64,000 nt of DNA from an uncultured Bacteroidales bacterium. GTDB taxonomy: Bacteria; Bacteroidota; Bacteroidia; Bacteroidales; Bacteroidaceae. The stretch spans positions 121,189 to 185,188 of the forward strand of contig CADAGX010000001.1 in NCBI GenBank assembly GCA_902787575.1, in the 5' to 3' direction. This document shows positions 1-64,000 of the stretch, one piece after another (the first letter of the stretch is position 1; each line of letters begins with the position of its first letter). A model generated the notes under the pieces. It had not been told where the DNA came from. It made no database searches and saw nothing but the letters and a program-made list of their open reading frames with translations. A program made the translations under genes and the position numbers.

Positions 1-1
1 C

Positions 2-391
2 ACCGAGCGCAAAGACGAGTGGGACGAACGGCTCAGACGCGTCTTCAACCGAGGCTTCTGGGACGGCTACTACCTGGGCCAGACGCTGGGCGAATGGAGC
101 GACTGCCACGGCTCCAAAGCCACCGAGCGCAAAGTCTATGTGGGACGGGGCGTGAAATACTACAGCAAGCTGGGCGTAGCCGAGTTCAAAATCCAGGCTG
201 CAACGCTCAGCGTAGGCGATAAGATACTCGTCACCGGCCCCACCACTGGAGCCCTGGAAGCAGAAGTCACCGAGATACGCTTCGACCTTCAGCCCGTACA
301 GACCGCACACCAGGGGCAGCACATCAGCATTCCGCTGCCGCAGAAGATTCGGCCCAGCGACAAACTGTTCCGACTCATAGAAGACAAATAA
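2..391 (+). CDS. U32 family peptidase, C-terminal part (5' truncated)
   Basis: The window opens inside this gene; only the last 129 codons are present, reading in frame from base 2 to the stop at 389-391. The visible part (RGFWDGYYLG, then a GSKATERKVYVG segment, then GVKYYSKLGVAEFKIQA, LSVGDKILVTGPTTG and a final KIRPSDKLF) matches my memory of the C-terminal beta-rich domain of Bacteroidales U32 proteins related to TrhP/YegQ. Those are described as collagenase-like peptidases or as tRNA 5-hydroxyuridine synthesis factors. The catalytic region is outside the window, so which activity applies cannot be told. The next gene starts 33 bp downstream on the same strand and may be co-transcribed. 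ATG codons inside this stretch are internal. Confidence 0.8.
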   Translation, partial: TERKDEWDERLRRVFNRGFWDGYYLGQTLGEWSDCHGSKATERKVYVGRGVKYYSKLGVAEFKIQAATLSVGDKILVTGPTTGALEAEVTEIRFDLQPVQTAHQGQHISIPLPQKIRPSDKLFRLIEDK

Positions 392-424
392 CAAACCATA
401 TTAAAATCAAAACACACACCCATT

Positions 425-1522
425 ATGAAGACCAAAAGACTTTCTTTCCTACTGCTGATGGTGTGGGCCACAATGCTTTCGGCCCAGACACCAAAGGACG
501 TGAAGTACACGTTCACCGAAGCTGCCGACCTGACACTCATAGGACGGCTCTTCACAGACAATCCAATCCCGTATCACCGCGTAGACACCACTCGTTTCCA
601 CGGCTTCACTCCGGGCGAGAACTTCCAAGTGCGGCAGGGAGCAGGCATGGCATGCGTCTTCCGCACCAACTCCACCACCATCTCTGTGCAGACACAGTAC
701 GGACAGGTGAATTTCCCAGTGAACACGATGGGACTTGCAGCCCGCGGCTACGACCTCTACATCCGCCAGGACGGGCGCTGGCTCTATGCCAACAGCGCCG
801 TTGCCACCGACAAGAATCTGGAAAGCAACGTCGTACTCATCCGCGACATGGACAACACAGAGAAGGAATGCATGATCTACCTGCCCATGTACAGCGAAGT
901 CAAGGGCCTGAAGATTGGTGTGCAGGAAGGCGCCACACTGCAGGCAATGGAAAACCCGTTCCGCCACCGCATCGTCTTCTTCGGCAGTAGCTTCACACAC
1001 GGAGTGAGCACCTCGCGCACAGGCATGAGCTACCCCCTGCAGCTGGAGCGCGCCACAGGCCTCCACATCGTAAGCCTTGGCTGCTCGGGCAACTGCAAGC
1101 TGCAACCCTACTTCTGCGACGTGCTCTGCGCCACCCAGGCCGATGCCTTCGTCTTCGACACCTTCTCCAACCCCAGCATCCCCGAGATAGAGCAGCGCCT
1201 CTTCCCCTTCATTGAGAAACTGCAGAAGGCTCACCCGGGCGTGCCCCTCATCTTCCAGCGCACCATCTACCGCGAGCGCCGCAACTTCAGCCAGTCTGTA
1301 AACAAGTTTGAGGGCGACCGTCAGCACCGCGCAGAGCAGCTGATGAAAGAGGCGTGCAAGCGCTACAAAGACGTCTATTACATCGACGTAACGAATGCCA
1401 CATCGCCCACCCACGAGACCAGCGTCGACGGCACACACCCCGGCGACTATGGCTACACACTCTGGGCCGAATCGCTCCGCAAACCCCTCCTGAAGATTCT
1501 GAAGAAGTACGGCATCAAATAA
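425..1522 (+). CDS. Secreted SGNH/GDSL esterase with N-terminal GxDLY domain
   Basis: 365 aa. The first 20 residues form a signal peptide (MKTKRLSFLLLMVWATMLSA, cut before QTP), so the enzyme is exported. An N-terminal beta domain carries the family motif GYDLY at residues 109-113, typical of the accessory domain before the Lipase_GDSL_3 type of SGNH hydrolase. The hydrolase part has block I FFGSSFTHG (nucleophile probably Ser189) and block V DGTHPGDYGY (Asp335, His338). Members deacylate small esters or acetylated glycans; the substrate here is unknown. No TAnnTTTG box is visible in the 33-bp gap to the U32 gene, so it may be read from the same transcript. A long antisense ORF over this gene is a coding shadow. 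Confidence 0.85.
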   Translation: MKTKRLSFLLLMVWATMLSAQTPKDVKYTFTEAADLTLIGRLFTDNPIPYHRVDTTRFHGFTPGENFQVRQGAGMACVFRTNSTTISVQTQYGQVNFPVNTMGLAARGYDLYIRQDGRWLYANSAVATDKNLESNVVLIRDMDNTEKECMIYLPMYSEVKGLKIGVQEGATLQAMENPFRHRIVFFGSSFTHGVSTSRTGMSYPLQLERATGLHIVSLGCSGNCKLQPYFCDVLCATQADAFVFDTFSNPSIPEIEQRLFPFIEKLQKAHPGVPLIFQRTIYRERRNFSQSVNKFEGDRQHRAEQLMKEACKRYKDVYYIDVTNATSPTHETSVDGTHPGDYGYTLWAESLRKPLLKILKKYGIK

Positions 1523-1542
1523 AAGCCCCCACCCTGAGGGCG

Positions 1543-1570
1543 AAATCGTAAATCCGTAAATCGTAAATCA
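1543..1570. repeat. Short GTAAATC-word repeat
   Basis: Three imperfect copies of a GTAAATC(C/G) word lie in the gap between two genes. Related words occur at about 42826-42848 and 47036-47050, also just upstream of start codons. They may be slippage products; no function is evident. Confidence 0.5.
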
Positions 1571-1571
1571 C

Positions 1572-2537
1572 TTGTTTTTTCGCTCGCTACTATTCGCCAT
1601 ACTATTCACCACTCCCATTGCCATGCACTCCAGGGCAGGGAGTGGTGGAAAGTCCTTGTCGCGATGGCACATCCCGCGGGGGCACTACAGCGGCATCACA
1701 CCACTGGGCGGCATGCGCTACGCCATCGTCTCGGACAAAGAGCCGCAGGCAGGCTTCTTCGTCTGGGAGATTGAGCAGGACCCATCGACTGGCGTCATCC
1801 GGCACGTGCAGTCCACAGGCTTCCGAGGCACAGATTACCCCTACGTACGCGATGCAGAGGGCATCTGTTTCTGCCCCTGGCGCGAAGGCATCCTCATCAG
1901 CGGAGAAGCCGACCAGCGCATCCTCGAACATCGCAGCGACGGCAGCCTCACCCATCAGGAGCTGCCCATACCGCAGTCCTGCGACACGGCACACATACGC
2001 CCCAACCGAGGCTTCGAGGCGCTCGCCTGCGACACACTGCGCCGCCTCGTCTGGACCTGCACCGAGTCGCCGCTCCTCGAGGACACCACAGCCACCCTGC
2101 GCCTGCTCTGCTTCGACTCCCGCCTGCGCCTGCTCCACCAATACCGCTACCCGCTGGAGGCAGAGCAAGCCCGCAACCACGGACGCGACCACTACCACGG
2201 AGTCGTGGCCCTGGCCACCCAAGCCGACGGCTCGCTGCTCGTGCTCGAACGCGAGGCACGCATAGCTCGTCGCTACAGCGGCAGCCGCTGCTGGCACCGA
2301 CTCTTCAGCTTCCGCCCCCAGACAGGCGAGAAGCGCCAAATCCAAGCGTGGAAGACACGCTTCAACGTCTTCGACACACGCTTTGCAAACTACGAAGGCA
2401 TGTGCCTCGGGCGTCCCCTGCCCGATGGCCGGCAGACCCTGCTCCTCGTCTCCGACTCGCAAGGCGGCTACGGACGCGGCCCGTGGCGTCTGAAAGACCG
2501 CCTGCGCCTGCTCGTACTGCCAGCCCCGGCACCCTAA
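1572..2537 (+). CDS. Exported esterase-like protein of the phytase-like beta-propeller family
   Basis: 321 aa. The TTG at 1572 gives a good signal peptide (FFRSLLFAILFTTPIAMHSRA); the first ATG in frame, at 1623, would remove it, so I prefer TTG. The body resembles the esterase-like activity of phytase family (PF13449 type): a RNRGFEAL-like element (PNRGFEALACDTLRRLVW, residues about 142-159), an EGICF motif near residue 97 and a repeating beta pattern consistent with a propeller. Proteins of this type are exported and bind metal, but their substrates are mostly unproven. Codon use is strongly GC-rich like its neighbours. It follows the SGNH gene by 49 bp containing only a short word repeat. 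Confidence 0.7.
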   Translation: MFFRSLLFAILFTTPIAMHSRAGSGGKSLSRWHIPRGHYSGITPLGGMRYAIVSDKEPQAGFFVWEIEQDPSTGVIRHVQSTGFRGTDYPYVRDAEGICFCPWREGILISGEADQRILEHRSDGSLTHQELPIPQSCDTAHIRPNRGFEALACDTLRRLVWTCTESPLLEDTTATLRLLCFDSRLRLLHQYRYPLEAEQARNHGRDHYHGVVALATQADGSLLVLEREARIARRYSGSRCWHRLFSFRPQTGEKRQIQAWKTRFNVFDTRFANYEGMCLGRPLPDGRQTLLLVSDSQGGYGRGPWRLKDRLRLLVLPAPAP

Positions 2538-2627
2538 TCCGCCTCCCACAAAATCCATACAAAGCGTCATCGCCTCGGGCGGAGGGAAAAAAATGACGTT
2601 TCTCTTGCCTGTTTCAGCGGTTTGCCA

Positions 2628-2636
2628 TATCTTTGC
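2628..2636 (+). promoter_or_regulatory. Bacteroidota -7 box for cysE
   Basis: TATCTTTGC matches TAnnTTTGC. Transcription would begin near 2643, which makes the TTG codon at 2633 untranscribed and fixes the cysE start at the ATG at 2672. Confidence 0.75.
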
Positions 2637-2671
2637 ACACGAATTATAGAACTCAGATTTTTTCACTTGCG

Positions 2672-3625
2672 ATGAGTCTTGCAGACCCGAACCAACTGCT
2701 GCAGCAGGCAGTCGCCGAACTCTCGGACGACAGGCAACTGCACGGTTTGCTGCACGAATGCTGCTGCAACGTGCCGCTACCCTCTGCCCCGGCGCTGGCC
2801 GAGGTGATAGAATTGTGTAGAGCCGTGCTCTTCCCGGGCTTCTTCGGCGACCCCAACGTAACGCGTTGCACACTGCAGCGCCACATGACACAACACATCC
2901 AACGGCTGCAGCCCCTGCTGGCCGAACAGATACTCTCGGGCCTCTGTTTCCATGAGCCGAAAGACGACGGAAAGGCAGTGCCAGAAAGTTCGAAGGCTCA
3001 GCTGGCTCAGGAGCTGGCCACGAAGTTTATATGCCGCCTGCCCGAACTGCGACAGACGCTGGCCACCGACGTGGAAGCCTCCTACAAAGGCGACCCGGCC
3101 GCTGAGTCGCGCGCCGAGATAATCAGCTGCTACCCAGTTATCAAAGCAGTCACCAACTATCGCATTGCACACGAACTCCTGCTGCTGGGCGTGCCACTGA
3201 TACCGCGCATCATTACGGAAATGGCACACAGCGAGACGGGCATCGACATACATCCGGCAGCCACCATCGGCTCGCACTTTACCATCGACCACGGGACGGG
3301 TGTGGTGATTGGTGCCACGTGCATCATTGGCAACAATGTGAAGCTCTATCAGGGCGTGACGCTCGGCGCAAAGAGTTTCCCGCTCGACGAAGAGGGGAAC
3401 CCCATCAAGGGCATCCCTCGCCACCCCATACTGGAGGACGACGTAATCGTATATAGCAACGCCACCGTGCTGGGCCGCATCACCATAGGCCGCGGGACGG
3501 TGATCGGCGGCAACGTCTGGGTGACGGAAAGCACGAAGCCCGGGCAGCAGATACTGCAAGGAAAAAAGATTAAAAGCCAACTGAAGGATATCATTATCAA
3601 ACCAGAAGACTATGGCGGACTTTGA
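2672..3625 (+). CDS. cysE: Serine O-acetyltransferase
   Basis: 317 aa from the ATG at 2672, chosen because the -7 box at 2628-2636 excludes the longer reading. The enzyme transfers acetyl from acetyl-CoA to L-serine, giving O-acetylserine for cysteine synthesis in the cytoplasm. The N-terminal half is helical, and the C-terminal third is a left-handed beta helix of hexapeptide repeats (IHPAATIGSHFTIDHGTG, then VIGATCIIGNNVKLYQGVTLG). It is longer than the about 270-aa E. coli CysE because of the N-terminal region, as in EpsC-type and other Bacteroidales enzymes. Its last 14 bases overlap the start of the methyltransferase gene, so the two are probably translationally coupled. No cysteine synthase gene lies nearby. 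Confidence 0.9.
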   Translation: MSLADPNQLLQQAVAELSDDRQLHGLLHECCCNVPLPSAPALAEVIELCRAVLFPGFFGDPNVTRCTLQRHMTQHIQRLQPLLAEQILSGLCFHEPKDDGKAVPESSKAQLAQELATKFICRLPELRQTLATDVEASYKGDPAAESRAEIISCYPVIKAVTNYRIAHELLLLGVPLIPRIITEMAHSETGIDIHPAATIGSHFTIDHGTGVVIGATCIIGNNVKLYQGVTLGAKSFPLDEEGNPIKGIPRHPILEDDVIVYSNATVLGRITIGRGTVIGGNVWVTESTKPGQQILQGKKIKSQLKDIIIKPEDYGGL

Positions 3626-5132
3626 GATGATAGCCAAGACGTTCCAAGGACTGGAGAATGTCTTGGCCGAGGAACTGACCGGACTGGGTGCCAACAACAT
3701 CCAGACGGGACACCGCATGGTGTCGTTCACCGGCAACCGCGAGATGCTCTACAGAGCAAACTTCGCACTGCGGACGGCCATCCGCGTGCTGAAACCCATC
3801 AAGCACTTCCGGGCCACTTCGGCCGACGAGGTCTACGAGGCAGTGAAGGCCATCGACTGGAGTCAATACATGACGGAGGACACTACGTTCGCAGTGGACA
3901 GTGTGGTGTTCAGCAACGAGTTTCGCCACAGCAAATTCGTGGCATACAAGGTGAAGGATGCCATAGCCGACCAGTTTCGCGAGAAGACGGGCCGGCGCCC
4001 CAATGTGCACATCACGAACCCCGACCTGCAGCTCAATATCCACGTGGCGGAATACGACTGCACGCTCAGTCTGGACAGCAGCGGCGAGAGCCTGCACCGG
4101 CGCGGCTACCGGCAGGAGGCCGTGGAGGCTCCGCTCAACGAGGTGCTGGCCGCAGGCATCATCCTGATGACGGGCTGGCGAGGCGAATGCGACCTCATAG
4201 ACCCGATGTGCGGCAGCGGCACCATCCCCATAGAGGCGGCCCTCATAGCCCGTGGCATCGCGCCCGGCGTCTATCGCAAGGAATATGCCTTCGAGAAATG
4301 GAACGACTTCGACCGCGAGCTCTTCGACAGCATCTACGAAGACGACTCTGCCGAGCGACCCTTCGAACACCATATCTATGGTTACGACCTCAATCACAAC
4401 GCAGTGGCCATCGCACTGCGCAACGTCAAGGCTGCAGGACTCAGCAAGGAGGTGAGCATCGCACAGCAGGACTTTGCCAACTTCGAGCAGCCGGCACAGA
4501 AGAGCATCCTCATCACCAACCCGCCCTATGGCGAGCGCATCTCGGCACCCGACTTGCTGGGCCTCTACCGCATGATTGGCGAGAGGCTGAAGCACGAGTT
4601 CCAGGGCAACGAGGCGTGGGTGCTGAGCTACCGCGAGGAATGCTTCGACAAGATAGGCCTGAAGCCCTCGCTGCGGACACCGCTCTTCAACGGCTCGCTG
4701 GAATGCGAACTCAGAAAGTACCAGATGTTCAGCGGAAAGTTCAACGACCTGCGGGCACAGGGCGGCGACATCAAGACAGCCCACGAGCGCCGGCTGATGG
4801 CCGACCACAAACGCTTCAAGCAGCATCGCGAGTTCCGCGACCGCCTCGAAGACGAACCCGAAGAGCGGATGCCTCGCAAGCGCTGGGAGGAAGACCGACG
4901 GACAGCAGACGACAGACGACGCGGCACCGACCGGCGCTGGCGCGCTTCGGACCGCGAGAAACGCTCGTTCGAGCGGGGCGAGAGACCGTTCGACCATAAC
5001 AAGCGACCGTTCGACCGCGAGGAGCGCCACAACCCGTTCCGCGAGGAGCGCCGAGGCGCCGGCAAGCCTTTCGACCGCAAGGGCGGAAATAAGAACTTCG
5101 GCAAAAAACGATACGATGAGGAGGAGGACTAA
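3612..5132 (+). CDS. THUMP-domain 23S rRNA (guanine-N2) methyltransferase, RlmL-like
   Basis: 506 aa. An N-terminal ferredoxin-like/THUMP RNA-binding region (about residues 1-160, AKTFQGLENVLAEEL at the start) is followed by a Rossmann methyltransferase with SAM motif DPMCGSGTIPIEAA (about 197-210) and catalytic motif ITNPPYGERI (about 300-309), the set found in RlmL/YcbY N-terminal halves that make m2G2445 in 23S rRNA. The RlmK half of the E. coli fusion is absent, as is usual in Bacteroidota. Residues about 405-506 are a highly charged, Arg-rich low-complexity tail with repeated ERPFD/KRPFDREER words, probably disordered and RNA binding. It overlaps cysE upstream (14 bp) and the DPP IV gene downstream (17 bp). 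Confidence 0.85.
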   Translation: MADFEMIAKTFQGLENVLAEELTGLGANNIQTGHRMVSFTGNREMLYRANFALRTAIRVLKPIKHFRATSADEVYEAVKAIDWSQYMTEDTTFAVDSVVFSNEFRHSKFVAYKVKDAIADQFREKTGRRPNVHITNPDLQLNIHVAEYDCTLSLDSSGESLHRRGYRQEAVEAPLNEVLAAGIILMTGWRGECDLIDPMCGSGTIPIEAALIARGIAPGVYRKEYAFEKWNDFDRELFDSIYEDDSAERPFEHHIYGYDLNHNAVAIALRNVKAAGLSKEVSIAQQDFANFEQPAQKSILITNPPYGERISAPDLLGLYRMIGERLKHEFQGNEAWVLSYREECFDKIGLKPSLRTPLFNGSLECELRKYQMFSGKFNDLRAQGGDIKTAHERRLMADHKRFKQHREFRDRLEDEPEERMPRKRWEEDRRTADDRRRGTDRRWRASDREKRSFERGERPFDHNKRPFDREERHNPFREERRGAGKPFDRKGGNKNFGKKRYDEEED

Positions 5133-7317
5133 ATACCTGCTGGCTGCACTGACAATGCTTACCGCCACCTCATACGCACAGAAGAGCTTCACGCTGGACG
5201 ACCTGCTCGGCGGAGGCAGCACGTACTGGCAGCTGCAACCCGAAAACCGCTTCACGCAGTGGTGGGGCAACCGCGCACTGGAAACGACACCCGAAGAGGT
5301 GAAAGACTTGCTCTCGGGCGAACGGCTCTTCGGCACCGAAGACCTGAAGGCCTGGACGGGCAAGGACGTGGCTCGCAGTGCACACAACCTGCAGTTCCCC
5401 TATGCCGGACAGCCGCTCGTGCTCTGCCAGAGTCCGAAAGAGCGCGTGCTGGTGGATTTCGCAGCCCACAAGGCAGCATGGAGCCAGCCCGTGCCCGAGG
5501 GAGCACAGAATCAGGATTGGAACCACGTAAGCCGCCATCTGGCCTACACCCTGCAAGGCAACCTCTACGTGCTGACAGCCGACGGCCAGCAGCGACAAGT
5601 GAGCCAAGACGGCAGCACAGACGGTTCCGACAATATCGTGTACGGACAAAGCGTGCACCGCAACGAGTTCGGCATCGAAAAGGGTACGTTCTGGAGTCCC
5701 GACGGGCAGAAGCTCGCCTTCTACCGCATGGACCAAAGCATGGTGCCCAGCTATCCGCAAGTTGACATCTCACAGCGCATCGCCAAGCCCTATACCGACC
5801 ACTATCCCATGGCTGGCGAGACAAGCCATCAGGTGAAAGTGGGTGTCTATGACGTGACGACCGACAAGACCGTGTGGCTCAGTCTCTACGGAGAAGCCGA
5901 AGACTATCACACCAACCTCTCTTGGGCACCCGACGGCCGCACGCTCTACGTTTTCGAACTGAACCGTGCGCAACGCGACATGCGACTTTTCTCTTTCGAC
6001 ACGCAGACAGGCGAGCGCTCGCAGGCACTCTTGCAGGAGACGCACCCCAAATACGTGGAACCGCAGCACGAACTGGTCTTTCTGCCATGGGACGACACGA
6101 AAGCCATCATGCAGTCGCGACGCGACGGCTGGAACCACCTCTATCTGGTGGACTTCCGCTCGCAGGTCTATCCCGAGCTGCGCGATGCGGCCGGCGGCGG
6201 CCAGGTGCGCGACGGAGTGAAGGTCTCGTGCCTGACACCCGGGGCATTCGAAGTGCAACGCTTCGTGGGCTTCAACAGCAAGGCCAAGAGCCTGCTCTAT
6301 CTCTCCAACGAAAGCGACCCGAGGCGCAGCCTGCTCTACAGCCTGAGCGTGAAGAACGGCAAGAAGACCCTTCTTAGCGTCGAAGACGGCGTGCATCAGG
6401 TAGCCATCAATGCCGACGGCACCGAAGCCATCGACCGCTACACCAGTCCCTCCGTGCCCCGAAGCATCAACCTGCTGAGCACCGCAACGGGCAAAACCAA
6501 GAATCTGCTCACCGCCTCCGACCCGTGGAAAGAGAAGGGATACGGCATACCCGAAATCACCAGTGGCAGCATCAAGGCCGCCGACGGGCAGACTGACCTC
6601 TATTACCGCATGGTGAAACCCGTAGGCTTCGACCCGCAGAAGAAATATCCCACAGTGGTCTATGTGTACGGCGGGCCGCACGCTCACAACATAGATGCCC
6701 TCTGGCATTGGGGCCTGCGCGGCTGGGAGGCCTACATGGCACAGCTGGGCTACCTCGTCTTCGTACTCGACAACCGCGGCAGCGAGTGGCGCGGACTGGC
6801 ATTCGAGCAAGTCACCTACAAGCATCTGGGCGAGCAGGAAATGCTGGATCAGCTGGAGGGCGTCAAGTTCCTCAAGTCGCTGCCCTACGTAGATGCCAGC
6901 CGCATGGGTGTGCACGGCTGGAGCTTCGGCGGTTTCATGACCACGAGCCTCATGTGCACGTACCCTGACGTCTTCAAAGTCGGTGTGGCAGGCGGCCCGG
7001 TGATAGACTGGAAGTACTACGAGGTGATGTACGGCGAACGCTACATGAGCACGCCACAGGAGAATCCCGAAGGCTACGCTGCCAACAGCCTGCTGGCGAA
7101 AGCCAAAAACCTGAAAGGCAAGCTGCAGATCATCTTTGGCTACAACGACCCCACCTGTGTGCCGCAGCATACACTCTCCTTCGTGCGGGCCTGCATCGAT
7201 GCGGGCGCTCAGCCCGACCTTTTCACGTATCCGGGCGACGGGCACAACATGCGAGGCAGCGACCAAGTGCACCTGCACGAGAGAATCACGCAGTACTTTG
7301 AGGACTATCTGAAGTAG
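5116..7317 (+). CDS. S9 family prolyl peptidase, dipeptidyl peptidase IV-like
   Basis: 733 aa with signal peptide MRRRTKYLLAALTMLTATSYA, so periplasmic or outer-membrane associated. Residues about 90-480 form the eight-bladed DPP IV N-terminal beta-propeller (for example FGIEKGTFWSPDGQKLAFYRMD). The C-terminal alpha/beta hydrolase carries the nucleophile in GWSFGG (Ser603), the acid in GYNDPTC (Asp678) and the base in PGDGHNM (His710). The family removes Xaa-Pro or Xaa-Ala dipeptides from peptide N termini and helps peptide-fermenting Bacteroidales use host or dietary protein. The start codon lies inside the methyltransferase reading frame, so this is at least a three-gene unit cysE-rlmL-like-dpp. 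Phe replaces the more common Tyr of GWSYGG, a tolerated change. Confidence 0.9.
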   Translation: MRRRTKYLLAALTMLTATSYAQKSFTLDDLLGGGSTYWQLQPENRFTQWWGNRALETTPEEVKDLLSGERLFGTEDLKAWTGKDVARSAHNLQFPYAGQPLVLCQSPKERVLVDFAAHKAAWSQPVPEGAQNQDWNHVSRHLAYTLQGNLYVLTADGQQRQVSQDGSTDGSDNIVYGQSVHRNEFGIEKGTFWSPDGQKLAFYRMDQSMVPSYPQVDISQRIAKPYTDHYPMAGETSHQVKVGVYDVTTDKTVWLSLYGEAEDYHTNLSWAPDGRTLYVFELNRAQRDMRLFSFDTQTGERSQALLQETHPKYVEPQHELVFLPWDDTKAIMQSRRDGWNHLYLVDFRSQVYPELRDAAGGGQVRDGVKVSCLTPGAFEVQRFVGFNSKAKSLLYLSNESDPRRSLLYSLSVKNGKKTLLSVEDGVHQVAINADGTEAIDRYTSPSVPRSINLLSTATGKTKNLLTASDPWKEKGYGIPEITSGSIKAADGQTDLYYRMVKPVGFDPQKKYPTVVYVYGGPHAHNIDALWHWGLRGWEAYMAQLGYLVFVLDNRGSEWRGLAFEQVTYKHLGEQEMLDQLEGVKFLKSLPYVDASRMGVHGWSFGGFMTTSLMCTYPDVFKVGVAGGPVIDWKYYEVMYGERYMSTPQENPEGYAANSLLAKAKNLKGKLQIIFGYNDPTCVPQHTLSFVRACIDAGAQPDLFTYPGDGHNMRGSDQVHLHERITQYFEDYLK

Positions 7318-7321
7318 GCCA

Positions 7322-7418
7322 ACTATGGACTATGAACTAAGAACAACTGACAGGGCAATATGCCTCCCCTCGGGGAGGTCGGGTGGGGGCTGGAACTAAG
7401 AACTATGAACTATAAAAT
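7322..7418. repeat. Intergenic ACTATGRACT words and a C/G-rich inverted repeat
   Basis: Spacer between dpp and purD. It holds several ACTATGGACT/ACTATGAACT words like those around the four-helix-bundle gene at 58.3-58.8 kb, plus a CCTCCCCTCGGGGAGG palindrome followed by a GGGTGGGGG run. A similar C/G-rich word occurs at about 44053-44084. No TAnnTTTG promoter was seen here. Confidence 0.55.
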
Positions 7419-8987
7419 ATGGGACGAGAAATAATCTGGGAGAAGAAGTATCTCCACATCATGCGGTTTATGGAAACCAAGAAGCGGCGACCGTCGAAAC
7501 ACTACGCTGACGAACTGCCCATGTACTATTGGATAAAGTACAACAAGAAGCGTCTGCGCCAAGGGCTGCTCAGCCAGAAGGAGTCCGACCTGATGAACGA
7601 ACTCGTCGCACTGGACGAGAGTGTGCGCCGCATCAACCAGCATGCCTATCAGCCCACGGCACAGCTCGACTACCTCAAGCAGCGGCGGAAACAGAAAATG
7701 CCAAGCCAGGAAACGATACTGCTGCTCGGCAGTGGCGGCCGTGAGCATGCTTTGGCGTGGAAGATTGCGCAGAGCCCCAAGCTCAAGAAATTGTATATCG
7801 CTCCCGGAAACGCCGGAACTGCATCCGTGGGGCAGAACGTGCCGCTACGGGCAGACGACTTCGAAGGCATCAAGGCATTTGTCTTGGAGAACAACGTCAC
7901 GATGGTGGTGGTGGGCCCAGAAGACCCACTGGTAAAAGGCATCTATGACTACTTCAAGGATGACATACAACTGGTAGACATACCCGTCATCGGCCCCAGC
8001 CGCAAGGGAGCCGTGCTGGAGGGCAGCAAGGACTTCGCCAAGAAGTTCATGCAACGGCACGCCATACCGACAGCCGCCTTCCGCACTTTCACGCCCAAGA
8101 CGCTGGCAGACGGATGGGCCTTCCTGCGCACCCTCCAGCCGCCGTTTGTGCTGAAGGCCGACGGCCTCTGCGCAGGCAAGGGCGTACTCATCGTTCCCAC
8201 ACTGAAAGAGGCAGAAAAAGAACTCGAGAACATGCTCGACGGAAAGTTCGGAGCGGCCAGCAATCAGGTGGTCATAGAGGAATACCTGCAGGGCATCGAA
8301 TGCTCCGTCTTTGTGCTGACAGACGGTAAGGACTACGTCATCCTTCCCGAGGCGAAGGACTACAAGCGCATTGGCGAAGGCGACACCGGACTCAACACGG
8401 GCGGCATGGGCAGCGTCAGCCCCGTGCCGTTTGCCGACAAGGCGTGGATGAAGAAAGTGGAAGACCGCATTATCCGTCCCACCGTGAAGGGTCTGGCACA
8501 AGAGGGCATCGAGTACCGAGGATTTATCTTCTTCGGACTGATGAACGTGAACGGCGACCCCAAGGTTATCGAGTACAACGTCCGCATGGGCGACCCCGAA
8601 ACGGAGAGCGTGATGCTGCGGCTGAAGACAGACCTCGTGGAACTCTTCGAAGCGGTGGCTGCACAGGACTTGGAGAGCTGCAACGTGGAGTTCGACCCTC
8701 GCAGTGCCGTCTCCGTAATGCTGGTGAGCGGCGGCTATCCCGAAGCGTACGAGAAGGGCTTCCCCATCACGGGGCTGGAGAAAGTGGAGGGCAGCATCGT
8801 CTTCCATGCCGGCACCGCATTCCGCGACAAGGACATCGTCACCAACGGCGGGCGTGTCATTGCTGTCAGCAGCTACGGAAAGGACAAAGCCGAAGCGCTG
8901 AAGAAGAGTTTCCAAGAGGCACAGAAGATACACTTCGAGAAGAAATATTTCCGCAGCGACATCGGTGCGGACCTGTCCGAGTCTTAG
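7419..8987 (+). CDS. purD: Phosphoribosylamine-glycine ligase with an extra N-terminal domain
   Basis: 522 aa as one open frame; usual PurD is about 425 aa. Residues 94 onward (from the internal ATG at 7698, [23 protein letters not shown]) are a complete ATP-grasp GAR synthetase making glycinamide ribonucleotide from phosphoribosylamine, glycine and ATP in purine synthesis; the ATP-grasp signatures [12 protein letters not shown] and GGMGSVSP are present. The first about 90 residues ([29 protein letters not shown]) form a basic helical segment resembling the small helicase-associated-type domains of Bacteroidales hypotheticals. Either it is a real fusion, or two cistrons share a frame with no stop between them and PurD starts at 7698. 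The ATG at 7461 is another possible start. A strong terminator follows. Confidence 0.85.
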
Positions 8988-9003
8988 GACGGATTAGAGA
9001 TTA

Positions 9004-9046
9004 GAGCCCCTCCTCCCTTACCCATTCCGAGGGAGGGGGCTTTTTA
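9004..9046 (+). terminator. Rho-independent terminator after purD
   Basis: A C-rich arm at 9006-9017 pairs with GGGAGGGGGC at 9031-9040, followed by a T run at 9041-9045. The ATG of the next gene begins only 4 bp after the T run. Confidence 0.8.
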
Positions 9047-9048
9047 CT

Positions 9049-10005
9049 ATGGACTACGACCACGATACATCATTTTGCAACAAGGCAGTGGAGAGCGTCT
9101 TCTCCCTGCCCGTTTGCATTGCGATAGCCACGCTGCTATGGTTCGGCGACACGCTGCCACACCTGCAGCCGTTCGACGTCGATACGTTTCTCTCGGCCGT
9201 CGGCAGCTACATCGTGATGCTGCTTACCGTCTTCGTCTTGTCCGAGGCCGACAATACGCTGGGCCTGCTGCGTATCCGCACCAGCATGCTCCCGTGCGTC
9301 TGGCTTATGCTCACTGCCGTGCAGCCCGACCTGCACCAACTGGCAGCTCCTCAGATTTGCTCGCTCTGCGTGGCGCTGGGCTTGTCGCTGCTGCTGCGCT
9401 GCTACCAGTGTGTGGAGCCCGTGGGCTGGGTCTTCCACTCTTTTCTGTGTCTGGGCGTGGGCAGTGTCGTGTTCCCACCGCTGCTGTGTCTCGGCCTGCT
9501 GTTCTACCTGTGGCTGCACACCTTCATGCAAGCCCTGAGCCCGCGCACTGCTGCAGCAGGACTGGTGGGTCTGGCCTTCCCTTACGTCGTATGGGCCGGT
9601 ACCTGCCTCAGCAGCGAGGATTTCTCTCCCCTGCTCCACCATTTCAGCAACTTCTGGCCAACCATCTCGTGGGCCAGCCATCCCAATATCTCGCTCACAC
9701 ACGGCATACTCTGGTGCATAACGCTGCCGCTGACGGCCATCGGCATCGTGTTTTACACGCTGCAATCCTACGCCGACAAGATACGCGTGCGAATGATGCA
9801 CTTTGCCTGCATCGCGCAAACCGTCATCCTGCTCCTTACAGCCCTGATGTACCCTCTGTGCAACGAGTTTTTTGCCATTCTGCTGGTCACAGCCAGCCTG
9901 CACATCGCCTATTTCTTTGCGTTTGCCAGAGGGCGAGTCACCAACGTGCTGTTCCTCCTCTCACTGCTGCTCCTGGCCCTGACAGCATTGCTGAGAGTGG
10001 TCTGA
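9049..10005 (+). CDS. Polytopic membrane protein of unknown function
   Basis: 318 aa, about eight to nine hydrophobic segments spread over the whole length (for example PVCIAIATLLWF, SYIVMLLTVFVL, LCLGLLFYLWLHTFM, and a last VLFLLSLLLLALTALL), with a charged N terminus MDYDHDTS and no signal peptide or recognisable catalytic motif. It is a conserved-looking inner-membrane protein of the kind often found beside purD in Bacteroidales; I cannot assign a function. The start is odd: ATG 9049 follows the T run of the purD terminator by 4 bp, so it is probably expressed by read-through or starts further in. The strand has no stop until 10005 and codon use matches its neighbours. Confidence 0.65.
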   Translation: MDYDHDTSFCNKAVESVFSLPVCIAIATLLWFGDTLPHLQPFDVDTFLSAVGSYIVMLLTVFVLSEADNTLGLLRIRTSMLPCVWLMLTAVQPDLHQLAAPQICSLCVALGLSLLLRCYQCVEPVGWVFHSFLCLGVGSVVFPPLLCLGLLFYLWLHTFMQALSPRTAAAGLVGLAFPYVVWAGTCLSSEDFSPLLHHFSNFWPTISWASHPNISLTHGILWCITLPLTAIGIVFYTLQSYADKIRVRMMHFACIAQTVILLLTALMYPLCNEFFAILLVTASLHIAYFFAFARGRVTNVLFLLSLLLLALTALLRVV

Positions 10006-10007
10006 AA

Positions 10008-10199
10008 AACTACGTGTGACTTTCCGAAAAAATACGTGTCGTAAAACCCGATGCGACACGTGGCAGCAAAATGGCCGCCTTGTTAGTCTGAATGCGGGTT
10101 TGCGATGTAAATCGTCGATTTACATACTTTCGCCCCATTTTCCCCACGCTGGCAACACATGGCTGTAAGGTAAACTTCACGTCGCATTTTGAAAAAACG
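10008..10199. repeat. Cluster of ACGTGTG / CACGTCGCA words upstream of the Ntn-hydrolase operon
   Basis: The 10006-10286 gap contains ACTACGTGTG (10009-10018), TACGTGTCG (10033-10041), GCGACACGTGGC (10053-10064) and CACGTCGCATTTTG (about 10178-10191). The same words form 22-bp tandem repeats at 25.4 kb and 53.1 kb. The cluster lies 60-250 bp upstream of the -7 box at 10255. Nothing else is apparent in this gap apart from the promoter. Confidence 0.6.
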
Positions 10200-10254
10200 A
10201 GGTGCGAGAAATGCATTTTTCGCACTTATTTTTTGCAATTTCTTCACTTTTCAA

Positions 10255-10263
10255 TAATTTTGT
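10255..10263 (+). promoter_or_regulatory. Bacteroidota -7 box of the Ntn-hydrolase/BPL-N/FAS1 operon
   Basis: TAATTTTGT matches TAnnTTTGY, with a TTTTTTGC stretch about 20 bp upstream as a possible -33 element. The first ATG of the operon is at 10287. Confidence 0.65.
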
Positions 10264-10286
10264 AGCTCGGAATACTCTATTATGGT

Positions 10287-11525
10287 ATGAGCATAAGGTC
10301 ATTTCTTCGCATGTGCATCCTACTGGCCGTGATGCTTCTCCCCATAGCATCGCAGGGCTGCACCTCGTTTATCATTTCCGGGCGCGCCTCGAAAGACGGC
10401 CGTCCGATGATTTTCAAGAATCGCGATGCGAGCAGTGCCAACAATCTGATGGTGCTGGTGCAAGGGAGCACGTACAAATACGTGGGCCTCGTCACCAGTG
10501 CCAGTTCGTCGCCAAGCTCCGTATGGGCCGGACACAACGAAGTGGGCTTTGCCATACTGAACACGGCGGCCTACAACCTGAACGGCTGCGAGGGCGGCGG
10601 CGGTGGCAACGACGGCTCTATCATGCGCAAGGCACTGGCTACGTGCCGTACGCTGAAGGACTTTGAGAGCATGCTCTACTCCATGGACCCGATAAGCGCG
10701 AACTCCAACTACGCAGTGCTCGATGCCGAAGGCGGATGCGCCTACTACGAGACGGGACACTCGAGCTTCGTGAAGTTCGATGCCAACAATCCGCAGGACG
10801 CACCCGACGGATACATCGTGCGCACCAATCACGGAATGACTGGCTGCCACGACCTGGACGAGGGCGTGGAGCGTTACACAGCCATCTCAGAGTTTATCGA
10901 GGACGCCAAGCGTACAGACCGCTTCGAATGCGAGTACCTGCTGGCTAACGCTCCGCGATATCTGACACACGGCCTGACGAAGATGAACCTCTACGACTTC
11001 ATGCCCATGGACGAGACGTGCACGCGCATGTTCCCGTTCAACGACTTCATCCCGCGCTACATCTCCACGGCAGCCATCCTCATTCAGGGCGTGCTGCGCG
11101 GTGAGTCGCCGGCCAACACCATCAGCTGGGCGCAAGTGGGCTGGCCCATGGCAGCCGTAGCCATCCCGCTCATGGTGTACGAAGACGTGCCTCTGCCCTC
11201 GGTGGTCACAGCCACCAGCGGCAGCACCTGCTGGATGAGCCGCAAGGCCAACGAGGAGAAGATGAAAGTCTTCTGCCTGACACGCGGCAAGAAGCAAGAC
11301 TACATCGACCTCGCGAAGCTCGTCAACGAACGCGGCACGGGCATCGCACAGCGCATCATCCCGTTCGAAGCCGAAGTGGTGCGGCGAGGTAACGAGGCCA
11401 TAAAGAAGATACGCAGAGGCATAAACGGCAAAGGCATCCTGAGCGACTATTACATCTGGGTGGACCAGTATGTGAAGGAGAATTACCCGTCCGAGATTGA
11501 AGCATTCGAGATAGCAAACCGATAA
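10287..11525 (+). CDS. Exported C45-type Ntn hydrolase (AAT/linear amide hydrolase family)
   Basis: 412 aa. After a signal-like segment (MSIRSFLRMCILLAVMLLPIASQG) the chain begins with CTSFIISGRASKDGRPMIFKNRD, the pattern of acyl-CoA:6-aminopenicillanate acyltransferase-like (C45) and choloylglycine-type Ntn hydrolases, in which Cys (Cys25 of the precursor) is the N-terminal nucleophile after processing; GRP..FKNRD and a downstream RTNHG are further family signatures. Such enzymes cut linear amides such as N-acyl amino acids, bile-acid amides or peptides; the substrate here is unknown. The GC at the cut site also looks faintly like a lipobox, but SQGC is poor. It is first of four genes (gaps 28, 42 and 39 bp) between a promoter at 10255 and a terminator at 16494. 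Confidence 0.8.
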   Translation: MSIRSFLRMCILLAVMLLPIASQGCTSFIISGRASKDGRPMIFKNRDASSANNLMVLVQGSTYKYVGLVTSASSSPSSVWAGHNEVGFAILNTAAYNLNGCEGGGGGNDGSIMRKALATCRTLKDFESMLYSMDPISANSNYAVLDAEGGCAYYETGHSSFVKFDANNPQDAPDGYIVRTNHGMTGCHDLDEGVERYTAISEFIEDAKRTDRFECEYLLANAPRYLTHGLTKMNLYDFMPMDETCTRMFPFNDFIPRYISTAAILIQGVLRGESPANTISWAQVGWPMAAVAIPLMVYEDVPLPSVVTATSGSTCWMSRKANEEKMKVFCLTRGKKQDYIDLAKLVNERGTGIAQRIIPFEAEVVRRGNEAIKKIRRGINGKGILSDYYIWVDQYVKENYPSEIEAFEIANR

Positions 11526-11553
11526 GATACGACACGCGAAAGGAGAAAACGAT

Positions 11554-12882
11554 ATGTGGTGCAGAAAAGGATTCATGTTGCTGCTGAGCGCTGTGTGCCT
11601 GACGGCCATTGCCAAAGAGCAGAGAGCCGACAATACGAAAGGCTTCTATAAGGATTTGTTTGTAGACGGCGGCATCGGACTTACGACGAAAGACTACCTG
11701 CCCGCTGCACACTACCTGCGCCTGAAGTGGGAGTCCTATCTCTGCGGCCCTCTGAAGAGCAGCGACAAGTTCACCTACACGGCCGACGACACACTGATGC
11801 AGCGCCAGATGATTGGCGGCAGCAGCATAGACGAGAACGGCATACTGCTCTACCCCGACGGGCAGCCACGCTTCCGCATGATATTCATGAACGGCGGCAA
11901 AGCAGGCCGCCACGGAAAGGCACTGGGCGACGATGCACGCAACCGCATTCGCGAGTTCGTCCGCAACGGCGGCAGCTATGTGGGCGACTGCGCCGGAATG
12001 TATCTGGCCTGCCGCGCTTGGAAAGGCGACAACGGAATAAGCTACGAAGACCGCTATCTGGGCCTCTGGCCGGGCGTGGCTTCCAGCACAGGTATCCTCA
12101 CCTCGCAGACGACACTGCAAATCGAGAAGAAGGCCGCACTGCTGAAGTACTCCGACTTCGGCGGCGACATGAAGGTGGACAGCATCTACCACAACGGCGG
12201 CGGATACGCTCGCGAGGATACGCTGTGGCCCAAAGGCACCAAGGTGCTGGCACGCTACGATATACGCGGCCGCGAAGACCTAAAGAAGCTGAAGCGCGAC
12301 GTCACAGGTCTGCCAGCCATGTGGACCTACAAAGACGACGAGCGGACGGGACGCATCGTGCAGTGCGGCTCGCACCCCGAATTTGTGGAGAGCGGCGAGC
12401 GGCTCGACCTGATGCGCGCCATGATGCAGTATGCAATGTCCGGCACCGTGGGAGCCGAGCTGAAAGGGACGCTACAGAGCGGCACGATACGCAAGATGTA
12501 CTGCATGACGCACGACCACAATCCGGCCTTCACTGCCATTGGCGACAGACAGTACCATCACTTCCTGGTCAACGTGCCCAAGAAGGCAAAGAAGGTGGTG
12601 CTCACACTGAAGCCCATGCCCGGAGCAAAGAAGGCAGACCTCTATCTGCTGGCACAGCCGGGCGACTTTGCCTACCTCGAGACGTCGCCCTACAAGAACA
12701 TCGGCGCAGGCTTCGACAAGCGGCTCGTCATCAACAACCCGAAGGCTGGCAAACTCTACGTGTCGGTATTCTGCGGCACCACCGTCGAAGCCACACACAC
12801 AGCGCACGGCACACAATACAGCGGGCGCCTCGACGTACTCAACGGTGTGCCATACAGCATCCTAGCTCAGGTGGAAGAATGA
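11554..12882 (+). CDS. Exported BPL-N/GATase1-like protein with PPC-like C-terminal domain (copy 1)
   Basis: 442 aa. A signal peptide (residues 1-20) precedes a class I glutamine-amidotransferase-like fold of the biotin-protein-ligase N-terminal (BPL_N) type: GGSYVGDCAGM gives the nucleophile elbow Cys146 and CGSHPEF gives His274/Glu276, so the Cys-His-Glu triad appears intact. Residues about 300-440 (FLVNVPKKAKKVVLTLKPMPG.. then NAGKLYVSVFCGT-like strands) look like a pre-peptidase C-terminal beta sandwich. The reaction is unknown; the triad suggests a thiol amidase or peptidase in the periplasm. A good Shine-Dalgarno (AAAGGAG) lies 9 bp before the ATG, unusual here. The next gene is a close paralogue, about two-thirds identical by eye. 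Confidence 0.75.
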   Translation: MWCRKGFMLLLSAVCLTAIAKEQRADNTKGFYKDLFVDGGIGLTTKDYLPAAHYLRLKWESYLCGPLKSSDKFTYTADDTLMQRQMIGGSSIDENGILLYPDGQPRFRMIFMNGGKAGRHGKALGDDARNRIREFVRNGGSYVGDCAGMYLACRAWKGDNGISYEDRYLGLWPGVASSTGILTSQTTLQIEKKAALLKYSDFGGDMKVDSIYHNGGGYAREDTLWPKGTKVLARYDIRGREDLKKLKRDVTGLPAMWTYKDDERTGRIVQCGSHPEFVESGERLDLMRAMMQYAMSGTVGAELKGTLQSGTIRKMYCMTHDHNPAFTAIGDRQYHHFLVNVPKKAKKVVLTLKPMPGAKKADLYLLAQPGDFAYLETSPYKNIGAGFDKRLVINNPKAGKLYVSVFCGTTVEATHTAHGTQYSGRLDVLNGVPYSILAQVEE

Positions 12883-12924
12883 GAACGGAGGCATCGCGTA
12901 ACGGATAAGACAGAAACAAAAAAT

Positions 12925-14265
12925 ATGAAAAGAAGTATCTTTTATTTGCTGACGAGCCTCGTGTGCCTGACAGCTGGTGCAGCAAAGAAAACGACAGAGC
13001 AGGCCGACAACACGAAGGGCTTCTACAAAGACCTTTTCGTGGACGGAGGCATCAAGGTGTCCTCGCGCGACTACCTTCCCTCCTCGCGCTACCTGCAGCT
13101 CGACTGGGAGTCGTTCCTCTGCTCGGCCAAGAAACAGAAAGAGACAGACAAGAAAGCCACCTACACTGCGACCGACACACTGATGCAGCGGCAGTTGTTT
13201 GGCGGCAGCAGCATCGACGAGAACGGCATACTGCTCTTCCCCGACGGACAGCCACGCTTCCGTGTCATCTTTGTGAACGGTGGCGGCGCTGCAAGCCACG
13301 GCCGCTCGCTGGGCGAGGAAGCTCGCAATCGCATTCGCGAGTTCGTCCGCAACGGAGGTAGCTACATGGGCGACTGCGCCGGCATGTTCCTGGCCAGCCG
13401 CGCCGTGAAGGGCGACTCGGCACTCAAGTACCTCGATGCATACCTGGGCGTATGGCCCGGACTGACCATCAGCACCGGCATCACCACCTCGCAGACCACA
13501 CTGCAGATAGAGAAGAACTGCCCGTTCCTGAAGTATTGCGACTTCGGCGGCGACATGAAGGTGGACAGCGTTTACCACAACGGCGGCGGATATGCTGTGC
13601 CCGACACACTATGGCCGGAGCAGACAGAAGTGCTGCTGCGCTACGACATTCGCGGACGCACCGACCTGCCGAAGTTGAAACGCGACATCACCGGCCTGCC
13701 TGCCATCTGGGCATACAAGGCCAACGAACAGAGCGGACGCGTGCTCATATGCGGCTCGCATCCCGAGTTCAACATCACCGGCGAGAAACTCGACCTGATG
13801 CTCTGCATGGTGCGCTACGCACTCGAAGGCACTGCCGGAGCAAGGTTGAAGGGCGAACTGAAACTGGGCGAGGAACGCCAGATGTACTGCATGACGCACG
13901 ACAACAATCCGGCCTACACAGCCATCGGCGACCGCCAGTATCACCACTTCGTCATCGACGTGCCGAAGAAGACAAAGAAACTCGTGCTGACGCTCAATCC
14001 GAAGCCCGGCACAGAGAAGGCAGACCTCTACCTGCTGGCACAGCCGGGCGGCTTTGCCTACCTCGAGACATCGCCCTACAAGAACGTAGGCGCAGGCTTC
14101 GAGAAGCGGCTCGTCATAGACAAGCCGAAGGCTGGCAAGCTCTACGTCTCCGTCTATTGCAACACCACAGTAGAAAGCACACAGACCGAGTACGGCACAC
14201 AATACAGCGGACGACTCGACGTGCTGAACGGAGTGCCTTACAGCATCATGGCAGAAACAGAATAG
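12925..14265 (+). CDS. Exported BPL-N/GATase1-like protein with PPC-like C-terminal domain (copy 2)
   Basis: 446 aa, tandem paralogue of the preceding gene with the same layout: signal peptide (MKRSIFYLLTSLVCLTAGAA), BPL_N/GATase1-like domain with GGSYMGDCAGM (Cys151) and CGSHPEF (His279/Glu281), then a PPC-like sandwich. Both keep the triad and the shared blocks NTKGFYKDLFVDGGI and GGSSIDENGILL, so neither copy looks degraded; divergence is spread over the protein and includes a Lys-rich insertion at about residues 68-77. Retention of two intact tandem copies suggests two related substrates or a heterodimer. It sits 42 bp after copy 1 and 39 bp before the FAS1 lipoprotein gene. Function unknown. 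Confidence 0.75.
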   Translation: MKRSIFYLLTSLVCLTAGAAKKTTEQADNTKGFYKDLFVDGGIKVSSRDYLPSSRYLQLDWESFLCSAKKQKETDKKATYTATDTLMQRQLFGGSSIDENGILLFPDGQPRFRVIFVNGGGAASHGRSLGEEARNRIREFVRNGGSYMGDCAGMFLASRAVKGDSALKYLDAYLGVWPGLTISTGITTSQTTLQIEKNCPFLKYCDFGGDMKVDSVYHNGGGYAVPDTLWPEQTEVLLRYDIRGRTDLPKLKRDITGLPAIWAYKANEQSGRVLICGSHPEFNITGEKLDLMLCMVRYALEGTAGARLKGELKLGEERQMYCMTHDNNPAYTAIGDRQYHHFVIDVPKKTKKLVLTLNPKPGTEKADLYLLAQPGGFAYLETSPYKNVGAGFEKRLVIDKPKAGKLYVSVYCNTTVESTQTEYGTQYSGRLDVLNGVPYSIMAETE

Positions 14266-14304
14266 ACAAACCCAGAACCTTATAAGCTTTCAACCACCAA
14301 GCAT

Positions 14305-16443
14305 ATGAAGACTAAAAGCATCTTTGCGACACTACTGGCCGTCGCACTGTTTTTCTCCTGCAAAGAAGAAATAGACACATCCTCGCGATATGTCTACACA
14401 CACTACACCGTCATCAGTTACCTCGAGGCTCACGAGCAATACAGCGAGTACGTGAAAATGCTTCAGCGCAACATGGTGAGCCACATCTCCGAGACCACGC
14501 TGGCACAGCTGCTCAGCGCACGCGGCAACTACACCGTCTTCGCACCCACCAACGACGCGCTGCAGTTCTTCCTCGACTCGCTCTTCGCACGCGGCATGCT
14601 CTCCGAGCCCACGTGGGACGGATTCACCAGCGAGCACGTGCGCGACTCCTTCGAGCAGATGATTGTCTACAACAGCATCATCGACGGCGGCGACAACACG
14701 ATTTACTATACCAACGACTTCCCCATCCGTCAGGATGCCGAGCTGCCCATCTCCAACATGTACGACCGCAAGCTTACCGTGCATCGCTTCGACGGCGGCC
14801 GCAACGTGGACTCGCTGCTCGTATGCAACGCACCCATCGATGAGCGCAACCGAGACATCCTCGTGCTCAACGGCATCATACACGCCATGAACCGCGTCGT
14901 CGCACCCAGCAACAACACCATGGGACACCTCATCTACTCCACCGTCAAGGAGAAGCGTCGCGGATTCTACGTCTCGTCACTGCTTGTAGAAGCCATCGGC
15001 CTGCGCGACTCGCTCGAGAAATACATGGACTACGCCTACGAGGAGAAATTCCTGCAGGGCGAGATAACGAAAGCCATCATGCCCATCTACGTGGCCGGCT
15101 CCACCGTCATTCCCGAACCGGGATTCTGCACACCCGAGCATCGCTACTACGGCTACACCTACTTCGCCGAGACAGACAGCCTCTGGAGCGTGCTCATCGG
15201 CAAGGATGCACTCGACATCACAGTAGACGACGTGGTGCAATACCTCGACGCACAAAACATCTATCCCGATGCACTGCGCAACAAGGACTACACCGACGAG
15301 AACAACCTGCTCAACCGCTTCGTCACCTACCACCTGCTGCCCGTGCGCCTCTCCACAGACCACCTGGTGATGCACTACAACGAGAAAGGCTACAACCCAT
15401 CGTCGCAAAACCTCTCGGTGGCCATGGTCGAATACTACGTCACCATGGGCAAGCGCCGACTGCTGAAACTCTTCGAGAGCAAGGAGTCGGACGGCGTCTT
15501 CATCAACCGCTTCCCGCACCTCGATAACGGACGCCACGGAACCTACCACGAGACGGGCTGCGACGCCGACAAGGAAGGCATCCTCGTGGGACCCACAGAC
15601 GTGGAGGGCGAGAACGCCATGCGCAACGGAATGCTCTACCCCATCGACAAACTCCTTATCTACGACGATCCCACACGCGAGAACCTGATGAAGGAACGCA
15701 TCCGATGGGACGTAACAACCATGTTCAACGAGTTCACGAACAACGACATACGCATGTCGCCCATCATGGACACGCCACACCAGAACGTCAACATACCCAC
15801 CCGCGCCGAGTACCCCTACATCGACGGCGTTGACATCTCCGAAGAGACACAGTTCTTCTACTGGCCCGGCACCGGTCGAGGCTGGAAGAACTATCATGGC
15901 GACGAAATGACCATCCGCGGCCTGCAAGACATCATCTTCCGCCTGCCGCCCGTTCCCAAGCGCGGCACTTACGAGATACGCTACGCCTCGCAGAACACCG
16001 GAAAGATGCGAGGCATCGTGCAGTTCTACTGGGGCAAAGACAAACAGAAACTCGCACCAATGGGCATCCCCATGGACCTCCGCATCGGTCCCACCGAGAT
16101 TAAGACCGCCACAGCCACCTACCCCAGCGGCATCGGATGGGAGGCAGACACCAACGACGACGACTACAATGCCGAAGTAGACAAGCGCCTGCGCAACAAC
16201 GGCTTCATGAAGGGAGCCGAAATCCACCTAGCCGGAGCACCAGGCTCCTCCATCACAGCACGAGCCAGCGAGACCTGCTGCCGACGCGTCATCATCCGCC
16301 AGACCATGGACCCCGACGAAGTGTACTATGTGCGCTTCAAGACCGTGATGGACGACCCCACACGATACCTCTTCATGGACTACCTCGAGTACTGCGCCAA
16401 GGAGGTGTACGACAACCCTGTCACACCCGAGGATATCTGGTGA
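14305..16443 (+). CDS. FAS1 (fasciclin) domain lipoprotein
   Basis: 712 aa. The signal peptide ends in a lipobox (LFFSC, lipidated Cys19), so the protein is membrane anchored, probably at the outer membrane. A FAS1 module spans about residues 30-170 with the typical block ARGNYTVFAPTNDALQFFLDSL; a second, weaker FAS1-like segment lies around 290-460 (DALDITVDDVVQYLD...LLNRFVTYHLLPVRLS). The last about 200 residues look like a beta-sandwich, perhaps ligand binding. FAS1 proteins mediate adhesion or glycan/protein contacts and occur in Bacteroidales surface loci, but no SusC/D pair is present here. As the last gene of the operon it may present or scaffold the three exported enzymes. A strong terminator follows 50 bp downstream. 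Confidence 0.75.
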   Translation: MKTKSIFATLLAVALFFSCKEEIDTSSRYVYTHYTVISYLEAHEQYSEYVKMLQRNMVSHISETTLAQLLSARGNYTVFAPTNDALQFFLDSLFARGMLSEPTWDGFTSEHVRDSFEQMIVYNSIIDGGDNTIYYTNDFPIRQDAELPISNMYDRKLTVHRFDGGRNVDSLLVCNAPIDERNRDILVLNGIIHAMNRVVAPSNNTMGHLIYSTVKEKRRGFYVSSLLVEAIGLRDSLEKYMDYAYEEKFLQGEITKAIMPIYVAGSTVIPEPGFCTPEHRYYGYTYFAETDSLWSVLIGKDALDITVDDVVQYLDAQNIYPDALRNKDYTDENNLLNRFVTYHLLPVRLSTDHLVMHYNEKGYNPSSQNLSVAMVEYYVTMGKRRLLKLFESKESDGVFINRFPHLDNGRHGTYHETGCDADKEGILVGPTDVEGENAMRNGMLYPIDKLLIYDDPTRENLMKERIRWDVTTMFNEFTNNDIRMSPIMDTPHQNVNIPTRAEYPYIDGVDISEETQFFYWPGTGRGWKNYHGDEMTIRGLQDIIFRLPPVPKRGTYEIRYASQNTGKMRGIVQFYWGKDKQKLAPMGIPMDLRIGPTEIKTATATYPSGIGWEADTNDDDYNAEVDKRLRNNGFMKGAEIHLAGAPGSSITARASETCCRRVIIRQTMDPDEVYYVRFKTVMDDPTRYLFMDYLEYCAKEVYDNPVTPEDIW

Positions 16444-16493
16444 GAAACCGGCCCTCAGAATGACAATGCTGGCTGGTCTGTATTGACAGACAG

Positions 16494-16532
16494 AGGCACC
16501 TTCCCCAAAACGGGAGGGTGCCTTTGTTTTTT
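16494..16532 (+). terminator. Terminator of the Ntn-hydrolase/FAS1 operon
   Basis: AGGCACCTTCCC (16494-16505) pairs with GGGAGGGTGCCT (16512-16523), followed by TTGTTTTTT. Confidence 0.9.
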
Positions 16533-16654
16533 ATGAGTCGTTCGAGGAGGGGTGGCGAGGTCATTTGGTCATTTGCGATTTCTGAATGCAGGTGGCGAAA
16601 ATGGGGGTGGCCACCCGACGACAGGCAAGCCCAAGCCGTGCCAACTACTATGGC

Positions 16655-16870
16655 AAGCATCGCTCCTCTCGTGGATTAACCCCAAAGGGGTGTCAGAGCA
16701 CAGGCAGGGGTGAAGCCCTGCAAAGGATGCACCCCGCATGGCAGCCCAGAAAGGGCGACAGAATGATTGGCTCTGTCGCACCTTCGGCGCTCTGTTTACG
16801 TTCGAACCAGTAGCAGGGACTCTCGCCCCTGCCTGTAATCTTCTGCCCCTCGGGGCACATCCAGCATTGC
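16655..16870. repeat. Dispersed palindromic repeat element, inverted arrangement
   Basis: The 16533-17028 gap has no convincing gene. It contains ACAGGCAGGGG...CCCTGC on the plus strand (about 16699-16722) and its mirror CAGGGAC...GCCCCTGCCTG (about 16815-16836), with CCCCAAAGGGG and GCCCCTCGGGGC palindromes and the block CTGTCGCACCTTCGGCGCT between them. The reverse complement of the right half matches 61380-61512 closely. This is a dispersed non-coding repeat family; small ORFs over it are not credible genes. Confidence 0.7.
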
Positions 16871-17028
16871 CTGCATTGTCATCTGATGCAACTCGTTTCG
16901 ATTGCCCTACAGCGAGCCAACAGCCAAAAGCTAAAAGCCAAAGTCCCCTTTAAGGGGCCTTCCCCCGTGTCAGACAAATGTCAGAGGAATGTCAGCCAGA
17001 AAAATTGGGGCCTTGCGAAGTCCTGCCG

Positions 17029-17037
17029 TACCTTTGC
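17029..17037 (+). promoter_or_regulatory. -7 box for the DUF3098 gene
   Basis: TACCTTTGC. Transcription from about 17044 rules out the ATG at 16989 and supports the start at 17085. Confidence 0.7.
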
Positions 17038-17084
17038 GGCCAGAACGCTGCGGATGGTCTGCAGCGAAACAAAAAAAATGTGTT

Positions 17085-17294
17085 ATGATGAAGAAACAGA
17101 ATTTTTACGTGTTGGGCCTCGGAGTGCTGCTGATTTCAGTGGGGATGGGCCTGATGAGCGGAAGCGGCACTACGGAGCATCGCTTCGCCCTGGAGAATTT
17201 CAGCGCCCGACGCATCCGACTGGCTCCGTGGCTCTGCATGACTGGCTACGCGACGGTGGGAGTGGCCGTCTTTTTTGAGCCGCGGAAAAGATAA
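17085..17294 (+). CDS. DUF3098 small membrane protein
   Basis: 69 aa from ATG 17085 (ATG 17088 is equally possible). Two transmembrane segments, FYVLGLGVLLISVGMGLMSG and LAPWLCMTGYATVGVAVF, are separated by the block FALENFSARRIRLAP, which matches the DUF3098 pattern of a short loop with FSxRRIxLAP between two helices. DUF3098 proteins are conserved across Bacteroidota and have no known function. A -7 box lies 48 bp upstream. The following DUF2723 gene has its own -7 box at 17330, although read-through is likely. Confidence 0.75.
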   Translation: MMKKQNFYVLGLGVLLISVGMGLMSGSGTTEHRFALENFSARRIRLAPWLCMTGYATVGVAVFFEPRKR

Positions 17295-17329
17295 TTGGCC
17301 AAACGTTCGTTTATTCCGCCGAAATTGAG

Positions 17330-17338
17330 TATTTTTGC
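17330..17338 (+). promoter_or_regulatory. -7 box for the DUF2723 gene
   Basis: TATTTTTGC, 27 bp before the ATG at 17366. Confidence 0.7.
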
Positions 17339-17365
17339 ACACCGATTAAAGAATTCGCAGAAAAG

Positions 17366-20300
17366 ATGAAAAAGTTTAGACTTATAGACAACCTGATGGG
17401 GTGGCTGACGTTTGCTGTGGCTGCGCTGGTGTATTGCAGCACGATAGAGCCCACGGCAAGCTTCTGGGACTGCCCCGAGTTTATTACCACTGCTTACAAG
17501 CTGGAGGTCGGTCACCCGCCTGGGGCACCTTTCTTCATGCTCACGGGCAACTTGTTCACACAGTTTGTGAGCGACCCGACGCTGGTGGCTCTGATGGTGA
17601 ACATGATGAGTGCGCTCTTCAGTGCTGCCTGCATCATGTTCCTCTTCTGGAGCATCAGCCACCTGACGCGTAAGCTGGTGGGCGAAGGCGGACAGGTGAA
17701 GACGCTGTGGCAGCTCGTGGTGGTGGAGGCCAGCGCACTGACCGGCGCCCTCATCTACACGTTCAGCGACACATTCTGGTTCAGCGCCGTAGAGGGCGAG
17801 GTGTATGCATACAGCAGCCTCTTCACGGCCATCGTCTTCTGGCTGATGCTGAAGTGGGAAGACCATGCCGACGAGCCACAGAGCGACCGCTGGCTCGTGC
17901 TGATAGCTTACCTGACGGGACTGAGCATCGGAGTGCACCTGCTCAACCTGCTCTGCCTGCCCGCACTGGTGCTGATATACTACTACCGCCGCTATCCGGA
18001 CGCCAACCTGAAGGGCTCACTCATAGCACTGGCCGGCAGCTTCGTGCTGGTGGCAGCTGTGCTCTATGGCATCGTGCCTGGCATCGTGAAGGTGGGCGGA
18101 TGGTTTGAGCTGCTGTTTGTAAACCAGCTGAAGTGCCCGTTCAACACCGGATTGATTATCTACATCTTCCTGCTCATCGGCATCGTGCTGTGGAGCATCT
18201 GGGAGACCACTGTAGAGAAGAGCCGCACGCGCATGAACATCTCATACCTGGCCAGCGTGGCCATGCTGGGCATTCCGTTCTACAGCTACGGACTGACGAG
18301 CATCGTGGTGGGCATCATCGTGCTGGCAGCACTCTACGGCCTGCTCTCGTGGAAGAAAGGCACGGCCCACTGGGTGAAGGCGCGCCTGATGAACACCAGC
18401 CTGCTCTGCATGCTGATGATAATGGTGGGCTACTCGTCGTATGCCGTCATCGTCATCCGCTCTACGGCCAACACGCCGATGGACCAGAACTCGCCCGAGG
18501 ACATCTTCACGCTGGGGCGCTACCTGAGCCGCGAGCAGTATGGCGACCGCCCGCTCTTCTACGGCCCGGCCTACACGAGTCAGGTGAAGCTGCGTCCCGA
18601 CGGCCAGTACTGCGTGCCGGTGAGCAAGGAGGGAGCACCCGTCTATCAGCGCCACGAGAAGGCCGACGCCAACGAGCCCGACAGATACGAGATACAGCGC
18701 TACGACCAGCAGTACGTCTATGCGCAGAATATGTTCTTCCCACGCATGTACAGCGACCGCCACGCCAGCGCCTACGAGAGTTGGCTGGGCGGAGTGAAGG
18801 GACGCACTGTGCCCTACGACCGCTGCGGCGAGATGGTGAACGTGAAGGTGCCTACGATGCTCGAGAACCTGCGTTTCTTCTTTAGTTATCAGGTGAACTT
18901 CATGTACTGGCGCTACTTCATGTGGAACTTTGCCGGCCGTCAGAACGACGTGCAAGGCAATGGCGAGTGGGAGCACGGCAACTGGATTACAGGCATCCCC
19001 TTCCTGGACAACCTGCGTCTGGGCAACCAGAGCAAGCTGCCCTCCGAACTGGGCGCCAAGAACAAGGGCCACAACGTCTTCTACTGCCTGCCGCTGCTGC
19101 TGGGCCTCATCGGCTTCTTCTGGCAGCTCTATCGCAACGACGAGAAGAACCGCTCGGAGGGCCAGAAACAGTTCTGGGTGGTGTTCTTCCTCTTCTTCAT
19201 GACCGGACTGGCCATCGTGGTGTACCTCAACCAGACACCCATGCAGCCGCGCGAACGCGACTACGCCTATGCCGGCTCGTTCTATGCCTTCGCCATCTGG
19301 TGCGGCATGGGAGTGGCCGGAGTGGCCTCGCTGCTGCAAAAAGTGCTGCGCAAGGAGTCGGTGGCCGCAGCCATCAGCCTGCTCTGCCTGCTGGTGCCCA
19401 TACAGATGGCAAGCCAGACGTGGGACGACCACGACCGCTCGGGCCGATACACCTGCCGCGACTTCGGACAGAACTACCTGCAGACGCTCGACCAGACACG
19501 CTTCCCCATCATCTTTACCAACGGCGACAACGACACCTTCCCCCTCTGGTACTGCGTAGAGACGGAAGGCATCCGACGCGACGCCCGCGTTTGCAACCTC
19601 TCGTACCTGCAGACAGACTGGTACATCGACCAGATGAAACGCCCGGCCTACGAGAGCCCCGCCGTGCCCATCCACTGGAGCCGACTGGAATACGTGGCCG
19701 GCACACGCGAAGGAGTGCCCGTGCGGCCCGGCGTGCTGGAGCAAGTGCTGGAATACTACAAAGACCAGCCCGAAACGCTGCGCGAGACGGTGGGCGACAA
19801 CCCGTATGAACTGAAAAACATCATCGACCACTGGGTGCTCAACACGAATCCCGACCTGCAAATCATACCAACCGACAGCATCGTCGTGACGGTCGACAAG
19901 GATGCCGTGCGCCGCAGCGGAATGCTCATTGCAGGCGACTCGATTCCCGACGTGATGCACATCAGCCTCAAGGGAAAACGCGCCGTTTACAAGAGCGAAA
20001 TGATGATGTACGAGATGCTGGCGCAATGCAACTGGGAACGCCCGCTCTATGTGGCTGTCACCGTGGGCAAAGACAACTATGGTAGCCTCGGCAACAACTT
20101 TGTGCAGGAAGGTCTGGCCTATCGCATCACACCCTTCAACACCAAGCAGACGGGCAAGACACTCGACACAGAAAAGATGTTCGACAACATGATGCACCGC
20201 TTCAAGTTCGGCGGTCTGGAAAACCCGAATGTCTATCTCGACGAGACAGTCATGCGCATGAGCTACACACACCGCCGCATGTTCTCCATGCTTGCCAGCC

Positions 20301-20761
20301 GACTAATGGACGAAGGGAAGACAGACTCCGCACGTCAGGTTGTGACCTACGTCGAGCAGGTCATCCCGCCCACCACGGTGCCGCATTGCTACGCCAGCGG
20401 CTCTATGGACTTGGCACGCGTCTGGGAAAAGCTCGGCGAGAAACATATGGTGGACAGCATCGCACGACCCATCGCGCAGACAGCCAGCGAATACATGGAC
20501 TGGTACCTTTCGCTCCCGCAGCACATGATAAAAACCTACGAGGACGAATGCATCTACAACCTCTACCAGCTCCACCACGCGGCCGACCTGCTGCAGAAAG
20601 TCGGTAGCGACAGCGCCACGGAATACATCATACGGCTGAACCAGTACAACGACACGCTGCAGAAGTATCTCTACGGTGCAGCAGCCGACCTGTCGATCGC
20701 GCCCACTTCATCGCCGGCTGTAGTGCCGACCGAGGAGGAAGGCGGCGAGAAAGCCGAATAA
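17366..20761 (+). CDS. DUF2723 / TMEM260-like large membrane protein
   Basis: 1131 aa. The N terminus (WLTFAVAALVYCSTIEPTASFWDCPEFITTAYKLEVGHPPGAPFF, residues about 13-57) is the hallmark of DUF2723, with the acidic DCPEF and HPPG motifs in the first extracytoplasmic loop, as in GT-C-fold glycosyltransferases. About 12 transmembrane segments cover residues 1-680, including a second block near 545-660; the remaining about 450 residues are a soluble periplasmic region. Human TMEM260 of this family is a protein O-mannosyltransferase, so a role in protein or lipid glycosylation is plausible but inferred. The length (over 1000 aa) is normal for Bacteroidota members. A polysaccharide deacetylase gene follows after 33 bp and is probably co-transcribed. 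Confidence 0.8.
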   Translation: MKKFRLIDNLMGWLTFAVAALVYCSTIEPTASFWDCPEFITTAYKLEVGHPPGAPFFMLTGNLFTQFVSDPTLVALMVNMMSALFSAACIMFLFWSISHLTRKLVGEGGQVKTLWQLVVVEASALTGALIYTFSDTFWFSAVEGEVYAYSSLFTAIVFWLMLKWEDHADEPQSDRWLVLIAYLTGLSIGVHLLNLLCLPALVLIYYYRRYPDANLKGSLIALAGSFVLVAAVLYGIVPGIVKVGGWFELLFVNQLKCPFNTGLIIYIFLLIGIVLWSIWETTVEKSRTRMNISYLASVAMLGIPFYSYGLTSIVVGIIVLAALYGLLSWKKGTAHWVKARLMNTSLLCMLMIMVGYSSYAVIVIRSTANTPMDQNSPEDIFTLGRYLSREQYGDRPLFYGPAYTSQVKLRPDGQYCVPVSKEGAPVYQRHEKADANEPDRYEIQRYDQQYVYAQNMFFPRMYSDRHASAYESWLGGVKGRTVPYDRCGEMVNVKVPTMLENLRFFFSYQVNFMYWRYFMWNFAGRQNDVQGNGEWEHGNWITGIPFLDNLRLGNQSKLPSELGAKNKGHNVFYCLPLLLGLIGFFWQLYRNDEKNRSEGQKQFWVVFFLFFMTGLAIVVYLNQTPMQPRERDYAYAGSFYAFAIWCGMGVAGVASLLQKVLRKESVAAAISLLCLLVPIQMASQTWDDHDRSGRYTCRDFGQNYLQTLDQTRFPIIFTNGDNDTFPLWYCVETEGIRRDARVCNLSYLQTDWYIDQMKRPAYESPAVPIHWSRLEYVAGTREGVPVRPGVLEQVLEYYKDQPETLRETVGDNPYELKNIIDHWVLNTNPDLQIIPTDSIVVTVDKDAVRRSGMLIAGDSIPDVMHISLKGKRAVYKSEMMMYEMLAQCNWERPLYVAVTVGKDNYGSLGNNFVQEGLAYRITPFNTKQTGKTLDTEKMFDNMMHRFKFGGLENPNVYLDETVMRMSYTHRRMFSMLASRLMDEGKTDSARQVVTYVEQVIPPTTVPHCYASGSMDLARVWEKLGEKHMVDSIARPIAQTASEYMDWYLSLPQHMIKTYEDECIYNLYQLHHAADLLQKVGSDSATEYIIRLNQYNDTLQKYLYGAAADLSIAPTSSPAVVPTEEEGGEKAE

Positions 20762-20794
20762 CGCAACACCGAGAAACGTCAAAGCACACGCGCG

Positions 20795-21409
20795 ATGTTT
20801 ATTGAGCAACCGGCCGTCTTCCTACGTTGGATTTATCCGCATGCCATCTGGCGTATGGACAAGAATGTCCGTGCCGTCTATCTGACATTCGACGACGGAC
20901 CCATCCCCGAGGCCACTCCATTCATTCTGGACGTGCTCGACCGCTTCGACGCCAAAGCTACGTTTTTCATGGTTGGCGAGAACGCACGCAAGTATCCGCA
21001 CCTCCTCACCGAGGTGCGGACACGCGGCCACCGCATCGGCAACCACACCAACCACCACATCGGCGGCTTCCGCTGGTACAGTTGGAACTATCTGGCCGAC
21101 GCTCGGGCAGCCAACGAACTGCTGAAGACCGACCTCTTCCGGCCGCCTCACGGGTGGATGCGTGCCGTGCAGTACAAAGTTTTGCGCCACTGCGGCTACA
21201 GAATTGTAATGTGGGACGTCGTAACACGCGACTACAGCCGTCTTCTCACGGCCGACGACGTGTTGCAGAATGTAAAACGCTATACGCGGCCAGGCAGCAT
21301 CATCACCTTCCACGATTCGCTCAAGAGCATAGACAAGCTGAAGCACGCGCTTCCGCTGGCGCTGCAGTGGCTCACCGAGCAGGGCTACGAGTTCCGCGTC
21401 ATCGACTGA
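20795..21409 (+). CDS. Polysaccharide deacetylase (NodB homology, CE4)
   Basis: 204 aa. The NodB domain is recognised by VYLTFDDGPIPEATP (motif 1, catalytic Asp and metal Asp, about residues 28-42), GHRIGNHTNHHIGGF (metal His pair, about 76-90), LFRPPHGWMR (motif 3) and VMWDVVTRDYS (motif 4). The family removes N- or O-acetyl groups from chitin-like glycans, peptidoglycan or other polysaccharides with a divalent metal. No signal peptide is visible, although the N terminus (FIEQPAVFLRWIYP) is mildly hydrophobic; many Bacteroidales members look like this. It is on the same strand 33 bp after the DUF2723 gene. It converges with the GH115 gene, whose end is 29 bp away. Confidence 0.85.
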   Translation: MFIEQPAVFLRWIYPHAIWRMDKNVRAVYLTFDDGPIPEATPFILDVLDRFDAKATFFMVGENARKYPHLLTEVRTRGHRIGNHTNHHIGGFRWYSWNYLADARAANELLKTDLFRPPHGWMRAVQYKVLRHCGYRIVMWDVVTRDYSRLLTADDVLQNVKRYTRPGSIITFHDSLKSIDKLKHALPLALQWLTEQGYEFRVID

Positions 21410-21438
21410 CACGTCGGCATGCCGCCCACCGCGCGCCT

Positions 21439-24400
21439 TCAGAAATTCACAAACCGTTTCTTTCCGCCTACGATGTAGATGCCCTTCGGCAGCGCACGTA
21501 GCTGTGCATCGGAGTCGGCCACGCGGCGTCCGCTCAAGTCGTACACGCCGTCTGTCGGCTTCTGCATGGCTGGTTTCTGCGCCGCCACCTCTATTATGTT
21601 GGTCGGCACGTCGCCCTCCACACGCTGTATGCGGAAGTGGTCCACGCGGAACTTGCCCGTGCGGTCGGTGCCGGTGGCTTGTGTGCCGTTGCCCTTCAGG
21701 CTGCCCGAGCGCACTCCCAGCGTCAGGTCCTCTCCTTCCGAGAGCGTCACATAGACACACATCTCCTGCATCGTGTTGGCGTCCACCGCCTCTGCTATGT
21801 AACTGGCAAACGTGGCGTGCTCACCCTCGGTCTGATTCTTCTCATACACAGCGCTGTTGGCGAAATACTGCACCTCGCGGTTGGCAAACAGGCGTCCCTG
21901 CCCTTCCAGTCCGCTTTCGCTCCAGAAGAGGCACGAGATGCGATACGTGCCGGCCCCCAACCGAGTGGCGGGAATCGTCTGCGAGAGGCAGAAATCGTTG
22001 GGCATCGTCAGTGCGCCCGACGTGGTGAACGCGCAGTAGTTGCTGCCGTGCGCTCCGTTTCCGCCGGGATAGATGCCATACGTCGAGCCGGGGAACGTAT
22101 TGTTGCTGCCGCACGTCATCTGCCAGCCGTAGGGCACGCCCAGCGTAGTCTTGCCCGCAGGATTCTTCTTGTCGGCTGCGATGTACTCGAAGTCGGGGTT
22201 CACCAGCAGGTCGTTCGTCAGCGAGTCGGCGTCGCCCTTCGGCAGGTCGCCCAGTCGCCGCACGCGGAAGTGGTCTACCAGAAACCAGCCCGACTCGTCG
22301 GTCTTCGCCTCGTCGTTGCTCTGATTGCTCGTGCGGATGCCCACTCGCAGCGATTCTCCGTCGCGCACAGCCAGCGTCACACGCATCGGCTGCAATATGG
22401 CGTGCGTACTATAGCCCGCCTTATGGCCGGCAAACGTGCTTACCTCGTCCTCGCGCAGTATGTTGTTGTAGTCCTCCCAGCGGCCGAAGTACTGCACGTG
22501 GTCGTTGGCAAACATTCGGCACGAGCCGCGCTTGCCCGTCTCGTTCCACAGCAGGCATGTCACCTCGTAGATTCCTGCCTGCAGCTTCTCGGCAGGCACC
22601 GTCTGCGAGAGTTCGAAGTCCGACGGCATGGGTTTCGCCTTAAACCAGCACGTGTTGCCGCTGTCGTGCGTAATGGAAGTTTCGCTGTGGCTGATGCCGT
22701 ACGAGTTGCCGGTCATCGTGCCTTTCAGCGTCCAGCCGTATGGCACTCCGCGTTGCGTAGCGGAGCCCGTATTTTCCGTCACGTTGCCGTCCTTCAGATA
22801 AAGTTCAAAGTCGGGGTTCACCAGCAGGTCGTCTGTCTCCTGGTCGGCCTCCGTCGGGTCGGTCTGTCGCCACGCCACCTCGCTTACCACGAGTGCCGGC
22901 GTCAGTGCGAAGACGCGAAGTTTGTACGTCCGAGCCGTCGCAGCCTTGTATTCGAACTGCGCCTCTGTGTATCCGTACATCACGTTGTCGCTCCAACGAT
23001 TCGTCTCGGCCGAGCACTTGATGCTCTGCGACGTGATAGTGCCGTTGTTCATCGATATTCCCACCTGCAGGTCGTGCGCCGTCGTCAGCGGGAAAGTGGG
23101 CAGACAGCGCACCATGATGCGCCAGGTGCCTGCCTCCAGCGGCACGTCGTACTCCACATACGGCGCTTTCAGGCGTGCGGCCGAACCCGAGTACGTGGTG
23201 TAGTCGATGGGCCAAACGCCGACGCTGTGTCCCTCGACGCCCAGATTCTGCATCTGCTTCCAGTTGCCTCGCGAGCCCGTATAGCTGTCGGCCGCCACGC
23301 GGCACTCCGTTGTGCCCGTCAGCTCGCCCCGTTCTACATTTATGTAGGCCACGGTGGCCGCCTGCGGCAGGTCGAACTGACTGCCGCCGTAGGGTTTGCG
23401 ACTCATCATGCTGCTCCACTTTCCGCCCGAGAGCGTGTTGTTGTAGTAGTCCGTCAGCCGCACTATCTCGGCATGACCTTCGCGCGCCATCGCCGCATAG
23501 TGCATCGTGCGGTCGTAGTCGCCCACGCCGGCATAAAGCCAGCTCAGGCGAGCGCCCAACAGCTTAGCATTCATGGCTGCGGTGGCCCGCATCGGATATG
23601 TGAAGAGCTGGAAGTAAGCGTCCTGCAGTCGCGTCGGAACGGCGCCCTCCAGTGCCGCCACGCGTGCCGCCAGCGCTGCATAGTCCGTCAGGCGGCGCTC
23701 CATCTGCTCCACCGTGTAGTCGATGTTAAGCAGCGTCTCGGGCTTTCCCGCAGCTGCCAGCCGGTAGTGTTCGAGCCGCAGGCTGGCCATCTCGTCGGCC
23801 AGATCCTCGCCAAACGTCTTCTCGGCCCACCAGCGGCTGAACTCCCAAGCGCGCTCCGGCGTCCAGCTGCTCACGTCCCACGCCAGCTCCATGCAGAATT
23901 CAAACTCAGCTTCCGCCGGTTTGATGTCTCCCACGTTGAACATCCAGAATCTCCGCATGCCGTTCTCGTATGCTTTGCACAGTTCGTAGCTCACCAGCGA
24001 CGGCGAGATGGTGCTCAGCCAGATATACGAGCACGGATTGCCCAGATACGACAGGTGGTAGTATATGCCGTTGCCGCCGCTGCGACGCTGCTCGGCCGCC
24101 GTGGGCAGCTGGCGGATGTAGGCGTAGTTGTCGTCCACCCAGCAGAGCGTCACGTCGTCGGGTATCTGCAGGCCCGCGTTGTACAGCGTCAGCGCTTCCT
24201 TGTACGGGATGTATATCTGCGGCACACGGGTGGCGTCGCCCAGCGAGTCGGTCAGTATCTGGCGCTGGCATGCAATGATGTCTGCCAGCCCCTGCAGCTG
24301 CGCCGCCTGCCCTTCGTAGCCGATGAGCGCCACGTCCTGTAGCCCGCGCATGCCTATGTCGAAGATGCCCTCGTAGCCGCGCGCCTCGCCGGCACGCTTG

Positions 24401-25314
24401 GCCCAGTAGTCGGCCACCTGCTCCGGATTGTTTGCGAAGCTGAATGTCGAAGAGCCACCGCCGTTGGTAAACCGCGGCCACTCCCAGAGATTGTCGCGCA
24501 ACATGCTGTCGCCCGAACTCATCACGATGGCCCACTTGCGCGCCAGCTGCTTATTCTCCGCCAGGCTCCAGAAGGCGCGCGAGCTGCCGTGCTTTGCCGG
24601 CCAAAGACAGTTGCCGCGCAGGCGCAGCAGCAGTTCCATCACACGTTCGTACGTGCGCGGACCAATGTTGCCAAGCGACTTCTCGAACGTCTTCTTGGCC
24701 CACGGCAGCAGCGCCCAGTCCTCGTCGTTGATAAACAGGCCGCGATACTTCACGTCCGGTCGCTCCGTCTCCGAGCGCGTGCCCGTCACACAGATGGTCT
24801 CCTGCGGCATCGGTGCCACGTCGGCCCACCACACGTAGGGCGACACGCCCACCCGCCGCGATATCTCCAGCAGGCCGTATGCAGTGCCACGCGGCGTACC
24901 GCCCATCACCACCAGTGCCTGCTCCACGCCCTCCATCGGTGCCTCCACCAGCTGCAGTGCGTAAGCCTCCCATACACCCGTCACACCCGTGGTGTCCACG
25001 CGTCCCGTGGCCACCAGCGCGTCCAGCAGAGGCGAACTACCCAGCGTGCCGGCCACAATCGGCAGGTCGCCAGCCGCAAGGCTGCTCTTCAGCGTCAGCC
25101 GCCGGCCCGTCACACTCTCTATGTCGCCCACCACACACTGCGCAGCCGTGCGCACCACATCGGCATCCGCATCGTCCACCACCAGCACAGCCTGTCGCCC
25201 TGTTCCCACAATGGGGAAGCCCGACGACGTGCCACACGTGATATTCAGTTCGGCACACAGCTGCGTCGCACACAGCAGCAGCCCGAGAATGCACACACAA
25301 AACCTGCTTTTCAT
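21439..25314 (-). CDS. Exported GH115 alpha-glucuronidase with duplicated C-terminal modules
   Basis: 1291 aa from the ATG at 25312-25314 (MKSRFCVCILGLLLCATQLCA signal peptide). Upstream in-frame codons lie beyond the -7 box and are excluded. GH115 enzymes release (4-O-methyl-)glucuronic acid from glucuronoxylan. The catalytic part spans about residues 22-800 with typical blocks GIFINDEDWALLPWA, RLRGNCLWPAKHG and RFWMFNVGDIKPAE. Two related modules of about 190 aa follow, each starting DDLLVNPDFE/NDLLVNPDFE and ending VDHFRVRRL/VDHFRIQRV, probably carbohydrate-binding sandwiches. The end (GVYDLSGRRV.. then LPKGIYIVGGKK) resembles the C-terminal domains of Prevotella exported proteins. No other xylanase genes are in the window. 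A 901-aa ORF on the other strand is its shadow. Confidence 0.85.
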   Translation of the reverse strand: MKSRFCVCILGLLLCATQLCAELNITCGTSSGFPIVGTGRQAVLVVDDADADVVRTAAQCVVGDIESVTGRRLTLKSSLAAGDLPIVAGTLGSSPLLDALVATGRVDTTGVTGVWEAYALQLVEAPMEGVEQALVVMGGTPRGTAYGLLEISRRVGVSPYVWWADVAPMPQETICVTGTRSETERPDVKYRGLFINDEDWALLPWAKKTFEKSLGNIGPRTYERVMELLLRLRGNCLWPAKHGSSRAFWSLAENKQLARKWAIVMSSGDSMLRDNLWEWPRFTNGGGSSTFSFANNPEQVADYWAKRAGEARGYEGIFDIGMRGLQDVALIGYEGQAAQLQGLADIIACQRQILTDSLGDATRVPQIYIPYKEALTLYNAGLQIPDDVTLCWVDDNYAYIRQLPTAAEQRRSGGNGIYYHLSYLGNPCSYIWLSTISPSLVSYELCKAYENGMRRFWMFNVGDIKPAEAEFEFCMELAWDVSSWTPERAWEFSRWWAEKTFGEDLADEMASLRLEHYRLAAAGKPETLLNIDYTVEQMERRLTDYAALAARVAALEGAVPTRLQDAYFQLFTYPMRATAAMNAKLLGARLSWLYAGVGDYDRTMHYAAMAREGHAEIVRLTDYYNNTLSGGKWSSMMSRKPYGGSQFDLPQAATVAYINVERGELTGTTECRVAADSYTGSRGNWKQMQNLGVEGHSVGVWPIDYTTYSGSAARLKAPYVEYDVPLEAGTWRIMVRCLPTFPLTTAHDLQVGISMNNGTITSQSIKCSAETNRWSDNVMYGYTEAQFEYKAATARTYKLRVFALTPALVVSEVAWRQTDPTEADQETDDLLVNPDFELYLKDGNVTENTGSATQRGVPYGWTLKGTMTGNSYGISHSETSITHDSGNTCWFKAKPMPSDFELSQTVPAEKLQAGIYEVTCLLWNETGKRGSCRMFANDHVQYFGRWEDYNNILREDEVSTFAGHKAGYSTHAILQPMRVTLAVRDGESLRVGIRTSNQSNDEAKTDESGWFLVDHFRVRRLGDLPKGDADSLTNDLLVNPDFEYIAADKKNPAGKTTLGVPYGWQMTCGSNNTFPGSTYGIYPGGNGAHGSNYCAFTTSGALTMPNDFCLSQTIPATRLGAGTYRISCLFWSESGLEGQGRLFANREVQYFANSAVYEKNQTEGEHATFASYIAEAVDANTMQEMCVYVTLSEGEDLTLGVRSGSLKGNGTQATGTDRTGKFRVDHFRIQRVEGDVPTNIIEVAAQKPAMQKPTDGVYDLSGRRVADSDAQLRALPKGIYIVGGKKRFVNF

Positions 25315-25347
25315 ATCTTCTGCTTTGCTTTTCTTAGTTATTTCGTC

Positions 25348-25356
25348 GCAAAGATA
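25348..25356 (-). promoter_or_regulatory. -7 box of the GH115 gene
   Basis: Minus-strand TATCTTTGC, 34 bp before the GH115 start codon. The tandem ACGTGTGG-type repeats begin about 45 bp further upstream. Confidence 0.75.
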
Positions 25357-25399
25357 TACTTTTTTAACCATAAACCGAAACATCGCACGCAGTTTTTCG

Positions 25400-25535
25400 C
25401 ACGCCACACGTAGTTTTTCAAAATCCACGTGTCGCATTCGTTCACGCCACACGTCGCAATCGCTCACGCCACACGTCGCAATCGCTCACGCCACACGTCG
25501 CATTTCGTTACGCCACACGTCGCATTTCACGGGAC
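25400..25535. repeat. 22-bp tandem repeat array with CCACACGTCGCA core
   Basis: Four consecutive units of the form CACGCCACACGTCGCAAT plus CGCT or similar (from about 25443 to 25528), preceded by two variants (CGCCACACGTAG near 25402 and CCACGTGTCGCATTCG near 25425). The array occupies the region upstream of the GH115 promoter. Related units occur at 10.0-10.2 kb and 53.07-53.15 kb. Confidence 0.8.
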
Positions 25536-25545
25536 ACATTAAGCC

Positions 25546-25571
25546 GTAGGGAATTTGCTTGTCAAATTCCG
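25546..25571 (+). repeat. REP palindrome 1 (solitary)
   Basis: GTAGGGAATTTGC followed by TTGTCAAATTCCG: a 26-bp REP whose GGAATTTG/CAAATTCC arms form a hairpin. Its right flank (CCAAGAGGACAGGCAAG) is identical to that of REP 2 at 28193. Confidence 0.85.
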
Positions 25572-25664
25572 CCAAGAGGACAGGCAAGGGACACAGCTTG
25601 GCGCGCAAGAAATGCTGCGCCACGCTTTTTCTCTTAAATTTTTCCGCGTCTCACCTTTTTTTCC

Positions 25665-25673
25665 TACCTTTGC
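25665..25673 (+). promoter_or_regulatory. -7 box of structured RNA copy A
   Basis: TACCTTTGC; predicted transcription start near 25680. Confidence 0.7.
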
Positions 25674-25679
25674 CGTGTT

Positions 25680-25900
25680 GAGGACGGCATCGGCGGATGC
25701 ACCCAACATCTTTTTGGAAAAATAACATGCGTTTGTTGTTATTCGGAACCGTTTCAAGAACCTGAGAAATTCACGAACAATAACACCGAAAGAATAAATC
25801 ACAAACGCTTACGCGGTATGCGTGGGCGTGATTTATCTGGTGTATTGGGCAATCTCAGGGCCTTTGAAACGTGGATACTGACCGTCCACGTTTTTATTTT
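25680..25900 (+). ncRNA. Structured RNA, copy A (promoter, rod hairpin, terminator)
   Basis: From the -7 box at 25665 to a terminator at 25871-25900. Elements in order: 5' hairpin with GCATC/GATGC (25687-25691 with 25696-25700) closed by GTTG/CAAC; unpaired TTGGAAA (25714-25720); GCGTT (25729-25733); then a long rod with stems GTTTCAA/TTGAAAC (25751-25757 with 25864-25870), CCTGAGA/TCTCAGG (25761-25767 with 25853-25859), CAATAACACC/GGTGTATTG (25778-25787 with 25839-25847) and ATAAATCAC/GTGATTTAT (25794-25802 with 25828-25836); an apical loop containing GCGTGG; last a GTGGA/TCCAC terminator stem. Copy B at 62 kb keeps the layout with different stem sequences. It could be a member of the Bacteroidales-1 or 6S-like RNA families, or a leader of the downstream methyltransferase gene, whose start is 48 bp beyond and which has no visible promoter of its own. 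Confidence 0.7.
25869..25900 (+). terminator. Terminator of structured RNA copy A
   Basis: ACGTGGA (25869-25875) pairs with TCCACGT (25885-25891), followed by TTTTTATTTT. The two outermost base pairs compete with the closing stem of the rod. Confidence 0.8.
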
Positions 25901-25948
25901 GCCCTTTGCCCATTCTCCGAAGACAAGCACGCGCCAAACTTACAGCGT

Positions 25949-26998
25949 ATGGCTAACAAAACACTGACCGAGGCGATGCGTAACAAGAAGGACGAATTCT
26001 ATACGCAGCTCGCCGACATCGAGAATGAACTGCGCCACTACCGCGAGCACTTCCGCGGGAAAGTGGTTTTGTGTAACTGCGATGACCCGTACGAGAGCAA
26101 CTTCTTCAAGTATTTTGCCCTCAACTTCAACACGCTCGGCTTGCGAAAACTCATCGCCACGTGCTACGACGGTTCGCCCGTGCAGGGCAACGAATTGCTT
26201 TTGGACTTTGGCGACCTGACAGATGACCCGAAGAAAATTGCCTACAAGGTGGAGATATCCGAGGTGTCGGACGTCAATGGCGACGGAGTGGTAAATCTGG
26301 CCGACGTGCAGCACTTGCTGCAGAACGACAAGAACGTGCTGTCCATACTGAAAGGGAGCGGCGATTTTCGCTCGCAGGAGTGCATCGAGCTGCTGAAGCA
26401 AGCCGACATCGTATGCACCAACCCACCCTTCTCGCTCTTCCGCGAGTACGTAGCACAGCTGATGAAGTACGAAAAAAAGTTTCTTATCATCGGAAATCAA
26501 AATGCCATTACATATAAAGAAGTTTTTCGCCTAATACAAGAGAACAAGGTATGGCTGGGAATAAAATCAGGAGACATGGCGTTCAAAGTTCCCGATAGTT
26601 ACGAACCCAGAGAAACACGTTACTGGCAAGACGAGACAGGTCAGAAATGGAGAAGCATGGGCAACATCTGTTGGTTTACGAACCTCGACCATAAGAAACG
26701 GCATGAGGAAATGGTATTGTATAAGAACTATAATGAAGAGGAATACCCGCGGTACGACCATTATGACGCGATAGAAGTATCGAAGACAAGCGAGATACCT
26801 TGCGATTTCGACGGCGTAATGGGGGTACCTATCACATTCCTCGGAAAATACAACCCCGAGCAATTTGAGATTATTGATGTTAATCCGCACTTTTTCTGTA
26901 TTGTCAACCAAGGTCTTCCAAAACCCAAGCAACTGACATTACACAACGTTGGGAAGAAAGACCCTTACGCCAGAATTCTTATCCACCGCAAAAAATAA
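25949..26998 (+). CDS. EcoRI-family adenine-specific DNA methyltransferase
   Basis: 349 aa from ATG 25949 (MANKTLTEAMRNKKDEFYTQ); the upstream in-frame ATG at 25871 lies inside the terminator stem and is rejected. The protein follows the M.EcoRI-type family (PF13651): KKDEFYTQLADIENEL near the start, then CDDPYESNFFKYFA, and catalytic motif CTNPPFSLFREY for N6-adenine transfer from SAM. An EF-hand/dockerin-like stretch DVNGDGVVNLADVQHLL sits at about residues 110-126; I recall similar Asp-rich loops in other family members. Family members methylate host DNA, protecting it from a partner nuclease. The partner could be the DUF262-HNH gene 18 bp downstream on the same strand. Base use is more AT-rich toward the 3' half, consistent with acquisition. 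Confidence 0.85.
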   Translation: MANKTLTEAMRNKKDEFYTQLADIENELRHYREHFRGKVVLCNCDDPYESNFFKYFALNFNTLGLRKLIATCYDGSPVQGNELLLDFGDLTDDPKKIAYKVEISEVSDVNGDGVVNLADVQHLLQNDKNVLSILKGSGDFRSQECIELLKQADIVCTNPPFSLFREYVAQLMKYEKKFLIIGNQNAITYKEVFRLIQENKVWLGIKSGDMAFKVPDSYEPRETRYWQDETGQKWRSMGNICWFTNLDHKKRHEEMVLYKNYNEEEYPRYDHYDAIEVSKTSEIPCDFDGVMGVPITFLGKYNPEQFEIIDVNPHFFCIVNQGLPKPKQLTLHNVGKKDPYARILIHRKK

Positions 26999-27016
26999 GA
27001 TTTAAACCGCAGCAAT

Positions 27017-28138
27017 ATGAAAATCGAACTTTGGGAAGTTACCGTTCGCGAGCTGACGGACGGCTACAAAGACAACGAAGAAGCAGGTGTGAGAGGCTAC
27101 GGCGACCGGCTCGACATTCGCCCGCCCTACCAGCGCGAGTTCATCTACGACGAAAAGAAGCGCAACGCTGTCATTACCACCGTTCGCGCCGGATTTCCGC
27201 TGAATGTGATGTACTGGGCCAGGCGCGACGCTGATGCCGACGTGCCATTCGAGGTAATGGACGGCCAGCAGCGCACCATTTCTCTCTGCCAGTACGTGAA
27301 CGGCGACTTCGCGTACGAATTCCAGTACTTTCACAATCTGACGCGCGAAGAGCAGGAGCAGATTCTCGACTACACGCTGATGATATACGTCTGCTCGGGC
27401 AGCGACAAAGAGAAGTTGAAATGGTTCGAAACCATCAACATCGCTGGCGAACGCCTCACGCGGCAGGAACTGCGCAACGCGGTGTATGCCGGCCCGTTCG
27501 TGACAGACGCCAAGCGCTACTTCTCGAAAACCAACTGCGCCGCATACAATATGGGCAAGTACCTGATGACGGGCTCGCCCATCCGTCAGGATTTCCTCGA
27601 GACCGCGCTGCAGTGGGTGGCCAACAGCCAGAGCCGGCCGGGCGTAAGGCAGACCATAGAAGGCTACATGGCAGAACATCAGCACGACCCGAATGCCAGT
27701 CAGCTGTGGCAGTACTTCTGCAGCGTGATGACGTGGGTGGCCGCCACCTTCGACATCGGAAAACGCAAAGCCATAATGAAAGGCGTGGATTGGGGCCGCC
27801 TATACGACCAATACCACACGGAGGTGCTCGACAAGGCAGCGCTGGACCGCGAGATAGGACGGCTGGTTATCGACTCGGAGGTGCAGACAAAGAAAGGCAT
27901 CTGCCCCTACGTCTTGAATCACGACGAGCACGAACTGGGCCTGCGCGCGTTCCCCGAAGACATCAAGCTGGCCGTTTACGAACGGCAACTCGGCATCTGT
28001 CCGCTCTGTGGCCAACATTTCGAATTCGAGGAGATGGAAGGCGACCACATCACACCTTGGCGCGACGGCGGCCGCACGGTGGAAGAGAATTGCCAAATGC
28101 TCTGCCGCGATTGCAACCGCCGCAAGGGCGCGAAATAA
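27017..28138 (+). CDS. DUF262-HNH endonuclease
   Basis: 373 aa. The N-terminal DUF262 domain shows RPPYQREFIYDEKK (about residues 36-49) and the signature FEVMDGQQRTISL (about 78-90), as in GmrS/ParB-like NTP-using subunits of type IV restriction enzymes. The C terminus is a compact HNH nuclease: CPLCGQHFEFEE, then GDHITPWRDGG, then NCQMLCRDCNRRKG, with two zinc CxxC pairs and the catalytic His in GDH. DUF262 plus HNH in one chain is known in restriction and phage-defence proteins. It starts 18 bp after the EcoRI-type methyltransferase, so the pair probably forms one restriction-modification-like operon; the joint function is inferred. REP palindromes begin 55 bp after its stop. Confidence 0.85.
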   Translation: MKIELWEVTVRELTDGYKDNEEAGVRGYGDRLDIRPPYQREFIYDEKKRNAVITTVRAGFPLNVMYWARRDADADVPFEVMDGQQRTISLCQYVNGDFAYEFQYFHNLTREEQEQILDYTLMIYVCSGSDKEKLKWFETINIAGERLTRQELRNAVYAGPFVTDAKRYFSKTNCAAYNMGKYLMTGSPIRQDFLETALQWVANSQSRPGVRQTIEGYMAEHQHDPNASQLWQYFCSVMTWVAATFDIGKRKAIMKGVDWGRLYDQYHTEVLDKAALDREIGRLVIDSEVQTKKGICPYVLNHDEHELGLRAFPEDIKLAVYERQLGICPLCGQHFEFEEMEGDHITPWRDGGRTVEENCQMLCRDCNRRKGAK

Positions 28139-28192
28139 CAGGGCATCCAGTTTCCGCGTCGCATATAGTCGCCCCTTTGTTCGCACAAAGCC

Positions 28193-28306
28193 GTAGGGAA
28201 TTTGCTTGTCAAATTCCGCCAAGAGGACAGGCAAGAGACGCGAAAACATATGCAATACATTCGTGCAACGCGGTGTGTTTCGGAATTTGACAAGCAAATT
28301 CCCTAC
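28193..28306. repeat. Inverted REP pair (REPs 2 and 3)
   Basis: REP 2 on the plus strand at 28193-28218 and REP 3 on the minus strand at 28281-28306, separated by 62 bp: a REPIN-like doublet. The spacer starts CCAAGAGGACAGGCAAGAG, as beside REP 1. Confidence 0.85.
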
Positions 28307-28364
28307 AGCGTGACAGGCAAGAAATGCGAAAACAAATTCAATCCATAGTACAAACGCGCCGCGG

Positions 28365-28477
28365 GTAGGGAATTTGCTTGTCAAATTCCGCACAGAGGAC
28401 AGGCAAGAGATGCAGCGTGATGCGCCATCCTACGCGCCATGCGGTGTGTTTCGGAATTTGACAAGCAAATTCCCTAC
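28365..28477. repeat. Inverted REP pair (REPs 4 and 5)
   Basis: REP 4 plus strand 28365-28390, REP 5 minus strand 28452-28477, with 61 bp between them, almost the same spacing as the previous doublet and with related spacer words (AGAGGACAGGCAAGAGATGC, CGGTGTGTTT). Confidence 0.85.
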
Positions 28478-28557
28478 AGCGTGATGAGCAAGAGAAGGCG
28501 GTATGACGTGCAAGAGACGCGAAAACAAATGCAACACATCCGTACAACGCGTCACGG

Positions 28558-28583
28558 GTAGGGAATTTGCTTGTCAAATTCCG
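28558..28583 (+). repeat. REP 6, downstream flank of the RAYT gene
   Basis: Plus-strand REP (GTAGGGAATTTGC plus TTGTCAAATTCCG). With the minus-strand REP 7 at 29246 it brackets the transposase gene as an inverted pair. Confidence 0.85.
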
Positions 28584-28677
28584 CACAGAGGGCAGGCAAG
28601 AGATGCAGCATGATGCGTAAAAGACGTGGTATGACATGCAAGCTACACGGTGTGACGCACACGAAACGCATACCCAC

Positions 28678-29241
28678 CTACGGCATCAAATTCTTTATCT
28701 CGCGATTGATGTCGTCTGGCGCGTCGCAACGCTGAAGATTGTCCTCGTCATACTTCCACCGCGCTGGATTGTTGAGGATGTAACTGCGAATGAAATCGTA
28801 GACGCGCTGGTGACGAATAATATGTTCGTAATAACCCTTCTGCCATAGATGCTGCGAGAACGGAGGCCAACCGTGGTCTCGCACGCCTCGCATATACAAG
28901 AGAGTGGTTTTGCTCTTCAGGCGCTTGACAAGTTCGGGCAGATAATACGTTTCGGCATTCAGGTGGAGGACAAAATGAAGGTGATTGGGCATGACAACAT
29001 GTTCCAGACACACGATGTCGCCGTTGGCCGTCTGCAATTCCTTGTAGCATGCCTCCACCATCCGACCTGCATCATTGCATTGCATCTCGCCATCTTCTAT
29101 TTTTCCGAAAAGGCTACGCCGCTGGTGCGTGACAATCGTGACGAAATAATCGCCAGGCAAGGAATAATCATATCCTCGCATGCGCATATTCTTGCGCTTA
29201 GGAAATTCTGCGGCGTCGTTCATCAGATTTGTCTCATTCAT
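28678..29241 (-). CDS. REP-associated tyrosine transposase (RAYT, Y1/HUH family)
   Basis: 187 aa from the ATG at 29239-29241 (MNETNLMNDAAEFPKRKN). Frame also remains open further upstream through REP 7, but that part merely translates the repeat. The Y1 transposase fold is recognised by YDYSLPGDYFVTIVTHQRR, the HUH metal motif in MPNHLHFVL, and the region HIIRHQRVYDFIRSYILNNP, which carries the candidate catalytic Tyr and the typical RAYT C-terminal pattern. RAYTs are single-copy relatives of IS200/IS605 transposases that bind and cut REP hairpins rather than moving as insertion sequences. It is surrounded by REPs: number 7 is 4 bp before the start codon, number 6 is 94 bp after the stop, and two doublets lie beyond. 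Confidence 0.9.
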   Translation of the reverse strand: MNETNLMNDAAEFPKRKNMRMRGYDYSLPGDYFVTIVTHQRRSLFGKIEDGEMQCNDAGRMVEACYKELQTANGDIVCLEHVVMPNHLHFVLHLNAETYYLPELVKRLKSKTTLLYMRGVRDHGWPPFSQHLWQKGYYEHIIRHQRVYDFIRSYILNNPARWKYDEDNLQRCDAPDDINREIKNLMP

Positions 29242-29245
29242 GTTT

Positions 29246-29271
29246 CGGAATTTGACAAGCAAATTCCCTAC
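29246..29271 (-). repeat. REP 7, in the leader of the RAYT gene
   Basis: Minus-strand REP (CGGAATTTGACAAGC plus AAATTCCCTAC on the plus strand), ending 4 bp upstream of the RAYT start codon. Being a hairpin in the leader it could also affect translation. Confidence 0.85.
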
Positions 29272-29306
29272 AGCGTGGTGCATTCATTTAATTGTTACAT
29301 ACGGCT

Positions 29307-29332
29307 GTAGGGAATCTGGCTGTCGCATGCCG
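29307..29332 (+). repeat. Degenerate REP 8
   Basis: GTAGGGAATCTGGCTGTCGC and a short remainder: keeps the left half of the REP but the right arm has drifted. It lies just after the stop of the GH92 gene. Confidence 0.6.
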
Positions 29333-29340
29333 CCGCCCGC

Positions 29341-31680
29341 TTACTGCTTCACGGCCGGCTCGGTGCCCATAACGAGGCGCAGGGTGCCGCCCTTGTACAA
29401 CTCCTCGCGCGGGAACCACGGCTCGGTGAGGGGTTTGCCGTTTAGGGTGGCGGACTGGATGTAATAGGCGTCGGGGCCGTTGCCTTGCGTCTCGATGACG
29501 AACCGCTGGCCGCTGGCATTGAGTTTGCTGAGCTTGATTTCTATGCGGTCGAACTGCGGACTTCCGAGCTGGAAGGTCGGATTCAGTTCGGCACCACCCT
29601 TCACGTCGAAAAGTCCCATGGCGGCCATCACGTACCATGCGCCCAGCTGTCCCTGGTCCTCGTCTTGTCCGTAGCCGTAGCCGTGCTCGCCTGTGGTGCC
29701 GTAGAACTCATCGCAGATAAGACGCGTCCATTTCTGCGTAAGCCAAGGCTTGCCAGAGAAATTGAAGAGCCACGAGATGTGGAGGCTCGGCTGGTTGCCG
29801 TGGTTGTAAGGGCTCTGCAGGCCGGAAAAGGCGTTCACCACCTTGCCGCCGCCGAATACCATCTGGCGCGCCAACGTGAAGATGGAGTCGAGACGGGCGT
29901 TGAACTCCTCGCGTCCGACACGTTCTATCAGACGTTCCGGTGTGTGGGGCACGAAGAATGTGTACTGCACAGCGTTGCCTTCCTGGAAGCCGCGCCACGA
30001 CTCCAACGGGTCGAAGCGGTCGATGAAAGAGCCGTCCGCCACACGGGGACGAATGAGTCCGAGCGAATCGTCGAAGAGTTTCTCCCATCCGGTGGAGAGT
30101 TCCATCAGGCGGCGATAGTCGTCCTCGCGGCCAATGGCCTTCGCCCATTGTGCTACGGCGTATGCCGAGAAGCTATACTCCAGCGTGTGCGAGACGGAGA
30201 AGGCTGAGCCGCCCTCGTGGGTGCCAAAGAAAATGCTGTCGTTGTAGGGCACATAGCCGCGTTCCACAAACTGGCGCGTGTCCATTTTGCCTGCGCCTTC
30301 GATGCGCCCTTCCCATCCGAGTTCGTTTTTCAGCGCAGCCTCGTATGCCAACTGCGTGTCGAAGTTGCGGATTCCATTGAGGTACGCTCCGGCCAGCGCG
30401 ATGCTGACCATGTTGGTGCCCACGCCCGAAACGTACTTGCTGGCCGCAATGCCATCGCCCAGCCAACCAGCATCCTTATAGACGAGCAGCTGGCTGGCGC
30501 AGAAGTCGTTGTAATACTCGGGATAAGCGAGCGCCCAGAGCTGCGTCAGGTTCCAGTAGGCGCCCCACACAGCATCTGTGTTGTAGTGGCTGTGAAGCGG
30601 ACGGCCGTCAGCGCCAAGCGGAATCTGACCGACGGAGCCATCGTTGCGCGGATAGGCGCCATTCACATCGCTGGCCAAGCCACGGCCCAAGAGAGCGTGG
30701 TAAAGTCCGGTGTAGAACTTAATTTTGCTGTCGTCGCTGCCGCCCGACACGCGGATACGGCCCAGCGCATCGTTCCAGCAGTCGGTGGCTTGCTGGCGGG
30801 CTTCGTCGAAGCTAAGCTCGGCGGCCTCGGCTTCGAGGTTCGCGCGCGCGTTATCTATAGATGTATAGGAGAGTCCGAGTTTGACGTCTATCTGCTCGTC
30901 GGCCGCAGTCTGGAAGTTGAGGCACATGATGGCGCCCGGGCCTTGCACCTCGTCGCCGTCGGCCAGCGGCCCGTCTTGATGACAAACCTGCACCGACTCC
31001 GGCTCGCGGCTAAGCTGGGCGTAGAAATACATGGCCACGGTGGCACCGGCCTGATACTTCTTCACATACTCTGGCTCAGTGATGACGTAGCCCTGCACCG
31101 TGTTGCCCTCGCAGCGGGCAAACGCATCGCGCACAGCTCCGCTCTCGCCCTGACGGTTGCCGACGTTGAAGAGCAGGTGCGACTGGTCGGAAGCCGGGAA
31201 CGTGAAGCGCTGGAAGCCCACTCGGGCAGTGGCCGTCAGTTCGGCACGCACGTCGTAATCCTTCAGCCGCACGGAGTAGTAGCCGGCAGTGGCTGTCTCG
31301 TCGGCCTTGTCGAAGCGCGAACGGAAGCCCGCATCGGGCTCTTCCATGCGGCCGGGCGTGGTCTTCACTTCGCCCGTGACGGGCATCAGCGCGATGCCTC
31401 CCACTTGAAACTCGTGGAAGCATGGGAAGCCGTCGATGGAAGTGTGGCCGTCCTCGTAGCCCACGGCTTCCCAACCCTGATTGTTGCCGTATGTACCGTT
31501 GGTTGACGGCCCAAGTTTTGCCATTCCGAAAGGCAGGGAAGCAGGCGTATAGAAGAACCAGCGGCTGTGAACCGTGCCCAGATTGGGGTTTACGTACTGA
31601 AGATAGTCGATACGCTCGGCCTTCTGGCAACCGCACAACAGGCAGAGAAGGCAGAAAGTAAGTGCAGATATTCGTTTCAT
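29341..31680 (-). CDS. GH92 alpha-mannosidase-like lipoprotein
   Basis: 779 aa. The N terminus ends in a lipobox (LLCLLCGC), predicting an outer-membrane or periplasmic lipoprotein. GH92 enzymes are calcium-dependent exo-alpha-mannosidases that trim host or yeast mannans and N-glycans. Family blocks: YVNPNLGTVHSRWFFYTPASLPFGMAKLGPS near the start, EAVGYEDGHTSIDGFPCFHEFQVGG, GNQPSLHISWLFNFSGKPW (about 650-668) and GQDEDQGQLGAWYVMAAMGLFDV (about 695-717) carrying the acidic catalytic site. It is the last of three minus-strand genes (isomerase, ROK kinase, GH92; gaps 48 and 12 bp), so released mannose can be phosphorylated and isomerised by its operon partners. GH92 usually acts with a SusC/D transporter, which is absent here. 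Confidence 0.9.
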   Translation of the reverse strand: MKRISALTFCLLCLLCGCQKAERIDYLQYVNPNLGTVHSRWFFYTPASLPFGMAKLGPSTNGTYGNNQGWEAVGYEDGHTSIDGFPCFHEFQVGGIALMPVTGEVKTTPGRMEEPDAGFRSRFDKADETATAGYYSVRLKDYDVRAELTATARVGFQRFTFPASDQSHLLFNVGNRQGESGAVRDAFARCEGNTVQGYVITEPEYVKKYQAGATVAMYFYAQLSREPESVQVCHQDGPLADGDEVQGPGAIMCLNFQTAADEQIDVKLGLSYTSIDNARANLEAEAAELSFDEARQQATDCWNDALGRIRVSGGSDDSKIKFYTGLYHALLGRGLASDVNGAYPRNDGSVGQIPLGADGRPLHSHYNTDAVWGAYWNLTQLWALAYPEYYNDFCASQLLVYKDAGWLGDGIAASKYVSGVGTNMVSIALAGAYLNGIRNFDTQLAYEAALKNELGWEGRIEGAGKMDTRQFVERGYVPYNDSIFFGTHEGGSAFSVSHTLEYSFSAYAVAQWAKAIGREDDYRRLMELSTGWEKLFDDSLGLIRPRVADGSFIDRFDPLESWRGFQEGNAVQYTFFVPHTPERLIERVGREEFNARLDSIFTLARQMVFGGGKVVNAFSGLQSPYNHGNQPSLHISWLFNFSGKPWLTQKWTRLICDEFYGTTGEHGYGYGQDEDQGQLGAWYVMAAMGLFDVKGGAELNPTFQLGSPQFDRIEIKLSKLNASGQRFVIETQGNGPDAYYIQSATLNGKPLTEPWFPREELYKGGTLRLVMGTEPAVKQ

Positions 31681-31692
31681 TGCAGGTTGATG

Positions 31693-32799
31693 TTATGCTT
31701 TTGAGTTATCGAGTTTCGAGAGTGCAAAGGCGTAGGCGCCCAGCGAAATGGCGCGGCTGGCGCCCAGCGAGGAGACGGCAATACCTACCTTGCGATGTGC
31801 GATGTATGGCACACGCCGGTCGGAGAATGGCACCTTCACCAGCGTGTCGCGCTCAGTGAGGAAAGCGGCCAGTCCTTCTTTCTCCTCGAGATTGAAGACC
31901 TCCATTTGCAGGCAGGGGAACGATGCGCCGCCAAAGGTGGACACCTGACGCTGCATCTCGTGCATGATGCCGGGCATAATGTACTTCGACGCACCGGCCA
32001 CGCCGCCGCCGATAACCACCAGACCATCCACGATATCCAAGGCGTGAACGATGGCATCGCCTGCCACCTCGCCCAGTTCGAAGAAACTCTGCACGGCGGC
32101 CTGCTGGTTGCCTGCCGCAGTGCCTTCGGCTATGTCGAAGACATCCTTGGGCGTCAGCGCCGAGGCATCCTCGCCGCTACGTTCCTGATAGACACGGCGC
32201 ACGGCACGGATGCTGACACTCTCCTCGGCAATCAGCTTCGGATAGCGCGAGTTACGCATCAGCCACACGTCGCCACCGCAGCCATTGTCGCCCGTCAGCA
32301 AGCGGCCATCCACCACCACTCCACCGCCGAAGCCCGTACCGAGCGTGATGCCCAACAGATTCTTGTAGCGGCGTGGGCTGCCGCTCTCGGCAAGGCACTT
32401 GTTAATCTGCGGCAACGTGCCGGCCAGCGCCTCGCCGTAGGCAAAGAGATTGCCGTCGTTGTTGATGAAAACGGGAAGGCCGAAACACTCCTCGAGGAAA
32501 GGTCCCATCGCCACTCCACCGCGGAAGGCCGGGAAGTTGGGCAAGTCGCCGATGACGCCGTGCTCGTAGTCGGCAGGGCCGGGAAATGCGAAACTGATGG
32601 CAACGGGCTTCTCGGCCAGTTGCTTCTCCACTTCGCGGAATCCTTCCACCAGCACTGCAAGGCAGCGCTCCATGTTGTTGGGTACGGCCGAAAGCCGAAC
32701 GGGTGTCACTACTTCGTTGCAACCCTTGATGGCCGAGAACACAAAATTCGTTCCACCGGCGTCGAGGGTCATTACTGTTCTTTCGTCTTGCTCGTACAT
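31693..32799 (-). CDS. ROK family sugar kinase
   Basis: 368 aa, cytoplasmic. The ATP-binding phosphate motif LDAGGTNFVFSAIKG (about residues 12-26) and the adenosine motif VIGGGVAGASKYIMPG (about 262-277) identify an ROK-type kinase; the catalytic region NNDGNLFAYGEA (Asp in NNDGN, about 113-124) is present. The usual zinc motif CxCGxxGC of many ROK kinases is not seen; the equivalent region is GDNGCGGDVWLM. Sandwiched between a mannose-6-phosphate isomerase gene and a GH92 mannosidase gene on one strand, it is most likely a mannokinase or hexokinase that feeds mannose into glycolysis. Substrate is inferred from context only. Confidence 0.85.
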   Translation of the reverse strand: MYEQDERTVMTLDAGGTNFVFSAIKGCNEVVTPVRLSAVPNNMERCLAVLVEGFREVEKQLAEKPVAISFAFPGPADYEHGVIGDLPNFPAFRGGVAMGPFLEECFGLPVFINNDGNLFAYGEALAGTLPQINKCLAESGSPRRYKNLLGITLGTGFGGGVVVDGRLLTGDNGCGGDVWLMRNSRYPKLIAEESVSIRAVRRVYQERSGEDASALTPKDVFDIAEGTAAGNQQAAVQSFFELGEVAGDAIVHALDIVDGLVVIGGGVAGASKYIMPGIMHEMQRQVSTFGGASFPCLQMEVFNLEEKEGLAAFLTERDTLVKVPFSDRRVPYIAHRKVGIAVSSLGASRAISLGAYAFALSKLDNSKA

Positions 32800-32847
32800 G
32801 ATATTTGAGATTTAAAAATTAGCATTAGCTGGCTGAGCCGCCAGGCG

Positions 32848-34587
32848 TCAGCGGCGCACAAAGGCCTTCACCGTCACACATTCGGCGCCCTCCGACTTTC
32901 CGTACGGACGAATGGTGTACTCGCCCACGCATGCCGGCACGATAAACGTCTCGGCGTAATGCACCACGAACGGCTCGAAAGCACCCGTGGGACTCTCCAC
33001 CACTGCCTCCTCGCCTTCGAGCAGATTGAAGACATTGACGCTGCCCTCGGTATGGTGCGTCACAGGCGCAGTGAAATGGTGGCGCCGCGTCTCGATGAAC
33101 TCGTTGGGATGCAGTCCAGTGCGTTCCTCAGTCCATCCGTCGCCCTGCGAGAGTGTCTCGAAGTGGTTGCGCAAGTGCTGATAGACGTAGTCTGTGTCGC
33201 GCTCCCACTGAATGACCTTGCTGCCGCGCTCCACATTGATGGGCCGTGGTTTGCCGTCCAAACCGAGACGTTGCCAATCCCAGAGTTTAAAGGTGAAAAT
33301 GTTGGGCGTGGAGCTGATTTCGAGCACCATGCTCTCGGCGCCCGAGCAATGGATGGTGCCACCCGGGATGAGGAAGTGGTCGTGCTTCTTGGCCGGAATC
33401 TTGTTTACGTATTTCTCTGCGTCGAAGACTATCTCGCCACGTTGCGCACGCCGCAGGTCGGATATCATGGCCTCGCGGTCAACGCCTTTTTTCAGTCCCA
33501 GATACACCACAGCGCCCTCGCCCGCATCGAGCAGATAGTAGCTCTCGTCCTGCGTGTAAGCCATGCCGAAGCTCTCGCGGATGAACTGCGTGGTGGGATG
33601 CACCTGCAGGCTGAGGTTGCCGCCGCCCATCGTGTCGAGGAAGTCGAATCGGATGGGGAAATCCTTGCCGAAACGCGCTTCCACACGCTCGCCAAGCAAC
33701 GGGCGGCTCTGCGTAAGCACGACATCCACAGAAGGTAGTTCGAAACGGACGCCCTCCACCTCGAGCAGCAGGCTGTTCTCCTCGGGCACGCAGTCGAAGC
33801 ACCAACCGAAGTTGGCTTTCTCGCGGTCGAGGTCGCAGACTTCCTTCATCCACTGGCCGCCCCACGGCGCGGGATCGAAGAAAGGAACCACGCGGAACGG
33901 ACCGGCAGCCGTCTGCTTCATGCCACGGAAGAAGGTATCGCGGTCAATGAGCTTGGGCGTCTGCGGAATGTGCGTATCGAGCCAGTATTCGACGCGTCCG
34001 AAGAGTTGGTCCTTGTGGCGGTCAAGGATGCGCCAGTCGTTGAAGTAGCCACGCTTGTACTGCAGCGAGACAGCCTCATCGCGGTTGTCCACACCCAGAG
34101 CCTTCACCTCGTGGCGGCGGAAACGCTGCTGTATCTCCCAGCGCGCCATGTCTGCATATACCAACATGGCATCGGCGGGCGCGAAGAGCGTGGCACCCGA
34201 GCCCACAAGCACCATGGGCGCGCTGGCCGAGGCCTCCTCGCGGACGCGACGGCTCTCGGCCTCCACTTTCCCGGGTTCGAAATAGTCGTTCAGCGTCAGG
34301 CACGTGACGTACCCGAAGAGGACATCGTCTGTGATGAACCGCTGCGTCAGGGCGCGAAGTTCGCTCTCGGGCTTCATCCACTGCCGCACGTCCAGCACAC
34401 GGCCTGGGAATGCACTTTCGAAAGCCTGTAAAACTTCTTTCTCATGTACGCCTGCATATAGCTCGACTGCCATGACACTGCGGCCGCCGAGCGACTGCTT
34501 CAGAGTGGCCAGGATATCGCCCCAGCCCTGCACCAGCCGACCCTCCACACGGGTGGCCGGAAACTTATCGTAGTTGGATTTTCGCAT
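32848..34587 (-). CDS. Class I mannose-6-phosphate isomerase with N-terminal extra domain
   Basis: 579 aa from the ATG at 34585-34587 (MRKSNYDKFPATRV); a start at 34629 would lie upstream of the -7 box and is rejected. The C-terminal two thirds form a cupin isomerase (GGNLSLQVHPTTQFIRESFGMAYTQDESYYLLDAGEGA, metal site QVHP, and HDHFLIPGGTIHCSG) that interconverts mannose-6-P and fructose-6-P. The first about 190 residues (LVQGWGDILATLKQSLGGRSVMAVELYAGVHEKEVLQAF) resemble a kinase-like Rossmann domain as in other about 580-590-aa Bacteroidales proteins, but no intact P-loop is visible. It is first gene of the manA-like/ROK/GH92 operon and is divergent from the GH127 gene. Confidence 0.85.
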   Translation of the reverse strand: MRKSNYDKFPATRVEGRLVQGWGDILATLKQSLGGRSVMAVELYAGVHEKEVLQAFESAFPGRVLDVRQWMKPESELRALTQRFITDDVLFGYVTCLTLNDYFEPGKVEAESRRVREEASASAPMVLVGSGATLFAPADAMLVYADMARWEIQQRFRRHEVKALGVDNRDEAVSLQYKRGYFNDWRILDRHKDQLFGRVEYWLDTHIPQTPKLIDRDTFFRGMKQTAAGPFRVVPFFDPAPWGGQWMKEVCDLDREKANFGWCFDCVPEENSLLLEVEGVRFELPSVDVVLTQSRPLLGERVEARFGKDFPIRFDFLDTMGGGNLSLQVHPTTQFIRESFGMAYTQDESYYLLDAGEGAVVYLGLKKGVDREAMISDLRRAQRGEIVFDAEKYVNKIPAKKHDHFLIPGGTIHCSGAESMVLEISSTPNIFTFKLWDWQRLGLDGKPRPINVERGSKVIQWERDTDYVYQHLRNHFETLSQGDGWTEERTGLHPNEFIETRRHHFTAPVTHHTEGSVNVFNLLEGEEAVVESPTGAFEPFVVHYAETFIVPACVGEYTIRPYGKSEGAECVTVKAFVRR

Positions 34588-34615
34588 CGTGTGTTTTGTT
34601 TTCTTTTCCGATGCT

Positions 34616-34624
34616 GCAAAGATA
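34616..34624 (-). promoter_or_regulatory. -7 box of the mannose operon
   Basis: Minus-strand TATCTTTGC, 29 bp before the isomerase start codon. Confidence 0.75.
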
Positions 34625-34731
34625 ATCATTTAATTCGGCATTTCAGAATTTTGTCATACATAAATCATATTCCCGCAGGGCATTTGCCGCATTTATGCGC
34701 TGCATTTCTTGGAGATTCGGGGTTTTCTGTC

Positions 34732-34740
34732 TATTTTTGT
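34732..34740 (+). promoter_or_regulatory. -7 box of the GH127 gene
   Basis: TATTTTTGT, 26 bp before the ATG at 34766. It is divergent from the mannose operon promoter, 108 bp away. Confidence 0.7.
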
Positions 34741-34765
34741 GACGCAGAACTAAACTCTTTGACAC

Positions 34766-36637
34766 ATGAAAACCTACAAATTATTGGCTGCGGCAGCATG
34801 TCTTGTGCCTGCCATGCTACTTGCCAAGGGCGCGACGCCGACCTGTGGCGTAGAGAATATCAAACTGGGCGGATACGTGGGACAGCGCATCGACCAGTGC
34901 ATCGAACGCCGCATCATGGGACAGAATGCCGACGAACTGGTGGCACCGTTCCGCCAGCAGAACGAGACGCGCGGCCGCTGGGCCAGCGAGTTCTGGGGCA
35001 AGTGGGTGCAGGGTGCCATCGCTTCGTACCAATACAACCACGCCCCGGCCCTGCTGGCCAAGATTAGGGATGCAGAGCAGGCACTGATGGCCTGTCAACT
35101 GCCGAACGGCTTCCTCGGAGATTACACTCCCGACACCGAGACAACGGGCTGGGACGTGTGGGGACGCAAGTACACGTTGCTCGGATTGCTCAAGTGGTAC
35201 CGCCTCTCGGGCGACAAGCAAGCGCTGAAGTCGGCCTGCCGGCTGCTCGACTACACCCTCTCGCAGGTGGGTCCTGCCCCGAAGAAGGCCATCTTCGACT
35301 GCGGGCACTACAAGGGAATGCCGCCCATGAGCATCCTCGAGCCCGTGATGTTTATGTATAACGAGACGAAGGACGAGCGTTATCTCGCATTCGCCAAGTA
35401 CATCGTCGAGGTAGGCGAGAGTGCCGATGGGCCACAACTCATTGCACGGGCCGGAGTGCCTGTGTCGCAACGCTTTCCGCTGAAGGAGGGAGCGGCATGG
35501 TACGGACGCGAGAACGGGCAGAAGGCCTACGAGATGATGTCGTGCTACGTGGGAATGCTGGAACTCTACAAGGTAACGGGCGACGAGCGCCTGCTTCGTG
35601 CGGCCGAAACCAGCTGGCAGCACATTGCCGACGAGGAAATCTACGTCGTGGGCAGCGGAGCCAGCCACGAATGCTGGTACGGCGGGCGCGAGAAGCAGAC
35701 GCTGGCAGCGGCTCGTACGATGGAGACGTGTGTCACCTTCACCTGGATGCAGTTCTGCGAGCGACTGCTGCAGCTGACGGGCAAAGCACAATATGCCGAC
35801 GCGCTGGAATGCACCATGTACAACGCGCTGATGGCCTCGATGAAATTCGACGGCAGCCAGATCGTAAAATATGTGCCCGTCGAGGGCTACCGCCGCGAAG
35901 GCGAGCACCAGTGCGATGTACGCATCAACTGCTGCAATGCCAACGGGCCGCGCGCCTTTGCCACCGTTCCGCGCGTCGTCTATCAGACACCATCGCCACA
36001 GCGGTTGAACGTGAACCTCTACATCCCGTCGGAAGCCACCATTCAAGTGGACGGCCAAAAGCTGACCATCGTGCAGGAGACAAACTTCCCGGAGGACGGA
36101 CTTGTGAAGATTAGGATAGCACACGTCGAGAAAGCCAAGAAGGCAAAGTCACAGCCGGCACCCATCACACTGGCACTGCGCATTCCCGCTTGGAGCCGGC
36201 ACACAAGTGTCAGGCTGAACAGCGAGCGCGTGCCCAGAGCAACGGCCGGCACCTACTACCAGCTCTCGCGCCAGTGGAAAGAGGGCGACGAGCTGCAGTT
36301 GACATTCGACATGACGGCACGCATACTGCGACAGGCACAAATGGCCGCTGTGACACGTGGCCCCATAATTCTCGCACGTGACAGCCGCTTCCGCGACGGC
36401 GACATAGACGAGTGCCTCACCATAGCCGACAAAGACGGCGTGGTGGAACTGAAACGCGTCGAAGCACCCGAGCACATGTGGATGGCCTTCGAGCTGCCCG
36501 TCATGCGTGGCTACTATCACGACAAGGAAATCGACCAGGTCACCATTCGCCTCTGCGACTTCGCCTCAGCCGGCAACACTTGGGACGAGACGGAGCGCTA
36601 CCGCCTCTGGCTGCCCCTACTCTACGTGCCGTTCTAA
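34766..36637 (+). CDS. Exported GH127 beta-L-arabinofuranosidase-like protein
   Basis: 623 aa with signal peptide MKTYKLLAAAACLVPAMLLAKG. The (alpha/alpha)6 barrel of the DUF1680/GH127 family is recognised by WGKWVQGAIASYQYNH, WYRLSGDKQALKSACRLLDY and MMSCYVGMLELYKVTGDERLL, with METCVTFTWMQFCERLL (acid Glu candidate, about residues 319-335) and NCCNANGPR (about 390-398), where GH127 places the zinc-bound catalytic Cys pair. C-terminal beta domains follow. The classical enzyme removes beta-L-arabinofuranose from plant arabino-oligosaccharides, but the family is broad and the substrate is open. It is a single-gene unit with its own promoter; a bidirectional terminator lies at 36803-36840. Confidence 0.85.
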   Translation: MKTYKLLAAAACLVPAMLLAKGATPTCGVENIKLGGYVGQRIDQCIERRIMGQNADELVAPFRQQNETRGRWASEFWGKWVQGAIASYQYNHAPALLAKIRDAEQALMACQLPNGFLGDYTPDTETTGWDVWGRKYTLLGLLKWYRLSGDKQALKSACRLLDYTLSQVGPAPKKAIFDCGHYKGMPPMSILEPVMFMYNETKDERYLAFAKYIVEVGESADGPQLIARAGVPVSQRFPLKEGAAWYGRENGQKAYEMMSCYVGMLELYKVTGDERLLRAAETSWQHIADEEIYVVGSGASHECWYGGREKQTLAAARTMETCVTFTWMQFCERLLQLTGKAQYADALECTMYNALMASMKFDGSQIVKYVPVEGYRREGEHQCDVRINCCNANGPRAFATVPRVVYQTPSPQRLNVNLYIPSEATIQVDGQKLTIVQETNFPEDGLVKIRIAHVEKAKKAKSQPAPITLALRIPAWSRHTSVRLNSERVPRATAGTYYQLSRQWKEGDELQLTFDMTARILRQAQMAAVTRGPIILARDSRFRDGDIDECLTIADKDGVVELKRVEAPEHMWMAFELPVMRGYYHDKEIDQVTIRLCDFASAGNTWDETERYRLWLPLLYVPF

Positions 36638-36651
36638 AGGGTTTAGGACTT

Positions 36652-36780
36652 GCGTGTAGGAAAACCTACACGCGTAAGCCGAACCTACACTCGAACCTAC
36701 ACGCCACCAACAGTCAGACAGCCAGTGGCTTAACCCATCAAAGGTGTAGGATGTAGGTTTTTTTCGAGAAAAAAATTTTA
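36652..36780 (+). repeat. GTGTAGG element 1
   Basis: Non-coding element with GTGTAGG, three CCTACAC words, a GCCAC/GTGGC hairpin, then TTAACCCATCAAAGGTGTAGG and GTAGGTTTTTTTCGAG followed by an A-then-T run. Two further copies, one inverted, lie at 61025-61140 and 61256-61370. Otherwise the 36638-36858 gap holds only the terminator. Confidence 0.75.
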
Positions 36781-36802
36781 GGGTATATAATAAGGATATG
36801 AA

Positions 36803-36840
36803 GAAAGGGACGCACCAGCGAGGTGCGCCCCTTTCAATTT
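36803..36840. terminator. Bidirectional terminator between GH127 and fumarase
   Basis: GAAAGGGACGCACC (36803-36816) pairs with GGTGCGCCCCTTTC (36822-36835) with one mismatch; it lies between the convergent ends of two genes. Confidence 0.85.
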
Positions 36841-36858
36841 CAATGTTACAGTGCAAAC

Positions 36859-38496
36859 TTAGCAAGCCGGGCACCAGGGCTTCAGCTGCTTGAAGAAGTC
36901 GTTGCCCTTGTCATCCACAAGAATGAAGGCAGGGAAGTTCTCTACGGTAATCTTCCAAATGGCTTCCATGCCGAGTTCGGGATATTCCACGCATTCGATG
37001 CTCTTGATGCTCGACTGCGACAGGACGGCTGCTACGCCGCCAATGGTGCCGAGGTAGAAACCGCCATGCTTCCGGCAAGCATCCGTTACCTGCTGCGTGC
37101 GGTTGCCCTTGGCAATCATCACGAGCGAAGCGCCGTTGGCTTGGAACTCGTCCACATACGGGTCCATGCGGTTGGCCGTGGTAGGACCCATAGAGCCGCA
37201 GGGGTAGCCAGCGGGCGTTTTGGCCGGACCGGCATAGAGGATAGGATAGTCTTTGAAGTACTGCGGCATTCCCTCGCCTGCATCGAGACGAGCCTTCAAC
37301 TTGGCATGTGCGATGTCACGAGCCACGATGATGGTGCCACGCAGGTTGACGCGAGTGGAGACGGGATACTTGCTCAGTTCGGCACGCACGGCATCGATGC
37401 CCTTGTCGAGGTCGATGTCAATGCCCTTGCCGCCTTCGCCCGGCAGACGCAGTTCTTCGGGAATGAGCTCACTTGGACAGTCGTCCATCTTCTCGAGCCA
37501 GATGCCATCGCGGTTGATTTTCGCCTTGATGTTGCGGTCGGCCGAGCAGCTGACGCCCATGCCGATGGGGCAGCTGGCGCCGTGACGAGGCAGGCGGATG
37601 ACGCGGATGTCGTGTGCCAGATACTTGCCGCCGAACTGTGCACCGAGGCCAATGCGGTGTGCCTCCTCCAGAAGTTTCTTCTCCAGGTCAATGTCGCGGA
37701 AGGCGCGGCCCGTCTCGTCGCCCGTGGTGGGCAGCGAGTCGTAGTACTTGATGCTGGCCAACTTGACCGTAAGCAGGTTCTTCTCGGCCGACGTGCCGCC
37801 AATGACGAACGCGATGTGATAAGGCGGACAAGCAGCTGTGCCCAGGTGTTTCATCTCCTCCACAAGGAAAGGCAGCAGCGTGCCTTCGTTCTGGATGGTA
37901 GCCTTCGTCATGGGGTAGAAATACGTCTTGTTGGCCGAGCCGCCACCCTTGGCAACCATCACAAAGCGATATTCGGCACCCTCCGTTGCCTCGATGTCAA
38001 TCTGAGCCGGCAGGTTGCACTTCGTGTTCACTTCATCGTACATGTTGAGCGGTGCATTCTGCGAGTAGCGGAGGTTGTCCTGCGTGAACGTATTGAACAC
38101 GCCGCGCGAGAGTGCTTCCTCGTCCTCGAAGCCAGTCCACACCTGCTGACCCTTCTCGCCATGAATGATGGCGGTGCCGGTGTCCTGGCAGAAAGGCAGG
38201 ATGCCCTTGCAAGCCGTCTCAGCGTTGCGCAGGAACTGGAGGGCGACGTACTTGTCGTTCTCGCTGGCCTCGGGGTCCTTGAGGATTTGTGCCACCTGCA
38301 GGTTGTGCTCGCGACGCAACATGAATTCCACATCGTGGAAAGCCTGCTGAGCCAACAGAGTCAGTGCTTCGGGAGAGACCTTTACGATTTCCTTCCCTTC
38401 AAACTCGCTGACGGTGACGCCTTCCTTCGTCAGGAGGCGGTACTCCGTCTTGTCCTCGCCCATCTGGAACATTGGGGCATACTTGAATTCAGCCAT
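36859..38496 (-). CDS. Class I (iron-sulfur) fumarate hydratase
   Basis: 545 aa, the normal length of dimeric [4Fe-4S] fumarases (FumA/FumB type), which interconvert fumarate and malate. Recognised from [24 protein letters not shown] (about 98-121, a cluster Cys), [21 protein letters not shown]-like block (about 176-197), [19 protein letters not shown] (about 225-243) and the C-terminal [20 protein letters not shown]. In Bacteroidales it serves the reductive branch from oxaloacetate to succinate. It follows hflX by 50 bp on the same strand and no TAnnTTTG box was seen in that gap, so it may be co-transcribed with it. Oxygen sensitivity of the cluster fits an anaerobe. Confidence 0.95.
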
Positions 38497-38546
38497 TTCC
38501 TTATTTGTTTTTCATCCCGCACTTACACGGGACGATGCATTATGTT

Positions 38547-39899
38547 TTATTCTTCTGTTTCTTTGTTTTCTGGCGTTTCCTCGTAGTGCTCGAAGAGGAA
38601 GTCGTTGTAGGGGTATTTCTGGACGTGCAGCTCGCGTACCTTATTATATAATACGCGACGGAGGGTGTCGAGGTTGGTGCGCTGACGGGCGGAGATGAAA
38701 AGGCAACCGTCGCCGAGGCGAGACATCCAAGTGCGAGTCAGTTCGGTAAGCGAGACGTTGCGGGCGGTAGCTGGCGAGAGGTCGTCGGCCTCCTTTTCCT
38801 CCCACGTATAGGCATCTGTCTTGTTGAAGATTATCATGGATGGCTTCTCGGCACATCCCAGGTCGGCCAGCGTCTTTTCCACCACCTTTATCTGGTCTTC
38901 GAAGTCGGGATGGCTAATGTCCACCACATGCAGCAGGAGGTCGGCCTCACGCACCTCGTCGAGCGTGCTCTTGAAGGATTCCACGAGGTCGGTGGGCAGC
39001 TTGCGGATGAAGCCCACTGTGTCGCTCAAGAGGAAGGGCAGGTTGTCGATGATGACCTTGCGCACCGTGGTGTCGAGCGTGGCAAAGAGTTTGTTTTCTG
39101 CAAAAACCTCGCTCTTGGCCAGCAGATTCATGAGTGTGCTCTTGCCCACATTGGTGTATCCCACCAGCGCCACACGCACCATGCGGCCACGGCCCGAGCG
39201 CTGCGTGGTCTTCTGGCGGTCGATGTCGGCGAGCCGCTGCTTGAGTAGGCTCATGCGGTTGAGGATGATGCGGCGGTCCATCTCCAACTGTGTCTCACCG
39301 GGACCGCGCAGACCCACCGAACCTTTGCCGCCACCCGAGCCGGAGCCTCCGCCCTGACGCTCGAGGTGCGTCCAGAGGCGTTGCAGGCGCGGCAGCATGT
39401 AGCGATACTGCGCCAGCTCCACCTGCGTCTTGGCGTTTGCCGTCTGGGCTCGCATAGCAAAGATGTCGAGGATGAGCGTGGTGCGGTCGAGAATCTTCAC
39501 CTTGAGCACCGACTCGATGTTGCGCAGTTGCTTGGCGCTCAGCTCGTCGTCGAAGATGACCATCGAGACCTCGCGCTCGGCTTCTTCCTCGCGTTCGATG
39601 TACTGGCGTATCTCGTCGAGTTTGCCTTTTCCCAGATAGGACACCATGCTGGGCGCATTGAGCCGCTGCGTGAAGCGCTTAATGGTGACGGCTCCGGCTG
39701 TCTCGGCCAGAAATTCCAATTCATCGAGATACTCCTGCGTCTTGCGCTCGTCCTGAGCGGGCGTAATAAGTCCCACCAGCACAGCGGTCTCCACCTGTGT
39801 CTCACCCAGCCCGTGCGCCGGCACAGACGAGAGGCCCTCCTGCATACGCGAGGTTGCAGTGGACGAACGCGACGAATTATAACTCTTGCTTCTCGACAT
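38547..39899 (-). CDS. hflX: Ribosome-associated GTPase HflX
   Basis: 450 aa. The N-terminal HflX domain (TPAQDERKTQEYLDELEFLAETAGA, about residues 46-70; MVSYLGKGKLDEI) is followed by a coiled linker with a Gly-rich GGGSGSGGGKGSVGLRGPGETQLEMDRR segment and a TRAFAC GTPase domain with G1 GYTNVGKST, G3 DTVGFIRKLP, G4 NKTD. HflX splits stalled or hibernating 70S ribosomes and helps survive stress. It starts 6 bp after the coiled-coil lipoprotein gene and is followed by fumarase. A C-terminal tail of about 60 aa past the G domain (LHVQKYPYNDFLFEHYEE) is usual in Bacteroidales. Confidence 0.95.
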   Translation of the reverse strand: MSRSKSYNSSRSSTATSRMQEGLSSVPAHGLGETQVETAVLVGLITPAQDERKTQEYLDELEFLAETAGAVTIKRFTQRLNAPSMVSYLGKGKLDEIRQYIEREEEAEREVSMVIFDDELSAKQLRNIESVLKVKILDRTTLILDIFAMRAQTANAKTQVELAQYRYMLPRLQRLWTHLERQGGGSGSGGGKGSVGLRGPGETQLEMDRRIILNRMSLLKQRLADIDRQKTTQRSGRGRMVRVALVGYTNVGKSTLMNLLAKSEVFAENKLFATLDTTVRKVIIDNLPFLLSDTVGFIRKLPTDLVESFKSTLDEVREADLLLHVVDISHPDFEDQIKVVEKTLADLGCAEKPSMIIFNKTDAYTWEEKEADDLSPATARNVSLTELTRTWMSRLGDGCLFISARQRTNLDTLRRVLYNKVRELHVQKYPYNDFLFEHYEETPENKETEE

Positions 39900-39905
39900 T
39901 TCTTC

Positions 39906-40745
39906 TTACTTCACCTGCACCACCAGATATTTGCTCACGCTCCAGAAGCGGGCGGGGTCTGTGATGTGGAGTTCGTACTGTCCTTCGCGATCCTTGAGAA
40001 GGTTGTACGAGCCGGCGGGGTGCGAGGTCAGCAGTTTGGCGCTCTTGCTATAGAGTTTTATCTCCTTGTCGTAGCGGATATCGATACGAGTGAAGTAGTC
40101 TTTGTTGAAGTCGCCGTTTTTCAGCACATCGCCTTTCGTAAGGATTTTCTGCTCCTTCAGTTCCTTTGTGGTGCCGAATACGAACCAAGCCGTATTAAGT
40201 TCCTTGTCCTGCTCGGCCACGGTGGCAGCCTTGGAGGCATTCTCGGCCGTGAGCGAGCTTATCTGTTCGCCCTGTGCGGCCAGCAGTGTGTCGCGGTCGG
40301 CAATGGCGGCCTCCAGTTCTTGGATGCGAGCGGCCTGCTCCTCCACTTGCCGCTGCAGGTTCTCTATCGTCTTGGCGAGTTTGTCGGCATTGAAGGTGCT
40401 AGTGCGCAGTTTCTCCTTCAGTTGAGCTATCATGTCGCGGTTCTGCTGCATGGCTTCCTGAATGAACTCCATGTTTTCGCGAATGACTTCCTTCGAGCTG
40501 GCACTCTCGCGGTTGCCGTCTGCAATGGTGACGCGTCCCTGTGCTTCGTTGATGCGACGGATTCCTTCCTGTACTTCGTTGATGGAGCCCATGATATCAT
40601 CGAGTTCCACGTCTTTCTCGTCAATGATGCGCTGCAGCGAGTCAAGCATCAGCTGTGCGCTTTCGTCGGCCTTCTTGTTGCCGAACTGGTCGCAGCTGCA
40701 AAGTGTAGCAGCCAACAAGGCCACGAATAAAATGTTCTTCTTCAT
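39906..40745 (-). CDS. Coiled-coil lipoprotein of unknown function
   Basis: 279 aa. The signal peptide ends in LCSC (lipidated Cys18). Residues about 30-185 are a long heptad-rich coiled coil (for example IENLQRQVEEQAARIQELEAAIADRD), followed by a compact C-terminal domain (residues 190-279, WFVFGTTKELKEQKILTKGD.. then YELHITDPARFWSVSKYLVVQVK). It resembles conserved Bacteroidales lipoproteins that database annotation sometimes names Cbp1-type collagen-binding adhesins; I could not verify that and would not assign binding. It is the first gene of the lipoprotein-hflX-fumarase set, 89 bp from the end of rsmI. Confidence 0.7.
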   Translation of the reverse strand: MKKNILFVALLAATLCSCDQFGNKKADESAQLMLDSLQRIIDEKDVELDDIMGSINEVQEGIRRINEAQGRVTIADGNRESASSKEVIRENMEFIQEAMQQNRDMIAQLKEKLRTSTFNADKLAKTIENLQRQVEEQAARIQELEAAIADRDTLLAAQGEQISSLTAENASKAATVAEQDKELNTAWFVFGTTKELKEQKILTKGDVLKNGDFNKDYFTRIDIRYDKEIKLYSKSAKLLTSHPAGSYNLLKDREGQYELHITDPARFWSVSKYLVVQVK

Positions 40746-40834
40746 ACCTTTTTACCTATTTATATTTATTCCTTCTTCGGCCAGAGCACTGGCTTCACCA
40801 AGCCTTTAGACATGCCCTATTCTCTATACTCTAA

Positions 40835-41509
40835 TCAACTATCCGCTCCTCCCACCACGATTACAAATTCGCCTCGCGGCTCATTGTCTGTGAAGTGCTG
40901 CAGCACTTCCGCCAGCGTGCCACGCACACACTCCTCGTGCACCTTGCTTATCTCGCGACAGACGCTAACCGGCCTGTCGGGCCCGAAGACTTCCACAAAC
41001 TGCGTCAGCGCCTTCACCACTCGGTGGGGCGACTCATAGAAAATCATGGTACGCGTCTCGCCACGCAGTGCTTCAATGCGTGTCTGCCGCCCTTTCTTCT
41101 GCGGCAGGAAGCCCTCGAAACAGAACCGGTCTGAGGGCAGTCCGCTGCTCACCAGTGCCGGCACGAGTGCCGTAGCGCCGGGCAAGCACACCACTTCCAC
41201 TCCAGCACGTATAGCCTCGCGGGCAATAAGGAATCCTGGGTCGCTGATGCCGGGCGTGCCGGCATCTGACACCACGGCCACCGTCTCGCCAGCCTGCAGG
41301 CGCTCCACTACGTGGCTCACCGTCTGATGCTCGTTGAACTTGTGGTACGACTGCATCGCGTTCTTTATCTCGAAGTGCTTCAGCAGCAGCCCGCTGGTGC
41401 GCGTATCCTCGGCAAGCACCATATCGGCCTCGCGGAGCACCCGCAGCGCCCGAAGTGTAATGTCCTCCAGATTCCCCACAGGTGTAGGCACCAAGTAAAG
41501 CGTTCCCAT
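40835..41509 (-). CDS. rsmI: 16S rRNA 2'-O-methyltransferase RsmI
   Basis: 224 aa. TP-methylase family: MGTLYLVPTPVGNLEDITLRALRVL at the start, LAEDTRTSGLLL, VSDAGTPGISDPGF and FYESPHRV are diagnostic RsmI blocks. The enzyme methylates the ribose of C1402 in 16S rRNA with SAM. E. coli RsmI is about 285 aa; this shorter version lacks the C-terminal HTH-like extension, as in many Bacteroidota. Its promoter -7 box lies within the first copy of a tandem hairpin array that continues for about 490 bp upstream. Confidence 0.95.
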   Translation of the reverse strand: MGTLYLVPTPVGNLEDITLRALRVLREADMVLAEDTRTSGLLLKHFEIKNAMQSYHKFNEHQTVSHVVERLQAGETVAVVSDAGTPGISDPGFLIAREAIRAGVEVVCLPGATALVPALVSSGLPSDRFCFEGFLPQKKGRQTRIEALRGETRTMIFYESPHRVVKALTQFVEVFGPDRPVSVCREISKVHEECVRGTLAEVLQHFTDNEPRGEFVIVVGGADS

Positions 41510-41528
41510 TCTGTTCCGTTTTTACGCG

Positions 41529-41537
41529 GCAAAGTTA
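41529..41537 (-). promoter_or_regulatory. -7 box of rsmI
   Basis: Minus-strand TAACTTTGC, 19 bp before the rsmI start codon. The word AAAGTTACGAA that encodes it heads every unit of the adjacent array. Confidence 0.7.
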
Positions 41538-42025
41538 CGAATAAGTTGAGAGCAGAACAAAGAAAAACAGATTTTTCTTTTTCTGCCGAGACGAAGTAAC
41601 TTGGGCCGCAAGGCCAAAGTTACGAATAAGCGAGTGAAAAGCAAAATAATTTTGCCTTTTCCGAGCGCAAGTAACTAAAACCGCAGGTTAAAGTTACGAA
41701 TAAGCGAGCGAAAAGCAAAATATATTTTAGCTTTTCCGAGCGCAAGTAACTAAAACCGCAGGTTAAAGTTACGAATAAGTTGAGAGCAGAACAAAGAAAA
41801 ACGGTTTTTTCTTTTTCTGCCGAGACGAAGTAACTTGGGCCGCAAGGCCAAAGTTACGAAAAGGAGAGTGAAAAGCAAAATTTATTTTAGCTTTTCCGAG
41901 CGCAAGTAACTAAAACCGCAGGTTAAAGTTACGAAAAGGAGAGAGCAGAACAAAGAAAAACGGATTTTTCTTTTTCTGCCGAGACGAAGTAACTTGGGCC
42001 GCAAGGCCAAAGTTACGAATAAGTA
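41531..42025. repeat. Tandem array of six alternating hairpin units
   Basis: Units start with AAAGTTACGAA at 41531, 41616, 41690, 41765, 41850 and 41925, with a last partial start at 42009. Type X (84-85 bp; units 1, 4, 6) holds GCAGAACAAAGAAAAA paired with TTTTTCTTTTTCTGC, then CGAAGTAACTTGGGCC. Type Y (74-75 bp; units 2, 3, 5) holds GAAAAGC paired with GCTTTTC around an A/T core, then CGCAAGTAACTAAAACC. AAGTTAC at the head also pairs with GTAACTT in X. Order is X-Y-Y-X-Y-X. Each head is, on the minus strand, a TAACTTT word close to the -7 consensus. The array fills the space between rsmI and tdk; there is no gene in it. Confidence 0.9.
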
Positions 42026-42117
42026 AAGGAACCTGCAAGATTTCCGCGTGCAATTCTGCAGAATCACCTCCGACACGAAAAAAGCAGCAAAGTATTGGAG
42101 GAATGAAAAAGAAGTCG

Positions 42118-42126
42118 TATCTTCGC
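42118..42126 (+). promoter_or_regulatory. -7 box of tdk
   Basis: TATCTTCGC, one base off TAnnTTTGC, 31 bp before the tdk start codon. Confidence 0.55.
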
Positions 42127-42157
42127 CCTCAGAATCAATTATTATTCCATAGAAACA

Positions 42158-42739
42158 ATGAAAGATGTGGGAGCAGTAGGCGGTGAGATGATGCGCCGCG
42201 GACGCGTGGAAGTGATTTGCGGGTCGATGTTCTCGGGCAAGACCGAGGAACTGATTCGCCGCTTGCGCCGTGCGCAGTTTGCCCGCCAGCGGGTAGAGAT
42301 TTTCAAGCCCAGCATCGATGTGCGATACAGCGAGCAGGAAGTGGTGAGCCACGAGGGGAACAGCATCACCTCGACGCCCGTGGACTCCTCGGCCAGCATC
42401 CTGCTGATGGGACAGGAGAGCGATGTGGTGGGCATTGACGAGGCGCAATTCTTCGACCCGCACATTGTGGAGGTCTGCAACGAGCTGGCCTCGCGCGGCA
42501 TTCGTGTCATCGTGGCCGGGCTCGACCTCGACTTCAAGGGTCAGCCCTTCGGACCGATGCCGGACCTCTGTGCCATAGCCGACGAGGTGACCAAGGTGCA
42601 TGCCATCTGCGTGCGCTGCGGAGCACTGGCCTACGTGAGCCACCGCATCGTAGCCGGCGAGAAACAGGTGATGCTTGGCGAGAAGCAAGAGTACGAACCG
42701 CTGTGCCGGGAATGCTATAGAAGCCTTGTTAGTGGTTAG
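42158..42739 (+). CDS. tdk: Thymidine kinase (type II)
   Basis: 193 aa. P-loop [15 protein letters not shown] (about residues 22-36), the Walker B-like DEAQFF (about 93-98), the lasso region and a zinc site made of CVRCGALA (about 150-157) and CRECYRS at the end define the TK1-like family. It phosphorylates thymidine with ATP in nucleotide salvage. The start at 42158 is favoured by the -7 box; a start at 42188 (MMRRGRVEV) is possible. The stop codon lies in the first copy of a TTAGTGG heptamer repeat. Confidence 0.95.
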
Positions 42740-42808
42740 TGGTTAGTGGTTAGTGGTTAGTGGTTAGCCAAAGTAAACTCTCTCACCTCTCACCTCTCAC
42801 CTCTCACC
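42727..42808. repeat. Two adjacent heptamer microsatellites
   Basis: About five copies of TTAGTGG (about 42729-42768), beginning inside the last codons of tdk, then four copies of CTCTCAC (42781-42808). The rest of the gap up to 42853 has a GTAAATC-type word. They separate tdk from the permease gene. Confidence 0.85.
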
Positions 42809-42853
42809 ATTTTGAAAGAAATCAGTAAATCAGTCAATCCGTAAATCATACAG

Positions 42854-43945
42854 ATGTTCGAGAAAGAGATAACCTTCGACCGCTTCATCCGCGGTTTGAT
42901 TCTGCTGGCTGGCGCACTGGGTGCGGGCTGGCTGCTGAACAGGCTCAGCACGGTGCTGCTGCCGTTCTTCATCGCGTGGCTGCTGGCCTACATGCTCTAC
43001 CCGTTGGTCCGTTTCCTCCAATATCGCTGCCGCCTGCACAGTCGCTTATTGAGCATCTTCGTGGCCGTAGTACTGGTGGTGGCCGCACTGGTGGGACTGC
43101 TGGCACTCGTCATCCCGCCCACAGTGGAAGAGTTCTCGCGCCTGAGCCAGCCTGTCAGCCGTTTCCTGTCCGAGACGCTCGGGCAGTCCGACCTGCCAGC
43201 TCAGATTCAGGAGTTCCTGGGCAAGTATATCAACGACAGCTCGTGGCTCGGGCTGGTGCAGCAGAGCAGCTTCATGGAGGCCGTGCAGGGCGTGCTCGTG
43301 CAGCTGTGGACCTTTATTGCCGGCACCATCAACTTTGTAGTGGGCCTGCTTGGCTTCTTCATCGTGTTGCTCTACATGTTTTTCATTCTCTCGGACTATG
43401 AAAACATCTCCAACGGGTGGGCAAAGCTCATTCCGGAAGCCCAGCGGCCCGTGGCCACCATGGTGGTGCAGGACGTCAAGGAGGGCATGAATGCCTACTT
43501 CCGCGGCCAGTCGCTCATAGCACTCTGTGTGGGCATCCTCTTCAGCATCGGTTTCCTCATCATCGACCTTCCGCTGGCCATCGGTCTCGGCCTCTTCATC
43601 GGATTGCTCAACATGGTGCCCTATCTGCAGGTCGTAGGCCTCATCCCCACGGTCCTGCTGGCCATGCTCAAGGCCAGCGAGACGGGCCAGAGTTTCTGGC
43701 TCATCCTGCTCTCAGCGCTCGCCGTCTTTGCCGTGGTGCAAACCATACAGGACATGTTCCTCACGCCCCGCATCATGGGCCATGTGATGGGGCTCAACCC
43801 AGCCGTCATCCTGCTCAGCCTCTCAGTCTGGGGCAGCCTCCTGGGCTTCATCGGGCTCATCATAGCCCTACCGCTCACCACACTCTGTCTCTCGTATTAC
43901 AGACGCTACGTGCTGAAGGAGAAGAAAGCCTCACCCCCGGCCTAG
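42854..43945 (+). CDS. AI-2E family transporter (PerM-like)
   Basis: 363 aa with about eight transmembrane segments (LILLAGALGAGWLLNRLSTVLLPFFIAWLLAYMLYPL at the N terminus, then VVLVVAALVGLLALVIPP, LLGFFIVLLYMFFILSDYE, SLIALCVGILFSIGFLIIDLPLAIGLGLFIGLLNMVPYLQ). The family (PF01594) motif GLFIGLLNMVPYLQVVG and the final MGHVMGLNPAVILLSLSVWGSLLGFIGLIIALPLTTL are clear. Members move small molecules or sodium/protons across the inner membrane; autoinducer-2 export is shown only for a few. Substrate unknown. It lies downstream of tdk with a microsatellite between them and may share its transcript. Confidence 0.9.
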   Translation: MFEKEITFDRFIRGLILLAGALGAGWLLNRLSTVLLPFFIAWLLAYMLYPLVRFLQYRCRLHSRLLSIFVAVVLVVAALVGLLALVIPPTVEEFSRLSQPVSRFLSETLGQSDLPAQIQEFLGKYINDSSWLGLVQQSSFMEAVQGVLVQLWTFIAGTINFVVGLLGFFIVLLYMFFILSDYENISNGWAKLIPEAQRPVATMVVQDVKEGMNAYFRGQSLIALCVGILFSIGFLIIDLPLAIGLGLFIGLLNMVPYLQVVGLIPTVLLAMLKASETGQSFWLILLSALAVFAVVQTIQDMFLTPRIMGHVMGLNPAVILLSLSVWGSLLGFIGLIIALPLTTLCLSYYRRYVLKEKKASPPA

Positions 43946-43950
43946 AACAT

Positions 43951-44110
43951 CTTCGGGCTAAGCCCTCACCAATCGCTTGAACGCATAACGCGCGATTGCT
44001 CCGAGGAGAGGGGGCGTAACAAAATTGCTAATTACTCCCCTCCTCGCTTCTCCCTCCCCTCGTGGGAGGGTAAGGGGAGGGGGCTTGAGCATAACGCGCG
44101 ATTGCCCTGC
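43951..44110. repeat. Dispersed GCGCGATTGC element and C/G-rich inverted repeat
   Basis: The 43946-44189 gap holds TTCGGGCTAAGCCCTCACC then CAATCGCTTGAACGCATAAC and GCGCGATTGC (43951-43998; CAATCGC pairs with GCGATTG), nearly repeated at 61712-61760. A C/G-rich inverted repeat follows (44038-44084) and a partial second GCATAACGCGCGATTGCCCTG (about 44090-44110). No gene is seen. Confidence 0.7.
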
Positions 44111-44189
44111 CTAAGCGAAGTGGCAGCATATTACAGCCGTGCCAACGAAAAAAAGCAGCGAAAAACTTGGCAGTGAACGAAAAAGTGCG

Positions 44190-44198
44190 TACCTTTGC
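44190..44198 (+). promoter_or_regulatory. -7 box of tRNA-Lys
   Basis: TACCTTTGC, 38 bp upstream of the tRNA. Confidence 0.65.
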
Positions 44199-44235
44199 AG
44201 CCGCTAATGGGCAATATCCCGTAGCACATTTGGCT

Positions 44236-44308
44236 GACTCGCTAGCTCAGTTGGTAGAGCATCACACTTTTAATGTGGGGGTCTTGGGTTCGAGCCCCAA
44301 GCGGGTTA
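44236..44308 (+). tRNA. tRNA-Lys (anticodon TTT)
   Basis: 73 nt cloverleaf: acceptor GACTCGC (44236-44242) with GCGGGTT (44301-44307), D arm GCTC/GAGC, anticodon stem TCACA/TGTGG around loop CTTTTAA (anticodon TTT), T arm TTGGG/CCCAA with TTCGAGC, discriminator A at 44308. CCA is not encoded. Confidence 0.95.
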
Positions 44309-44335
44309 CAGCAGCAGGCCACGGCCTGAAGACAA

Positions 44336-44373
44336 GGAAGCCTCTCTGAAACGGGAGGCTTCCTTCGTTTTTT
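44336..44373 (+). terminator. Terminator of tRNA-Lys
   Basis: GGAAGCCTC (44336-44344) pairs with GAGGCTTCC (44355-44363), followed by TTCGTTTTTT. Confidence 0.85.
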
Positions 44374-44401
44374 CACGCGAAAGATGAGACGCGTGGTAAA
44401 A

Positions 44402-44449
44402 TGCATTTTTGCATTTTTGCATTTTTGCATTTTTGCATTTGCATTTTTA
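44402..44449. repeat. GCATTTTT microsatellite
   Basis: About six tandem copies of an 8-mer GCATTTTT (one shortened), just upstream of the lplA promoter; expansion or contraction could change the promoter setting. Confidence 0.85.
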
Positions 44450-44492
44450 CCATAATTCTGCGCAATAATTTCCTTATGTCAGCAAATTGTTC

Positions 44493-44501
44493 TATTTTTG
44501 T
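44493..44501 (+). promoter_or_regulatory. -7 box of the lplA-gcv operon
   Basis: TATTTTTGT; transcription from about 44508 excludes the ATG at 44487 and supports the start at 44523. Confidence 0.7.
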
Positions 44502-44522
44502 AGGGAAGTAACCCCGAAAAGG

Positions 44523-45497
44523 ATGAAATACCTGCACGTGCCCGACAGCAAACCTCGCATTTTGCCATTCTATCTGGCCATGGAGGAATATGCGGCGCGC
44601 GAGTTGCAGGAGGACGTATTCTTCGCCTGGCAGGTGGAACCGACGGTTATCTTCGGCCGCCATCAGGTGATGGGCAGCGAGGTGGACGTGGACTACTGCC
44701 GCCGACACGGCATCGCGTTCTACAGGCGTCGCAGCGGCGGCGGCTGTGTGTATGCCGACCGCGACAACCTGATGATGAGCTGCGTGACGCAGAGCGGCGA
44801 GGTGGAGCAGGTGTTTGCCCGATACACGGCACGCGTGGTGCAAATGTTGCGCAGTCTGGGACTGGATGCCACGGCCAGCCAGCGAAACGACATCCTGATA
44901 GGCGGGCGCAAGGTGAGCGGCAACGCGTTCTACCAGACGGCAGGGCGATGCATCGTACACGGCACGATGCTCTTCGACACAAACATGGAGCACATGCTGG
45001 GCGCTCTGACCCCGCCCGCGGACAAACTGAAGAGCAAGGGTGTGGCATCGGTGCGCAGCCGAATCACCACGTTGCGCGAGCACCTGGACATCGGTCTGGA
45101 GGCGTTCAAACGCCACGTTCGCGAGACGATGTGCGACGGCGACCTGCGACTGGGCCCGGAGGAGGTGGGCGAGATAGAACGCCTCGCGCAGGCGTATCTG
45201 GACCCGCAATTCCTGCAGGGAAACGACCCACACCACACGGTGGAGCATGCCAGGCGCATAGAGGGCGTGGGGCTGCTGGGCGTGAGCCTCGACCTGCGGC
45301 ACGGGTGCATCGCCGACTTACGGCTGACGGGCGACTTCCTGCCGCTCTGCGATGCCCGCGAGGCGATGCTCGAGAGGCTGCGAGGCGTACGACCCGAGGC
45401 AAAGGAGCTGGGCCGTGCGCTGGAGGGCTGCGACGCGGGGCGCTGGATACTGAACCTCGGGAACCGAGAACTGATATCACTCTTAAACTACTATTAA
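44523..45497 (+). CDS. lplA: Lipoate-protein ligase A
   Basis: 324 aa from ATG 44523. LplA activates free lipoate with ATP and joins it to the lysine of lipoyl domains. Diagnostic motif RRRSGGGCVYADRDNLMMSC (about residues 61-80), then QRNDILIGGRKVSGNAFYQTAGR with the lipoyl-AMP binding Lys in GRKVSG, and the HGTMLFDTNM block. The C-terminal accessory domain is present (about residues 240-324). As the first gene of an operon encoding all glycine-cleavage proteins, its main target must be the GcvH made from the same transcript; this gives the cell a closed lipoylation route dependent on lipoate uptake. Confidence 0.95.
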   Translation: MKYLHVPDSKPRILPFYLAMEEYAARELQEDVFFAWQVEPTVIFGRHQVMGSEVDVDYCRRHGIAFYRRRSGGGCVYADRDNLMMSCVTQSGEVEQVFARYTARVVQMLRSLGLDATASQRNDILIGGRKVSGNAFYQTAGRCIVHGTMLFDTNMEHMLGALTPPADKLKSKGVASVRSRITTLREHLDIGLEAFKRHVRETMCDGDLRLGPEEVGEIERLAQAYLDPQFLQGNDPHHTVEHARRIEGVGLLGVSLDLRHGCIADLRLTGDFLPLCDAREAMLERLRGVRPEAKELGRALEGCDAGRWILNLGNRELISLLNYY

Positions 45498-45512
45498 ACA
45501 ACCGACAAAACA

Positions 45513-46610
45513 ATGACAGAGGAAATCAAAAAAACGTGCCTACACGACAGACACGTGGCGCTGGGCGCACTTATGTCGCCTTTTGCAGGCTACGACATGC
45601 CCATACAGTACACAGACATTGTGGCAGAACACAATGCAGTGCGACGCGAGGTGGGAATCTTTGACGTCTCGCACATGGGCGAAGTGGAGGTGAAGGGCAA
45701 AGAGGCGGCCGCCTTCGTGAACCATATTTTCACAAACGACATCCGAGACATCGAGGACGGGCAAATCCTCTATGGCATGATGCTCTATCCCGATGGCGGC
45801 ACGGTGGACGACTTGCTGGTCTATCGCGTGGCGACGGACTGCTACTTGCTGGTCATCAATGCCGCAAACATCGAAAAGGACGTGGCTTGGATAAGGCAGC
45901 ACGCTGCGAAATTCGACGTGACAATCGACCATCAGAGCGAACGCTACGGCCAGATAGCCATACAGGGACCGAAGGCCGAGAAGACGATGAACGAGGTGCT
46001 GGGAATAGAGACCAAGGGGATGACGTTCTACACCTTCCGCGAAATGGACTTGGCGGGCGAGACCATCATAGTAAGCCGCACGGGCTACACGGGCGAAGAC
46101 GGTTTTGAGGTGTACGCCTCGCCAGTCCTCACCTGCCGGATGTGGGACAAATGCATCGAGGCTGGCATACAGCCCTGCGGACTGGGGTGCCGCGACACAC
46201 TGCGCTTCGAAGCTGGATTGCCGCTCTATGGCGACGAGCTGACGGCCGAGATTTCGCCCATCGCTGCCACACTGGGCATGTTTGTGAAGCTCGACAAGGA
46301 GGACTTCATCGGCAAGGAGGCCTGTGCACGGCAAAAGGCAGAGGGCACACCACAGAAACTCGTCGGACTGGAACTGCAGGACAGAGCCATACCGCGCCAC
46401 GGATACGAAGTGCTGGACGGCGAAAAGGTGGTGGGACACGTCACCACGGGCTACCACAGCATCACGCTAGACCGCAGCATCGCCTTTGCAATGGTGGACC
46501 GCGAGGTGGCCGCACTGGGCACCAAACTGAGCGTGCGGATACGCAAGAAGGTTTTTCCGGCCACCGTGGTGAAGAAACGTTTCTACACGCCAAACTACAA
46601 AAAGAATTAA
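45513..46610 (+). CDS. gcvT: Aminomethyltransferase, glycine cleavage T-protein
   Basis: 365 aa, usual length. It takes the aminomethyl group from lipoylated GcvH and gives 5,10-methylene-THF and ammonia. Motifs: MPIQYTDIVAEHNAVRREVGIFDVSHMGEVEVKG near the N terminus, GQIAIQGPKAEK, SRTGYTGEDGFEVY (about 185-198) and GLGCRDTLRFEAGLPLYG (about 226-243), all typical of folate-dependent GcvT. The C-terminal barrel ends KKRFYTPNYKK. It lies 15 bp after lplA and 39 bp before gcvH, all in one direction. Confidence 0.97.
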   Translation: MTEEIKKTCLHDRHVALGALMSPFAGYDMPIQYTDIVAEHNAVRREVGIFDVSHMGEVEVKGKEAAAFVNHIFTNDIRDIEDGQILYGMMLYPDGGTVDDLLVYRVATDCYLLVINAANIEKDVAWIRQHAAKFDVTIDHQSERYGQIAIQGPKAEKTMNEVLGIETKGMTFYTFREMDLAGETIIVSRTGYTGEDGFEVYASPVLTCRMWDKCIEAGIQPCGLGCRDTLRFEAGLPLYGDELTAEISPIAATLGMFVKLDKEDFIGKEACARQKAEGTPQKLVGLELQDRAIPRHGYEVLDGEKVVGHVTTGYHSITLDRSIAFAMVDREVAALGTKLSVRIRKKVFPATVVKKRFYTPNYKKN

Positions 46611-46649
46611 CGAACCAGAAAACTTACAAACTTACAAAACCCAATAACT

Positions 46650-47030
46650 ATGAGCAAAATTATGGACGGACTCTATTACAGCGAGTCGCACGAGTACGTA
46701 AAGGTGGAAGGCAACCTCGGTTTTATCGGCATCACAGACTACGCACAGCAGCAACTGGGCAACGTAGTGTATGTAGACATGCCCGAAGTGGATGACGAAG
46801 TGACGGCAGGCGAAGAGTTCGGAGCCGTGGAAAGTGTGAAGGCAGCCAGCGACTTGATTTCACCCGTCAGTGGAACCGTGGTGGAAGGGAACGAGGCGCT
46901 CGAAGACGAACCGGGACTGGTGAACAAAGACGCCTTCGCCAACTGGATAATCAAAGTGGAGATGAGCAACACGGACGAGCTGGCAAACCTAATGGACGCT
47001 GCCGCCTACAAAGCGATGATTGGCGAATAA
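46650..47030 (+). CDS. gcvH: Glycine cleavage H-protein
   Basis: 126 aa. The lipoyl carrier of the glycine cleavage complex. The lipoylation site is the Lys in EFGAVESVKAASDLISPVSG (about residue 65). Start and end match the family (GLYYSESHEYVKVEGNLGFIGITDYAQQQLG; ANLMDAAAYKAMIGE). It lies between gcvT and gcvPA, the usual T-H-P order, and is the expected substrate of LplA encoded two genes upstream. Confidence 0.97.
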   Translation: MSKIMDGLYYSESHEYVKVEGNLGFIGITDYAQQQLGNVVYVDMPEVDDEVTAGEEFGAVESVKAASDLISPVSGTVVEGNEALEDEPGLVNKDAFANWIIKVEMSNTDELANLMDAAAYKAMIGE

Positions 47031-47057
47031 CAAATTGTAAATCCGTAAATCAAACCG

Positions 47058-48410
47058 ATGGCATTCAAATATTTTCCGCACACAGACGAGGAAGTGAGCC
47101 AGATGCTCGAGCGAATCGGCGCGAAGTCGCTCGCTGACCTCTATAGTGACGTGCCGCAGGAGCTGCAGCAGAAGGCAGAGTACCAGATTCCTGAGGCAAT
47201 GAGCGAGATGGAGGTGCGCCGCTTCTTCAACAAACTGGGCATGCAGAACATCACGCTGCGCTCTTTCCTCGGAGCCGGCTACTACGACCACTACAGCCCG
47301 GCCGTGGCACAGAGCATCATACACCGCAGCGAGTTCCTAACAGCCTACACCCCGTATCAGGCCGAAATCTCGCAGGGCACGCTGCAGTACATCTTCGAAT
47401 ATCAGAGCATGATGGCCGAACTTACAGGCATGGAAGTGAGCAACGCCTCGATGTACGACGGCACGACTGCCACGGCAGAAGCCATGATGATGGCCGTGGC
47501 AGCAGCAAAGAAGCGCAGTCGAGTGCTGATAAGCGACACCATCAATCCTTTCGTCTTGCGCGTCGTAAAGACATACGCAAAATATCAGGGCATTCAGGTG
47601 GACATGATTCCGGCCAAAGACGGCGAGACGGACCACGAGGCGCTAAAGGCCGAACTGGAGAAAGAAGATGTGGCCGGAGTAATCGTGGCCACGCCGAATT
47701 TCTATGGCATCGTGGAAGACTACACAGGCGTGGCCGACTTGTGCCACGAACATAAGGCGCTGTTCATCATCCACTGCGTGGCCACGGCCCTGAGCGTCGT
47801 GCGGACACCCGGCGAATGGGGTGCCGACATTGCAGTGGGTGACGGCCAGAGCCTGGGCATCCCGCTCAGCTACGGCGGTCCTTACGTAGGCTTCCTCTGC
47901 ACCAGCAAGAAGCTAATCCGCAAGATGCCCGGTCGCATCGTTGGCGCCACCCGCGATGCCGACGGCAAACGGGCATTCGTGCTCACCCTGCAAGCGCGAG
48001 AGCAGCACATCCGACGCGAAAAAGCCACCAGCAACATCTGCTCCAACCAGAGTCTCATGGCACTGTACGTGACGGTTTACATGAGCCTCATGGGTGCGAA
48101 AGGGCTGAGAGAAGTAAACGCAACAAGTTACAGCATGGCTCACTATCTGGCAGAAGTGCTCACTTCGACCGGACTTTTCGAAATGGCATACCCTGGAAAA
48201 CCATTCCTCTGCGAGTTCGCCGTGAAAACAAAGCTCGACATCGAACAGCTGCAAGCGTTCTGCAACAGCCAGTTCATGCAGTGCGGCCTAAAGATTGCCG
48301 ACAACACGCTGCTGCTGGCCGTCACCGAAACGTATAGCCGCGAGGATTGCGACAATCTGGTGGAGGCATGTGTAACCTTTAACAAAGAACAGGAGGGCTG
48401 CAAGCTATGA
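47058..48410 (+). CDS. gcvPA: Glycine dehydrogenase (decarboxylating) subunit 1
   Basis: 450 aa, the N-terminal half of the P-protein in its split form. Residues MAFKYFPHTDEEVSQMLERIGAKSLADLYSDVP and the block FLGAGYYDHYSPAVAQSIIHRSEFLTAYTPYQAEISQGTLQYIFEYQSMMAELTGM are characteristic. It forms a heterotetramer with GcvPB and decarboxylates glycine. A single-chain GcvP is found in many bacteria; the two-gene arrangement is frequent in Firmicutes, Thermus and some Prevotella-like Bacteroidales, whereas many Bacteroides carry one long gene. Its last 4 bases overlap gcvPB (ATGA), so translation is coupled. Confidence 0.95.
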   Translation: MAFKYFPHTDEEVSQMLERIGAKSLADLYSDVPQELQQKAEYQIPEAMSEMEVRRFFNKLGMQNITLRSFLGAGYYDHYSPAVAQSIIHRSEFLTAYTPYQAEISQGTLQYIFEYQSMMAELTGMEVSNASMYDGTTATAEAMMMAVAAAKKRSRVLISDTINPFVLRVVKTYAKYQGIQVDMIPAKDGETDHEALKAELEKEDVAGVIVATPNFYGIVEDYTGVADLCHEHKALFIIHCVATALSVVRTPGEWGADIAVGDGQSLGIPLSYGGPYVGFLCTSKKLIRKMPGRIVGATRDADGKRAFVLTLQAREQHIRREKATSNICSNQSLMALYVTVYMSLMGAKGLREVNATSYSMAHYLAEVLTSTGLFEMAYPGKPFLCEFAVKTKLDIEQLQAFCNSQFMQCGLKIADNTLLLAVTETYSREDCDNLVEACVTFNKEQEGCKL

Positions 48411-49891
48411 ACAATAAATTCTACGGCAAACTCATATTTGAGTTGTCCCAGACTGGCCGTCAGGCCTATTCCTTGCCGAAAAACGAATGCAGCGAGTACG
48501 CGCTCGCCTGTCTGCCCAGTCACCTGATGCGCCAGCAGGCACCACTGTTGCCCGAGGTGGATGAACTGAGCGTGGTGCGCCACTACATTAACATGAGCAA
48601 CAACAATTTTGGCGTGGACACAGGTTTCTATCCGCTGGGCTCCTGCACCATGAAATACAACCCGCGCATCAATGAGGAGGTGGCCACCCACCGCGAATTC
48701 GTCGGACTTCATCCGCTTCAGTGCAGCGAGACGGCACAGGGCGCGCTGGCCGTTTACTATTGCCTGCAGACGTGCCTCGCTGACATCTCGGGGCTGAGCG
48801 AGTTCACGCTGAATCCCTATGCCGGTGCACACGGCGAACTTACCGGCCTGATGATTATGCGCGGCTACCACATGGAACGAGGCGACCTGAAGCGCACAAA
48901 AGTAATCATTCCCGACAGCGCACACGGCACAAACCCCGCCAGTTCGGCTGTCTGCGGTCTCGAAGTCGTTGTCGTGAAGAGCCGTCCCGACGGCACGGTC
49001 GATATTGACGACCTGATGCCTCTGCTCGACGAAACCATAGCCGGCATGATGATGACGAACCCCAACACGCTGGGCATCTTTGAGCACAACATTGGCAAGA
49101 TAGCCAAAGCCGTACACGACTGCGGCGGGCTGATGTATTACGATGGGGCGAATCTGAATCCCATGCTGGGCAAAGTGCGGCCCGGAGACATCGGGTTCGA
49201 CATCATGCACATTAATCTCCACAAGACGTTCTCCACACCTCATGGCGGCGGCGGTCCCGGCAGCGGTCCCGTGGGCGTGCGAGCCGGATTGGAGCATCTG
49301 CTTCCCAATCCACGCGTGGTGAAAGTCAGCGAAGACGGCTTCGAGACGTTCAAACTCCAGTGCAGCGACCAGTCCATCGGCAGCATAAGCGCACACTTGG
49401 GGAACTTTGGCGTAATGCTGCGGGCTCTGGCATACATTCTCACCATGGGACGAGAGCAGCTGAAGTGGGTCGGCCCGCTGGCTACGTTGAATGCCAACTA
49501 CATTAAAGAGTCGCTGAAAGACGTTTTCGAACTGCCAATCAGCGGCGTCTGCAAGCACGAATTTGTTTTCGACGGGCTGAAAGACAAAACCAGCGGCGTA
49601 ACCACACTCGACGTGGCGAAGCGCCTGCTCGACTACGGCTTCCACGCTCCGACCATCTACTTCCCGCTGCTCTTCCACGAGGCGCTGATGATAGAACCGA
49701 CTGAGAACGAAAGCAAACAGACGCTCGACGAGTTCATTCACATCATGCGGCAAATTGCACAAGAGGCGAAGGACGACCCCGAGATGGTGAAGACGGCGCC
49801 GCACAACACGCCGGTTCGTCGGCTCGACGACACGTTGGCGGCCTTGCATCCCGTCGTAACCTGGCGCGAGCTGCAGGCAGAGAATTACTAA
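48407..49891 (+). CDS. gcvPB: Glycine dehydrogenase (decarboxylating) subunit 2
   Basis: 494 aa, C-terminal half of the split P-protein carrying pyridoxal phosphate: MHINLHKTFSTPHGGGGPGSGPVGV (about 266-290) contains the Schiff-base Lys, and GFYPLGSCTMKYNP plus DSAHGTNPASSAVCGLEVV are diagnostic. It overlaps gcvPA by 4 bp and is followed 15 bp later by lpdA. Length and motifs are normal. Confidence 0.97.
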   Translation: MNNKFYGKLIFELSQTGRQAYSLPKNECSEYALACLPSHLMRQQAPLLPEVDELSVVRHYINMSNNNFGVDTGFYPLGSCTMKYNPRINEEVATHREFVGLHPLQCSETAQGALAVYYCLQTCLADISGLSEFTLNPYAGAHGELTGLMIMRGYHMERGDLKRTKVIIPDSAHGTNPASSAVCGLEVVVVKSRPDGTVDIDDLMPLLDETIAGMMMTNPNTLGIFEHNIGKIAKAVHDCGGLMYYDGANLNPMLGKVRPGDIGFDIMHINLHKTFSTPHGGGGPGSGPVGVRAGLEHLLPNPRVVKVSEDGFETFKLQCSDQSIGSISAHLGNFGVMLRALAYILTMGREQLKWVGPLATLNANYIKESLKDVFELPISGVCKHEFVFDGLKDKTSGVTTLDVAKRLLDYGFHAPTIYFPLLFHEALMIEPTENESKQTLDEFIHIMRQIAQEAKDDPEMVKTAPHNTPVRRLDDTLAALHPVVTWRELQAENY

Positions 49892-49906
49892 TACGCAGCA
49901 GACGAC

Positions 49907-51241
49907 ATGTTTGACATCATCATCATAGGAGCAGGCCCCGGCGGCTACGAAACTGCAGCCGAGGCGGCAGCCTTGGGCCAGAACGTCGCCATCATCGAAC
50001 GCGACCAACTGGGCGGCACGTGTCTCAACCGCGGTTGCATCCCCACAAAAGCACTCTGCCGCAGCGCGGAAGTCGTAAGCCTGCTGCGCGAATCGCAAAG
50101 CTGGGGCATCACGGGCGAATATCATTTTGACTACACGCCCGTCTATGCGCGGAAAGAGGAAGTCGTCGAGCAACTGCGCTCGGGCGTGGAGATGCTGATG
50201 AGCGCGCCCGGCATCACACTTATCCGCGGCGAAGCTCGTCTTAAGGATGCTCACACGGTAGAAGTCGGCAACGAGCTGTATCAGGCACGCCACATCATCA
50301 TCGCCACCGGGTCGGCACCGCGCGGGCTCCCGATAGAGGGTGCAGAACTGACCATGACAAGCGACGAAATTCTGGCCATGCAGGAGCTACCGCAAAGCTT
50401 GTGCATCGTAGGCGGCGGCGTTATCGGCATGGAGTTTGCAGCGGCTTTCAGTGCATTTGGCGTGGACGTGACAGTGATAGAATTCTGCAAGGAAATCCTG
50501 CCACCTTTCGACCGCGACATAGCCAAGCGGCTGAAGAGTGTGCTAAGCAAGCGAGGCATCCATTTTATCACAGGTGCGGCCGTCAGCGCCATTGCCGCCA
50601 GTGGAGATACACTCTGTGTCACTTACACGCTGAAAGAGAAGACGCAGAGCATGACGTGCCAGAAAGTGCTGATGTCCGTTGGCCGCCAGCCCGTCTTGCC
50701 CGACGGGCTCGATGCCGTGGGCATTCGCATGAGCCGCCGCGGCATAGAAGTGGACGCGAAGATGCAAACCAGCGTGCCCGGCATCTATGCCATCGGAGAT
50801 GTGAACGGGCTGACGATGCTGGCACATGCTGCCAGTGCACAGGGACGTGTCGCACTAAGCGCCATCACGGGTCGGACTGACGATACGCGCCTTGACATCA
50901 TACCCGCCGCCGTGTTCACCGTTCCCGAACTGGCCGTGGTAGGACTCACGGAGGAGCAGTGCGCCGAGCGCAGTCTCGACGTAAGCGTTCGCAAGGCATT
51001 TTTCCGCAGCAATGGCAAAGCCGTGGCGATGGGCGAGACAGACGGTTTGCTGAAAATGATAGTCGATAATGCCACACGCCGCATTGTGGGCTGCCACATC
51101 TGCGGCGCGCATGCAGCAGACCTCATTCAGGAAGTGGCAACGGCCATGTGTGCCAACGCCACCATCGACCTGTTGGCACGCAGCATCCACGGCCACCCAA
51201 CGCTGGGCGAAGTGGTGCAAGCCGCAGCACGTCAGTTCTGA
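49907..51241 (+). CDS. lpdA: Dihydrolipoyl dehydrogenase (L-protein)
   Basis: 444 aa flavoprotein. FAD motif IIIGAGPGGYETAAEAA at the N terminus, redox disulfide GGTCLNRGCIPTKAL (about residues 37-51), NAD motif VGGGVIGMEFAAAFSAFG (about 168-185) and the C-terminal dimer His-Glu pair in SIHGHPTLGEVV. It reoxidises dihydrolipoyl-GcvH and passes electrons to NAD. A dedicated copy at the end of the gcv operon is consistent with an L-protein serving only glycine cleavage; no other 2-oxoacid dehydrogenase genes are near. A terminator follows. Confidence 0.95.
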   Translation: MFDIIIIGAGPGGYETAAEAAALGQNVAIIERDQLGGTCLNRGCIPTKALCRSAEVVSLLRESQSWGITGEYHFDYTPVYARKEEVVEQLRSGVEMLMSAPGITLIRGEARLKDAHTVEVGNELYQARHIIIATGSAPRGLPIEGAELTMTSDEILAMQELPQSLCIVGGGVIGMEFAAAFSAFGVDVTVIEFCKEILPPFDRDIAKRLKSVLSKRGIHFITGAAVSAIAASGDTLCVTYTLKEKTQSMTCQKVLMSVGRQPVLPDGLDAVGIRMSRRGIEVDAKMQTSVPGIYAIGDVNGLTMLAHAASAQGRVALSAITGRTDDTRLDIIPAAVFTVPELAVVGLTEEQCAERSLDVSVRKAFFRSNGKAVAMGETDGLLKMIVDNATRRIVGCHICGAHAADLIQEVATAMCANATIDLLARSIHGHPTLGEVVQAAARQF

Positions 51242-51252
51242 AAGGAAAAGAA

Positions 51253-51289
51253 GAAAGCCTCCCACCGAACGGGAGGCTTTCACTTTTTT
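51253..51289 (+). terminator. Terminator of the lplA-gcv operon
   Basis: GAAAGCCTCCC (51253-51263) pairs with GGGAGGCTTTC (51271-51281), then ACTTTTTT. Confidence 0.9.
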
Positions 51290-51323
51290 GTATTTCCAAA
51301 GATGAAAAATCCAGTGCCGCGCA

Positions 51324-52226
51324 TCATTGGCGAGCCACCATCTCCAGTACCTTAATCCACGGCACCACGGCCATGCGATAACCGAGGTTGTTGAGGTGAA
51401 GCCCGTCGGCCGTCACCGCCGGAAGGTTCTCGTCGGTAATTCCGCTCTGGCGGTTCTGGTCCACAAAATACCAGTTCGAATACTGCGCCGCCACGGTCAG
51501 CAGCGCCAGTTCGTAGTCGTCCAACGTGTGACCTGCCGTGTTGCGACTCGTGCTGGTATAGTTCGAATTATTTCTCTTGAGCGCGTTGGCACAGACTATC
51601 ACCACATCGTTTCCGCTCAGCGCCTTGATGCGGTCGTAGAGGATGCGCAGTGCTCCGTAGAAAGTGGCCGCGCCTGTGTTGTTCTGATAGTCCGTCAGTT
51701 TGCCAATAGCCACGTTGCGTTTGAAATCGTTGGTGATGAAATCGATGGTCCAAATGGCGTTTGACACTTTCGGCCAGCCGTTTGCCGAGTTCTGAGCCAC
51801 CACCGCAATGCTTTTGGAGTCCGTGGCGCTGGTTCCGCCCAGCGAGTAACCGCTGTATCCGCCGTTGGGACCGGGCGACGTAGCACTCAGGAACTCGAAA
51901 TGCTGCTGCAGGAGTGTCTGATAGCCCACGCCGCGGAAGGAACCCGAGAAGGGTGTCACGAACGTGCCCGAGTTGCCATACGTCACGGCGTACCCGTCGT
52001 TGCGCCAGATGCTGTGGCCCAGAAACACAATGTTGCGGTTCACCTTCATCCGGCCCACACCCGCCTGCGGCGCTGCGTCAGCCTCTGCGAAATCCACTGC
52101 ACTAACTTGGCTCGTGGGGTAGACGTCGCGCCTTCCGTCTGTGGTGTTGACAATCATGGAATAAGCATTCTCCTGTGCACAGACAAGCGTCGGCAACAGG
52201 ACGGCGAGGGCAAGAAACTTTTTCAT
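51324..52226 (-). CDS. Exported SGNH-hydrolase-like protein with GHS in block I
   Basis: 300 aa with signal peptide MKKFLALAVLLPTLVCAQ. Residues about 23-60 (MIVNTTDGRRDVYPTSQVSAVDFAE) match a short N-terminal segment common in Prevotella exported proteins. The SGNH core begins NIVFLGHSIW (block I; GHS instead of GDS, so the Ser remains but the Asp is His) and ends with TADGLHLNNLGYRM (block V, Asp-x-x-His). A middle NG-rich stretch (GPNGGYSGYSLGGTSATDS) may supply the oxyanion residues. Substrate unknown. It is a single-gene unit with a promoter at 52255; it converges with the gcv operon. Confidence 0.7.
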   Translation of the reverse strand: MKKFLALAVLLPTLVCAQENAYSMIVNTTDGRRDVYPTSQVSAVDFAEADAAPQAGVGRMKVNRNIVFLGHSIWRNDGYAVTYGNSGTFVTPFSGSFRGVGYQTLLQQHFEFLSATSPGPNGGYSGYSLGGTSATDSKSIAVVAQNSANGWPKVSNAIWTIDFITNDFKRNVAIGKLTDYQNNTGAATFYGALRILYDRIKALSGNDVVIVCANALKRNNSNYTSTSRNTAGHTLDDYELALLTVAAQYSNWYFVDQNRQSGITDENLPAVTADGLHLNNLGYRMAVVPWIKVLEMVARQ

Positions 52227-52254
52227 CTCGGTAACATTTTTTTGATTTCCGAGC

Positions 52255-52263
52255 GCAAAGTTA
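52255..52263 (-). promoter_or_regulatory. -7 box of the SGNH-like gene
   Basis: Minus-strand TAACTTTGC, 28 bp before the start codon. Confidence 0.7.
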
Positions 52264-52359
52264 CTGAACTTTTTTCACCGCCGCAAGAAAAATGCACGCA
52301 AAAGCAACTGCTCTTGCGTGCATTCGTGTTTCGTATGAAGTGTAATCCGCAGCGGCGCC

Positions 52360-52800
52360 TTACATCACTTCGATGACGCGGCTCTCGGGAGCGGGTTCTG
52401 CGGCCTTCTTGGGCAGCGAAATGGTGAGCACTCCGTCGCTGACTGTGGCTGCAATCTTGTCGGCCTCCACATCCTCGGGCAGCGTAAACACCTCGTCGTA
52501 AGTCTGATAGCTGAACTCGCGGCGCAGCCAGTGGCGTCCGTCGGCTTTCTTCTTGCCTTCCTCAGTGCGGGCTTCTATCTTCACTTCCAGATTGCCGTCG
52601 GCCGTGAGTTGAACCTTTGCCTGTTCCTTGCTGACGCCTGGCACGGCAAGTTCGAGCTGATAGCCCGTGTGATCTTCGGTAACATTGATGGCAGGCGAAC
52701 TGTTGCGCAGTTCTTTAGCCGTCGGGAAGTCGTTCAGGAAATCATTCATCAGGGTGGGCATCCAGCCCCATGCGCTGTTGTTTGTCATCATTGGTAACAT
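52360..52800 (-). CDS. Small heat shock protein, Hsp20/alpha-crystallin family
   Basis: 146 aa from the ATG at 52798-52800, preceded by a strong Shine-Dalgarno (AGGAGGA, 6 bp spacing), which decides against the longer frame to 52872. The alpha-crystallin domain covers about residues 38-138 (PAINVTEDHTGYQLELAVPGVSKEQAKVQL; the conserved GVLTISLPKK near the end), followed by a short tail with IEV, the usual C-terminal IXI/V motif for oligomer assembly. It acts as an ATP-independent holdase in the cytoplasm. No TAnnTTTG box was seen upstream, in keeping with a stress-specific promoter. Confidence 0.95.
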   Translation of the reverse strand: MLPMMTNNSAWGWMPTLMNDFLNDFPTAKELRNSSPAINVTEDHTGYQLELAVPGVSKEQAKVQLTADGNLEVKIEARTEEGKKKADGRHWLRREFSYQTYDEVFTLPEDVEADKIAATVSDGVLTISLPKKAAEPAPESRVIEVM

Positions 52801-53067
52801 AGTTGTTCCTCCTATTTTTAGTTTAATAATTCTTGCGGCGTGGAGTGCAAGCCGAGGCTTGGAAGTCCACATACATCATTTGTTAATATTCTCGGACCGT
52901 ACGTCTCGCTCGGCGTACACCCTCAGATGTGCAAATTTCCGGCCAGTCGCATAACCGGAGCCGACGGGCAGCCACTTTTTAACAGAACGATAACACTTGA
53001 AAGGTTCGTTAAACATTCCCTCTGCCAAAGCGTCGCGTTTCGCGTCATTGTGGCCGAGGGAGAAAAT

Positions 53068-53147
53068 GCCACACGTCGCATGCTTCATTGCGACGTGTAG
53101 TTTTCGTTCACGCCACACGTAGTTTTCGTTCACGCCACACGTAGTTT
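53068..53147. repeat. 22-bp ACGTGTGG-type repeats upstream of the GH3-M15 gene
   Basis: GCCACACGTCGCATGC facing ATTGCGACGTGTAG (a near palindrome), then two tandem units of the form TTTTCGTTCACGCCACACG followed by TAG. They end about 90 bp upstream of the -7 box at 53238. The remaining gap (52873-53278) shows no gene. Confidence 0.8.
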
Positions 53148-53237
53148 TGCGGATTACCTCAGCTGAGATTTTCAGCATCGAGAATGGGCGGCCATTATTT
53201 AGCACTCGACAGATTTCATCTTCCGAAGAAAAAGTCG

Positions 53238-53246
53238 TAACTTTGC
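53238..53246 (+). promoter_or_regulatory. -7 box of the GH3-M15 gene
   Basis: TAACTTTGC; makes the ATG at 53279 the proper start rather than 53147. Confidence 0.75.
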
Positions 53247-53278
53247 AGCCGACAAACCAAAACAACACGCCAAGAACA

Positions 53279-55117
53279 ATGAAATACTTCACATCCCTCC
53301 ACCACGAGACACGCCTGTCGGCCCTGCTGCTGGCCGTTCTTTGCTGCACATCGACCTTTGCCTCCGACATCGAGGCACAGCTCCGCCGAATGACACTGCG
53401 CGAGAAGGTGGGCCAACTCTTCTACATACGGCCCGAAGCACTCGACACCACCATCCACTGGAACGCGAAAAACACCATGACGAGCTACCGCCTGCAAGAG
53501 GTGACACCCGACATGGAGGAGCTGAACCGCCAGTATCCTGTGGGCGGCGTCGTACTTTACGCGCACAACATCAAAGACGAGGCACAGTTGGCTGTGTTCG
53601 TGCAGAAACTGAAGGCGCTGAACGGCTCTCCGCTGCTCTGCATCGACGAAGAGGGAGGCAGCGTCACTCGCATCGCCTGCAACGACAACTTCCCCGGCGT
53701 GGAACGTTTCGAGTCGATGGAGGCCATCGGCCGTACCGGCGACCCGCGCAATGCTTATCACTGCGGCCAGACCATCGGCCGCTACCTGCGTCACTACGGG
53801 TTCGACATCGACTTTGCTCCGGTGGCAGACGTGAATACAAATCCCGAGAACGTGGTCATCGGTGCTCGCGCCTTCAGCGACAAGCCTTACGTGGCGGCGC
53901 CCATGGTGACGAGTTACCTGCAAGGACTCAGAGACGAAGGTGTGGTGGGATGTATCAAGCACTTCCCCGGACACGGCGACACGCGAGACGACACGCACAA
54001 AGGCCGCGCGCAGAGTAACAAGACGTGGGACGAGATGCGACTATGCGAGATGCCCACCTTCCGGGCTGGCATCCGCTGGGGAGCCGACCTTATAATGACG
54101 TCGCACATCAGCGTGCCAAACGTGACGGGAAGCGACATTCCGGCCACGTTGTCGGCCACCGTCTTGCAAGACAAGCTGCGCGGCGAGCTAGGCTACACGG
54201 GCCTCATCATTACCGACGGCATGGAGATGGGAGCCATCACACAGCAATACACCTCGGCCGAGGCGTCGGTGCTCAGCATCAAAGCCGGTGTGGACATCGT
54301 GTTGGGCGTCAGATATTTTGTAAAGGCGTTCGACAACGTGATGGCGGCCATCGAACGCGGAGAAATCTCGGAGCAACGCATCGACGAGAGCGTGCGGCGC
54401 ATACTCCGCCTGAAGGAGAAACTTCGCAACCCAGCCTCAGACCTGACAGCCGAACGTGCAGCGTTGCGCCAGTGGAAGGCCGGAGAGACGGTTAGCCAGG
54501 CCGCCATCGACGCATTCGGCGGCGTGGAAAAATGTTTTGCTGCCGAGCCCATTCCCGATGCGGTGTGGCAGCGGATGCAAGGCAAGACGTACAAGCCCAA
54601 TCCCCACATCGGGCGACGCGACTTGCGACACGTCAGAGCACTGCACTGGGACTACGACAACCGGATTCACATTGGCGAGCTGGTATGCAATCAGCTGGTG
54701 GCCGACAAGGTGGCACGCATCTTCCGCCAACTTTTCGAAGCCCACTACCCCATCCAGCGCATGCTACTGCCCGACGTTTACGGGGCAGACGATGAGCGGC
54801 AGATGTGCGACAACAACACTTCGAGCTTCTGCTACCGTCCCATCGCGGGCAGCCAGAAGCTCTCGAAGCACGCACTGGGGCTGGCCGTGGATGTGAACAC
54901 ACTCTACAACCCATACATCCGTACCAAGCATGGCAAGATACGGTTCATGCAACCCTCCAACGGTACAGACTTCTGCGACCGCGACTGGAACTTCCCCTAC
55001 AAGATAGACAAAGACGACCTGTGCTATCGGCTCTTCACCGAGGCAGGATTCGAGTGGGGCGGCTCATGGAAGCACCACACGGACTATCAGCACTTCGAAT
55101 ACAAAGGCAAGCACTAA
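53279..55117 (+). CDS. Exported GH3 N-acetylhexosaminidase fused to an M15-type peptidase
   Basis: 612 aa. After a signal peptide (MKYFTSLHHETRLSALLLAVLCCTSTFA) residues about 30-400 are a GH3 NagZ-type barrel with KHFPGHGDTRDDTH (the His-Asp dyad used by NagZ as acid/base), DEEGGSVTRI and the nucleophile motif LIITDGMEMGAI. Residues about 440-612 are an M15/VanY-like zinc peptidase: SFCYRPIAGSQKLSKHALGLAVDVN (zinc His and Asp) and HHTDYQHFEY at the end. NagZ cleaves beta-N-acetylglucosaminyl bonds in muropeptides, and M15 enzymes cut the peptide stem, so the fusion would attack both parts of peptidoglycan. It ends with a 4-bp convergent overlap with the CPBP protease gene. Confidence 0.85.
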   Translation: MKYFTSLHHETRLSALLLAVLCCTSTFASDIEAQLRRMTLREKVGQLFYIRPEALDTTIHWNAKNTMTSYRLQEVTPDMEELNRQYPVGGVVLYAHNIKDEAQLAVFVQKLKALNGSPLLCIDEEGGSVTRIACNDNFPGVERFESMEAIGRTGDPRNAYHCGQTIGRYLRHYGFDIDFAPVADVNTNPENVVIGARAFSDKPYVAAPMVTSYLQGLRDEGVVGCIKHFPGHGDTRDDTHKGRAQSNKTWDEMRLCEMPTFRAGIRWGADLIMTSHISVPNVTGSDIPATLSATVLQDKLRGELGYTGLIITDGMEMGAITQQYTSAEASVLSIKAGVDIVLGVRYFVKAFDNVMAAIERGEISEQRIDESVRRILRLKEKLRNPASDLTAERAALRQWKAGETVSQAAIDAFGGVEKCFAAEPIPDAVWQRMQGKTYKPNPHIGRRDLRHVRALHWDYDNRIHIGELVCNQLVADKVARIFRQLFEAHYPIQRMLLPDVYGADDERQMCDNNTSSFCYRPIAGSQKLSKHALGLAVDVNTLYNPYIRTKHGKIRFMQPSNGTDFCDRDWNFPYKIDKDDLCYRLFTEAGFEWGGSWKHHTDYQHFEYKGKH

Positions 55118-55929
55118 GCCTGCGACGGGTAGTTGCGCCAGAAGAGGCGAAGGAAGCAGAGACAGATGACGGCCAAAGCTGCCACCATCACCCACACTTC
55201 CACCGGCGACAGGCCGAGCCACTGGTCGTAACGGAAGTCGCCGATACGGTCGCCCAGCAGATGCATCTCCAGCACGGCAAGGCTGTTGTTGAGAATGTGC
55301 ACCAGCGAAGTCACCACCACATTGCCCGTCTTCTGATAGATGACGGCCAGAATGAGTCCCATGATGAAGGCAAACGGAATCTGTGCCGGGTTGGCATGTA
55401 TAAGACCAAAGCAGAGAGCACTCACAACGGCAGCCACCCAAGCCGGCACGCCGCCTCGCAAGAGCGAACCCTGAACGCCCTCGCGAAAACCTAACTCCTC
55501 CACAATCGGACCGACGAAGGCCACAGCCAGCACACCCCACACGCTGTCGGCCATTCCTTGCATCTGGTCTGCCATCAGGTCGGGCAATTGGAGTTGCTCG
55601 CTCAGCAGATCGGTAGACAAAATGCCAAACACAGCACCAAGAATGCCAAGCAGCGCTGCAGGCCAATACACGCGGCAGTCGAAAGCCTGCGGCAGGCGGA
55701 TGATTCTGAGCCACCACATAGCGAGGCAGGCAAGCACGCCCGACACCATGAGACCGAGCGCCAAGGCCGAAGGCGGAACGAGCGACGGATCTAATCCGCC
55801 GGCAAGAGCCTGCTTGGCAGACTCAGGATGCATAACTATGGCAGCCACAATCATTACTGCCCCGGCCACTATCTGCGCTGCCAGGAACAACAGAACGGCC
55901 ACGACGGCCTTCAAATACGGATTCTTCAT
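55114..55929 (-). CDS. CPBP family intramembrane glutamic endopeptidase
   Basis: 271 aa, about seven to eight transmembrane segments. The CAAX/CPBP signature is complete: EELGFREGVQG (the EExxxR motif, about residues 130-140), then a helix with FGLIH (about 166-170) and a later SLVHILNNS. Members cut or process prenylated or other membrane proteins, some protecting against bacteriocins; the bacterial substrate is usually unknown. It is last in a minus-strand series flippase-GT-CPBP (24 bp after the glycosyltransferase) and overlaps the convergent GH3-M15 gene by 4 bp. Confidence 0.9.
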   Translation of the reverse strand: MKNPYLKAVVAVLLFLAAQIVAGAVMIVAAIVMHPESAKQALAGGLDPSLVPPSALALGLMVSGVLACLAMWWLRIIRLPQAFDCRVYWPAALLGILGAVFGILSTDLLSEQLQLPDLMADQMQGMADSVWGVLAVAFVGPIVEELGFREGVQGSLLRGGVPAWVAAVVSALCFGLIHANPAQIPFAFIMGLILAVIYQKTGNVVVTSLVHILNNSLAVLEMHLLGDRIGDFRYDQWLGLSPVEVWVMVAALAVICLCFLRLFWRNYPSQA

Positions 55930-55953
55930 GAGATAGAGTTTATAGGTTAGTGA

Positions 55954-56880
55954 TTATAGGTTAGTACAAGGTTCTGTGCTCTCCCCTCTCTTTGCTTTGT
56001 CCAACATTTCCACAAGGCGGTCGCTCGTGCCGGACACCACCTTTCGGCAAAACATCTTGCCGCTCTGCAGCAGGCGCGGGTAGTCCGTCTCGTCCATCAC
56101 CTTAATGACTGGGTTGTAATCGATGAAGTGCAGCGGCGTGAGGGCTGCGAGGCTCACATACGGCCCTTCGGAGAGGATGCAGCGGCTGGCCCACTGTGGA
56201 GCATTGAAGGCAATGGTCTGGATGAGGGTCTCGGCCGGACCGAAACTGGAGCGGAAATAACGCTTGACAGCAGGCTTTGTCTCGTAAACCTGCAGCACAT
56301 ATTCGGCCAGCTCCTGCGAGATGCACCACCACGCACTGCCCTTGTAGAGCCGCCACGTCTGGCCGTCCACCCGGAAGTGGCGTTTCTTGCGATAGCCCAC
56401 GGCGCGAAGCAGCATGCGAGCCAAGATAGAAAGTTTCTGACTGGGCAGGAACGGACGCGCCACGGTGTACATCTCCTTCTGCCGCTCGCCAATCTCGGGC
56501 GTGTCGATGCAGATGCCCTGCAGCAACTCGCGTCCCTGCTGCTCACGGAGCCACGCACTGATGCGCTCTGCCGACCATATCGGGTAATCCATGCCCGAGA
56601 GGAAGAAGATGCGGTCGAAGTGCTGCGCGAAACGGACTGCCGCACGGATGAGGTTCATCTGATATTCCACCTCCAAGAGCGTACCCCAGCGCACATTCAC
56701 ACGGTCGGGAATGAAATGAACATTCGCCGCACGCACACAGTCGAAGGCCGAAATGTCGCTTTTGGCATCGATGTGGATGAAGAACTGCGCATCGCGTTGC
56801 AACGCGCGGATGAGCCGCCCGAGCTGCGGAGCATCGGTATGCGCCGAGATGAGATAGGCAATGGATGGGCCGTCGGTCAT
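55954..56880 (-). CDS. Core-2/I-branching-type glycosyltransferase (GT14-like)
   Basis: 308 aa from ATG 56878-56880, which overlaps the flippase stop by 4 bp (ATGA). The chain MTDGPSIAYLISAHTDAPQLGRLIRAL, FFIHIDAKSD, VRWGTLLEVEYQMNLIRAA and FFLSGMDYPIWSAERI is typical of the bacterial branch of the Branch family (PF02485), beta-1,6-N-acetylglucosaminyltransferase relatives; GSAWWCISQELAEYV and SFGPAETLIQT are further conserved blocks. Probably it transfers a sugar to an exopolysaccharide or glycolipid repeat unit exported by the neighbouring flippase. Confidence 0.85.
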   Translation of the reverse strand: MTDGPSIAYLISAHTDAPQLGRLIRALQRDAQFFIHIDAKSDISAFDCVRAANVHFIPDRVNVRWGTLLEVEYQMNLIRAAVRFAQHFDRIFFLSGMDYPIWSAERISAWLREQQGRELLQGICIDTPEIGERQKEMYTVARPFLPSQKLSILARMLLRAVGYRKKRHFRVDGQTWRLYKGSAWWCISQELAEYVLQVYETKPAVKRYFRSSFGPAETLIQTIAFNAPQWASRCILSEGPYVSLAALTPLHFIDYNPVIKVMDETDYPRLLQSGKMFCRKVVSGTSDRLVEMLDKAKRGESTEPCTNL

Positions 56881-58337
56881 AGATTCGTATCTCCTTTGCG
56901 GCGGAGAAGATAGACAATGCTCTCGCGCATAATCCGCGCTCCGCTCGCGTACATTATTATAAAATATAGAGAGGCAGCAAGTGCCACACGACAGATTAGC
57001 AGCAACAGCAGCGATTCGATGCCACGTGTGGCCCACCACGTGAAGGCCATCACGCCCAGTGCAATGGCAAAGAACGGCACCACATCGCGCAAGGCGTCCC
57101 ACACCGACAGGCGAATGAGCCGCCACGCAATGCATTGCCACACGCCGAGCCACAGCACATTCACGCCAATGAAATACACCACCATCACGTACAGCCCGTA
57201 GCCTCGCAGCGCCACCAGCCCAACCAGTATAAGCAGGCTCAGACAGAGTGTACTCCACATGTTGATATTACTCCGCCCACGGCTGATGGCCAACTGGCTG
57301 TAAAGCGTCAGCAGGGGAAAGATGGCACCGTAGAGACTCAGCATAGAGAGCAACGTGGCGCTCTCGCTCCACTTCTCGCCCACCACCAGCAGCAGAAACT
57401 CGCGGGCGATGAGTCCCATGCCCAGCAGACAAGGGAAGGAGACAAAAGACACGAAGCGCAACATCTTGCGGAACGTGCGACGATAACGCGCCTCCTCGTC
57501 AACCACTCGCGACAGCACAGGCTGCGCCACGCCTGTCAGCATCCCATTGATGGTATTGGAGGACATGTCGGTCCACTTGCGTGCCGCTCCATAGACGCCA
57601 GCCTGATAGTCGCCGTAATACTTGCCGAGCAACAAGCCGAAAGCATTGCTGCTTAGACTGTTCACGATGTTCGTCAGCAACAGCTTGCTGCTGAAGCCGA
57701 ACATACGCCAAGCAGGCCGGAGGTCGATATGCAACGACGGGCGCCACGGCGAGTAACACCAATTCATCACGGCCACAATAAGAATAAACAGCACGTGCTG
57801 CACCGCCAGGCTCCAATAGCCGAAGCCCTTGCACGCCATCGTCACAGCCACAATGCTCGACACGCACTGCGAGACAATGGCAATGATGCAACTCTCGCGG
57901 TTCATCAGGTGGATGAAAAGGTAAGCGCGCTGCACCGTGCCCAGACTGCTGAAGAAGAAACCCAAGAAGAGGAAACGGCTCAGCCACAGCAGCTCAGGGT
58001 CGTTGTAATAGTTTACAATCAGCGGGGCACAGAAGAACAATAGGACGTAGAGCGCCGCTCCGATGCCCGCCTGACACCAGAAGACGGCATTGTAGTCGTT
58101 GCGAGTGCGCTCCTTCAGGTTGCACAGCGCAGCCGTGAAGCCGCTCTCCTGCAAAACACTGGCCAGACCGGCAAAAACCATCAGTTTGGTAATCTTGCCT
58201 TGCGCCGTAGGGTCCAGCTGTTGCAGGATAAGGATGCCAAAGAGAGCGCCCAGCACCTGCACGGTGCCGTTGTTCAGCATCCCCCAAAGGAAGCCTTTCG
58301 CAGCGCGAGACTTAAGAGTCCATAGTTCAGAGTCCAT
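56877..58337 (-). CDS. Oligosaccharide flippase (Wzx/RfbX-like, MOP superfamily)
   Basis: 486 aa with about 14 transmembrane segments. The start LKSRAAKGFLWGMLNNGTVQVLGALFGILILQQLDPTAQG and QESGFTAALCNLKER are typical of lipopolysaccharide/polysaccharide-unit flippases that move undecaprenyl-linked glycans across the inner membrane. The first codons (MDSELWTLK) are derived from the ACTATGGACTCTGAACT repeat at 58318-58345, and the start ATG itself is one of its words; the natural family N terminus would be close to LKSRAAKG. Just upstream (9 bp) is the four-helix-bundle gene. It couples to the glycosyltransferase downstream. Confidence 0.9.
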   Translation of the reverse strand: MDSELWTLKSRAAKGFLWGMLNNGTVQVLGALFGILILQQLDPTAQGKITKLMVFAGLASVLQESGFTAALCNLKERTRNDYNAVFWCQAGIGAALYVLLFFCAPLIVNYYNDPELLWLSRFLFLGFFFSSLGTVQRAYLFIHLMNRESCIIAIVSQCVSSIVAVTMACKGFGYWSLAVQHVLFILIVAVMNWCYSPWRPSLHIDLRPAWRMFGFSSKLLLTNIVNSLSSNAFGLLLGKYYGDYQAGVYGAARKWTDMSSNTINGMLTGVAQPVLSRVVDEEARYRRTFRKMLRFVSFVSFPCLLGMGLIAREFLLLVVGEKWSESATLLSMLSLYGAIFPLLTLYSQLAISRGRSNINMWSTLCLSLLILVGLVALRGYGLYVMVVYFIGVNVLWLGVWQCIAWRLIRLSVWDALRDVVPFFAIALGVMAFTWWATRGIESLLLLLICRVALAASLYFIIMYASGARIMRESIVYLLRRKGDTNL

Positions 58338-58345
58338 AGTCCATA
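58318..58345. repeat. ACTATGGACT repeat at the start of the flippase gene
   Basis: On the minus strand: ACTATGGACTATGGACT, CTGAACTATGGACT words. Together with 58704-58797 it flanks the four-helix-bundle gene on both sides. Confidence 0.75.
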
Positions 58346-58346
58346 G

Positions 58347-58703
58347 TTAAAGTTTGTTTGTCGATTTTACAATGGACATCAACATCCGGATTAACTCACG
58401 GCAATCGTCCAGCATAGAAACCGACTGCTTATCCTCTATATAACCTGTTTCTCCGAGCAACTCCAGCCAGTATTCCGTCTCGCTCGCTTCTTTTAATGCG
58501 ATGTTCATCTTTGCCGTAAAGTCGGCAGGACTTTGTCCTCGCAAGGCTTCCTTCACATTAGCCCCAATGCTTGTTCCACTTCGAAGTACCTGTCGAGCCA
58601 AGACGTATTCTTTTTGCGATGCCGACTCCGTAAGGTACTGATACAACCTTACGACACGTATCGCAAACTGCTTACTCTTGTCTTTAACGATACTTTGCTT
58701 CAT
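58347..58703 (-). CDS. Four-helix-bundle protein (23S rRNA intervening-sequence type)
   Basis: 118 aa, all helical: KQFAIRVVRLYQYLTES, YVLARQVLRSGTSIGANVKEALRGQSPADFTAKMNIALKEASETEYWLELL is the diagnostic block of the S23/IVP four-helix-bundle family (TIGR02436 type). These small proteins occur as free genes in Bacteroidota and also inside 23S rRNA intervening sequences of spirochaetes; function unknown, pentameric in known structures. Both sides carry ACTATGRACT repeats, and its base use is more AT-rich than its neighbours, suggesting it was inserted between metG and the flippase. Confidence 0.9.
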   Translation of the reverse strand: MKQSIVKDKSKQFAIRVVRLYQYLTESASQKEYVLARQVLRSGTSIGANVKEALRGQSPADFTAKMNIALKEASETEYWLELLGETGYIEDKQSVSMLDDCRELIRMLMSIVKSTNKL

Positions 58704-58797
58704 TAACTATGGACTATTAACTATGAACTATGAACTATGCACTATGAACTATGCACTATGGACTATGAACTATGAACTATGAACTATGGACTGTGAA
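58704..58797. repeat. ACTATGRACT microsatellite between metG and the four-helix-bundle gene
   Basis: About eleven copies of a 7-8 bp word (ACTATGAA, ACTATGGA, ACTATGCA) in tandem. Same words at 58318-58345 and 7322-7418. It leaves no room for a promoter of ordinary type. Confidence 0.9.
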
Positions 58798-60855
58798 CTA
58801 TCCTACTTGACTGCCCGGTTTAACACTGTCGAGAGTCGTCGTGACGCTTAGGTCGCCGTTGTAGTTCACAGCGCTCAGTATCATGCCGCAGCTCTCCTCG
58901 CCCATCATCTGGCGCGGTGCCAGATTGGCGATGAAGAGCACACGTTTGCCTACCAGCTGCTCGGGCTCGTACCACTGGGCGATGCCGCTCAGTATGATGC
59001 GGTCCTTGCCACTTCCGTCGTCGAGCGTGAACTTGAGCAGCTTCTTGCTTTTCTTTATCTTCTCGCACGCCTTTACGAGTCCCACACGGATATCTAGTTT
59101 CTCGAAGTCCTCGAAGGGGATGGTAGCCTTCACGGGAGCAGCCTTGTAGGCAGCCTCCTCGTTGGCCTTGATGATGTCTTCGAGTTTCTTCTTCTGCACG
59201 GCAATCACGTCGTCTTCTATCTTCGTAAAGAGCAGTTCGGGCTTGGGCAGTTGCTTGCCAGCGGGCAGCAGCGTGGTGCTGCCCAGGTCTTCCCACGAGA
59301 AGCCGTCCATGGCTATCATCTCGCGCAGCCGCTTGCTGCTGAAGGGCAGGAACGGCTCGAAGGCGATGGCCAGGTTGGCTGTAATCTGCAGGCTCAGATA
59401 GATGATGGTCTTCACGCGCTCGGGGTCGGTCTTGATTACCTTCCACGGCTCGCAGTCGGCGATGTACTTGTTGCCGATGCGGGCCAGGTTCATGGCCTCC
59501 TTCTGTGCCTCGCGGAACTTGAAGTTCTCCAGCAGGCTCTCCAACTGACACTTCACGTCGGCAAAGGCAGCCAGCGTCTCGCGGTCGTAGTCGTTCAGCT
59601 CGCCGCACTCGGGCACGCGACCTTCGTAGTATTTCTGCGTCAGCTGCAGCGCGCGGTTCACAAAGTTGCCATAGACGGCCACCAGCTCGTTGTTGCAGCG
59701 TGCCTGATAGTCGTCCCACGTGAAGTCGTTGTCTTTCGTCTCGGGCGCGTTGGCCGTCAGCACATAGCGCAGTTCGTCCTGCCGACCGGGCATCTCGTCG
59801 AGATACTCGTTGAGCCATACGGCATAGTTCTTCGACGTCGAAATCTTGTTGCCTTCCAGATTCAGGAACTCGTTGCCGGGCACGTTGTCCGGCAGGATGT
59901 AGCCGCCGTGTGCTTTCAGCATGGCCGGGAAGACGATGCAGTGGAACACGATGTTATCCTTGCCGATGAAGTGTACGAGCCGCGTCTCGGGGTCTTTCCA
60001 CCACGTCTCCCACGAGCCCAGTTCGGGATGCTGGTCGCAGAGTTCCTTCGTATTGGAGATGTAACCGATGGGGGCGTCGAACCACACGTAGAGCACCTTG
60101 CCCTCTGCCCCTTCTATGGGAACGGGGATGCCCCAGTCCAAGTCGCGCGTCACGGCTCTCGGCCGCAAGCCGCCGTCGAGCCAGCTCTTGCACTGCCCGT
60201 AAACGTTGCTCCGCCACTCCTTGTGCTCCTCCAGAATCCACTTCTCCAGCCAAGGCTGGTCCTTATCCAGCGGCAGGTACCAGTGCTTCGTGGCTTTCTT
60301 CACCAGCGGGTTGCCCGTCTCGGCGTTGTACGGATTGATGAGCTCCTCGGGCGAGAGCGTTGCTCCGCACTTCTCGCACTGGTCGCCGTAAGCTTCCGGT
60401 GCATGGCAGCGCGGACACTCGCCGCGTATGTTGCGGTCGGTCAGGAAGTGACCCGTCTGCTCGTCGTAGAACTGCTCGCTCACCTGTTCCACCAGCTTGC
60501 CGTCGTCGTACAACTTGCGGAAGAAGTCGCTGGCCAGCTTGTGGTGCGTGGGCGAAGTAGTGCGGCTATACACGTCGAACGAGATGCCGAAGCGCTCGAA
60601 CGAGTCCTTGATGAGCGTGTGGTAGCGGTCCACCACCTGCTGCACCGTGATGCCCTCCTTGCGAGCGCGGATGGTCACCGGCACGCCGTGCTCATCGCTG
60701 CCGCCGATAAACAGCACGGGGCGATGCTTCAGGCGCAGATAGCGCACGTAGATGTCGGCCGGCACGTACACGCCTGCCAGATGTCCAATGTGTACCGGAC
60801 CGTTGGCATACGGCAGTGCCGAAGTCACCGTGGTCCTCTTGAATTGTTTCTCCAT
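58798..60855 (-). CDS. metG: Methionyl-tRNA synthetase
   Basis: 685 aa, the long form. HIGH-type motif in [14 protein letters not shown] near the N terminus, a zinc knuckle [18 protein letters not shown] (about residues 144-161), and KMSKS-type [18 protein letters not shown] (about 335-352; here KISTSK). A C-terminal tRNA-binding EMAP-like domain ([27 protein letters not shown], about residues 580-685) is fused, as in E. coli. It charges tRNA-Met and initiator tRNA. Its own -7 box is at 60894. Confidence 0.97.
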
Positions 60856-60893
60856 ATCTTATTCGTTTTTTATCTTTCGCTCTCTTTTGTGCC

Positions 60894-60902
60894 GCAAAGA
60901 TA
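60894..60902 (-). promoter_or_regulatory. -7 box of metG
   Basis: Minus-strand TATCTTTGC, 39 bp before the start codon. Confidence 0.75.
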
Positions 60903-61024
60903 CAACTTTTTCGCCAAAAGCGCCGCACCATCCCCAATCTTTTGCATCTCCGAGCCTTAGCTCAGACAAACAGCCTCCGAAATGCAGCCAGCAGACAACG
61001 CCACCTGCGGCCTACCATTCCCTA

Positions 61025-61140
61025 GTATTTTTTGAGCGAAAAAACCTACATCCTACACTTTTGGCACATCAATGCATTGAATTTCCGATCGTTGACACTG
61101 TGTAGGTTCGGGTGTAGGTTCGTGAAAAGCGTGTAGGTTT
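61025..61140 (-). repeat. GTGTAGG element 2 (inverted)
   Basis: Reverse-oriented copy of the 36652-36780 element: GAGCGAAAAAACCTACATCC at one end and GTGTAGGTTCGGGTGTAGG plus a third GTGTAGGTT at the other. Confidence 0.75.
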
Positions 61141-61255
61141 AACGGCACGACACGACACATTTAACATTTCACACGCCAAAAATGTCGTGCAACACGTCAC
61201 ACCAAACTCACCACCCGACGAAACAAATTTTGGAAGAAATGCAGCCAAAACGACC

Positions 61256-61370
61256 CCGAACCTACACCTTTTCGGCTTGCCTACACCCGAACCTACACCC
61301 CTATACTGCGCAGAGTTCCAAACGATTAACCCACGAAAGTGTAGGCGTGTAGGTTTTTTCAAAGAAAAAT
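61256..61370 (+). repeat. GTGTAGG element 3
   Basis: Direct-oriented copy: CGAACCTACACC, CCTACACCCGAACCTACACC, then TTAACCCACGAAAGTGTAGG, GTGTAGGTTTTTTC and an A-then-T run. With element 2 it forms a large inverted pair. Confidence 0.75.
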
Positions 61371-61379
61371 TTTCTTGGG

Positions 61380-61512
61380 CGGAGGTCGCCCCGAAGGGGC
61401 AAAAGAGTACAGGCAGGGGCGTAAGTCCCTGCGAGAGAGCAGATAGCGAACATAGCGCCGAAGGTGCGACAGACGCAATCATTCTGACACCCTTTCGGGT
61501 GTGCTCCGTGTT
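61380..61512. repeat. Dispersed palindromic repeat, second copy
   Basis: GCCCCGAAGGGGC, ACAGGCAGGGGCGTAAGTCC, AGCGCCGAAGGTGCGACAG and CACCCTTTCGGGTG. The reverse complement matches 16745-16860 over about 110 bp with few gaps. Short ORFs across 61069-61696 are not credible genes. Confidence 0.75.
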
Positions 61513-61639
61513 GTATGTTAGGGCGGCCTACGGCCTTGAAATTATATTTAAAATTAAACGAAAGGCGGTTTAATAAAATTTTAAATACGAATTTTAAATT
61601 AAATTTTGAGCGAAGCGACCCTTTTCGCACGTCAAGCCG

Positions 61640-61870
61640 CGAACGGCATGTGGGATTCCTCCTATCGTCGGAATGACAAGGTGGCGCATTACGCAATTTG
61701 ACAAGCCCCGCCTTCGGGCTGCGCCCTCACCAAACGCTTGAACGCATAACGCGCGATTGCCCTACACTTGTCCCACCTCTGTGTCATCCCGACGACAGGA
61801 GGGATCTCACGCAATCGTGCTGAGTGGTGAGATTCTTCCTCCGCTTCGCTCTGTCAGAATGACAAGGGTG
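61640..61870. repeat. Cluster of intergenic inverted repeats
   Basis: 61782-61864 is one large inverted repeat (TGTCAT at one end, ATGACA at the other; GGAGGGATCTCAC facing GTGAGATTCTTCCTCC). A half-copy is at about 61649-61679. Between them (61712-61760) is the second copy of the GCGCGATTGC element of 43951. A fragment ATTTGACAAGC near 61696 resembles part of a REP. No gene is present. Confidence 0.7.
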
Positions 61871-61971
61871 GGTGGCCTGCTGCATTCAGAAAACGAAAAT
61901 GACCTAATGACCACACCACGCTTCGCGCAGAAAATTCCGTTTCTTTTCTTGCGCATTCCGCTCGTTTACGC

Positions 61972-61980
61972 TATCTTTGC
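61972..61980 (+). promoter_or_regulatory. -7 box of structured RNA copy B
   Basis: TATCTTTGC; predicted start near 61987. Confidence 0.7.
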
Positions 61981-61986
61981 ATCGGA

Positions 61987-62200
61987 TTCCCTGAATTCCG
62001 TAGCGACGGAACGGGGATAATTTATTGGAAATAAAAAGAAGCGTTATGCTCGTCTTGTCTAACTGAAACCTGAGAAATTTCAACAACGAATTAAGACAAC
62101 ATAATGCCTTCCGCGCATGGCGTGGACTGCATTATTACATCTATTCGTTAGGTTTCTCAGGACCGCAGTTAGACGGTGTGGTATATCAGTTCCACGCTTT
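61987..62200 (+). ncRNA. Structured RNA, copy B
   Basis: Same plan as copy A: 5' hairpin TTCCGT/ACGGAA (61996-62001 with 62006-62011); TTGGAAA (62025-62031); GCGTT (62041-62045); rod stems GTCTAACTG/CAGTTAGAC (62057-62065 with 62166-62174), CCTGAGAAA/TTTCTCAGG (62069-62077 with 62153-62161), AACGAAT/ATTCGTT (62085-62091 with 62143-62149) and ATAATGC/GCATTAT (62101-62107 with 62129-62135); apical loop with GCGTGG; last a hairpin GTGTGG/CCACGC (62176-62181 with 62192-62197) followed by only a short T run. Stem sequences differ from copy A in nearly every pair while pairing is kept. The next start codon is 48 bp downstream. Confidence 0.7.
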
Positions 62201-62214
62201 ACGTATAATTAAAT

Positions 62215-62237
62215 GTCTTCCTCGGGACTGGGAAGAC
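62215..62237 (+). promoter_or_regulatory. Hairpin just before the small lipoprotein gene
   Basis: GTCTTCC (62215-62221) pairs with GGAAGAC (62231-62237), 10 bp before the ATG at 62248. It could act on translation or as a second attenuator stem; copy A has no equivalent. Confidence 0.45.
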
Positions 62238-62247
62238 AAAGAAAACA

Positions 62248-62595
62248 ATGATGAGGAAAAAGACGATTCTATTGGCGCTGATGGCTGTGGTGCTAAGCGT
62301 GGGTTTCAGCGCATGCGGTGATGATGAAATTGCGCCGTCGAATGGAGGCAACACAGGGAATGGCGAACCCTCTCCGCAGGAACAGATGGCTTCCACCTCT
62401 GTGACGGGAGGCGTGTACGACATCAGCGCTACGTCAGCCTCGTTTGTCGGCTACGTCAATTTGTCTCCCACAGAACTCGCCACCGCCACCTTTGGCATTA
62501 TTTGGGGTACGGAGGAGGATTTGAAGTGGGGCAGCAAAGCAGGATATGCCTCGTCTCGCGATTTGGAAACGAACAAATACACCGAAAGGAAATAA
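62248..62595 (+). CDS. Short lipoprotein, possibly truncated
   Basis: 115 aa. Signal peptide with lipobox FSAC (Cys23 counting from the first of two Met), followed by GDDE and a Gly/Asn/Pro-rich linker, then the start of what looks like a beta-sandwich (VYDISATSASFVGYVNLSPTELATATFGIIWGTEEDLKWG). Such fibronectin/Ig-like domains in Bacteroidales lipoproteins are normally longer, and the chain stops abruptly after NKYTERK, so this may be the remnant of a larger surface protein broken by a stop or deletion. It follows RNA copy B by 48 bp and shows no promoter of its own. A BspA-like gene starts 104 bp downstream. Confidence 0.6.
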   Translation: MMRKKTILLALMAVVLSVGFSACGDDEIAPSNGGNTGNGEPSPQEQMASTSVTGGVYDISATSASFVGYVNLSPTELATATFGIIWGTEEDLKWGSKAGYASSRDLETNKYTERK

Positions 62596-62698
62596 AGGGC
62601 AATCACTACATGAATGGGGCCTGCGCTTTTCTTATGTCCATAAGTTAGTACAGGCTTTTGAATGAAAATGATAGTACTAACATAAAAAACAAAAGTAT

Positions 62699-64000
62699 AT
62701 GAAACGGAAACTTTTACTTCTTCTTGTGGCTCTGCTGCCAATGATAGCCAGTGCCTATGATGCCCAGATTGGCGGCATCTATTACAACTTCTCAGGAAAC
62801 AATGCAACGGTGACTTATAGGGAATTTGAAAACTCTGATTATTCAGGCAAAGTAGTTATTCCTAAGTCCGTTGCCTACAAGGGCAAGACTTATAGCGTGA
62901 CAAGCATCGGTAGTGAAGCCTTCTCTGCTTGCACCGACCTGACCTCCATCACCATCCCAAACAGCGTGACAAGCATCGGTAGTGAAGCCTTCCGTGGTTG
63001 CAGCAGCCTGACTTCCATCACCATCCCAAACAGCTGGACAAGCATCGGTAGGGGTGCCTTCAATGGATGCACCAGCCTGACCTCCATCACCATCCCAAAC
63101 AACGTGACAAGCATCAGCGATTCTGCTTTCTATGGTTGCAGCAGCCTGACCTCCATCACCATCCCAAACAGCGTGACAAGCATCGGTAGTGATGCCTTCT
63201 CAGGTTGCACCAGCCTGACATCCATCACCATTGGCAACAGCGTGACAAGCATCAGCAAGTATGCCTTCCGTGATTGCACCAGCCTGACCTCCATCACCAT
63301 CCCAAACAGCGTGGCCAGCATCGGTTTGGGTGCATTCCAAGGCACCAGCCTGATAACCATCACCATCCCAAACAGCGTGACAAGCATCGGAGATTATGCC
63401 TTCCTTGGTTGCACCAGCCTGACCTCCATCGCCATTGGCAACAGCGTGACAAGCATCAGCAACTGTGCCTTCTATGGTTGCACCAGCCTGACCTCCATCA
63501 CCATCCCCAACAGCGTTACAAGCATCGGCAATAGTGCCTTCCTAGGTTGCACCAGCCTGACCTCCATCACCATCCCAAACAGCGTGACAAGCATCGGCAG
63601 CATGGCCTTCCAAGGTTGCACCAACCTGACCTCCATCACCATCCCTAACAGCGTGACCAGCATAGATGCCTTCCGTGATTGCACCAGCCTGACCTCCGTC
63701 ACCATCCCAAACAGCGTGAAAAGCATCGGTCCTGATGCCTTCCGTGATTGCACCAGCCTGACCTCCATCACCATCCCAAACAGCGTGACAAGCATCGGTA
63801 GTTATGCCTTCAATGGTTGCACCAGCCTGACATCCATCACCATCCCAAACAGAGTAAAGAGCATCGGAAATTATGCCTTTAATGGTTGCACCAGCCTGAC
63901 CTCCATTCAGGTTGAAACCGGTAATACCACCTATGATTCCCGTGACAACTGCAATGCCATTATTGAAACTGCCACAAACACCCTGATTGCGGGTTGCCAA
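62699..64000 (+). CDS. BspA-like leucine-rich repeat surface protein (3' end outside window)
   Basis: 434 codons to the window edge with no stop. Signal peptide [19 protein letters not shown], a short N-terminal part ([18 protein letters not shown]..), then 15 LRR_5 repeats of 23 aa with consensus [23 protein letters not shown] from about residue 66 on. Units 7 and 12 are one and two codons short. BspA-like proteins of oral and gut Bacteroidales and trichomonads bind fibronectin, fibrinogen or other cells. At DNA level the 69-bp units are almost identical over long stretches (for example the ACCAGCCTGACCTCCATCAC block), favouring recombination. A C-terminal anchor or sorting domain would be beyond the window. 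Long minus-strand ORFs here are repeat shadows. Confidence 0.9.

What the first reader, a model, noticed from the sequence alone, without database searches (positions are those of the whole stretch)
25665..25949. Promoter-to-terminator structured RNA (copy A) with a second, covarying copy at 62 kb
Seen directly: a TAnnTTTGC box, a 5' hairpin, TTGGAAA and GCGTT blocks, a rod of four stacked stems with a GCGTGG apical loop and a U-run terminator. Copy B keeps each element in the same order and spacing while the stem sequences change on both sides together (GTTTCAA/TTGAAAC becomes GTCTAACTG/CAGTTAGAC; CAATAACACC/GGTGTATTG becomes AACGAAT/ATTCGTT; ATAAATCAC/GTGATTTAT becomes ATAATGC/GCATTAT). Such compensatory change is strong evidence for a selected RNA structure. 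Inference: either a trans-acting small RNA family or a leader that attenuates the next gene, since both copies end 48-50 bp before a start codon and neither next gene shows its own -7 box.
Basis: partly seen in the sequence, partly recalled or inferred. Interest (0 to 1): 0.8.

Follow-up and report, generated by a model that had tools for sequence, protein, structure and literature searches.

The report
Bistable leader RNA of Bacteroidota genes
A structured RNA sits at the start of the messages for certain DNA-modification and cell-surface genes in gut Bacteroidales and related bacteria; it can fold in two mutually exclusive ways and probably acts as an on/off control that was not in the public RNA family library searched.

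Summary
Both copies are real, and the structure covaries far beyond them. Three copies lie in this genome. A model trained without copy A finds A at E 3e-8 and hits 99 of 294 genomes sampled from the order, with up to 21 places in one genome. The modelled stems covary strongly (score 0.47 against 0.17 shuffled). Rfam 15 gave no match above a family cut-off.
It reads as an mRNA leader rather than a free-standing sRNA. In 111 of 130 members the next called ORF is co-oriented. A TAnnTTTG box precedes the RNA in 71 of 82 leaders and lies in the gap in 2. Downstream genes are rich in DNA methyltransferase/restriction, BspA-type and exported proteins; the neighbours upstream are not, in the families listed.
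New here: a second, mutually exclusive fold is also conserved. Segments 1:2 and 3:4 form two hairpins with complementary 7-nt loops, and a T-tract usually follows 3:4.
Best guess: a transcription attenuator in which the rod antiterminates. Signal and actual regulation are untested.

The parts
25665..25673 (+). copy A: Bacteroidetes-type -7 box TACCTTTGC
   Evidence: sequence; TAnnTTTG upstream in 71 of 82 leaders
25676..25709 (+). copy A: 5' hairpin
   Evidence: fold of the whole leader
25729..25746 (+). copy A: segment 1 (GCGTTTGTTGTTATTCGG), complementary to segment 2
   Evidence: duplex -17.4 kcal/mol in A; family own -20.9 against swapped -14.6
25751..25757 (+). copy A: P1 5' strand (pairs 25864-25870)
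   Evidence: P1 covaries (helix 1)
25758..25760 (+). copy A: inner hairpin h1 5' strand GAA (pairs TTC 25770-25772) in the alternative fold
   Evidence: equal run lengths in 106 of 125
25761..25767 (+). copy A: P2 5' strand CCTGAGA (pairs 25853-25859); rod stem or kissing loop
   Evidence: covaries and over many 7-mers
25778..25787 (+). copy A: P3 5' strand (pairs 25839-25847)
   Evidence: variable but complementary between copies
25786..25808 (+). copy A: segment 2 (5' arm of the rod; contains P4 5' strand 25794-25802)
25820..25828 (+). copy A: segment 3, apical GCGTGGGCG (3' arm of the rod; P4 3' strand 25828-25836)
   Evidence: pairs with segment 4 or with the rod
25848..25850 (+). copy A: inner hairpin h2 5' strand GGC (pairs GCC 25860-25862)
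   Evidence: GGY:RCC matched in 120 of the 121 members in which it could be scored, 4 more not scored
25853..25859 (+). copy A: P2 3' strand TCTCAGG
25864..25870 (+). copy A: P1 3' strand
25883..25891 (+). copy A: segment 4 CGTCCACGT; also 3' arm of the local terminator hairpin (5' arm 25869-25874)
25891..25899 (+). copy A: T-tract
25949..26998 (+). gene after copy A: EcoRI-type adenine methyltransferase (type II MTase)
   Evidence: Pfam PF13651 and PADLOC MTase_II
27017..28138 (+). next gene: type II restriction enzyme by PADLOC (GmrSD_N + HNH by Pfam)
61972..61980 (+). copy B: -7 box TATCTTTGC
61987..62016 (+). copy B: 5' hairpin
62041..62056 (+). copy B: segment 1
   Evidence: duplex with segment 2 -16.2 kcal/mol
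62057..62065 (+). copy B: P1 5' strand (pairs 62166-62174)
62069..62075 (+). copy B: P2 5' strand (pairs 62155-62161)
62085..62091 (+). copy B: P3 5' strand (pairs 62143-62149)
62093..62107 (+). copy B: segment 2
62120..62129 (+). copy B: segment 3 GCGTGGACTG
62187..62197 (+). copy B: segment 4 CAGTTCCACGC
62215..62237 (+). copy B: hairpin P7 before the start codon; its loop holds segment 5 GGGACTG (62224-62230), complementary to segment 4
62248..62595 (+). gene after copy B: 115-aa ORF with a signal-like N-terminus by a crude rule and no family match; a BspA-type LRR gene follows at 62699

Best explanation
A family of cis-acting, bistable mRNA leaders. The transcript starts just after the TAnnTTTG box, forms the leader and continues into the gene. 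The leader holds segments in a row, each complementary to the next. In fold alpha, segments 2 and 3 join, clamped by P1, P2 and P3, into the long rod. In fold beta, 1 pairs with 2 and 3 with 4, giving two hairpins with small inner stems (GAAA:UUUC and GGY:RCC) and complementary 7-nt loops (P2) that can kiss and nucleate the change to the rod. Segment 3:4 is usually followed by a T-tract, so I propose that beta terminates transcription (or blocks the gene) and the rod is the antiterminator. In the B-like set segment 4 can also pair with segment 5, just before the start codon. An unknown signal shifts the balance and so controls DNA-modification and surface genes. Shown from sequence: conservation, position, covariation of both folds, gene association. 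Inferred: termination, direction of switching, signal, kissing.
For: Covariation of the rod stems. Segment 1:2: duplex energy own -20.9 against swapped -14.6, 0/200 permutations, and at least 5 bp of it in the prefix fold in 118 of 125 against 79 of 123 swapped. Segment 3:4: 92.0% of cells paired, 15 double changes against 4.6 shuffled; -27.6 against -20.5 swapped. Inner hairpin h2: C:G 46, T:A 74, T:G 1 of 121 scored. Inner hairpin h1: equal run lengths in 106 of 125. Segment 4:5: 0/200 permutations. T-tract of 6 or more T in 9 in 85 of 125 against 9 of 125 in a control position. Co-oriented next ORF 111 of 130. Promoter box 71 of 82 upstream, 2 of 82 in the gap. Gene bias downstream and not in the upstream families listed; crude signal peptides 55 of 118 against 10 of 105.
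Against: No transcript, 3'-end or reporter data. The rod is much the more stable fold in silico, so fold beta may be only a folding intermediate. Copy B has no good T-tract and 40 of 125 members fall below 6 T of 9. Copy A and others also have a local terminator-like hairpin that does not need segment 3 (helices 5-6). In the 52 model-found copies h1 and h2 exceed swapped pairs only narrowly (46 of 52 against a swapped maximum of 45; 41 of 52 against 40). The GAAGCG:CGCTTC closing helix is only weakly supported. Segment 3:5 also scores above all permutations and is not explained by the model. Of the 30 best EcoRI-type methyltransferase loci fetched, only 7 (copy A's own locus among them), at most 11, carry the RNA, so these genes do not need it.
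Confidence: 0.6

Rival explanations
1. A trans-acting sRNA family with its own promoter and terminator that merely lies upstream of these genes.
For: Promoter-to-T-tract unit; T-tract in 85 of 125; multicopy, as the trans-acting FopS family of Bacteroides is (passages of PMC11697453).
Against: Next ORF co-oriented in 111 of 130; promoter box in the gap in only 2 of 82; conserved pairing of segment 4 with a segment next to the start codon; functional bias of the downstream genes not seen in the upstream families listed. Targets in trans were not searched for.
Confidence: 0.12
2. A metabolite riboswitch: the conserved junction and apical region bind a small molecule that selects the fold.
For: Conserved core with variable stems, alternative folds, multicopy leader.
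Against: The conserved linkers are largely explained by the alternative pairing, which leaves little unpaired conserved sequence; the gene set (restriction-modification, surface proteins, HxsD peptides) points to no metabolic pathway.
Confidence: 0.15
3. A structured 5' UTR bound by a protein (for example an RRM protein) that sets mRNA stability or translation, with no attenuation.
For: Very stable rod next to start codons; B. thetaiotaomicron has a global RRM-type RNA-binding protein, RbpB (PMC11697453 passages).
Against: Does not explain conserved competing helices 1:2 and 3:4 or the T-tract.
Confidence: 0.13
4. A DNA-level or RNA-guided mobile cassette: two loops carry guide-like variable sequence and the gene is cargo.
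For: Cargo-like gene set, multicopy, copy-specific complementary P1/P3 stems in five copies of one genome that share one apical core; EcoRI-type methyltransferase genes occur with and without the RNA; two copies lie by transposase genes.
Against: Variable-stem 10-mers are hardly more frequent in the element's own flanks than in others (0.392 against 0.350 per 10 kb, n=121); no recombinase among the 25 family names shown of 74 in Pfam or of 129 in NCBIfam; own promoter box conserved; helix P4 uses G-U as the commonest pair at three positions, as RNA does.
Confidence: 0.04

Closest known systems
Transcription attenuators with competing segments (trp-type and riboswitch expression platforms; recalled)
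   Same: Ladder of mutually exclusive helices 1:2, 2:3, 3:4 upstream of a gene, the last usually followed by a T-tract
   Different: No conserved leader peptide was apparent in the leaders printed (by eye; no coding test was run) and no Rfam aptamer matched; the two hairpins carry complementary 7-nt loops; one family serves unrelated accessory genes
FopS sRNA family of Bacteroides (PMC11697453, passages read)
   Same: Multicopy noncoding RNA in Bacteroidaceae with own promoter
   Different: [quoted passage not shown] here a rod of about 120 nt lies next to the gene. Sequences were not compared
Bacteroidales-1 RNA (RF01693; listed in PMC2864571)
   Same: Structured RNA of Bacteroidales
   Different: The RF01693 match of this genome lies elsewhere; copies A and B do not match it
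Kissing antisense pairs such as plasmid RNAI/RNAII (recalled)
   Same: Two hairpins with complementary 7-nt loops that can progress to a long duplex
   Different: Here both hairpins lie in one molecule and the duplex is the intramolecular rod
B. thetaiotaomicron mRNA leader that ties colonization to dietary sugars (mentioned, without the gene name, in a passage of PMC7366714; the name roc is recalled)
   Same: mRNA leader that controls a Bacteroides gene
   Different: Described there for one gene; not compared by sequence here

Membership tests
Any Rfam 15 family | Covariance score at or above the curated cut-off | tested here: not met
   Window (its one match is a tRNA) and 20 relative loci (0 matches); A and B alone at E up to 10: one miRNA model far below its cut-off for A, none for B
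Bacteroidales-1 (RF01693) | Score of 60 bits or more | tested here: not met
   The own genome's only match is C5:42650-42829, 122.7 bits, outside the window
Trans-acting sRNA (FopS-like) | Position independent of the neighbouring gene | tested here: not met
   Co-oriented next ORF 111 of 130; box upstream and not in the gap
Trans-acting sRNA (FopS-like) | Single-stranded seed that pairs with target mRNAs | not tested
   No target search was made
Transcription attenuator | Mutually exclusive helices conserved by covariation | tested here: met
Transcription attenuator | Intrinsic terminator formed in one state | tested here: inconclusive
   T-tract in 85 of 125; terminator-like site found in A, none in B
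Transcription attenuator | Condition-dependent readthrough into the gene | not testable with these tools
   needs RNA
Riboswitch | Ligand binding that changes the fold | not testable with these tools
   needs binding assays
IS110-type bridge RNA (recalled) | Guide loops matching flanking DNA | tested here: not met
   No clear excess of 10-mer matches in own flanks, n=121
IS110-type bridge RNA (recalled) | Adjacent recombinase gene | tested here: inconclusive
   None among the 25 families shown of 74 (Pfam) and of 129 (NCBIfam); the rest of the lists was not shown

The most novel reading that the evidence does not exclude
An unrecognised regulon-forming RNA class spanning Bacteroidia and Kiritimatiellota MAGs, in which the two halves of one leader behave as an intramolecular sense-antisense pair: kissing 7-nt loops start strand exchange between a terminator fold and a rod, and copy-specific stems keep the many copies in one genome from cross-reacting. 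It would place restriction-modification and surface genes under one RNA-level switch.
Probability: 0.35. Interest if true: 0.92.

Novelty: new variant of a known kind. Interest (0 to 1): 0.8.

Why it matters
Bacteroidales are among the dominant gut bacteria, and little is known of how they control accessory genes. This is a multicopy leader RNA with more than 90% of modelled cells paired and heavy compensatory change, found in 99 of 294 sampled genomes of the order and without a match in Rfam 15. It ties two gene classes that decide a cell's meetings with phages and hosts (DNA modification/restriction, and surface or exported proteins) to one RNA device. Because the two folds are explicit to the base, the switch can be tested directly with point mutants.

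Tried and rejected
Rejected: a known Rfam family; Bacteroidales-1. A conserved leader peptide: the ATG in GCGTTATGC looked promising but is not kept in other copies (GCGTTTTGC, GCGTTTGC, GCGTTTAGC), so it was dropped by eye from the leaders printed; no coding test was run. An integron attC site: rejected from the recalled consensus only, no test run. Guide sequences that match the flanks: no clear excess. Closing helix GAAGCG:CGCTTC: weak. The sigma-70 promoter scan is not informative here. Paper searches with no described counterpart in the titles and abstracts listed. Three discovery papers were searched only for a few words: two hold none of them, the third only a passing mention of the phylum and a cloning step. 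The 2010 list names Bacteroides-2 and GUCCY-hairpin motifs without Rfam numbers, so these could not be tested.

Biases. Loci L001-L003 and L005-L188 were picked by an exact P2 pattern, so P2 does not vary there; P2 variation rests on the model hits. The member filter (P1 of 5 bp or more, RCC-like motif) also threw out a few that look real (L057, L082, L093, L187). R1 was trained on 30 B-like members, copy B among them, so B matches by construction. Alignments A4 and A7 are fitted to R1 and hold 7 and 1 antisense hits of the palindromic rod. Shuffle counts ignore relatedness. ORFs come from my own greedy caller, so some upstream control ORFs may be spurious and dilute that control; the upstream set is the nearest ORF of 90 codons or more within 1500 nt on either strand, the downstream set the co-oriented one. 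Family lists show 25 names of 74, 89 (57), 129 (58), 117 (71) and 52 (72); the upstream PADLOC list holds mostly candidate (PDC) models with 1-2 members each. The signal-peptide rule is my own crude one. Pfam counts overlap and were not de-duplicated. L126 and L185 were dropped by eye. The 30 methyltransferase loci are the best-scoring ones that were fetched. In one search the script placed P2 in a wrong register in at least two rows (L279, L266), which were kept. Taxon labels of MAG contigs (Firmicutes, Verrucomicrobia, Kiritimatiellae) may include binning errors.

Full report
What was checked. The element at 25665-25949 and its partner at 61972-62248 are as described, but for the T-run of B. 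Both fold far better than shuffled sequence (z -4.4 and -7.4; 0 of 200 shuffles as good). Rfam 15 gives no match to the element: only a tRNA at gathering score over the window, one miRNA model far below its cut-off for A and nothing for B at E up to 10, none at gathering score in 20 relative loci. The genome's Bacteroidales-1 RNA is elsewhere.

The family. An exact pattern for the P2 stem (CCTGAGAAATT, 60-90 or 62-92 nt, TCTCAGG) found a third copy, C, at G000:C14:6434 and hits in 33 of 201 genomes of the family (own genome included), with none for the reversed control pattern. Of 188 matches in the loci held then, 135 (130 distinct) also had P1 and an RCC-like motif and 53 did not. The covariance model R1 (30 B-like sequences, A and C left out) finds A at 43.6 bits, E 3e-8, three places in the own genome, 99 of 294 genomes of the order at E up to 0.001 and 20 of 296 sampled over the phylum at E up to 1e-4, 18 of them outside this family. 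Copies per genome in four chosen genomes: 13, 5, 7 and 21 (one of the 7 is the antisense of another). Two genomes reached through loci labelled Kiritimatiellaeota (L044) and uncultured bacterium (L048) hold 7 and 5 places.

The rod is selected. On 100 distinct rows 93.7% of cells pair, 523 cells have a change on both sides (148 in shuffles), and the covariation score is 0.471 against 0.166 (0 of 500 shuffles), with slid controls at most 0.09. On 48 rows (7 of them antisense) from four genomes not picked by the P2 pattern the score is 0.597 against 0.191, and P2 itself takes many forms (TCTGGTA, CGTGAGA, CGTAGGA, CCTAGGA and others). In one 6.7-Mb genome with 21 places, five copies share one apical core of some 40 nt, while their P1 and P3 stems are unrelated yet complementary (by eye).

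It is a leader. The first downstream ORF is co-oriented in 111 of 130 (12 opposite, 7 none in reach; own ORF caller). In 82 of the 118 leaders, those with suitable spacing, TAnnTTTG occurs before the RNA in 71 and in the gap in 2; the median gap is 48 nt.

The genes. Among 118 downstream proteins (A5): BspA LRR_5 9, HSDR_N 8, EcoRI_methylase 7, N6_Mtase 5, Eco57I 4, MmeI_Mtase 4, D12 methyltransferase 3 (overlapping counts, 25 of 74 families shown); PADLOC type I and II methyltransferases; NCBIfam MAD2 6, HxsD 3, T9SS sorting domain 3. Single proteins were confirmed as HSDR_N (L166), N6_Mtase/HsdM_N (L015), SNF2/ResIII (L018) and HxsD (L026, L047, L087). Among 105 upstream proteins neither class is in the 25 families shown of 117 (Pfam) and of 52 (PADLOC). 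A crude signal-peptide rule marks 55 of 118 downstream and 10 of 105 upstream. In the own genome, A precedes a type II methyltransferase gene and a restriction enzyme gene, C another type II methyltransferase, and B a 115-aa ORF with a signal-like start and then a BspA-type gene. Conversely, of the 30 EcoRI-type methyltransferase loci fetched (from 63 of 201 genomes), 7 (copy A's own locus among them) carry the RNA at E<0.01 directly upstream and 4 more show weak partial matches there. So the leader is recurrent but not obligatory.

The second fold. Segments outside the rod are complementary to the rod arms. Segment 1 (after the 5' part, GCGTTATGCTTATCTTGT-like) pairs with the 5' arm (2), and the apical GCGTGG strand (3) pairs with the 3' CCACGC strand (4). 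Swapping halves between members destroys much of this: 1:2 energies -20.9 own, -14.6 swapped; 3:4 -27.6 own, -20.5 swapped; 0 of 200 permutations reach the observed 1:2, 3:4 or 4:5 scores, while 1:5 is at chance (29 of 200). 3:5 also scores above all permutations (15.10 against at most 14.87), which I do not explain. On the alignment, 3:4 pairs in 92.0% of cells with 15 double changes against 4.6 shuffled. Folding only the part transcribed before the apex gives at least 5 bp of 1:2 in 118 of 125 against 79 of 123 swapped. The conserved linkers of the rod are explained too: the A-run before P2 and the T-run after it have equal length in 106 of 125 (h1), and GGY pairs with RCC in 120 of the 121 that could be scored, with 4 more not scored (h2). 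On the 52 model-found copies h1 and h2 exceed all 300 swaps only narrowly (46 against at most 45; 41 against at most 40). In this fold CCTGAGA and TCTCAGG lie in the loops of two separate hairpins and can kiss. A T-tract follows 3:4 in 85 of 125 against 9 of 125 in a control position.

Mechanism. I read this as an attenuator: 1:2 plus 3:4 is the terminating state, and 2:3 (the rod) the antiterminating one; the P2 loops are the nucleation point. In the B-like set segment 4 also pairs with segment 5, in the loop of a hairpin just before the start codon, which could act on translation. That the fold changes expression, the direction of control and the signal are inference. Against it: the rod is very stable, B lacks a good T-tract, copy A also has a local terminator-like hairpin, and no RNA data were available.

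Literature. Nine paper searches listed no described counterpart; I read passages only of PMC11697453, PMC7366714 and PMC2864571 and made word searches of PMC11109978, PMC8632094 and PMC6429828.

Noticed in passing
window 25400-25530: Repeated copies of a cacgccacacgtcgcaat-like unit just upstream of copy A (read).
   Followed up: no
window 28678-29283: IS200-like Y1 transposase close to the restriction-modification genes after copy A.
   Followed up: no
L266, L281: Two copies lie upstream of DDE transposase genes; the L266 copy has a broken P2; described only.
   Followed up: partly
L252, L253, L254, L259, L264: Five paralogous RNAs of one genome share one apical core including the loop, but have unrelated, complementary P1 and P3 stems.
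   Followed up: partly
L026, L047, L087: Three copies precede HxsD (His-Xaa-Ser peptide system) genes.
   Followed up: partly
L003:1380-1780 (copy C) and kin: In A- and C-type leaders a CCGATAAGTG/CCGAAGATAAGC motif before the start codon is complementary to segment 3 or 1; it may be their segment 5 (by eye). The 3:5 score exceeds all 200 permutations.
   Followed up: partly
L154, L157, L160, L166, L169, L184: Six copies lie on IMG/VR contigs before one gene cluster, whose member L166 is HSDR_N-type, so some travel on mobile elements or misassigned contigs.
   Followed up: partly
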